Below are positions 1 through 24,271 of a DNA stretch of 24,271 bases, one piece after another. The stretch spans positions 1 through 24,271 of IMG/VR virus record IMGVR_UViG_3300042516_000551. One strand, given 5' to 3'. Position numbers and translations under genes: made by a program. The notes under the pieces are model-generated. The model worked only from the letters and a program-made list of their open reading frames with translations. It did no database searches and was not told where the DNA came from. Every line of letters begins with the position of its first letter. The stretch's first letter is position 1. The stretch is from a virus.

Positions 1-41
1 TAAGCAGTTTTATTAGAGCCAAATTCACCTAGTTTTGACAA
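1..41 (-). CDS. Start of next late gene after the capsid gene (partial)
   Basis: Only the first 13 codons are inside the window. The frame starts with TTG at 41-39 and reads MSKLGEFGSNKTA to the edge. A GGAG ribosome binding site lies six bases upstream of the TTG. It follows the capsid gene by about 50 bases on the same strand, so it is probably the next late gene (head completion or similar by position only). The product is too short to identify. The non-ATG start is inferred from the Shine-Dalgarno spacing; an ATG outside the window is the alternative. Confidence 0.4.
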   Translation of the reverse strand, partial: MSKLGEFGSNKTA

Positions 42-60
42 TGAAATCTCCAAGAAATGA

Positions 61-78
61 GGGTGAGTTTCCCCACCC
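61..78 (-). terminator. GNRA-loop hairpin after the capsid gene
   Basis: On the minus strand GGGTGGG pairs with CTCACCC (seven pairs, one of them G-U) around a GAAA tetraloop. It begins 17 bases after the capsid stop codon and ends before the Shine-Dalgarno of the next gene. There is no U tract after it (UCAUUUCUUGG follows). It may therefore be a weak or leaky terminator, or a hairpin that protects the 3' end of the abundant capsid mRNA, rather than a full intrinsic terminator. Confidence 0.35.
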
Positions 79-95
79 CCAATTCTACTTACAAA

Positions 96-1046
96 TTAAC
101 TTGCTGACAAGTCAAAGATACCGCCATGAGCGCCTTCGTTTTTAACTTCAAGAGTTAATTCAGCCAAGATTTGAGTCTTTTCTGAGTCACCTGATTTAGC
201 TAATTCGATAGTCTGGAATGGGCGCAAATATGCTAATGCTGCATATTCTGGGTCTAATACCAAAGCATCACGAGTACGCATGAAACGGTTAGGAACAATT
301 TGTAGAACACCAAAGTCTGACTGATAAAGGTCAGCACCACCGAGGATAGTTACATCACCATTTGTGTTGCTGTTGTAACGGTGCTGTGACAAACCTGTAA
401 AAGCTGAAACAACTTGCTTCAATGCTGGAGAAACCATCAATACTGATGGAGTACCACCTGAAGTAAACACCTTAGCAACTACATCCTTAAGCATAGACTC
501 TTGGAAAGTACGAGTTGTACCATCTGTACGAGTAGATACACCGATAGTTGTAGGGTCTGCACCAGCAGTTGTACCAGAACCTTTGTTTGTGTTTGTCTTG
601 ATGTAAGACAATAGAGTACCCATAACACGAGCTGTTGAGCTATTACCAGCAGACTGACCTTGGTTAGCTGTGATAATACCTTCAATGTCTCGCTTCAATT
701 CAGCAGATGCTTTAGCCAATTGATAAGCCTTCTCAGACTTACGACCAGCCTTGTCTACAGCTTCCAAAGTACCAGAAACTTGCACAGTCTTACCAACGAT
801 TTGTGTGTAGTTACCGATACGAGTTGTAGCTGACAAAGTTGCAGAAGTTGCATCAGCACCTTCAACAAGTGCATTGCTTGTGTTTACAGATGCCAAAGCA
901 TCAGTCTGCCACTCATGGTAAACAGCTTTAGCTGATGTTTTACCAATAGAGGACATAATAGGTGTGTCTTGTGGGCTGATGTTGTAAATTACATCAGATA
1001 AATCTTCTCTTGCGCCAATGGCGTCAAATCTTGTATATGTAGGCAT
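96..1046 (-). CDS. Major capsid protein, SU10 / DUF5309-like
   Basis: This is the main head subunit (316 aa). The N-terminal signature FDAIGAREDLSDVIYNISPQ followed by DTPIMSSIGK is typical of the SU10 major capsid family (DUF5309). The rest is Ser/Thr/Ala-rich and free of Cys, ending in a beta-rich segment (residues ~235-316) as in that family, and the length matches it. The ATG at 1046 has AAAGGAATTT just upstream. It is the last complete gene of the ordered late series terS-terL-portal-(small ORF)-scaffold-capsid, and that order strongly supports the call. A stable hairpin follows the stop codon. Family membership is from recognised sequence pattern, not a search. Confidence 0.88.
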   Translation of the reverse strand: MPTYTRFDAIGAREDLSDVIYNISPQDTPIMSSIGKTSAKAVYHEWQTDALASVNTSNALVEGADATSATLSATTRIGNYTQIVGKTVQVSGTLEAVDKAGRKSEKAYQLAKASAELKRDIEGIITANQGQSAGNSSTARVMGTLLSYIKTNTNKGSGTTAGADPTTIGVSTRTDGTTRTFQESMLKDVVAKVFTSGGTPSVLMVSPALKQVVSAFTGLSQHRYNSNTNGDVTILGGADLYQSDFGVLQIVPNRFMRTRDALVLDPEYAALAYLRPFQTIELAKSGDSEKTQILAELTLEVKNEGAHGGIFDLSAS

Positions 1047-1058
1047 TACTAAATTCCT

Positions 1059-2036
1059 TTAAATAAATTTTTCAAATAGTTTAGCAGCATCTTGCTTCTT
1101 TCCAGATTGCTTGAGCTTCTTAAACTGCTTATTCATTGCTTCTTGTTCTGATGTTCCCTGTGGTTGAGAAGTACCAGACCTTAAAGTCTTAGGAGCATCA
1201 TTCACCTTCTTAGTGGCTACTGACTTGCCCTTCATCAACTTCTCATATTGCATGGCTTTATATAGAGTCTGAACTGCTCTTGCATCATATACATTAGCTA
1301 ATTCTTGGTCTGAGAAACCGATTGACTTTGCATAGGCTTTAATATCCTTGCGAGCCAAGTCTGCTTTTGCCTCATCCCTAAACTCAGGAATCCACTCCTT
1401 GAGCTTTTGTGCCTCTACTGCCAAATGTCCTTTTAGCTGTTCTTGCTGTTCTGCCTGTTGCTGTGTAGCAATACGCTGTCTCTCAGCTTGAACTGCTTGT
1501 AGTTGCTTGTCCTTCTCAGCTCTCTCTGCAACTCTAATGGCATAACCAATAGGGTCTGACTCTCGCAATTCGGAAAGATTCTCATTGTCAGCAGGCTGAT
1601 TGAGCATCTGTTCTATTACTTGTAGTCTTTGAGAATAAGTGTCTCGCAACTGTTTAGCTTCTTCGATTCTCGCTCTTTCTGCTTCCACAGTTTTGCGAGT
1701 CTCAGCCAAAGCCTGAGTTTTCTTTGTGTAATCTTTTGTGCGACTGTAACCTTGCTGAAGTTCCTCTAAGGTGACCTCAATCTCCTCATTGTCTACTTTG
1801 ACTTTGAATCTTTGTGGTTCTTGGGTTTCTTCTTCTTGGTACTCAGTTTCTTCTGCATTTTCGTCTGTGTAGTCCTCAGTCTCAGATTCGGCTGAATATT
1901 CAACTTCTTCTGATTCTTGTTGGTCTACCTCTGGTTGAGCTTTCGCTTCCTCAGTAGGTGAGTCCATCATAGATAAAAATGCACTAGCTGCTTCGTTTAC
2001 ACTAACACTTCCGTTTGGATTGGTGTTTTCACTCAT
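1059..2036 (-). CDS. Capsid scaffold protein
   Basis: A 325-residue protein expected to guide procapsid assembly and be lost on maturation. Residues ~25-75 are extremely acidic (runs of Glu and Asp). Residues ~85-215 are Gln/Glu/Lys/Ala-rich and predicted to be a long coiled coil. The C-terminus (~265-325) is Lys-rich, where scaffold proteins normally contact the coat. No Cys and almost no Trp. It sits directly upstream of the capsid gene with 12 bases between, the standard place for a scaffold. The ATG at 2036 is preceded by AAAGGTAA. Scaffold proteins diverge fast, so the call rests on composition and position. Confidence 0.8.
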   Translation of the reverse strand: MSENTNPNGSVSVNEAASAFLSMMDSPTEEAKAQPEVDQQESEEVEYSAESETEDYTDENAEETEYQEEETQEPQRFKVKVDNEEIEVTLEELQQGYSRTKDYTKKTQALAETRKTVEAERARIEEAKQLRDTYSQRLQVIEQMLNQPADNENLSELRESDPIGYAIRVAERAEKDKQLQAVQAERQRIATQQQAEQQEQLKGHLAVEAQKLKEWIPEFRDEAKADLARKDIKAYAKSIGFSDQELANVYDARAVQTLYKAMQYEKLMKGKSVATKKVNDAPKTLRSGTSQPQGTSEQEAMNKQFKKLKQSGKKQDAAKLFEKFI

Positions 2037-2057
2037 TGTATTTACCTTTTATGGTAG

Positions 2058-2288
2058 TTAAAGAATCTTCCACTTACTAGCCTGTATCTGCTTGTCATCT
2101 GCGACAGCTTGGAAACTAGCTAGTAGTTCTTCAATAGCTCTGTATTTGATTAAAGACTTCTCTCGAACATCTATATCATTCTCATCACTATTAAATATGT
2201 TGTTTTTATACAACAGTTTTTGATTTTCCACAAGTTCCATGAATAAATCATCTGTTAATAATACTTTTGCTCTTTCAGCTTTGTTCAT
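2058..2288 (-). CDS. Small conserved-position protein between portal and scaffold
   Basis: A 76-residue, largely helical, charged protein that I do not recognise. Its ATG (2288-2286) overlaps the portal TGA in an ATGA junction, so its translation is probably coupled to the portal. The scaffold gene follows after 21 bases. Small unknown genes at this point are common in P22-portal phages; a role in head assembly is an inference from place only. There is no signal peptide, membrane segment or Cys motif. Confidence 0.7.
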   Translation of the reverse strand: MNKAERAKVLLTDDLFMELVENQKLLYKNNIFNSDENDIDVREKSLIKYRAIEELLASFQAVADDKQIQASKWKIL

Positions 2289-4357
2289 AGATTAGGAATA
2301 TTAGGTGTGTTAGATATACCTGCACCAATAGTCATAGCCTTTAATTGGGCTTCTGCTTGGAACTCTGCTGTCTTTAATTCTAGGTCTGCTTGGGCTTTCT
2401 CTCGCTTTAGCTGAATCTCAGCCTGTGCTTTAGCCTGTTGCAACTGCATATCAGCTTCTGCTTTCTGCTGTGATAACTGCATCTCTTGTTGAGCTTTAGC
2501 TTGGTCAATCTGCATCTGAGCCTGTGCTTGAGCCATGTAAGCCTGTACTGCTGGGTCTACTGGTGCTTGCTGTGGCTGTGGATTAGCAATCTGTTGCTCT
2601 AGTTCTGGTGGAATCTCTTTAAAGAACTCGCTTGAATCTTTATATCCAGCAGCCTCAATGAATCTACCTAGAGTTTCTCTGTATTGTGTCAATGTCACTA
2701 ATGGATTATTAAAGCCTTGAGTCTGGAGAATCTGCTCTTGCTTCTGTAATACCACAGCTACCATAGCCATCTGTTCTTGCTTATTGCCAGTTCCTAGACC
2801 TACATTGATAGAGATGTCAAAGCCATTTACCCATTCTCTAGGGTCAATAGAAACATATTTACCTCTTAATCGGATTACTCTAGCCTTGTCTTGGTACTTG
2901 CAAAGTAACTGCAATATCTTCTCGAATAGGTCTTTTACTCCTGTTTCAGCAAAGATTCTAGCTACCATCTCTACTTTACCGGCTGCTGCGGACTGCATTG
3001 CTGCAACTGCTGTAGCTGTAGTGTTTTGTAGGATGTTAGGGTCTAAACCTTGTTGAGCATCATTAATACCTGTGCGCTTAGACTGTACTTGGTCTAGATA
3101 CTGCAACATAGGGAATGATTGACTTGCTGTTGGTGGTACTGATAAAGGCACAATAGCATTTGGGTTCTTGATGCGAACAATACCACCTGCTGTAACAGTT
3201 AGCATATCGTCTAGGTTTACTTGACCTTCAACTACACCCATTCTTGAGTTATTAGTTAAGTACAAGTTATCTAGAATCTGTCTAGTGACTGTTGATTTAA
3301 TTAACTGTAAGTCTATTGCTCGGTCTGCAAAGCTATGACCAAAGAACTTATGAGGCATAGGAATAGGGCAGATTGAGCAGAAAGGTACAAAGTCTACTTC
3401 TTCATTATCTAGAATCTCTGTGCCGGCATAGGTAATCTTGCGCAACTCAGCAATACCATCATTGTCATAATCAGTCTTGATATAGCACTCATAGACTTCA
3501 ATATCTTGCATAGTGTGGTCTAGTGATGATTGCTCATCTGGCATCTCGCCTCGGTCATATCTTGCTACTCTTTCCTCTGTAAAGGTTAAATCTGAGTAAC
3601 TAGGTAAGCCATCTACTAGAGTCTTATTAAAGCCCATAGCTACTAATTCGCTACGAGTTGTTAGTTTTCTATGAGCTACAAATGGAGCATCAGCAATAGT
3701 TCTAGCCTTTTTAGAGATTAAGAACTCCTCTGGTGGGACATTCTCAACAATCACCTTACCATTATTCTTTGTTCTCTTTAAAGTAACGCTGTATGAATAT
3801 ACAGGTGGCAATGGCATCCCTGTCATCTGGTCTACCGTTTGAGCCATCTCTACTTCTTCCATCTGCTGACTAACGACTTCTACTTCTTCGTCAGCCAAAA
3901 GCATGGTTAATTCTTCTTCATTTAGGTCTTGATACTTCTCTTTGGTGACATCTATCTGGTCATCCCAATAGACTTTCACAATACCATTCTTCTGTAACAA
4001 GGCATCCTTGAACCAGTTATGGAACAGAATTACACCTGAGTTGTCATGGTTTAGCACCCAATTGACATACTCGGTAGCTTGTCTAGCCTTTTCCTCATCT
4101 CCAGCACCTTTAGGTTCAAATCGAACCATCTCGTCTGATTGAGTAAATACTCTTAGTAATTGTGGCAATGCACCATCAACTACTTCAGCTACTTCACCAG
4201 TAACAATAGAGCTACGACCTTCTACTTCATTGCCATAGGCTTCTCTGTTGTAATACTGAAGCGCTCTCCTGCGCTCATCAGTAGTCTCTGTCTGAATGAA
4301 ACCCAAAGAGTTATCAATCTCAGAATCCAGTATGCCTTTAAGAGTATTGTTATCCAT
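2285..4357 (-). CDS. Portal protein, P22-like
   Basis: This 690-residue protein should form the dodecameric portal at the head vertex through which DNA enters and leaves. The N-terminal part carries the pattern RRRALQYYNREAYGNEVEGR with SSIVTGEVAEVVDG after it, typical of P22-type portals. A middle region with DYDNDGIAELRKITYAG and FVPFCSICPIPMPHKFFG is also characteristic. The C-terminus (~595-675) is a long Gln/Ala/Lys-rich coiled coil, comparable to the P22 barrel. The length is close to the family norm (~700). The ATG lies immediately after the terminase stop codon with no gap, and the gene ends in an ATGA overlap with the next one. Confidence 0.92.
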   Translation of the reverse strand: MDNNTLKGILDSEIDNSLGFIQTETTDERRRALQYYNREAYGNEVEGRSSIVTGEVAEVVDGALPQLLRVFTQSDEMVRFEPKGAGDEEKARQATEYVNWVLNHDNSGVILFHNWFKDALLQKNGIVKVYWDDQIDVTKEKYQDLNEEELTMLLADEEVEVVSQQMEEVEMAQTVDQMTGMPLPPVYSYSVTLKRTKNNGKVIVENVPPEEFLISKKARTIADAPFVAHRKLTTRSELVAMGFNKTLVDGLPSYSDLTFTEERVARYDRGEMPDEQSSLDHTMQDIEVYECYIKTDYDNDGIAELRKITYAGTEILDNEEVDFVPFCSICPIPMPHKFFGHSFADRAIDLQLIKSTVTRQILDNLYLTNNSRMGVVEGQVNLDDMLTVTAGGIVRIKNPNAIVPLSVPPTASQSFPMLQYLDQVQSKRTGINDAQQGLDPNILQNTTATAVAAMQSAAAGKVEMVARIFAETGVKDLFEKILQLLCKYQDKARVIRLRGKYVSIDPREWVNGFDISINVGLGTGNKQEQMAMVAVVLQKQEQILQTQGFNNPLVTLTQYRETLGRFIEAAGYKDSSEFFKEIPPELEQQIANPQPQQAPVDPAVQAYMAQAQAQMQIDQAKAQQEMQLSQQKAEADMQLQQAKAQAEIQLKREKAQADLELKTAEFQAEAQLKAMTIGAGISNTPNIPNL

Positions 4358-5617
4358 TTATACAATCCATTTAGTGTTAATTTGTATTGGCTTAGACCAT
4401 GAGCTTTGAGTATTATCTAATCCTATTGCTAAGTATCTAAAAGCATCTGAACCATGAGAAGCCCAATCATGCAATGGCTTTTCATAATAAACATTCCGCT
4501 TTTCGTCAAATTCTCGCCTGTAGTTTCTCAGACAATCAACTCCCTGTCTAACTTTAGGCATATTAAACCAACATTTAGGCAGCAATCTTCTTACAGACTG
4601 TATGCCATCATCTACAGATAATCTAGGTAAAACATCTACATTTAGTCCTGCACCTTGTAACATCTCTAACCTAGATTTCCCTGTTCCTAATTCTCTTACT
4701 GCAACATCATGGGGTAATTTATGAGCAGCATTAGTCCAGTTGTTATCTTTAATCCAATTAACATACCAGTCTAAGCCTTGACCATGATTCTCTACATAGT
4801 CTAATATTCTGACTTCTTGCCCTGTTGTCTGAGCGACCCAGATGCTAGTGGAGTCACCCATTCCCAAATCCCATGCAGTAAATGTCTGGCATAAATCATC
4901 TCTTGTGACCTCTACCATTCTTTTCTTTTCTTCCAAGTCATTCATTAGTTTGCCATAATAACTACCCTCTACGGCAGCATGGAAACTACACTCGAATTCT
5001 TGTTGATACTTGTCTTCACCCATCTCAGCCCTAGCTGCTTTCAGCTCTGACTCATCTACTATGCTTGTCTCACTTGCCTTAAACTCTAACAATCCCCAAT
5101 CAGGAGTATCTTCTGCCCTGTCTCTTAGGTCTTTAAAGTGGTTCTGTCCTTTTGGTGTACCAATAAACAAGCACCACCCCATTCTATCCGCTAAAGCTGG
5201 TCTTAAAATCTCAGTCCATATCTTAGGGTTTTGGTCACCAATCTCATCTAGGATAACCCCATCAAAGTATTGCCCTCGGAGCGAATCAGGGTTATCAGAG
5301 CCATATAACTGGATTCTGCGACCCATAAAGTCTACCCTTAACTCAGAAATATTCTCAGTACCACCTAAAGGTCTTGCATACTTACAAAGATAGTCCCATG
5401 CTACTCGCTTGGCTTGTCCATAAGTAGGCGCTATATAAGCATACCTAGGAGCTTCTTTTTGGCACAGCAAAGCATCTTTAATCAGATGATTAATAGCACT
5501 AACTGTTTTACCCATTCTTCGGTGTGCTACAACTACACCAAATCGGTGTTTTGCCATCAACTTATGAATGGCAAGCTGTGGCACTCTTGGTTTATAAGGG
5601 ATTGTTATTGTTCCCAT
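4358..5617 (-). CDS. terL: Terminase large subunit
   Basis: The DNA-packaging motor and headful or cos nuclease (419 aa). Visible motifs: a Walker A variant AHRRMGKT at residues 31-38, Walker B VILDE at 121-125, the coupling motif GTPKG at 153-157, and an RNase H-like nuclease with acidic residues at D250 (TAWDLGMGD), D304 (PHDVAV) and D391 (HGSDAFRY). All essential positions are present, so it looks intact. The ATG at 5617 lies inside the 3' end of the small subunit gene (13-base overlap). The portal ATG follows directly after its TAA, giving the canonical small-large-portal order. Confidence 0.94.
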   Translation of the reverse strand: MGTITIPYKPRVPQLAIHKLMAKHRFGVVVAHRRMGKTVSAINHLIKDALLCQKEAPRYAYIAPTYGQAKRVAWDYLCKYARPLGGTENISELRVDFMGRRIQLYGSDNPDSLRGQYFDGVILDEIGDQNPKIWTEILRPALADRMGWCLFIGTPKGQNHFKDLRDRAEDTPDWGLLEFKASETSIVDESELKAARAEMGEDKYQQEFECSFHAAVEGSYYGKLMNDLEEKKRMVEVTRDDLCQTFTAWDLGMGDSTSIWVAQTTGQEVRILDYVENHGQGLDWYVNWIKDNNWTNAAHKLPHDVAVRELGTGKSRLEMLQGAGLNVDVLPRLSVDDGIQSVRRLLPKCWFNMPKVRQGVDCLRNYRREFDEKRNVYYEKPLHDWASHGSDAFRYLAIGLDNTQSSWSKPIQINTKWIV

Positions 5618-5928
5618 TGAACCTTAATAGCTCCACCTTCAGCACCAGATATTTCTAGTGCATTAGTTTCTTTCCATTGCGCCCTAGTCTTTAGCCAAAA
5701 GATTGCTGCGGAAGTATTGCCACTTTTTGCTTGCTGGAACAATGTCTGACCAATAGAAGCATTGGCATCAATGCGACCATCTTCCAAATCCTTCTTATAG
5801 TGCTTTACCAAGGTGTCATCAGTTATGTCTAGCTTGCTTGCTATATCAACATATCTAATGCCTACAGCACTAAGGCTTCGGACTAATTTTCTAGTTTCTT
5901 CGGTAGGGATATGCTCTTTACCTTGCAT
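5605..5928 (-). CDS. terS: Terminase small subunit
   Basis: A 107-residue DNA-recognition subunit of the packaging enzyme. Residues ~8-48 form a helix-turn-helix (VRSLSAVGIRYVDIASKLDI, then TDDTLVKHYKKDL), and residues ~50-85 an oligomerisation helix pair ending in FWLKTRAQWKE, a pattern frequent in small terminases. The ATG at 5928 has AAAAGG six bases upstream. The gene overlaps the end of the methyltransferase gene by 11 bases and the start of terL by 13, so it is embedded in a translationally coupled chain. Confidence 0.85.
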   Translation of the reverse strand: MQGKEHIPTEETRKLVRSLSAVGIRYVDIASKLDITDDTLVKHYKKDLEDGRIDANASIGQTLFQQAKSGNTSAAIFWLKTRAQWKETNALEISGAEGGAIKVQWEQ

Positions 5929-7102
5929 ATTCAGCCTTTTCTAACTCCGAAAGTTCTACAAGTTGTGCCTTCTTACCTGTGAAATCTTCCCATCTCTTTA
6001 CTATGACATCACAGTATTTAGGGTCTAATTCCATTACAAATGCTTTGCGACCAGTTTGTTCTGCACCAATTAAAGTGCTACCAGAACCGCCAAACAAATC
6101 TAAAACATTTAATAGCTTTACATGGTTTCCAAAAGCTCTAACTGATAAGGCAACTGGCTTTTGTGTTGGATGAACATAATTTGTATCTTTTTTAATGTTC
6201 CACAAATCAGACTCATTCTTAATAACCTCATCAATCTTGCCATAAAATAAGCAAAACTCATGTTGATGCCTGTAGCCATTACCCATGCCAAATACATTTT
6301 TAGCCCAAACAATACAGGTTTTGTAATCTAGCTTACCTTGCAATACACCATAAAAGTTCCAGTTACACCAAATATAGTAAGCCTTTGGGTCTACCGCTTT
6401 AATTGTGTTGCATACCTCATCAATAAAGGTGTTAAATTCTGCCTCTGGTAAGTCATCGTTTTTAATTACATCGTGCTTACCGCTTCTACCATTAAAAGCC
6501 ACATTGTATGGTGGGTCAGTAAACACTAAATCTACATGATTACCATCCATGAGCTTCTCTACCGCATCAATGCTTGTGCTATCACCGCACATAAGTCTAT
6601 GATTTCCAAGAATATAAATATCACCTAGCTTAGTCTTTGGCTCTACTGGGACATCAGGCACAGAATCTTCATCTGTTAGCCCTTCAGTTTCCTCAATAGG
6701 ATTTAGCATTGCATCTAATTCGTCTGCATCAAAACCTAACAAAGAAAGGTCAATATCGTCTTTAAGCTCTTGTAGCTCTAGCGATAGCATAGAAGTATCC
6801 CAGCCTGAGTTTAGGGCTATTCTATTGTCTGCCAATATATAGGCTTTTCTTTGTGATTCTGTTAAATGCTCTAGCTTTACTACAGGAACTTCTTTGTAGC
6901 CTAGCTTTCTAGCTGCCATTAATCTTCCATGACCAGCTATGACTGAATTGTCTTTATCTACAAGAACTGGGTTATTAAATCCAAATTCCTTAATAGAGCC
7001 TGCTATCTGTGCCACTTGCTCATCAGAGTGAGTTCTAGCATTTTTAGCATAAGGTATTAAGGTATCTACTAATACCATTTCAATTTTTTTTGCGCCTAAC
7101 AT
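5918..7102 (-). CDS. ParB-like domain fused to a DNA adenine/cytosine-N4 methyltransferase
   Basis: A 394-residue two-domain protein. Residues ~8-100 are a ParB/Srx-type domain, with NARTHSDEQVAQIAGSI and the box-II-like VIAGHGRLMAARKLG. Residues ~155-390 are an amino-methyltransferase: catalytic DPPY at 196-199, HPTQKP at 311-316, and the SAM-binding FGGSGST at 337-343. Catalytic motif before SAM motif marks the beta class (N6-adenine or N4-cytosine). Such fusions are common in phages and likely modify phage DNA against restriction. I chose the ATG at 7102, which has AGGA five bases upstream. The frame also opens at a TTG (7138), but that has no Shine-Dalgarno. No cognate restriction enzyme is seen. 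Confidence 0.88.
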   Translation of the reverse strand: MLGAKKIEMVLVDTLIPYAKNARTHSDEQVAQIAGSIKEFGFNNPVLVDKDNSVIAGHGRLMAARKLGYKEVPVVKLEHLTESQRKAYILADNRIALNSGWDTSMLSLELQELKDDIDLSLLGFDADELDAMLNPIEETEGLTDEDSVPDVPVEPKTKLGDIYILGNHRLMCGDSTSIDAVEKLMDGNHVDLVFTDPPYNVAFNGRSGKHDVIKNDDLPEAEFNTFIDEVCNTIKAVDPKAYYIWCNWNFYGVLQGKLDYKTCIVWAKNVFGMGNGYRHQHEFCLFYGKIDEVIKNESDLWNIKKDTNYVHPTQKPVALSVRAFGNHVKLLNVLDLFGGSGSTLIGAEQTGRKAFVMELDPKYCDVIVKRWEDFTGKKAQLVELSELEKAEYAR

Positions 7103-7150
7103 TCCATTCCTATCGGTTGATGGTTGATGATGTTGCAATAATACAACAGA

Positions 7151-7672
7151 TTACTTTTTTATACCATAGAAGTATAGGTCATGAGTCTGACTGTTTGTAG
7201 AGAACTCATACTTTGAGAACATCTTATCTAAATCAAACTTTTCTTTAAAATCTGCTTCTGTAAGATTTTTGTAGTAATCCCACTCTACCAATGGAGCATC
7301 TGCTGGGCTACTTGCCCTAGTTCCATGCTCAGGTCTACCAGTTGTAGCGCAAGACATAACCACTAGCTTATTAGCCATTCGGTGCATATTTTCAAAAGTA
7401 GCTATCCAGTAAGGATTATGCTCAAAGCACTCACAGGATATAACTGTATCAAAAGAGTCTTTAGGAGCTTGCATATCCTGACCCTGACATACTAGGTCTA
7501 CTCCCTTGCCCTCTCCTACATCTATCCCTAAGTAATCACAGTCTGTAAAGAACTGTCTTACCGAGCCATTAATGTCTAGACTTCCTACTTCTAGGACTTT
7601 AGCCTTGTTAAATGATTCTGGGAACTTATCCCTGACCGATTTAACAAAGTCAAACTGTTGCTGATGAGCCAT
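7151..7672 (-). CDS. Class I SAM-dependent methyltransferase
   Basis: A 173-residue Rossmann-fold methyltransferase of the Methyltransf_11 type. Motif I is seen as KVLEVGSLDINGS (residues ~24-36), the acidic loop as YLGIDVGEGKGVD, and motif IV as FDTVISCECFEHNPYW. There is no DPPY-like catalytic motif, so it is unlikely to methylate DNA bases. A small molecule, sugar or protein substrate is more probable. The ATG follows directly after the TAG of the upstream gene. A glycosyltransferase lies further upstream in the same orientation, so glycan modification is possible, but that is a guess. Confidence 0.78.
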   Translation of the reverse strand: MAHQQQFDFVKSVRDKFPESFNKAKVLEVGSLDINGSVRQFFTDCDYLGIDVGEGKGVDLVCQGQDMQAPKDSFDTVISCECFEHNPYWIATFENMHRMANKLVVMSCATTGRPEHGTRASSPADAPLVEWDYYKNLTEADFKEKFDLDKMFSKYEFSTNSQTHDLYFYGIKK

Positions 7673-7963
7673 CTACCACTTAACCTTGTCAGCCCAATAA
7701 GCTGCACTCATCTTGCCTTTAGAGATATTGGCTGAATGTCTAGCCTTAAATGACTTTCTTCTTGCCTTATTAGCCTCGGACTCACCTTTCATAGCCGGTG
7801 AACCTGATACTCCTTGCTGACCAAAGCGGATTGTCTTGGTCTTATCACCTTCTTTAGCCACTACTACATGGCTTTTAGTAGGATGATTAGGTGTTCTTTT
7901 TGGCTTGTTATAGCCAGCTACACCAATTCTCTCGAGAATCTTAGCAGCTTCTCTTATTTTCAT
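7673..7963 (-). CDS. Small basic protein, DUF6321-like
   Basis: A 96-residue, strongly basic protein ending in ARRKSFKARHSANISKGKMS and AAYWADKVKW. I associate this C-terminal pattern with the DUF6321 family of short phage proteins; its function is unknown. The KxxARRxSFKxRH stretch suggests nucleic-acid binding, which is an inference from charge. The start overlaps the stop of the homing endonuclease gene (ATGA). Its own stop abuts the methyltransferase ATG, so the genes are translated in a chain. Confidence 0.72.
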   Translation of the reverse strand: MKIREAAKILERIGVAGYNKPKRTPNHPTKSHVVVAKEGDKTKTIRFGQQGVSGSPAMKGESEANKARRKSFKARHSANISKGKMSAAYWADKVKW

Positions 7964-8370
7964 AAAACCTCAACTCCTTTTTTATTTGCTTTTCTTAAAG
8001 CATCTATAAGTTTAGTTGCTTCTTGTAATGATTCTTCTGTCCATCTATTGCCTTTTGATGGTGTTAATTGTGAAAAATCAAGAGCAAATTGAGATTGTCT
8101 TTTTTTAACAACTAAAAAAGGTTGAATTTCTCTAATAAAATCATATGCTTTTGCATGGCTTAACCGCCAAGTGTAGCTTTGTTTCCAGTTATCTTTATGC
8201 CTTTTATTTGCTGTAATATTTCCTTGCCATCTATCTTTAAATAGCTCTAAAACAGAAACATCTGTATTTACAACTAAAATTCTAATAAATGGCTTTCCAT
8301 ATCTATCTGAAGAAAAGTTAATACACCCTTCTCCATCAAAGAACCCAGCAGCATACTCAACTGAAATCAT
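7960..8370 (-). CDS. LAGLIDADG-type homing endonuclease
   Basis: A 136-residue protein with one LAGLIDADG motif, read here as AAGFFDGEGC at residues ~7-16. A second half of the type KRQSQFALDFSQL is seen in phage and organelle homing enzymes. A single motif implies action as a homodimer. It is free-standing: no intron or intein can be seen, and it sits between a DUF6496 and a DUF6321 gene with ATGA overlaps on both sides. The coding sequence is more A+T-rich than its neighbours, as expected for a mobile gene. It may have lost homing activity; that cannot be judged here. Confidence 0.82.
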   Translation of the reverse strand: MISVEYAAGFFDGEGCINFSSDRYGKPFIRILVVNTDVSVLELFKDRWQGNITANKRHKDNWKQSYTWRLSHAKAYDFIREIQPFLVVKKRQSQFALDFSQLTPSKGNRWTEESLQEATKLIDALRKANKKGVEVL

Positions 8371-8528
8371 TTTTTATATTTAGCTTGTTTAGCAGCTTCA
8401 GAAATTGCAATCGCAATCGCTTGGCGAGGGTTTTTAACTACTTTGCCACCTTTGCCAGAGTGCAGAGTACCTTCTTTGTACTCACCCATTACTTTGCCGA
8501 TTTTCTTCTGAGTCTTAGTCATTTTCAT
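8367..8528 (-). CDS. Small basic protein, DUF6496-like (53 aa)
   Basis: This gene is below usual length cut-offs. It encodes 53 residues starting MKMTKTQKKIGKVMGEYKEG and continuing through NPRQAIAIAISEAAKQAKYKK in its second half. The pattern TKTQKKIGKVMxEYKxGTL...NPxQAIAIAxSEA matches the DUF6496 family, short phage and bacterial proteins of unknown function, rich in Lys and likely nucleic-acid binding. The ATG at 8528 lies within the end of the upstream gene, behind a GGAAG; an alternative ATG is two codons in (8522). The TGA overlaps the homing endonuclease ATG. Confidence 0.8.
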   Translation of the reverse strand: MKMTKTQKKIGKVMGEYKEGTLHSGKGGKVVKNPRQAIAIAISEAAKQAKYKK

Positions 8529-8877
8529 ATTCTTCTTCCATTTCTTCTTCTTCGGTTGCTACCTCAAATTCATCACAGCCATTCTTCTCTGAGCAAGTAA
8601 ACTCGAACTTGTCGCAGTAACCCATGCCCTTACCCATGCCACAAGTAGGCATATCTTTAGATGGGCAGAAATACTCACAATCCATGCACTTGGCTACTGG
8701 TTTGTCTGTGTAGTTAGCGACCACTACCGCTTTGCGCTTGTTACCTTCGTTAATTACTTTGTCTTGTGTTGCCAATGGACAAGCAGAGACATCACTCTCA
8801 AGAAGTCCACCCTCTTTGCTTTCAGCCATCTTAGGTTTACCACCTAAAAGACCGACCATGATTGTTGTCTTGTCCAT
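8515..8877 (-). CDS. Acidic Cys-rich protein opening the late operon
   Basis: A 120-residue protein from the chosen start. Its middle holds CMDCEYFCPSKDMPTCGMG and, after GYCDKFEF, a TCSEKNGCDEF segment, giving seven Cys over ~40 residues. This could bind zinc or an iron-sulfur cluster; similar CxxCxxF...GYCxxF spacing occurs in small phage proteins likened to high-potential iron-sulfur folds, but I cannot confirm that. The tail is nearly all Glu. I start it at the ATG at 8877, which has AGGAATTCTT upstream. An in-frame ATG at 8901 would lie inside the terminator hairpin and has no Shine-Dalgarno. It is the first gene after that terminator. Confidence 0.72.
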   Translation of the reverse strand: MDKTTIMVGLLGGKPKMAESKEGGLLESDVSACPLATQDKVINEGNKRKAVVVANYTDKPVAKCMDCEYFCPSKDMPTCGMGKGMGYCDKFEFTCSEKNGCDEFEVATEEEEMEEEYEND

Positions 8878-8887
8878 AAGAATTCCT

Positions 8888-8913
8888 AAAAAAAAGCCCA
8901 ACTTAATGGGCTT
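8888..8913 (-). terminator. Intrinsic terminator before the late operon
   Basis: On the minus strand AAGCCCA and TGGGCTT form a perfect seven-pair stem around a six-base loop, followed at once by eight T residues. This is a textbook Rho-independent terminator acting on leftward transcription. It lies after the Q-like and zinc-ribbon genes and just before the first late gene, so read-through must be allowed or new initiation must occur downstream for late expression. No T run follows in the plus direction, so it is one-directional. Confidence 0.88.
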
Positions 8914-8990
8914 AAATCTCTGTGAAGGAGAAAATGAAAAAAATCAGAAAACTGTAGATACAATTTCCCAAGGCAATCTTACTACAATTT

Positions 8991-9176
8991 TTAAGAATCA
9001 ACAACTTTTTCTTTGCAATCCCTACAAATCCATCTTTGGTTTAGACCATTGTTAAATTTCTGCATGAATCCTGTGTGTTTTGGTTGCTTTACCCTACAGT
9101 TATCACAAAGCCTTGTCTCTTGATAGCTTCCTGTTAAGCTCTTTACTAATTCTTGCTCTGGCATCTTGTAGGTCAT
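8991..9176 (-). CDS. Small zinc-ribbon-like protein
   Basis: A 61-residue protein with two CxxC knuckles, LCDNCRVKQ (Cys 24 and 27) and ICRDCKEK (Cys 51 and 54), a layout expected for one zinc-binding ribbon. Its first 74 bases overlap the end of the Q-like gene in another frame. The ATG at 9176 has only a weak AGAG upstream; ATG at 9164 is an alternative. It may be a transcription co-factor or DNA-binding protein, given its place between the Q-like gene and the terminator, but function is unproven. The two spaced CxxC motifs make chance unlikely. Confidence 0.6.
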   Translation of the reverse strand: MTYKMPEQELVKSLTGSYQETRLCDNCRVKQPKHTGFMQKFNNGLNQRWICRDCKEKVVDS

Positions 9177-9489
9177 TCTCTAGTTTCTTTACATTGATTC
9201 TAAGGTAGTTAGCGATAGAATGGTTACTCTGGTATGGGTGACTAACATAAAATGCCTTTAAAGCCCTTCTATGGTGTTCTGGTAGCTCTTTCATACAAGA
9301 CTCTACTAGCTCACCATCCTTCCAGTCAATACTCGGCATATCAGGGTAATCTTCTTCCATGACATTGCCTAGCTCTGGGTTGTAGTTCTTTTCAAATGAC
9401 CGGCAGGTAGATGGCTGCTTTGGAGTAGGGTCATCTAGCCATAGTGTGACATAGTACGACCAGTTCAAAAGCCTCTCATGGACTGTCAC
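9103..9489 (-). CDS. Candidate Q-like late antiterminator / sigma-like HTH protein
   Basis: A 128-residue protein. The C-terminal half reads ELPEHHRRALKAFYVSH, then HSIANYLRINVKKLENDL and DARARISKEL. This is a helix-turn-helix resembling sigma-70 region 4 and the C-terminal part of phage antitermination Q proteins. The N-terminal part starts ERLLNWSYYVTLWLDDP, also Q-like in feel. The start is GTG at 9489, overlapping the glycosyltransferase TGA, with AAGGA upstream. The gene is followed by an intrinsic terminator and then the late genes, exactly where Q would be expected. An HTH regulator of another type is the alternative. Confidence 0.55.
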   Translation of the reverse strand: MTVHERLLNWSYYVTLWLDDPTPKQPSTCRSFEKNYNPELGNVMEEDYPDMPSIDWKDGELVESCMKELPEHHRRALKAFYVSHPYQSNHSIANYLRINVKKLENDLQDARARISKELNRKLSRDKAL

Positions 9490-10175
9490 TTAAAAAATTC
9501 CTTGCTAAAGTCTGGCATATTGTTATCTATCCATGCTTTTGAATCAAGATGGTTTTTTTGGTTATTTGTGCCTATAGTCTGTGAACCGACATGGTGGACA
9601 TAGCTTCTAGAGATAAAGTTTTGATAACCCATTGATACCATTTCTAAGCATTGGATGTCATCACTATACCAATTAATAGGCTTGAAATCTACCCAAGCAA
9701 CTTTAGAGATATAAGCAAATAATGGGGAGATGATTTCTACTTCATTAATGCAATATTCTTCCTTGTATTTATCCCCATGCCTTTCTTTGCCAAACCTGAT
9801 ATTTTGGGCTTCTCTAACATAGTCTGAGCGACTTGCTACCCATCCCAGTTTAGGACTGACATCAATCCTAGCCAAATGGTCTTTTAATCTTTCAATATCT
9901 TGCTCTAGAAATAGATAGGAATAAGGAGTCAAAACAATATCATCATTGGCTACTATGATTTCATCATGCTCCTCAAATGCCTTCTGGACTACAGCATTGT
10001 AGGAATCTCCAAAGTTATCCCCATCATTAGGCATTGTGATAGTTCTGTGGTTTGGCAAAATATAGTCATATCCACTTAGGTAGACTGTTACATCATCAGG
10101 GACATATTGATTAATTGACTCCAGTAGAACTGGTAGACATCTGCCTGTCTTGGTTGCGATAACTATAGCTTTCAT
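9486..10175 (-). CDS. Glycosyltransferase, GT-A / family 2-like
   Basis: A 229-residue protein with the N-terminal pattern MKAIVIATKTGRCLPVLLES of GT-A fold enzymes. An acidic metal/nucleotide-sugar motif IIVANDDIVLTP lies near residue 75 (NDD as the DxD equivalent), and WYSDDIQCLEMV near residue 170 may hold the catalytic acid. It probably moves a sugar onto phage DNA, a virion protein or a host surface glycan; the acceptor cannot be told. Gene junctions are tight: its ATG overlaps the Ref-nuclease TGA, and its TGA overlaps the Q-like GTG. No membrane segment is seen. Confidence 0.75.
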   Translation of the reverse strand: MKAIVIATKTGRCLPVLLESINQYVPDDVTVYLSGYDYILPNHRTITMPNDGDNFGDSYNAVVQKAFEEHDEIIVANDDIVLTPYSYLFLEQDIERLKDHLARIDVSPKLGWVASRSDYVREAQNIRFGKERHGDKYKEEYCINEVEIISPLFAYISKVAWVDFKPINWYSDDIQCLEMVSMGYQNFISRSYVHHVGSQTIGTNNQKNHLDSKAWIDNNMPDFSKEFFK

Positions 10176-10438
10176 AATAGTTCCAAAGTATATTCCAAGA
10201 GTTGCTCCTCTGTCACTTGATACTTTCTTTCAAATGCTTTTCTACCAAGCCCATGAACTCCTGTATCTCCTCGGTGATGCTCTCTGCACAATCCAATGAC
10301 AGGTGCTGTGTCTCGTTTCCCTGCTCGTCTAATATGATGGATTTCACAAGGACTTTCTCCAAGTTCGAGATGTCTACATAAAATGCAGGAGAGTCTAGCA
10401 ACTTTGTCATAATGTTCTTTTTGTGCCTTAGTTGTCAT
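10172..10438 (-). CDS. Ref-like HNH nuclease (recombination enhancement type)
   Basis: An 88-residue compact HNH-type protein. Residues show CILC (18-21), the core CEIHHIRRAG (31-40), LCREHHRGD (50-58), VHGLGRKAFERKYQ and a C-terminal EEQLLEYTLELL. This is the pattern of the P1 Ref family, RecA-dependent nucleases that cut within displacement loops. The family fits with the recombinase genes in the rightward operon. It lacks the long disordered N-terminus of P1 Ref. The ATG at 10438 is clear, and the end overlaps the glycosyltransferase start (ATGA). Zinc-binding and catalytic His all appear present. Confidence 0.8.
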   Translation of the reverse strand: MTTKAQKEHYDKVARLSCILCRHLELGESPCEIHHIRRAGKRDTAPVIGLCREHHRGDTGVHGLGRKAFERKYQVTEEQLLEYTLELL

Positions 10439-10468
10439 ACAATGTAACTGTCTATTGGTTTAGAAGGA

Positions 10469-10831
10469 CTATTTATCGCTTTCAGTTTGTTCATACCACC
10501 TCTTAATAAATAATCTTAGCTCAAGCAAAGAATCTCCTCTATGCCTTAACAGGTCAAATTCTACTTGCCAAAACTTATCTACTACCATTTCTTCGTCTGT
10601 GTGACCTTGCACGATTAAGACAGTAAAGTTAGGTTGTTTAGCCAGAGCCTTTAAAAGTAGCTTTTGCCCACCACCAAATTCTTCGTTAGGTCTTTTCCAC
10701 TCACAAAGCAAAAACTGTCCTTTGCGCTCCATCAGCATATCAATATTAGATGGTAGCCACTTAGGATTATCAGGAATAACACCAGATAACCCTGAGAAGT
10801 TTAAATGCTTTGCATCTGGATTTCGCATCAT
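10469..10831 (-). CDS. PD-(D/E)XK nuclease-like protein
   Basis: A 120-residue protein with a likely nuclease core: D31 (SNIDMLMERKG) followed by E44 and K46 in FLLCEWKRPNE, then GGGQKLLLKALAKQ, whose Gln fits the QxxxL helix of this superfamily. This corresponds to the D-x(n)-ExK signature. It may process recombination or replication intermediates. The start overlaps the stop of the upstream gene by one base. A second nuclease of the VRR-NUC type opens the same operon, so the two may act on different structures. Substrate unknown. Confidence 0.65.
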   Translation of the reverse strand: MMRNPDAKHLNFSGLSGVIPDNPKWLPSNIDMLMERKGQFLLCEWKRPNEEFGGGQKLLLKALAKQPNFTVLIVQGHTDEEMVVDKFWQVEFDLLRHRGDSLLELRLFIKRWYEQTESDK

Positions 10832-11160
10832 TATCTTGCAGCTCTATCCTGTGACCGGTTAGATGCCTCTGTAGTGCGCCATATCTCAGCTCTTAGCTTG
10901 GCAGCCTCTAGGAAGTATTTGAGCTTTTCTTCCTCTAGCATAGCTACCTTTATTCCTTCAACAATAACCAAGTAATCAGGGTGAGCCAAGGCATAATGCT
11001 CTGCTCTAGTAATAGTGTTTTCATTGCATCTCATAACTAAGTCAGCTTTTTTTACTTTGAGGTAGTTCTCTAGGTAAACCCTCTGGCTCTTAGCCTCTGC
11101 ATATTTTGGTGCATTTTCAATGATGAAACTAACAGCCTTGTTAGGGTCTATAGTTGTCAT
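10831..11160 (-). CDS. Conserved phage protein of unknown function
   Basis: A 109-residue helical protein. The pattern APKYAEAKSQRVYLENYLKV, then HPDYLVIVEGIKVAM and EEKLKYFLEAAKLRAEIWRT with a basic end, is one I have met as an uncharacterised protein in the early region of many proteobacterial phages. No catalytic motif is visible. I chose the ATG at 11160, which overlaps the upstream TGA (ATGA). An in-frame ATG at 11187 would add nine residues and has a distant AAGGA. It lies between the DUF1376 replication gene and the nuclease genes, so a replication or recombination role is plausible. Confidence 0.75.
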   Translation of the reverse strand: MTTIDPNKAVSFIIENAPKYAEAKSQRVYLENYLKVKKADLVMRCNENTITRAEHYALAHPDYLVIVEGIKVAMLEEEKLKYFLEAAKLRAEIWRTTEASNRSQDRAAR

Positions 11161-11387
11161 GCTTTGGTTGATTTGTTCTTTTTCCATAATTCAGTTAATC
11201 CTTCCTTTAGTTTGTCTAGGGCTACAACACCCCTCTTTTCTAAAACTTTACCTAAGTACCTTCTTCTTTCTGATAACTTCATGCTTGCAATAAATCTTAG
11301 CTCGCACTCATACCTGTACTGCTCATGCTCCTGCTGAAATAAGTCTCTGTCTATACTGTCCTTCTGTTTCACCAGTTTTCGGTTCAA
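11157..11387 (-). CDS. Small conserved protein (DUF7696-like?)
   Basis: A 76-residue protein with EHEQYRYECELRFIASMKLS and ERRRYLGKVLEKRG followed by ALDKLKEGLTELWKK. This matches my memory of short phage proteins grouped as DUF7696, though I am unsure of the number. Translation starts at TTG (11387), with a perfect AAGGAG seven bases upstream, inside the 3' end of the DUF1376 gene (65-base overlap in another frame). Its stop forms an ATGA with the next gene. Function unknown. Confidence 0.7.
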   Translation of the reverse strand: MNRKLVKQKDSIDRDLFQQEHEQYRYECELRFIASMKLSERRRYLGKVLEKRGVVALDKLKEGLTELWKKNKSTKA

Positions 11388-12078
11388 TGCCTAACTCCTT
11401 ACCTTTTGCCATAACACCACCTAAAGTCTGATGCCATTGGATTGTAGGCTTATCAATTGTTCTTACAGATTCTACTCTCTGGCTTCTTACCCAGTTTCTC
11501 CAAGTTGCAAACCAGTCCAGCTTAGTACCCTTCTGTCCACCTTGAGCTATCCAATAATCTTTAAATTGATTCCAGACATTCAAAGGTTTTAGGTCTGGTC
11601 TTTCCTTCTTGCAAAAATCTTCCCATTCTTTTGGCAGTTCTTCTAAAGATAATCTTTTGGCTTTGGGAGCTTTAGCGACATCAATACTATGGTTTATGGT
11701 TAATGGTTTATGGTTCTTGGTTAAGGTTATGTCTGGGTTATCTTTGGAAACCGTTTGGGTTTTCTTAGGTCTACCACCCTTTTTTCCATTTACCTGATTG
11801 ACTTCAGCCTTGTCATGGTACTGAGAAATCTCATCATCACAACGCTTATGATGCCATCCATTTGATTCCAAAGTAAAAAATTCTTTGAGAATAATCCCAA
11901 CAATTTCCGAGTAAGAACCGAGTCTTAACCGCCTAATAACCGACTGGGTTTCTTCTGGGATAGCTTGTTCTGTGTCGTAATAATAGTTTATGAGTCTAAA
12001 GTAAATAGCTTCTTCTTCTAGGCTTAGATGACTTGTTGCGAGATGCCAGTCTGCAATATTGAATTTGTAGTAATACAT
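11323..12078 (-). CDS. DUF1376 (YdaU-type) replication protein
   Basis: A 251-residue protein. Residues ~1-95 form the DUF1376 domain, a winged-helix-like fold found in phage replication initiators, seen as YYKFNIADWHLATSHLSLEE and EAIYFRLINYYYDTEQAIP. A basic linker (GKKGGRPKKTQ) and a low-complexity TKNHKPLTINHS stretch follow. A C-terminal domain (~150-215: LPKEWEDFCKKERPDL, LDWFATWRNWVRSQ) resembles the DNA-binding end of DnaT and helicase-loader proteins. It likely starts replication or loads the helicase. The ATG at 12078 has GAAGGAAA upstream. The linker DNA carries a heptamer repeat that may be the origin. Confidence 0.83.
   Translation of the reverse strand: MYYYKFNIADWHLATSHLSLEEEAIYFRLINYYYDTEQAIPEETQSVIRRLRLGSYSEIVGIILKEFFTLESNGWHHKRCDDEISQYHDKAEVNQVNGKKGGRPKKTQTVSKDNPDITLTKNHKPLTINHSIDVAKAPKAKRLSLEELPKEWEDFCKKERPDLKPLNVWNQFKDYWIAQGGQKGTKLDWFATWRNWVRSQRVESVRTIDKPTIQWHQTLGGVMAKGKELGIEPKTGETEGQYRQRLISAGA
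11689..11730. repeat. Heptamer array, possible replication iterons
   Basis: Six consecutive seven-base units occur with no gaps. On the plus strand the first four are ATGGTTT, ATGGTTA, ATGGTTT and ATGGTTC, and the last two are degenerate (TTGGTTA, AGGTTAT). The array lies inside the DUF1376 gene, in the linker-coding part, much as lambda's origin iterons lie within gene O. A seven-base period is not a codon multiple, so it is not a simple peptide repeat. Origin function is inferred. Confidence 0.6.
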
Positions 12079-12160
12079 AGCTTTCCTTCAAAAGCCTTCA
12101 CTTATAAGGAACTGGCAGGTGGGTGAAGGAGTCCACTTTTCGGTAGCGAACCTAGCCAGT
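12079..12160 (-). promoter_or_regulatory. Structured leader of the DUF1376 gene
   Basis: Between the VRR-NUC stop and the DUF1376 start the minus-strand RNA can fold in competing ways. ACTGGCTAGGT (12160-12150) pairs with ACCTGCCAGT (12120-12111), with one bulge, closing small TTCG/CGAA and GTGG/CCAC hairpins. Alternatively CCTTCAC (12129-12123) pairs with GTGAAGG (12101-12095). The hexamer TGAAGG of that site is repeated in the Shine-Dalgarno, which itself sits in the loop of a GCTTT/AAAGC hairpin. This could control translation or transcription of the replication gene. Confidence 0.45.
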
Positions 12161-12167
12161 AATTAGA

Positions 12168-12443
12168 TTAAACCATATTTTTTACAAAATCAATAGCTTC
12201 TTGTGGATTATTTATTCTTATTACCGGAGACCCTTGCCAAGTCCTTTGAAACTCTAGCTGCGCAGGTGTGAATGATGCCTTGTCATCTCGCTTGACTTCT
12301 ATAAGGTAGGTCTGGCCATTCATCCCAGCCAACAGGTCTGGGCAGCCTTTGCCGACTTCGTGCAGGTGGAATACAGACATCCCCATAGCTCTTAAGTGTT
12401 CAACTATGGCTTTTTGGTTAATATCTACTCTCTTAGCTCTCAT
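12168..12443 (-). CDS. VRR-NUC nuclease
   Basis: A 91-residue stand-alone VRR-NUC domain of the PD-(D/E)XK superfamily. The catalytic set is visible: GKGCPDLLAG with D36, then YLIEVKRD with E49 and K51, and SFTPAQLEF with its Gln. Family members cut DNA junctions or flaps; in phages they are usually near replication genes, as here. It is the first gene of the leftward early operon. The ATG at 12443 has AAGGAAAACC upstream, 36 bases from the -10 of the predicted promoter. Length is normal for the phage version. Confidence 0.88.
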   Translation of the reverse strand: MRAKRVDINQKAIVEHLRAMGMSVFHLHEVGKGCPDLLAGMNGQTYLIEVKRDDKASFTPAQLEFQRTWQGSPVIRINNPQEAIDFVKNMV

Positions 12444-12471
12444 TAGGGTTTTCCTTACTAATTATTTTTAA

Positions 12472-12501
12472 TTGTAAGCATTATTGTAAGAAAGTTGTAA
12501 G
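12472..12501. repeat. Three TTGTAAG direct repeats (likely operators)
   Basis: TTGTAAG occurs exactly at 12472-12478, 12484-12490 and 12495-12501, spaced 12 and 11 bases, about one helical turn. A near-match in reverse orientation (CTTACTA) is at 12454-12460. The repeats cover the -10 region and spacer of the leftward promoter and lie upstream of the rightward genes. A regulator bound on one DNA face could repress leftward and activate rightward transcription. Confidence 0.55.
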
Positions 12502-12507
12502 TTTCAA
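12480..12507 (-). promoter_or_regulatory. Leftward early sigma-70 promoter
   Basis: On the minus strand TTGAAA (-35, 12507-12502) and AATAAT (-10, 12485-12480) are separated by 16 bases; each matches the consensus at five of six positions. Transcription would start near 12473 and reach the VRR-NUC ATG about 30 bases on. TTGTAAG repeats overlap the spacer, -10 and start point, so the promoter is probably repressed or tuned by a DNA-binding protein. Confidence 0.6.
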
Positions 12508-12551
12508 GGACTAAATTACCTATATCGAAATAGTTTTGAAAGGTTTAAAAA

Positions 12552-12836
12552 ATGAAATACGAGTTCAAAAATACAGATGGCAGGTCACAGTCTTTTAGAG
12601 CAACATCATTTTTAGATGTATTAGATTTGGTTAATGACATCCAAGCCCATGAAGATTCTGGCTGGACTTTCTTTATTGATGGTGTTGAGTGTTCAATTGA
12701 AGATATTGTTCTTCATGCCTCTATTAAAGATGCCAACAGAATTGCAAAAAGAAATGAAACAAAAAAACAGGTTCGCATTAGTGTAGGAGTTACTTGTTTG
12801 GCTAATACATATCGCACAGTTTGGGTAAAGAAATAA
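12552..12836 (+). CDS. First gene of the rightward operon, unknown function
   Basis: A 94-residue soluble protein that I do not recognise. It contains FRATSFLDVLDLVNDIQAHE and GWTFFIDGVECSIEDIVLH, a mixed alpha/beta pattern, and a basic C-terminus. No catalytic motif or membrane segment. It opens the operon that runs divergently from the VRR-NUC gene. The start is preceded by TTGAAAGGTTTA, a 12-base leader repeated before two other genes of the block. The next gene's AAGGAG overlaps its stop. As first gene it could be a host-takeover or control protein, but nothing in the sequence shows this. Confidence 0.7.
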   Translation: MKYEFKNTDGRSQSFRATSFLDVLDLVNDIQAHEDSGWTFFIDGVECSIEDIVLHASIKDANRIAKRNETKKQVRISVGVTCLANTYRTVWVKK

Positions 12837-12845
12837 GGAGCAGCC

Positions 12846-12926
12846 ATGAAAGTTACTAAGTTAGATATTTTAGGTGCAGCAGTTTTAGGCGCAATTATTG
12901 GTTCAATGTTTGCTTTGTTTATTTAA
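12846..12926 (+). CDS. 26-aa single-TM microprotein
   Basis: A short gene with a perfect AAGGAG five bases before its ATG. It encodes 26 residues: a basic-polar head (MKVTKLD) and one membrane helix (ILGAAVLGAIIGSMFALFI) with small-residue GxxxG-like packing. Its TAA carries the Shine-Dalgarno of the next gene, so it is wedged tightly between two genes. Function unknown; small phage membrane peptides often act on the host envelope, which is only a possibility here. Confidence 0.65.
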   Translation: MKVTKLDILGAAVLGAIIGSMFALFI

Positions 12927-12936
12927 GGAGAAGATG

Positions 12937-13188
12937 ATGACTTTTGAAGAACTAGTTAATGACTTGATGGCTGATGAATATAACCCTAACAAGGTTAATA
13001 ACTTCCTAGAAGCTATGGAACAGACCAGCAAAGAGCAAGGTGAGCGACTCCAAGAGTTGCTAGAGAACAGAGACTTTGAGACTCTAGGCAGATGGGTCTG
13101 GAATCACACAGTAGAAGTCATGGAAGGTTATGCCAATGACAGGGCTAACTATGAGATTGACAATCGCTCTAAATGGGATGAAAGATGA
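12937..13188 (+). CDS. Unknown helical acidic protein
   Basis: An 83-residue protein from the chosen start, with FEELVNDLMADEYNPNKVNN and FETLGRWVWNHTVEVMEGYA. Almost wholly helical and acidic; not recognised. Two adjacent ATGs (12934, 12937) follow AAGGAG; the second has the better six-base spacing. The frame opens further upstream but only across the preceding small gene. The TGA overlaps the next small gene's ATG (ATGA). Context is the accessory part of the recombination operon. Confidence 0.7.
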   Translation: MTFEELVNDLMADEYNPNKVNNFLEAMEQTSKEQGERLQELLENRDFETLGRWVWNHTVEVMEGYANDRANYEIDNRSKWDER

Positions 13189-13292
13189 TAGACAAATACC
13201 GCAGGTTGAGATATTCAGGTTGCAGTAAGTCTTTGGCTTTATATTTTATTTGGCGCAGTTTTTTAATTAAGTTTTTAAGGAGAAATAAATGA
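13185..13292 (+). CDS. 35-aa basic microprotein
   Basis: A small gene fixed at both ends by ATGA overlaps: its ATG overlaps the previous stop and its TGA overlaps the DUF1071 ATG. The product starts MIDKYRRLRYSGCSKSLALY and continues with an aromatic, hydrophobic and basic stretch (FIWRSFLIKFLRRNK). It could be an amphipathic or membrane-associated peptide. The double overlap and full use of the space between neighbours support it as a real gene. Function unknown. Confidence 0.6.
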   Translation: MIDKYRRLRYSGCSKSLALYFIWRSFLIKFLRRNK

Positions 13293-13819
13293 GTAAATAT
13301 GCAGAATTAAGAATGATAGATGTCTCAAGCAAGATTGAGAAAAAGAATGGTCTTAGCTACTTATCATGGGCTTGGGCTTGTGACCAGTTGCTACAGCAAG
13401 ACTCAATGGCCACTTGGTCTTATGGCCAGCCAGTATTGTTTGGTGAGACTGTGATGGTATTTTGCACAGTCAATGCTTTTGGTAAGTCTATGACTGCACA
13501 GCTACCGGTAATGGACTACCGCAATAAAGCCATACCTAACCCAGATGCTTTTGCAGTTAATACAGCTATGCAGAGATGCCTAGCCAAAGCTATTGCCTTG
13601 CATGGTATCGGCTTGTATATTTATGCTGGTGAGGACTTACCACAGGAAGATGCAGAGCCGGTAGATGTTACAGAGCTAGAAGAAATGATTGTCTTGTCAA
13701 AAGACATGGATGAGTTAAAGAAGAACTTTGCTCATGGCTACAAGGTAGCAAGTAAAGACAAAACAGCTCTACTCAGGATTAACAAAGCAAAAGAAGATAG
13801 AAAGGCACAATTAGCATGA
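13289..13819 (+). CDS. DUF1071 single-strand annealing protein (Sak3-type)
   Basis: A 176-residue protein with the DUF1071 signature: GLSYLSWAWACDQLLQQD near residue 22, VFCTVNAFGKSMTAQLPVMD in the middle, and AVNTAMQRCLAKAIALHGIG with LYIYAGEDLP around residues 89-118. DUF1071 proteins are grouped with Sak3-type annealing proteins (Rad52/Erf-like), which pair complementary single strands in phage recombination. It is three small genes upstream of the YqaJ exonuclease, the usual partner that makes the single-strand ends. The ATG has AAGGAG seven bases upstream. Confidence 0.86.
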   Translation: MSKYAELRMIDVSSKIEKKNGLSYLSWAWACDQLLQQDSMATWSYGQPVLFGETVMVFCTVNAFGKSMTAQLPVMDYRNKAIPNPDAFAVNTAMQRCLAKAIALHGIGLYIYAGEDLPQEDAEPVDVTELEEMIVLSKDMDELKKNFAHGYKVASKDKTALLRINKAKEDRKAQLA

Positions 13820-13980
13820 GCCACTTAGACGATATTGACAAAGCATATGTCCCAGCAGCAAAAACAAATGTTGCTGAAACTTTAAAAAAACTAGGGTGGA
13901 CACCACCTAGCGAAGATAAGAATTTTCAAGAAAAATGGCAGCTTTTTAAACACTTAGCATATAGGAATGAAACAAGATGA
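13816..13980 (+). CDS. 54-aa protein of unknown function
   Basis: A small gene bounded by an ATGA overlap on each side. Its 54 residues begin MSHLDDIDKAYVPAAKTNVA and include the segment ETLKKLGWTPPSED, a pattern seen in short phage proteins next to replication genes, where a similar KLGWTPP motif recurs. The rest is polar and helical. Translation is evidently coupled to the DUF1071 gene. Function unknown. Confidence 0.65.
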   Translation: MSHLDDIDKAYVPAAKTNVAETLKKLGWTPPSEDKNFQEKWQLFKHLAYRNETR

Positions 13981-14159
13981 AGATGGATGACCAAAAAGAC
14001 TACTCAGATATTTGGATTGACCTAATGGCAGAAGTAAAGATGTTGCACCACTACTGTATATCCGGTGACTGGACTACCGCAATCCAAACATCTAAGAACT
14101 GTAGCATTTATGCAGATGAACTTTCTCTTGTTCTTAAAGAGATGTCTGAAGTAAAATGA
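13977..14159 (+). CDS. 60-aa protein of unknown function
   Basis: A small acidic, helical protein with IWIDLMAEVKMLHHYCISGD and a following helix ending in LSLVLKEMSEVK. Two Cys (CISGDW and NCSIYADE). It has no known motif. ATGA overlaps join it to the gene before and the membrane microprotein after, so it is part of the coupled chain between the annealing protein and the exonuclease. Confidence 0.65.
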   Translation: MKMDDQKDYSDIWIDLMAEVKMLHHYCISGDWTTAIQTSKNCSIYADELSLVLKEMSEVK

Positions 14160-14242
14160 TTACTATAATTCTTGTCCTTTTATTAGGTTTTTTAGCAGGG
14201 TTAGCCTGTGTAGGGGTAATCCTTTGGTTAGGGGGTAGATGA
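14156..14242 (+). CDS. 28-aa single-TM microprotein
   Basis: A small gene held by ATGA overlaps on both sides. The 28-residue product is almost all membrane helix (ITIILVLLLGFLAGLACVGV and then ILWLGGR), with a Gly/Ala face and one Cys. It is the second single-helix microprotein in this operon. It also supplies the purine-rich AGGGGGT used as ribosome binding site of the exonuclease gene, so it may serve partly for translational coupling. Confidence 0.6.
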   Translation: MITIILVLLLGFLAGLACVGVILWLGGR

Positions 14243-14868
14243 TGGAACAAAGAACAGAAGAATGGTTTGCAGCCAGACTAGGCAAAGTAACTGCTAGTAA
14301 AGTATCGGCAGTCTTGGCAAAGAAAGATAGTGCCACTAGGTCAGATTATTTGACAGACCTAGTTTTGGAAAGACTAACAGGCAAGCAGCAGGAGTTCTAC
14401 CAGAATGATGCTATGCAATGGGGAACAGATACAGAGCCTCAAGCAAGAATGGCTTATGAAGCATTTAAAGGTGTGTTAGTGGATGAAATGGGCTTTATTG
14501 ACCATCATAGTATTAAATACTTTGGATGCAGTCCTGATGGGCTTGTAGAAGAAGATGGTCTTGTAGAGATTAAATGTCCTAATTCAAAGACTCATATTTC
14601 TACTTTATTGAGTGGTAAAGCACCAACTAAGTATATTCCCCAGATACAGACTCAGATGGCTGTGATGAACCGCCAATGGTGTGACTTTGTATCTTTTGAC
14701 CCAAGACTTCCAGAGGATTTGCAGTTGTTTGTTATTAGAGTAGATAGAGATAATGAATACATTGCAAAGCTAGAAGAAGAAGTAGTAGAATTTTTAGATG
14801 AAGTAGAAAAAACAGTAACTAAATTGAAAGGTTTAAAAGATGGCAGTCAAGAAACAACTAAAAGCTAA
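14239..14868 (+). CDS. YqaJ / lambda-type exonuclease
   Basis: A 209-residue recombination exonuclease. It begins with the family pattern QRTEEWFAARLGKVTASK. Metal-binding and catalytic residues are visible: E66 region (WGTDTEPQAR), D100 in GCSPDGL, E110 and K112 in LVEIKCP, and the Gln helix YIPQIQTQM at ~132-140. It should degrade one strand of duplex ends 5' to 3', giving substrate to the DUF1071 annealing protein in the same operon. The start is one of two adjacent ATGs (14239, 14242) after AGGGGG. Its 3' end overlaps the SSB-like gene by 29 bases. Confidence 0.92.
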   Translation: MMEQRTEEWFAARLGKVTASKVSAVLAKKDSATRSDYLTDLVLERLTGKQQEFYQNDAMQWGTDTEPQARMAYEAFKGVLVDEMGFIDHHSIKYFGCSPDGLVEEDGLVEIKCPNSKTHISTLLSGKAPTKYIPQIQTQMAVMNRQWCDFVSFDPRLPEDLQLFVIRVDRDNEYIAKLEEEVVEFLDEVEKTVTKLKGLKDGSQETTKS

Positions 14869-15076
14869 AGCAGGCACTTACACAAACAAACAGGGAGAAG
14901 AAAAAACTCGCTATGTCAATGTAGGTGTTTTATTGGAAACCAGCAAGGGAGAGATGCTAAAGATTGAATCTCTACCTGTACCTTTTGATGGTTGGATTTA
15001 CTTTGCTGATTTAGAGAAGCGAGAAGTAGGACAAAACCCTACAACAGCACCAGTAGAGCAAGACATTCCCTTCTAA
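14840..15076 (+). CDS. SSB-like protein with acidic DIPF tail
   Basis: A 78-residue protein, LKAKAGTYTNKQGEEKTRYV followed by NVGVLLETSKGEMLKIESLP, beta-rich and basic at its start. The last residues are EQDIPF, the same type of acidic tip ending in Pro-Phe that bacterial and phage SSB proteins use to recruit partners. Placed directly after the exonuclease, with a 29-base overlap, it fits a small single-strand DNA-binding or recombination accessory protein. The OB fold cannot be confirmed by eye. The ATG follows the 12-base TTGAAAGGTTTA leader. Confidence 0.6.
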   Translation: MAVKKQLKAKAGTYTNKQGEEKTRYVNVGVLLETSKGEMLKIESLPVPFDGWIYFADLEKREVGQNPTTAPVEQDIPF

Positions 15077-15172
15077 CTAACAATGGGCGAAAGCGGATGC
15101 TGTTGTGCCACACCTGTATAGGGATTGTATTGCAGACAGATGCAGCGAGTAGCCCAGTTTTGAAAGGTTTAT
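15077..15172 (+). other. GC-richer non-coding spacer, possible structured RNA
   Basis: This is the only sizeable gap in the rightward operon. Bases 15084-15156 are clearly richer in G+C (about 53%) than the flanks, and the ends can pair (TGGGC with GCCCA). Inner short inverted repeats occur (TGCA...TGCA, GTG...CAC). A 12-codon ORF (MGESGCCCATPV, 15083) lacks a ribosome binding site. The gap ends in the TTGAAAGGTTTA leader of the HTH gene. It may be a structured leader, attenuator or small RNA; no known riboswitch was recognised. Confidence 0.35.
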
Positions 15173-15550
15173 ATGAGTCAAAGAGAAATGAAACAAAAGC
15201 GAATCCAGTATTTATTACTCAGGATGCAAAAAGAGCCAATGAACTGTCACCAGATGGCAGATGCAGTTAATTTGAGTCACAAGTCATTCACCAAATATTT
15301 GACAGAGATGCGCTACAAAAAGCAAGTCTATATAACTCATTACAACAGGAGCGCAACAGGCGCATATACTGTTTTCTACCAGACCGGAAATTTGCCTGAT
15401 GCAGAAAAGCCATTGCCATTTGGTCAGCAAGAATATAACAAAAGGTATAAAGAAAAGATGTACCCAGAGTTAATTAGAAAGCCAGCCAAATTTAATGCTA
15501 GACCAGACTTTGCTGCCCATTGGCTTTTTAATCCAATAGCTGAGATTTAA
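15173..15550 (+). CDS. Winged-helix/HTH DNA-binding protein
   Basis: A 125-residue protein. Residues ~1-60 form a helix-turn-helix with wing: RIQYLLLRMQKEPMNCHQMA, then VNLSHKSFTKYLTEMRYKKQ and the wing strand YITHYNRSATGAYTVFYQTG. The rest is a Pro/Lys-rich extension. It is probably a phage transcription regulator and a candidate for binding the divergent control region, though there is no direct proof. The ATG at 15173 follows TTGAAAGGTTTA, and a 96-base non-coding spacer separates it from the recombination genes. Confidence 0.7.
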   Translation: MSQREMKQKRIQYLLLRMQKEPMNCHQMADAVNLSHKSFTKYLTEMRYKKQVYITHYNRSATGAYTVFYQTGNLPDAEKPLPFGQQEYNKRYKEKMYPELIRKPAKFNARPDFAAHWLFNPIAEI

Positions 15551-15730
15551 ATGATAAAAAGAATATTAATGAGAATTAAATTTATCACCATATACTTATT
15601 TTTTGCTTTCATGCTAGGTAATCTTTTTGGTAGCTATGGTAGCTATGTCTTTATAGCCAAGGACTGTGCAGTTATGCAGACATTCAGAATTGGTGAAATT
15701 GCTTATTCTTGCAAAAGGTTAGTCCCATGA
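15551..15730 (+). CDS. 59-aa membrane microprotein
   Basis: A small gene beginning directly after the HTH gene stop (TAA then ATG). It encodes a basic N-terminus (MIKRILMRIK), one membrane helix (FITIYLFFAFMLGNLFG) and a ~30-residue tail with two Cys (KDC and YSC) that may lie outside the cytoplasm. The positive-inside rule suggests N-in, C-out. Its end overlaps the next ATG (ATGA). Function unknown. Confidence 0.65.
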   Translation: MIKRILMRIKFITIYLFFAFMLGNLFGSYGSYVFIAKDCAVMQTFRIGEIAYSCKRLVP

Positions 15731-15873
15731 TTATTGACCCTATAGATTTGGCAGATAGACTGTATGAACTTTTGAAAGCAAGAAATACTAATGGTGGATA
15801 TGTTGTAAGAAAACAACACAGACAGACTGTGCTTGAGGCAGAACATTTACTTAGGGAGTTATTTAAAAGATGA
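15727..15873 (+). CDS. 48-aa helical protein
   Basis: A small gene held by ATGA overlaps at both ends. The 48 residues (IIDPIDLADRLYELLKARNT, then VLEAEHLLRELFKR at the end) predict two amphipathic helices. Not recognised; short two-helix proteins of this sort recur in phage early operons. Function unknown. Confidence 0.62.
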   Translation: MIIDPIDLADRLYELLKARNTNGGYVVRKQHRQTVLEAEHLLRELFKR

Positions 15874-16058
15874 AAGATATGTCGCTAAAACAACAAATTA
15901 ACGACACAACTGAAAAACATATACAAATATCGGACAAGCCAGTTGCATGGACTGATGATGAAATATTAGAGCTGTGGGTTAAAAAAAATAAACTCAATGG
16001 CGCACAGGATATTATTGATTTTGCTAGAGAATTGTTAAAGAAAGCGAGAGAAAAATGA
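15870..16058 (+). CDS. 62-aa protein of unknown function
   Basis: A small soluble protein with MSLKQQINDTTEKHIQISDK at its N-terminus and a helical second half (WTDDEILELWVKKNKLNG, then FARELLKKAREK). No motif recognised. An internal ATG four codons in (MSLKQQ) is a possible alternative start. It is joined by ATGA overlaps to genes on both sides. Confidence 0.62.
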   Translation: MKDMSLKQQINDTTEKHIQISDKPVAWTDDEILELWVKKNKLNGAQDIIDFARELLKKAREK

Positions 16059-16306
16059 ATGAAGAACTAATGAAAGATTTTTGGAGTCAGGTCAATGAAA
16101 TTGAGCAGTTAAGCTGCAAAATAAATAGCTGTCAGTCTATAATTACCATCTGCGCAGAAAGAGCTTTAGGTGATGACTCTGGCGCATTGTGGGCAGCAGC
16201 AGATATTCTTAGCGATATAGAGTCCAAAATGGATGACAGAGTACACAAGCTATGCGCAATCTATAGACAACTTAAAGAACCAGTTAAAAAGGCTAAAAAG
16301 AAATGA
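16055..16306 (+). CDS. 83-aa helical protein of unknown function
   Basis: A helical protein (KDFWSQVNEIEQLSCKINSC, ALWAAADILSDIESKMDDRV) with four Cys and a Lys-rich end (KKAKKK). The regular hydrophobic spacing suggests a small helical bundle. Not recognised. Start and stop both lie in ATGA overlaps, within the accessory end of the rightward operon. Confidence 0.62.
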   Translation: MNEELMKDFWSQVNEIEQLSCKINSCQSIITICAERALGDDSGALWAAADILSDIESKMDDRVHKLCAIYRQLKEPVKKAKKK

Positions 16307-16404
16307 CCTTAGAAAAAGACTTTACCTTGTCAGAAGATGAATTAAAGGTAATAAGAGAAGCCATTAGAAAAACTATGGCTGAGTATTTAGCTAACCAGAA
16401 ATGA
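16303..16404 (+). CDS. 33-aa microprotein
   Basis: A small gene bounded by ATGA overlaps. It encodes 33 residues (MTLEKDFTLSEDELKVIREA, then IRKTMAEYLANQK), forming one amphipathic helix. The exact fit between neighbours and the codon use support it as real, though it is close to the lower limit for confident calling. Function unknown. Confidence 0.52.
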   Translation: MTLEKDFTLSEDELKVIREAIRKTMAEYLANQK

Positions 16405-16610
16405 TTAGATGGTCAGGTACTATACTGTGTTTGATAGGTATAGCCCTGACTAGCCTCAACATATACCCTTTAAACCTCTTATTTGGGCTTGTAGGCAGTT
16501 TTCTGTGGACAGTCCAAGGCTACCTATACAGGGACAATGCTTTGCTCTTGGTGGAGCTTGTAGCAGTTTTGATTTATTTGATAGGAATAGTTAGTATATT
16601 TGTATATTAA
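16401..16610 (+). CDS. Small multi-span membrane protein (DUF6552-like?)
   Basis: A 69-residue membrane protein with two to three helices: TILCLIGIALTSLNIYPLNL, LLFGLVGSFLWTVQGYLY and LLLVELVAVLIYLIGIVSIF. The TSLNIYPLN...GSFLWTVQG pattern resembles small phage and bacterial proteins in which a similar NxYPxN...WxxxG signature occurs, possibly DUF6552. Last gene of the rightward operon, attached by ATGA to the gene before. It may alter the host membrane; function unknown. Confidence 0.68.
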   Translation: MIRWSGTILCLIGIALTSLNIYPLNLLFGLVGSFLWTVQGYLYRDNALLLVELVAVLIYLIGIVSIFVY

Positions 16611-16748
16611 CTAAAGTTTCATGCACTTTTGTATCATAAATGTTACATAAAGGCACTTAATGTATAGAATAAGAAACATTATTCCCTATCGGTAAATTTT
16701 GTACAGAATAATAAACAAAATGGTTGATTATTCCCTATCGGGAAATAT
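16611..16748. repeat. Convergent-end region with degenerate tandem repeat
   Basis: This 138-base A+T-rich gap lies between the converging rightward and leftward operons. ATTATTCCCTATCGG occurs exactly at 16678-16692 and 16727-16741, each followed by a similar kAAATwTT. Upstream of each copy is a related TGTAyAGAATAAkAAACA. A weaker third TGTAT..ATAA is at ~16630. The second copy can form a TTCCC-TATC-GGGAA hairpin. The region may hold a two-way transcription stop or protein-binding sites; no classic U-tract terminator is present. Confidence 0.5.
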
Positions 16749-17753
16749 TTACACAGTCCAAATCTTGCCTCGGAAAGTAACTTCCCCTTTTTCTTCATTC
16801 CAGACTTGTATTAACTCCGGTGGTAGCAGCTTGCCATCTACAAAAGTTAAGACTGCAAATCCGCTTCTCCAATCTTTAGGGTTGTCCTCAGTATAGTCAG
16901 AGAACTGGTCTCCCATTGGATTAGCTAGGCAGCCTGTTTGAACACCATAGCGAGTACCCTTGTAGTCTGTGAATGGCTCTATTTTTAACTGGTGCGTGTG
17001 ACCAGTAACAATAGAAGTGCCGGCAAAGGTTGTATTGTTTGACCCTGCATAGCGACCACCCTTCCACCTGTGTTTAATCACAGTATCCTCATTAACCCAG
17101 AATGACCAACAAGGTTGCCATAGTGGGAAATGGTCTTTAAGGGTAAACCCTTTGACTCCCTCATACTGTGGAGCTTGTGCTGCTAGGAAGTTTTCAAAGC
17201 GAGCATCATGGTTTCCAAGAGTCCAGATAAGATTAGACTTATGAGTTGATGCTTCTTCAATAGCAGTTAAATGGTCTTGAACCGCTTTAAGTTCTTCAAT
17301 GACTGAAGGTTTAGAATCCCATCCGATTCTAGGATGTCGGCTAATAGATGCGCCATCAAAGGCATCACCATTGTTAATAATGACTTCTGGTTTATGGGCT
17401 TTAATGAAGGTCAGCAATGCTCTAAAGGCTGTGCTGTAGTCCTCTGGGTAGAAATGTGCATCAGAAAAAACAACTACTGTGCCATTCTCAATGACTGTTC
17501 CTCTGCGGACAGAGTGCCTAGTTTCTTCTAATCTTTCAGCTACCTTTAACCTTGTAGCTTCTCTATCAAAATTTATAGTTCTTTTGCTGGGGTTGTTTGT
17601 CGCTAGAGTAATATTGTATTTACCCTCTAGGAAGTTTCTGCGCCTCATAACATTTCTAGGGTCAATGCCTAGAGTTTTAGCCACTCCAGTTGGAGATTGT
17701 ATTTGTTTCCAAAGGGTTATAAATTCATCATCACTACAGGGCTGTTGAGGCAT
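16749..17753 (-). CDS. Calcineurin-like metallophosphoesterase with N-terminal HTH
   Basis: A 334-residue protein. Residues ~8-45 resemble a helix-turn-helix (LWKQIQSPTGVAKTLGIDPR). From ~90 the metallophosphoesterase motifs appear in order: SDAH (97-100), NNGDAFDG with D130 and D133, LGNHD (179-183), H228, and TGHTH (250-254). All metal ligands are present. The HTH suggests that it acts on or near DNA, perhaps as a nuclease or phosphatase; members of this phage group are uncharacterised. It is the last gene of the leftward tail-lysis block, and its ATG overlaps the SprT stop by one base. Confidence 0.86.
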   Translation of the reverse strand: MPQQPCSDDEFITLWKQIQSPTGVAKTLGIDPRNVMRRRNFLEGKYNITLATNNPSKRTINFDREATRLKVAERLEETRHSVRRGTVIENGTVVVFSDAHFYPEDYSTAFRALLTFIKAHKPEVIINNGDAFDGASISRHPRIGWDSKPSVIEELKAVQDHLTAIEEASTHKSNLIWTLGNHDARFENFLAAQAPQYEGVKGFTLKDHFPLWQPCWSFWVNEDTVIKHRWKGGRYAGSNNTTFAGTSIVTGHTHQLKIEPFTDYKGTRYGVQTGCLANPMGDQFSDYTEDNPKDWRSGFAVLTFVDGKLLPPELIQVWNEEKGEVTFRGKIWTV

Positions 17754-18094
17754 TACAGTTCCTTGGGGTCGTAACCCATTTGAGTAGCCACTTGATAAGA
17801 TAGCTTATTAAATGCTTCATCATGCTTATCCCAAGACTTACTACCTTTTAGGTATAGCCTCATATGGATTAACTCATGAGCTGTTGTGCGAACAGTATGG
17901 TCTAGGAAAGATAATTTAGCGGATGAGATTCTAATAGTGTGGGGGTCTGGCTCATATTCACCATAACAGGTGGGGTCATTCTTAACTTCAAAATTAACTT
18001 TTGATGATGGGGGAAGATTCCACTTATTAAAAGGTGGAAGTTGAATTAACATCTCATAAATTGCTTGAACAGTTTGTGGGGTGACTAATTTCAT
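17753..18094 (-). CDS. SprT-like zinc metallopeptidase
   Basis: A 113-residue protein with the zincin motif HELIH at 73-77 and a third His ligand in WDKHDEAFNK (H91). Spacing and the HxxAF pattern are those of SprT/Spartan-like domains. Related cellular enzymes degrade DNA-protein crosslinks, but in phages the role is not known; virion or host-protein processing is possible. The N-terminal part (FEVKNDPTCYGEYEPDPHTI) is also SprT-like. The ATG at 18094 has AAGGGA at 11 bases. It is placed after the endolysin. Confidence 0.78.
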   Translation of the reverse strand: MKLVTPQTVQAIYEMLIQLPPFNKWNLPPSSKVNFEVKNDPTCYGEYEPDPHTIRISSAKLSFLDHTVRTTAHELIHMRLYLKGSKSWDKHDEAFNKLSYQVATQMGYDPKEL

Positions 18095-18126
18095 TTTGCC
18101 GAGTATCCCTTAGTTTTATGACAATA

Positions 18127-18603
18127 TCAAGACTCAAACATTTCTTTTTCATGGGTTCTTCTAATAACCAAACCTTTTAAAACCTTGCCACCGGCTTTAG
18201 TCCAGACTAGGAATTGCTCCGCAGCACCCTCATAATCACCCCTATTTACCTTCATTCTTAGGGTAGAGTTCTGTAGATTACCTAGTCCAACATTAAAACT
18301 AAAGCTAACCAAGGCATCAAATTGACCTTGAGTCATAGGCACTTTAATAAGCCTTATTACTCCAGATTCAAACCTAGCAAGGTCTTTTCTAAGTATTTCA
18401 TCAATCTCATCATTGCTTAAAATCCTATCCCAGCCTGTAGGTATAGGTAGTTGTTTTCTATCAGCAAGTGAAACTTTAGCATGGTTAGGGTCAATAACAT
18501 GACCAACTCCTATAGTCCAAAGCAAGGCAGGGCATTGGTAAGCCTTATTTCTAACACCCTCATCTTGCTTGATTTGTTGAATACACTTTTGACTTACTTT
18601 CAC
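18127..18603 (-). CDS. Endolysin, GH24 lysozyme (muramidase)
   Basis: A 158-residue T4/P22-type lysozyme that cleaves peptidoglycan between MurNAc and GlcNAc. The catalytic Glu is E15 (QDEGVRNKAY), and T30 lies in LLWTIGVGH. At the T4 Asp20 position there is Cys24 (AYQCPALL), a natural variant common in phage lysozymes and compatible with activity. The C-terminal FNVGLGNLQNSTL and GGKVLKGLVIRR match the family. There is no signal or SAR segment, so release relies on the holin encoded just upstream. The GTG start (18603) overlaps the holin TGA. Confidence 0.92.
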   Translation of the reverse strand: MKVSQKCIQQIKQDEGVRNKAYQCPALLWTIGVGHVIDPNHAKVSLADRKQLPIPTGWDRILSNDEIDEILRKDLARFESGVIRLIKVPMTQGQFDALVSFSFNVGLGNLQNSTLRMKVNRGDYEGAAEQFLVWTKAGGKVLKGLVIRRTHEKEMFES

Positions 18604-19103
18604 TTTTTAGACCAGCCTCTTGAACCAAACCAGTAGCCGATAATAGCACCAAGCATAGCCATCTCATCTTCGCTAAATATCATGTCTGTAGCTTTTAAGA
18701 AGTCATCAACATTGGTAATCAAAGTTCCATGATTAAACAAATAGACACCAATACCAATATTAATAATAAACAACTCAGCCACAAACAAATAGGTCACTAC
18801 CGGTCTAACTGTTGCTATAAAGGTAGAAGCCCAAGGAGCAGCTTTCTCAAGGACTTTGGCATCATGGGCATAAGCAGCCTTAGTCATATCTGCATCAGTC
18901 TGCATCATTACTTGGTCTGTGCGGATTTCTTCTACTTTGGCTTGGGCAATGAAGCCTCGCTCCATCATCTGTAGCTCTCTATCAGTCTGCATCTGAGCTA
19001 GTTCTAACTCATGCTTCTTGTCAGATTTGTCTTGAAAGAATCCTAATAGACTTGGCAGTCCTGATACTAATAGACCGCCTAGTGTTGAAATCAATGAAAA
19101 CAT
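18600..19103 (-). CDS. Holin, 3-TM type
   Basis: A 167-residue protein with an N-terminal hydrophobic segment (LISTLGGLLVSGLPSLLGFF) and a charged helical middle (~27-88). The C-terminal pair of membrane helices (VRPVVTYLFVAELFIINIGI; MAMLGAIIGYWFGSRGWSKK) includes RPVVTY and YWFGSRG, hallmarks of the holin of 3TMs family (Phage_holin_3). It would permeabilise the inner membrane so the signal-less lysozyme can escape. AGGAG stands four bases before its ATG. The endolysin follows with a GTGA overlap. Confidence 0.85.
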   Translation of the reverse strand: MFSLISTLGGLLVSGLPSLLGFFQDKSDKKHELELAQMQTDRELQMMERGFIAQAKVEEIRTDQVMMQTDADMTKAAYAHDAKVLEKAAPWASTFIATVRPVVTYLFVAELFIINIGIGVYLFNHGTLITNVDDFLKATDMIFSEDEMAMLGAIIGYWFGSRGWSKK

Positions 19104-19111
19104 ACCTACTC

Positions 19112-19534
19112 CTAGTTATTTGATAATGGGTTATCTAAGGCTCGCTTAATCTTGTTGTCCACTTCTTTTCGCATCTCTCTTAAATCCTTGTCTACTTCTC
19201 TAGATAGTTGCTTGCCATCTCTCTCTACCTGCTCAACTACCTTCTCAAGTCTGCGGACATCATTCTTAATATCATTCTTGATGTCTCTGGTGTAGTCATT
19301 GACCTTGGCTGAAGATTCTTCGAGTAGGGCTATCTTCTTGTCATAGTTAGTAAAGTCTGGGCTGACATAGTTCTGTATCGCAGAGCGCATACTCATATAG
19401 TCGTTATAGAACTCAAAAGCACCCCAAAATGCACCACCGACCACAGGAGCAATAGTAATAACCATAATCATTAATTTGTTTGTTAGCTTAAAACTAAAGC
19501 CAGCAACACTAATCTCTTTTTCTGTATTGTCCAT
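19112..19534 (-). CDS. Membrane-anchored coiled-coil protein, spanin-like by position
   Basis: A 140-residue protein with a short cytoplasmic N-terminus, one membrane helix (~19-42: KLMIMVITIAPVVGGAFWGA) and a long charged coiled coil (~62-135; KNDIKNDVRRLEKVVEQVER). An N-in, C-periplasmic topology with a coiled coil resembles inner-membrane spanins, and it lies directly before the holin. No partner lipoprotein is obvious, so spanin function is only a suggestion. Similar proteins occur in marine and freshwater phages without known role. The start overlaps the upstream gene by 26 bases, behind an AGGAAA. Confidence 0.68.
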   Translation of the reverse strand: MDNTEKEISVAGFSFKLTNKLMIMVITIAPVVGGAFWGAFEFYNDYMSMRSAIQNYVSPDFTNYDKKIALLEESSAKVNDYTRDIKNDIKNDVRRLEKVVEQVERDGKQLSREVDKDLREMRKEVDNKIKRALDNPLSNN

Positions 19535-20696
19535 CTACCATTTCCTCATGCTTAATTTGACTGTTTTTTGTTAAGAAGTAAAAAGCCTTGCCATTGTCCT
19601 GTATAGGTTTCTTGACTATTTGTAGGTACAACAAATCCACAATCTGAGGCGATTGAGGAATTGGTCTATCTACAACTACTGTTCCTACTTCTGGTGCTTT
19701 AATGGGTGCTTTTGGGTGTGTTTTTGGTTGTTCTTTCTTATCTTCTTTCTTTTCCTCTTTCTTCTCGGTCTGACTAGTTACCTGACTAGGGGTATTCTGT
19801 CGAGCAATAACACTAATAGGACTAGTTTGGCTTGTAGAAGAAGGAGTTGCAATAACTTGGTTTACTACAGGGTCTGCAATTAATTGCTGTTCTACTGTAA
19901 CTGTTGTGGGTGCGCTAGGAGCAACAATATTGGCTAGGGCATAGGCTTGTGCATACCCATCACAATCTCTATTAAAGAGTGCATTAATACTGCATTGGTT
20001 ATTAAAGTAGGCTTGCTGATAATTAGGGCATTGTGCGCTATACAACTGCGATATAGAGCATTGTTGAGCTAAATAGGCTTCTTGGTATCCTGCACAGCTA
20101 GAATTGTGTAAAGGATTAAGCAAACAGACATTACCGGTTGAGTCTATGATATGGCTGAAATTTCCCTGTGAAAAGCCAGCACCATGATAATACTGGGAAA
20201 ACTCACCGACATCCCCTGTTCTGCCAATAGTGACAGGTCTCCAAGGACTGATATTGACCTGTTCATAGTGCATACCAATAAAGCCACTAGGTCTAATTTC
20301 TACACCAAAGGTATTTAGATTTTCTGGAATACCAAATTCTGAGATATTTTCCCACTTGTATCGCTGATATTGGGGTGTGCCTTCAGTTAAGAACCGACCT
20401 GAGTAATTAAGCAAGTCTGTTTGTAAAGGCATGATGGCAAAGCTAAATGGAGTGCCATTGTTGGTTCTTAGGTCAAATCCTGTGCAACACCAAGAATTTG
20501 TCGGATTGAGGAAGCCAACAACACCATTGCTGAACATATAAGATTCAGTAAAGATGCGACCATAGTAAGGAAAAGCAAACTGGAGTGGAACTCTGACATA
20601 TCCATCATCCGATATTTGGTGTTGAATGACTTGTGTGTAACTTAATGTCGGTAGATATAAACAAGTACCAACAATTAGTGACAGCAGCCACTTCAT
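19509..20696 (-). CDS. Exported protein with 22-residue Cys repeats
   Basis: A 395-residue protein with a signal peptide (MKWLLSLIVGTCLYLPTLSY). Residues ~25-185 are beta-rich and nidogen-domain-like in flavour (FPYYGRIFTESYMFSNGVVG). At 201-257 a 22-residue unit repeats: C201, C213, C223, C235 and C245, each odd Cys opening a CxxYxxAY motif, spaced 12 and 10. A Lys/Pro/Glu-rich linker (~305-340) leads to a C-terminal domain. It is probably periplasmic or virion-surface, between tail and lysis genes. Such Cys-repeat proteins recur in aquatic phages; function is unknown. Confidence 0.72.
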   Translation of the reverse strand: MKWLLSLIVGTCLYLPTLSYTQVIQHQISDDGYVRVPLQFAFPYYGRIFTESYMFSNGVVGFLNPTNSWCCTGFDLRTNNGTPFSFAIMPLQTDLLNYSGRFLTEGTPQYQRYKWENISEFGIPENLNTFGVEIRPSGFIGMHYEQVNISPWRPVTIGRTGDVGEFSQYYHGAGFSQGNFSHIIDSTGNVCLLNPLHNSSCAGYQEAYLAQQCSISQLYSAQCPNYQQAYFNNQCSINALFNRDCDGYAQAYALANIVAPSAPTTVTVEQQLIADPVVNQVIATPSSTSQTSPISVIARQNTPSQVTSQTEKKEEKKEDKKEQPKTHPKAPIKAPEVGTVVVDRPIPQSPQIVDLLYLQIVKKPIQDNGKAFYFLTKNSQIKHEEMVDGQYRKRD

Positions 20697-21145
20697 TTAA
20701 TCTTAGGTCTGTCTGGAATCATCTTGGAGTTAGCAAGCCAGTAATCTTTAGCTTGAACCCCTACCATGCCCTCTACAGGACAATAAGTGCCGGCATCCCA
20801 CATACCCCACCAGATAGCAGAGTCTTGGCACATCACCGCAACAGCAGCAGTTTTCATCTGCATTAAAAACAATGACTCAGCTTTGACAATCATTTCACAG
20901 TTAGAGTCTCTAACAGTAGCTCCAAAAGAGATACCAAGGATTTGAGTCTGAGTTGCTCCTGAGATACCAGTAGAACAGTTCTTATTGTTAATTGTGGTGA
21001 TATTAGGAGATATAGCAGAAGGTGGTGGAGACTTAACTGTGGTCTCAGCTCTGCTTGTAGAGTCAGTAATAATAGGGTCAGCTAATGCAATGGCAGATAT
21101 ACCGCCAAGGGCTAACCCCATCATAAAATAAAGAAACAGTCTCAT
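20693..21145 (-). CDS. Exported protein of unknown function
   Basis: A 150-residue protein with a clear signal peptide (MRLFLYFMMGLALGGISAIA, cleavage probably after ALA). The mature part has a Pro/Ser-rich start (KSPPPSAISP) and four Cys (57, 83, 105, 122), likely two disulphides, in segments NCSTGISGATQTQILGISFG and AVAVMCQDSAIWWGMW. I have seen this pattern in aquatic phages, next to the same neighbours. It is joined by ATGA to genes on both sides. Periplasmic location is inferred; it may assist lysis or change the host envelope. Confidence 0.7.
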   Translation of the reverse strand: MRLFLYFMMGLALGGISAIALADPIITDSTSRAETTVKSPPPSAISPNITTINNKNCSTGISGATQTQILGISFGATVRDSNCEMIVKAESLFLMQMKTAAVAVMCQDSAIWWGMWDAGTYCPVEGMVGVQAKDYWLANSKMIPDRPKIK

Positions 21146-21330
21146 TTGAAATGACCGTTACCAGCTAACCAAGTAACTAGGGCAAGAACCCCTATACCAA
21201 TAATATAAAAGGTTTTCTTTACAACACCTTTGCCAACTGAGATATAGACATTTTGAATAACCCTCTCGGTTACTCGCTCAACTATATGCTCAATCTGCTC
21301 ATCAGATAAAGGTAGGTTCTTGTCGCTCAT
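21142..21330 (-). CDS. Small tail-anchored membrane protein
   Basis: A 62-residue protein with a soluble helical N-terminus (LSDEQIEHIVERVTERVIQN) and one membrane helix near the end (TFYIIGIGVLALVTWLAGNG). The ATG has AGGAG at six bases, and the stop overlaps the next gene in an ATGA. It is found beside tail and lysis genes in related aquatic phages, as far as I recall. It may be a lysis accessory; no direct evidence. Confidence 0.68.
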   Translation of the reverse strand: MSDKNLPLSDEQIEHIVERVTERVIQNVYISVGKGVVKKTFYIIGIGVLALVTWLAGNGHFK

Positions 21331-21333
21331 TGC

Positions 21334-21864
21334 TTACTCCTGTGGGAAAGACAAGTCTAAAGAGGCTAACTGCTCAACAGTTGTAACAGCAGTAATACTT
21401 GCCTCTAACTCTGTAGCTTTAGCCACTACTGATGCTCTGTAAGTTGCTGTGGCTGTAGGGATAGCAACATCTCTTTCAGCTTTACGAATAACCATCCAAT
21501 CAGTTTGAGCTAGGATAGAGCCAGCAGTTTGTTTAACTTGAGCAATAAAGTTAGACTTTAAGCCTTTAGTAACTAATCGCTCTGTTGTATCTACCATTGA
21601 TTCAGTAGCTGGGTCGTAAACTTTAACAAACATAGGGTTGCCATCTTTGTCTACTTCTTCTTTATCTTCAAGGGCTTTTGGTAGGGTTGAATCACCATTC
21701 CAATAAAATCTATCGTCAGCACGAACTGGGTCAGCTACTTCTGTGATACCAATTGCTGACTTCTCAGCCTCAGTAGCTAGTCTTAGCCAGTTGGCTGGGT
21801 AGCTGATTTCGTTGTGTGTAAAAGCAGAATCAACTGCTAAAGGGTTTCCGTTTAATAAGAACAT
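21334..21864 (-). CDS. Tail fibre assembly-like protein (DUF4376-like region)
   Basis: A 176-residue protein. Its N-terminus (LLNGNPLAVDSAFTHNEISY, then PANWLRLATEAEKSAIGITE) and the later QTAGSILAQTDWMVIRKAER followed by YRASVVAKATELEASI are typical of phage proteins that follow tail fibre genes, with a C-terminal DUF4376/assembly-chaperone-like pattern. It probably helps fold or attach the fibre, or is a small tip protein. The ATG has AGGAGAAATAA upstream, 16 bases after the fibre stop codon. Confidence 0.72.
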   Translation of the reverse strand: MFLLNGNPLAVDSAFTHNEISYPANWLRLATEAEKSAIGITEVADPVRADDRFYWNGDSTLPKALEDKEEVDKDGNPMFVKVYDPATESMVDTTERLVTKGLKSNFIAQVKQTAGSILAQTDWMVIRKAERDVAIPTATATYRASVVAKATELEASITAVTTVEQLASLDLSFPQE

Positions 21865-21880
21865 TTATTTCTCCTAAAAA

Positions 21881-24271
21881 TTATTTTCCAAGGCTATATT
21901 TAAATGGATTTTCCGCAAAAGCCATATATACATGAGTTCCACCATTACTATTTGAATCGCTATCTGTGCTTCTAAATTTAAAGCCATTGCTAGTAAAGTC
22001 CACATTTTGTGCTGGAGTGCTTTCAGCATTAGAAGCATTGGCATACAAAGCATCATCAGCCACATTGAATGGGCTTCTTGAAGAATCCATCATAGTCCAA
22101 AAGCCTGTGCTGTCTGTTCGTTTTACCATAATGAACTTAGGTCTAAAACCTGTATAAACAAAAGTTCCATTAGCAGAACCATTACCTGTGTAAGAACCCA
22201 TTTTGCTGTATCCAGCTACTTCTGAGAAGCAATAGGCTACATAAGTAGCAGATGAAGCATTTACTTGTGTCATAACTCCACTACTTCCGATTCTAAATGT
22301 ATTTGAATTAGAATCGTATATAGTATCTTGAGTGAAATCATATTTTCCTGAAGTATCTGCTAACTGAAGTAAATAATACTCAGGATAACCTAAATATGAA
22401 TCACCTGTTGTTCCAAGAGATTCATGGTACACAACCCAGTTAGGACTAGAGTTTCCTCTGTTTTTAACAATAATCATTTTTGGTGCAACACCCAATCCAT
22501 GCCCTACTGTCGCACCAGCAGTTCCATTACCTGTATAAGTTACTACAGAGAATCCAGCACTTGTATTAGCACTTACTGTTGAAGTAATAGAACCAGCAGT
22601 ATTGGATACTCCAGCACCATTAGCATCCCATTGCCAAGCTACATAAGATGAACCACTACCATTGACATCTGTTCCACCATTGTAACCAACAGAGAAGCCA
22701 TTACTGTTTAATGCAGTAATCAAAGCAGTATCACTACCTTCTGAGTTTGTTGCATTGGTATAAAGTTGCTTGTTAGCACCCCTTACTGAGTCAGTTAGGA
22801 TATGCCAGCCTGTGCCATTTCTTTGTTTGACCCATACCAAATCAGGACTAAATCCAGCAGCATTAACGATAGACTGAGTAGAACCATTACCTGTATATAG
22901 AGTTGCATCAAAATACTTATTAGCCTGTGTAGATGCTGTTGCACCAATAGTAGGAGTAGGTAGGTTAAAAGTATTTAATGCTACAAAGCCTGTAGGTGGT
23001 GTGTATGCGAATGGTCTTTGACCGAAGTTGGCAGCCATACCGCTTGTTCCAGCGTTCCAATCAAGCAATTGTATGGTGTAAGCAATTCCGCTTGTTGGAG
23101 TAACTGTTGCTTGTAATGTATTGTTTTTATAAAAAGATACGGATGGTGCATCACAATCAAAAGCAACACCAATTACATCATTAGTAGTAAATGTTGCATA
23201 AGTACCAGCGCCACCACCTGAATTTGCGTTATTATTTCTTATGCGACCATCACTTATATAAGATGCAGAACCTGATGCTGTATATCCAGTTTGTTCAGAA
23301 GCGTTACGATTTGCGTCAATAATTCCTACTGCTGGAGAACCTGCGGCTGTAATGGTTGTTTCAAAATACCATTTTCCAGTAGAAACCGCCATTGTTCCCC
23401 ACACATTTGAACCACCAGCCATTGATGAAGCCTGTAAATTTCCGTTTGAAATAGTAGGCGATAAATATGTCTTTAAAGGATTCAACACCGCAAAGTTACT
23501 AGCAGTCGCACTTGTCAATGTCGGCACATCTGTCATGCTGTCATAAGTAGAGCCAGCAGTTAGACTTATATTATTACAAGTCCAATCATTAGACCCAGCA
23601 TCATCATAGCCTAATGTAGTGGTGCTACTATTATCTTTGAAAGATAAATAGAATCCATTAGTGCCATAAGTACCAGCATACTTCTTAGGTTGCCATACTC
23701 CTGTAGAAGCATTGTTAGCACCAAAAGATGATGGGGTTAGGGCTTGACCATCAATGAAGTTTGTTTCTGCTAGATAGCCATCAAAGTAACTATTGTTGTT
23801 ATAGTTTCTTCCGATATTATGAGGTTGTGTATTATTAAAATCAAAATTAAAGTTTAAAGATGGATAAGTGGAAACAGAAAATGATGTAATTTGATTTCCA
23901 TTTACATACATTTTAATTCTATTAGAAGATGTTGCTTGTGTTGTATCTACCGCAACAACAATATGATACCAAGCTGAAATATCTCTAAATACTTGAGTGG
24001 TTTCTAATTGAACTGCATAAGAACCTGATTGATAAGCATAAATACCTAAAATATTTCCTGAGGCATTAAAATAGATAGCATCTTCTTGTGTTCCGCCACT
24101 TCCAGCAGAAATAAAATGTTGATTAGTGCTTAATGCTCCTCTTTTTATCCAAGCACTAAATGTAAACTTTTGTCTATCAGTAGCACTAGCTGGAGTTCTA
24201 CTTAAATAAGCACTAGCACTAGACCTTAATCTTAATGATTTATCAAGGTTATAGCCAAACTGACCTGAAGA
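21881..24271 (-). CDS. Tail fibre / receptor-binding protein (5' end outside window)
   Basis: The frame is open to the right edge: 796 residues are inside, and the Met at 23911 is internal, not the start. Visible residues ~1-180 form a LamG/concanavalin-like domain (KFTFSAWIKRG, ISAWYHIVVAVD, RIKMYVNGNQI). Residues ~285-440 look like a SPRY domain (GKWYFETTITAAG, SVSFYKNNTLQATV). Three ~100-residue repeats follow, with the cores PDLVWVKQRN, PKMIIVKNRG and PKFIMVKRTD, resembling DUF7483. The three beta-sandwich modules suggest carbohydrate or host-surface binding. Missing its N-terminal virion-attachment part, which lies outside. Confidence 0.84.
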   Translation of the reverse strand, partial: SSGQFGYNLDKSLRLRSSASAYLSRTPASATDRQKFTFSAWIKRGALSTNQHFISAGSGGTQEDAIYFNASGNILGIYAYQSGSYAVQLETTQVFRDISAWYHIVVAVDTTQATSSNRIKMYVNGNQITSFSVSTYPSLNFNFDFNNTQPHNIGRNYNNNSYFDGYLAETNFIDGQALTPSSFGANNASTGVWQPKKYAGTYGTNGFYLSFKDNSSTTTLGYDDAGSNDWTCNNISLTAGSTYDSMTDVPTLTSATASNFAVLNPLKTYLSPTISNGNLQASSMAGGSNVWGTMAVSTGKWYFETTITAAGSPAVGIIDANRNASEQTGYTASGSASYISDGRIRNNNANSGGGAGTYATFTTNDVIGVAFDCDAPSVSFYKNNTLQATVTPTSGIAYTIQLLDWNAGTSGMAANFGQRPFAYTPPTGFVALNTFNLPTPTIGATASTQANKYFDATLYTGNGSTQSIVNAAGFSPDLVWVKQRNGTGWHILTDSVRGANKQLYTNATNSEGSDTALITALNSNGFSVGYNGGTDVNGSGSSYVAWQWDANGAGVSNTAGSITSTVSANTSAGFSVVTYTGNGTAGATVGHGLGVAPKMIIVKNRGNSSPNWVVYHESLGTTGDSYLGYPEYYLLQLADTSGKYDFTQDTIYDSNSNTFRIGSSGVMTQVNASSATYVAYCFSEVAGYSKMGSYTGNGSANGTFVYTGFRPKFIMVKRTDSTGFWTMMDSSRSPFNVADDALYANASNAESTPAQNVDFTSNGFKFRSTDSDSNSNGGTHVYMAFAENPFKYSLGK

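Follow-up and report, generated by a model that had tools for sequence, protein, structure and literature searches.

Selected small genes and a covarying structured element in a putative recombination operon of a freshwater phage

Organization of the gene block

The window analysed here is the whole 24,271-nucleotide stretch of IMG/VR record IMGVR_UViG_3300042516_000551. The operon described below comes from a freshwater phage, and the closest named relative by terminase is Methylophilales phage Venkman. The features of the block are the following:

12552..12836, +: opening gene of the block, 94 aa; tblastn gave no relative in the 80 Sak loci
12846..12926, +: 26-aa single-helix membrane microprotein
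12934..13188, +: 84-aa conserved protein, function unassigned (comparison with relatives, dN/dS)
13185..13292, +: 35-aa strongly basic small protein, ATGA-joined on both sides
13289..13819, +: Sak single-strand annealing protein (Pfam SSAP_Sak, 134.8 bits against a cut-off of 22.3)
13816..13980, +: 54-aa small protein; homologue in 65/80 Sak loci
13977..14159, +: 60-aa small protein, conserved (comparison, dN/dS)
14156..14242, +: 28-aa single-helix membrane microprotein ahead of YqaJ
14239..14868, +: YqaJ-type exonuclease (Pfam YqaJ, 113.7 bits against a cut-off of 22)
14840..15076, +: 78-aa SSB-like protein; name based on position and on the acidic ..DIPF tail, no Pfam match
15084..15156, +: structured RNA-like element (covariation)
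15173..15550, +: 125-aa protein, weakly similar to transcriptional regulators (E 0.02-0.03)
15551..15730, +: 59-aa protein with one membrane segment and two invariant cysteines
15727..15873, +: 48-aa small protein
15870..16058, +: 62-aa ORF, poorly conserved; full length in 2/40 loci
16055..16306, +: 83-aa conserved protein (comparison, dN/dS)
16303..16404, +: 33-aa small protein
16401..16610, +: 69-aa DUF6552 membrane protein, three predicted helices

A sequence-only reading of this block had described seven genes of 26 to 59 aa, and each of these open reading frames was found at its position with an ATG start (12846, 13185, 13816, 14156, 15551, 15727 and 16303, of 26, 35, 54, 28, 59, 48 and 33 aa, respectively). 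Two further small ORFs, 13977 (60 aa) and 15870 (62 aa), were absent from that list. The same reading had the genes packed by ATGA overlaps around a recombination cassette. The cassette is as described, with Sak, YqaJ and the SSB-like gene interleaved with the small genes, and the packing holds at both ends of five of the seven (13185, 13816, 14156, 15727 and 16303 share 4 bases with each neighbour) and at one end of 15551, which begins right after its upstream neighbour and shares 4 bases with the following gene, but not in 12846, which overlaps neither neighbour (gaps of 9 and 7 nt). The sole gene whose start is neither joined nor near-joined to the preceding stop is 15173. That almost no bases are unused is true in number, since only 7 nt (12927-12933) and 96 nt (15077-15172), about 2.7% of positions 12846-16610, lie outside genes; however, the larger gap, passed over as unused, holds a structured element and is the most unusual feature of the block.

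When the window was taken together with 40 relative loci, lying on 39 contigs (L112 and L129 share one contig), the 4-base overlap was present at the joint between 13185 and Sak in 25 of 25 cases, between 13816 and 13977 in 24 of 24, between 15551 and 15727 in 20 of 20, between 16055 and 16303 in 25 of 25, and between 16303 and 16401 in 25 of 28. Conserved ATGA overlaps of this kind, the mark used here for a chain coupled by termination-reinitiation, are thus found in the block. ATGA gene pairs coupled in this way are reported (PMC6728339, PMC10666635), and most joints here likewise have 4-base stop/start overlaps; the block differs from those pairs in that extra whole genes occur between joints that keep their ATGA and in that its coupling is inferred from sequence.

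Such extra genes occur at the joint between Sak and 13816, which is direct in 12 of 24 loci and in the other 12 is interrupted by one or two ORFs of 59-87 aa whose outer ends are both 4-base overlaps (12/12). Extra ORFs in loci with no detected 13816 are likewise overlapped by 4 bases at both outer ends (3/3). Comparison of these loci shows that an extra gene enters between conserved neighbours as a complete unit, ATGA being kept on either side of it. In the slot of 12846, some relatives carry instead a different membrane microprotein of 27-29 aa (the slot and hydropathy comparison adds locus L111, from the L010 contig). Exchange such as would be expected of host-specific genes was seen in both places, the extra ORFs between Sak and 13816 and the 12846 slot.

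Frame conservation and selection in the small genes

Stops or loss of frame in relatives were looked for as evidence against the seven genes, and the genes withstood it, as none of the 116 distinct homologous alleles (alignment over at least 90% of the gene) contains a premature stop. The automatic intactness test was passed by 108 alleles, and the remaining eight show only alignment gaps that are not multiples of three, each being a full-length ORF of 47-59 aa. By comparison, 22 control ORFs of 25-62 aa from other frames and strands of the block were intact in 172 of 473 alleles and interrupted by a premature stop in 164 of 473, in allele sets that take in more distant relatives than those of the small genes; some few of the controls, whose frames are linked to those of real genes, are often open.

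Count-based dN/dS values along minimum spanning trees of alleles that share at least 60% identity and are comparable in length pointed to purifying selection in six of the seven genes (13185, 0.25; 13816, 0.19; 14156, 0.42; 15551, 0.26; 15727, 0.31; 16303, 0.17; all P ≤ 4e-5, values that ignore the remaining non-independence of alleles), but not in 12846 (0.63; P = 0.35, not significant). Second codon positions of 12846 hold none of its 30 counted substitutions. The additional ORF 13977 is conserved in the same way as the seven, and 15870 is best regarded as a candidate gene.

It is very improbable that the small ORFs are functionless by-products of gene density and ATGA packing. Such a view could draw on the lack of a significant dN/dS signal in 12846 and on the poor conservation of 15870, but it has to face alleles devoid of premature stops and dN/dS values of 0.17 to 0.42 in six of the seven genes. 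Chance ORFs are ruled against by the intact frames, the purifying selection and the full-length cases behind the alignment gaps. On this comparative evidence the seven tiny genes look real and kept by selection.

The genes had also been said to be normally missed, in agreement with the only match of 13816 in named phages (tblastn, E ≤ 1), where the homologue in MW202674 lies without an annotated feature; the same search gave no named-phage relative of 13977 or 15551. Phage small-protein genes are described in PMC11323111 as short, in many cases unannotated, and proposed to act on phage or host. The families found here have no assigned function, and the sole match at a curated cut-off is that of 16401. 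The coding content of such phages would then be undercounted, and sequence comparison is enough on its own to decide which very short ORFs are probably genes.

Membrane proteins and the DUF6552 gene

The best 18-residue hydropathy values of 12846 (2.32), 14156 (2.89) and 15551 (1.99) stand out from those of the other six small proteins computed (at most 0.97), in keeping with the three membrane microproteins claimed beforehand. A membrane protein of two or three helices at the end of the block had been foreseen as well, and the structure prediction of 16401 gives three (mean pLDDT 91.7). This protein belongs to DUF6552 (PF20189, 48.9 bits against a cut-off of 27), as do all 24 of its aligned relatives, and has two matches in named phages (tblastn, E ≤ 1). 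A pattern search of GTDB genomes for DUF6552 matched 26 stretches, none of which encoded a relative, and no papers on the family were found in an open-access library.

Several comparisons bear on a relation to SWEET and SemiSWEET proteins. All four PDB matches (E ≤ 10) of the 16401 profile A4 are SemiSWEET/MtN3 proteins (best E 0.12), as are four of the five of profile A1 (best 0.1); MtN3_slv matches 20 of 24 DUF6552 members (best E 0.0025), and 16401 itself with 13.7 bits, under the cut-off of 23.7. Foldseek placed SWEET or SemiSWEET chains in 12 of the top 13 positions, all with E ≥ 1, and VIA-align ranked MIT bundles first (Z 10.2), with SemiSWEET 4x5m at Z 6.3 over 51 residues and PnuC at Z 6.4 over 68. 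None of the open-access papers listed for phages with SemiSWEET was seen to deal with such a protein. The resemblance of 16401 to SemiSWEET is weak, a SWEET/PQ-loop relation of DUF6552 is only suggested, and we keep SWEET membership as a lead only.

A structured element between the two gene chains

The element comes right after the stop codon of the SSB-like gene, and the start region of 15173 follows it closely. Its P1 helix pairs 15084-15088 with 15152-15156, its P2 helix pairs 15100-15105 with 15134-15139, and the conserved internal loop between them comprises 15089-15099 and 15140-15151. Instances were gathered by an exact core pattern, so that conservation of the core is given by construction and one side is fixed in P2 pairs 1-2 and in the two inner P1 pairs; invariant pairs add nothing to the covariation score but do raise the percentage paired. 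Alignment A5 holds 38 of the 62 non-redundant instances, and A6 holds 26 of those 38. In A6, which we picked for its shorter P2 and single P2 class, the covariation score was 0.423, compared with 0.126 (sd 0.021) in shuffled alignments, none of 500 reaching 0.423, and with at most 0.151 in slid controls. Covariation therefore exceeds both kinds of control, as was looked for in a structured RNA. Two of the five A6 measures were barely over the shuffles, namely two-sided pair changes (8 vs 6.7; 43/500) and further pair types (23 vs 19.6; 45/500). Anchored pairing counts, taken on 64 P1 and 71 P2 strand pairs, with three of 99 instances fitting neither P2 class, did not clearly exceed shuffles for P1 pairs 4-5 and P2 pair 6. 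The alignments show two covarying helices, with the conserved internal loop between them. That the element might be a single fold of unusual stability was considered and rejected (window fold z 0.76).

The core pattern occurs in at least 119 IMG/VR stretches. In 46 of 94 elements the end of a same-strand ORF of at least 80 aa lies 0-15 nt upstream, as against 1 of 94 in the mirrored arrangement, and with upstream ORFs of at least 60 aa the figures are 57 and 6 of 94, the test seeing only ORFs of these sizes. The element is found on the coding strand, in many cases with the stop codon of a phage DNA-metabolism gene a few bases upstream of it; from nine of 96 contexts the upstream protein was taken to Pfam, where five scored above the cut-off, two below it and two had no match. 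An opposite-strand ORF of at least 60 aa overlaps the element in 34 of 96 contexts, and one of at least 150 aa in 6 of 96.

In relatives the forms of the element are short and weakly scoring, and it was not found in L126, L127 or the searched L018-L080 loci. Model R1 found none in four named-phage records (Venkman, MW202691, MW202674 and Limnohabitans phage DC31), and with stricter filters it matched 3 of 299 genomes drawn from the family of the Limnohabitans MAG. When the window stretch was compared by blastn with 50,697 phage records, there were two matches of 20 bases (E 1), neither of them in the two core strings. Bacterial genomes gave four core-pattern matches, of which L332 and L334 were judged to be ABC-transporter coding sequence; these two and three window copies (L081, L212 and L213) were left out of one instance set. 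Rfam 15 families gave no match at the window element (E ≤ 5) or at six further loci (E ≤ 1), so that the element shares covarying helices with curated structured RNAs and matches none of them. Among the open-access papers listed for the core strings only the 7-base string or one 11-base DNA string occurs, and within these searches of an open-access library no description of the element was found.

Discussion

We propose, with a probability of roughly two in three for the account as a whole, that the block is the early recombination/replication operon of a small phage, with selected small proteins, two ATGA chains and a cis element between them. The operon would produce Sak, YqaJ, the SSB-like protein and at least eight small proteins kept by selection. 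Because of the ATGA stop/start overlaps that run through both chains, each chain gene is probably translated by ribosomes finishing the preceding one. The element would act in cis in the mRNA and separate the second chain from the first in translation or transcription, perhaps through a bound phage or host protein.

Homologues of 13816 stay in the Sak neighbourhood at identities down to about 27-32%, a pattern that suits a partner of the recombination module better than a counter-defence gene under rapid change. The structural model of 13816 has a mean pLDDT of 77.6 and a pTM of 0.41, and a search with its profile gave no significant match in PDB or PHROGs. The conserved small proteins beside Sak, 13816 and 13977 in particular, most likely assist that module as accessory factors, and those in exchangeable slots may be host-specific. 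The sequence-only reading had favoured a host-takeover or anti-defence set, in which, soon after infection begins, each protein would engage a host target or a defence system, with the inner membrane as the site of action of the membrane microproteins. We consider this unlikely, even with an early operon containing recombination genes, three membrane microproteins and exchangeable slots on its side, since no pointer to it emerged: PHROGs gave no informative match for the small proteins, Pfam none above its cut-off for the seven, neither showed homology to a described host-takeover or counter-defence protein, and PADLOC, a library of defence and not of counter-defence systems, had no match either; the retention of 13816 with Sak in 65 of 80 loci also argues against it. 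Below the Pfam cut-off, 12846 weakly resembles YetF_N and 13816 weakly resembles BLACT_WH; both resemblances were set aside.

From its position, strand and structure we infer that the element is a phage RNA of a new kind, acting in cis at the boundary of two chains that are each translationally coupled. A broader reading, to which we give slightly less than an even chance, makes it a new phage-specific class of structured RNA, in which a fixed internal loop between freely varying helices, directly behind the stops of single-strand-binding and recombination genes, is read by a factor common to many unrelated phages or to their hosts, and the whole passes from phage to phage as a portable control module for the next gene. 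The location behind stop codons would also suit a DNA site whose folded single strand marks a joint of gene exchange, as cassette recombination sites do, with Sak-type annealing or another recombinase as its user. Near-identical P2 domains with unrelated flanks in 7 of 82 pairs fit such a site, and so do L202, where a peptide gene lies between two copies, and L016, where a 144-aa ORF and a peptide gene do; in both loci the second copy scores weakly. However, pair-type cells are more often G.T than A.C (19 to 8), as an RNA or coding-strand fold predicts, which decides weakly between RNA and single-stranded DNA; no gene repeatedly swapped beside the element was demonstrated, and exchange at other joints needs no such element, so that we rate the DNA site as improbable. 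Integron attC sites carry conserved AAC and GTT boxes at the base of the hairpin; the bases flanking P1 vary between instances, and the element was rejected as an attC.

About as doubtful is the view that the element attenuates transcription or resembles a terminator, so that the second chain is transcribed less. The G/C-rich P1, a TTTT within 15 nt behind 41 of 99 instances, and the G/C stem and T run behind the SSB-like gene of Venkman would agree with it, but 58 of 99 instances have no T run, a terminator scan of the + strand of the window reported none at 15084-15156, and a simple terminator leaves the conserved internal loop unexplained. A core pattern shared by at least 119 IMG/VR stretches, two helices whose sequences change in pairs about a conserved internal loop, and a location mostly behind phage genes suggest a shared regulatory or exchange mechanism outside the searched RNA library, and the element matters more than the small genes.

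The known elements closest in setting are the PeSLs of T4-like phages, which PMC4503421 describes as stem-loops between early genes, with an early promoter joined to the stem-loop, and reports to have been linked by others to gene shuffling. The present element is likewise a stem-loop between early phage genes; it has no shown promoter, sigma-70-like sites numbering 15 as against 14.1 in shuffles (the promoter type of the host may differ), and it differs further in its conserved internal loop between two helices and in the phages that carry it.

Small genes of the block

The terminase encoded by this virus record of 24,271 bases shares 65% identity with its counterpart in Methylophilales phage Venkman, with 66% identity over 69% of the query for Sak, and a megablast search with 15 kb found no named phage. 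Genes are named here by their start coordinate. The features considered are the following:

12095-12162, minus strand: Rfam int-alpA RNA (RF02996; 46.3 bits, gathering score 35.8), flanked by genes 11323-12078 and 12168-12443
12552-16610, plus strand: the block, flanked by minus-strand genes, encoding Sak and YqaJ and ending in a DUF6552 protein (16401)
12552-12836, plus strand: first gene of the block, with no tblastn relative in 80 Sak loci, in several of which other ORFs occupy its place
14840-15076, plus strand: SSB-like gene
15084-15156, within the gap 15077-15172: a structured RNA-like element, helices P1 and P2 around an internal loop

The sequence-only reading had noticed seven small genes of 26 to 59 aa in the block (12846, 13185, 13816, 14156, 15551, 15727 and 16303), and this was borne out in relatives, 80 of them retrieved through Sak and further ones through 15173, 12934 and 16055. 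None of the 116 distinct alleles whose alignment covered 90% or more of the gene carried a premature stop; 108 passed the automatic intactness test, the other eight being full-length ORFs of 47-59 aa. As a control, 22 ORFs of 25-62 aa from different frames within the block were compared, and 172 of their 473 alleles were intact. The dN/dS values supported six of the seven (0.17-0.42; p <= 4e-5) but not 12846 (0.63; p = 0.35), in which second-position changes numbered 0 of 30. Two small ORFs outside that list were also followed: 13977 had a dN/dS of 0.19, and 15870 behaves differently from the other small ORFs, something similar being found in 4 of 40 loci and at full length in two.

When joints were compared across the window plus 40 loci of relatives (39 contigs), a 4-base overlap occurred at 13185-Sak (25/25), 13816-13977 (24/24), 15551-15727 (20/20), 16055-16303 (25/25), 16303-16401 (25/28), 14156-YqaJ (12/13) and 13977-14156 (16/23). 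The interval between Sak and 13816 held one or two extra ORFs in 12 of 24 cases, with 4-base overlaps at the outer ends in all 12, and likewise in 3 of 3 loci where 13816 was not detected; in five loci lacking 15551, 15727 followed closely behind 15173. Among 41 loci scanned, the 12846 slot carried the membrane microprotein form of the window in 15, another form in nine and both in none; the two could be distantly related, both having by eye a DIL..LG-like stretch. Overlap counts, extra ORFs and slot exchange thus indicate that gene content differs by whole units while the overlap is kept at most joints. By analogy with ATGA pairs in the literature (PMC6728339, PMC10666635), we infer that termination-reinitiation would operate at the joints of this chain.

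Several relatives carried further ORFs. In the loci shown of a distant group (L018-L080) a 38-aa membrane microprotein of their own lies between Sak and YqaJ. The interval from the SSB-like gene to 15173 contains, in many relatives (loci L004, L005, L009, L014, L015, L016 and others), a peptide of 42-51 aa that has several cysteines and an N-terminus resembling a signal sequence; this peptide is absent from the window. ORFs of 159-174 aa resembling HNH homing endonucleases by eye occur around YqaJ, the SSB-like gene and 16401.

HNH-like ORFs (by eye) in relative loci
L005: 5592-7369
L013: 7619-8095
L086: 1902-2378, 3762-4241
L108: 4116-4625

Possible functions of the encoded proteins

The seven small proteins gave no informative match in PHROGs, nothing above cut-off in Pfam and nothing in PADLOC. 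Of the 80 Sak loci, 65 have a homologue of 13816, which in the distant loci displayed keeps its place between Sak and YqaJ; 15551 has a single hydrophobic segment and two invariant cysteines. The deposited phage genome MW202674 (locus L130, 4001-4102) encodes a homologue of residues 1-35 of 13816 where no feature is annotated. The observation of the small genes is confirmed; host takeover, as suggested by the sequence-only reading, is a possible function.

Relatives of 16401, a DUF6552 member, are encoded in 437 IMG/VR stretches, and no paper of the library searched names the family. Of two profiles compared with PDB, A4 retrieved only SemiSWEET/MtN3 chains at E <= 10 (4/4, best 0.12) and A1 retrieved them in four of five, while 20 of 24 members weakly matched MtN3_slv. 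The predicted structure of 16401 was a confident model; SWEETs made up 12 of its top 13 chains in Foldseek, every one with E >= 1, and VIA-align placed MIT bundles in the first rank. For this predicted structure the fold search result is ordinary, and a SWEET-like half-transporter is a lead.

A conserved element within the block

The element inside the block gives the finding more value than the small proteins do by themselves. The 96 bases separating the SSB-like gene from 15173 can be aligned between relatives and show conserved blocks together with paired changes. The element starts with a P1 strand and RAAAGCGGAUG, followed by the P2 helix, variable in sequence and length; behind P2 come AYGCAGCGAGUA or UGCAGCGAGUA and the second P1 strand. 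At least 119 IMG/VR stretches and four stretches in GTDB genomes, two of the latter judged chance, fitted a pattern made from both core strings; among the matches listed, 85 core-to-core strings were distinct, with those two counted in.

In the comparison anchored on the cores, pairs 1-3 of P1 (64 strand pairs) and pairs 3-4 of P2 (50 and 21 strand pairs) formed at a frequency that none of 1000 shuffles reached, and a single helix position showed as many as six pair types; pairs 4-5 of P1 and pair 6 of P2 were not clearly above the shuffles. In an alignment of 26 element sequences (A6) 86.5% of cells were paired, and in 49 cells both partners had changed; the covariation score was 0.423 against 0.126 for shuffled alignments and a slid maximum of 0.151, whereas the numbers of pairs changed on both sides and of pair types exceeded the shuffles only slightly. 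RNAalifold returned the same two helices and a GC/GC step within the loop. Searches of Rfam matched nothing at the element, either in the window or at six other loci.

For 46 of 94 distinct elements, an ORF of 80 aa or more on the same strand ended 0-15 nt upstream, compared with one in the mirrored position (57 and 6 for at least 60 aa), the stop-to-element spacing being 4-10 nt in 42 of the 46. Upstream ORFs of 40 aa or more were present in 92 of 96 contexts, 39 of the 92 having an SSB-tail-like protein end by a loose pattern, and five of nine upstream proteins scanned were above the cut-off for phage families (Enc34 ssDNA-binding, RecT, DUF669, Sipho_Gp157, Pam3_Gp34). Downstream, 78 of 96 had an ORF, starting 10-16 nt past the measured element end in 40. 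Opposite-strand ORFs overlapped the element at lengths of at least 60 aa in 34 of 96 and at least 150 aa in 6 of 96, which counts against a purely intergenic placement. A Cys-rich peptide gene lies between two elements in locus L202 and, together with a 144-aa ORF, in L016, the second copy scoring weakly in both. The element was not found in four named phages and matched in 3 of 299 genomes of one bacterial family; two of those three and a third region looked phage-derived from their neighbours, by eye only.

In the window the element occupies a break of the ATGA chain, and the simplest reading is that it is a cis-acting RNA, which would set the second gene chain apart from the first. The main rivals are an attenuator and a folded DNA exchange site. 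In line with an attenuator, the SSB-like gene of Venkman is followed by a G/C stem and T run; however, TTTT follows the element in only 41 of 99 cases, and no terminator was reported at the element in the window. The excess of G.T over A.C cells (19 vs 8) and the bases opposite the invariant inner G of P1 (C in 77 cases, T in 21, n = 99) point to the coding strand as the one that folds, whether in RNA or in single-stranded DNA. In 7 of 82 pairs, near-identical P2 domains had flanks that were unrelated, so that the element, or its P2, seems from these sequences to travel.

Besides the forms described, six loci (L086, L087, L088, L011, L108, L105) have short elements with P2 nearly missing; the element search model R1 gave 15.6-21.1 bits for L011, L105 and L108 and reported none for L086 and L087. 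In L218, L270, L278, L279 and L289 a second G-rich, GAAAGC-like stretch lies directly downstream of the element and is possibly a second hairpin.
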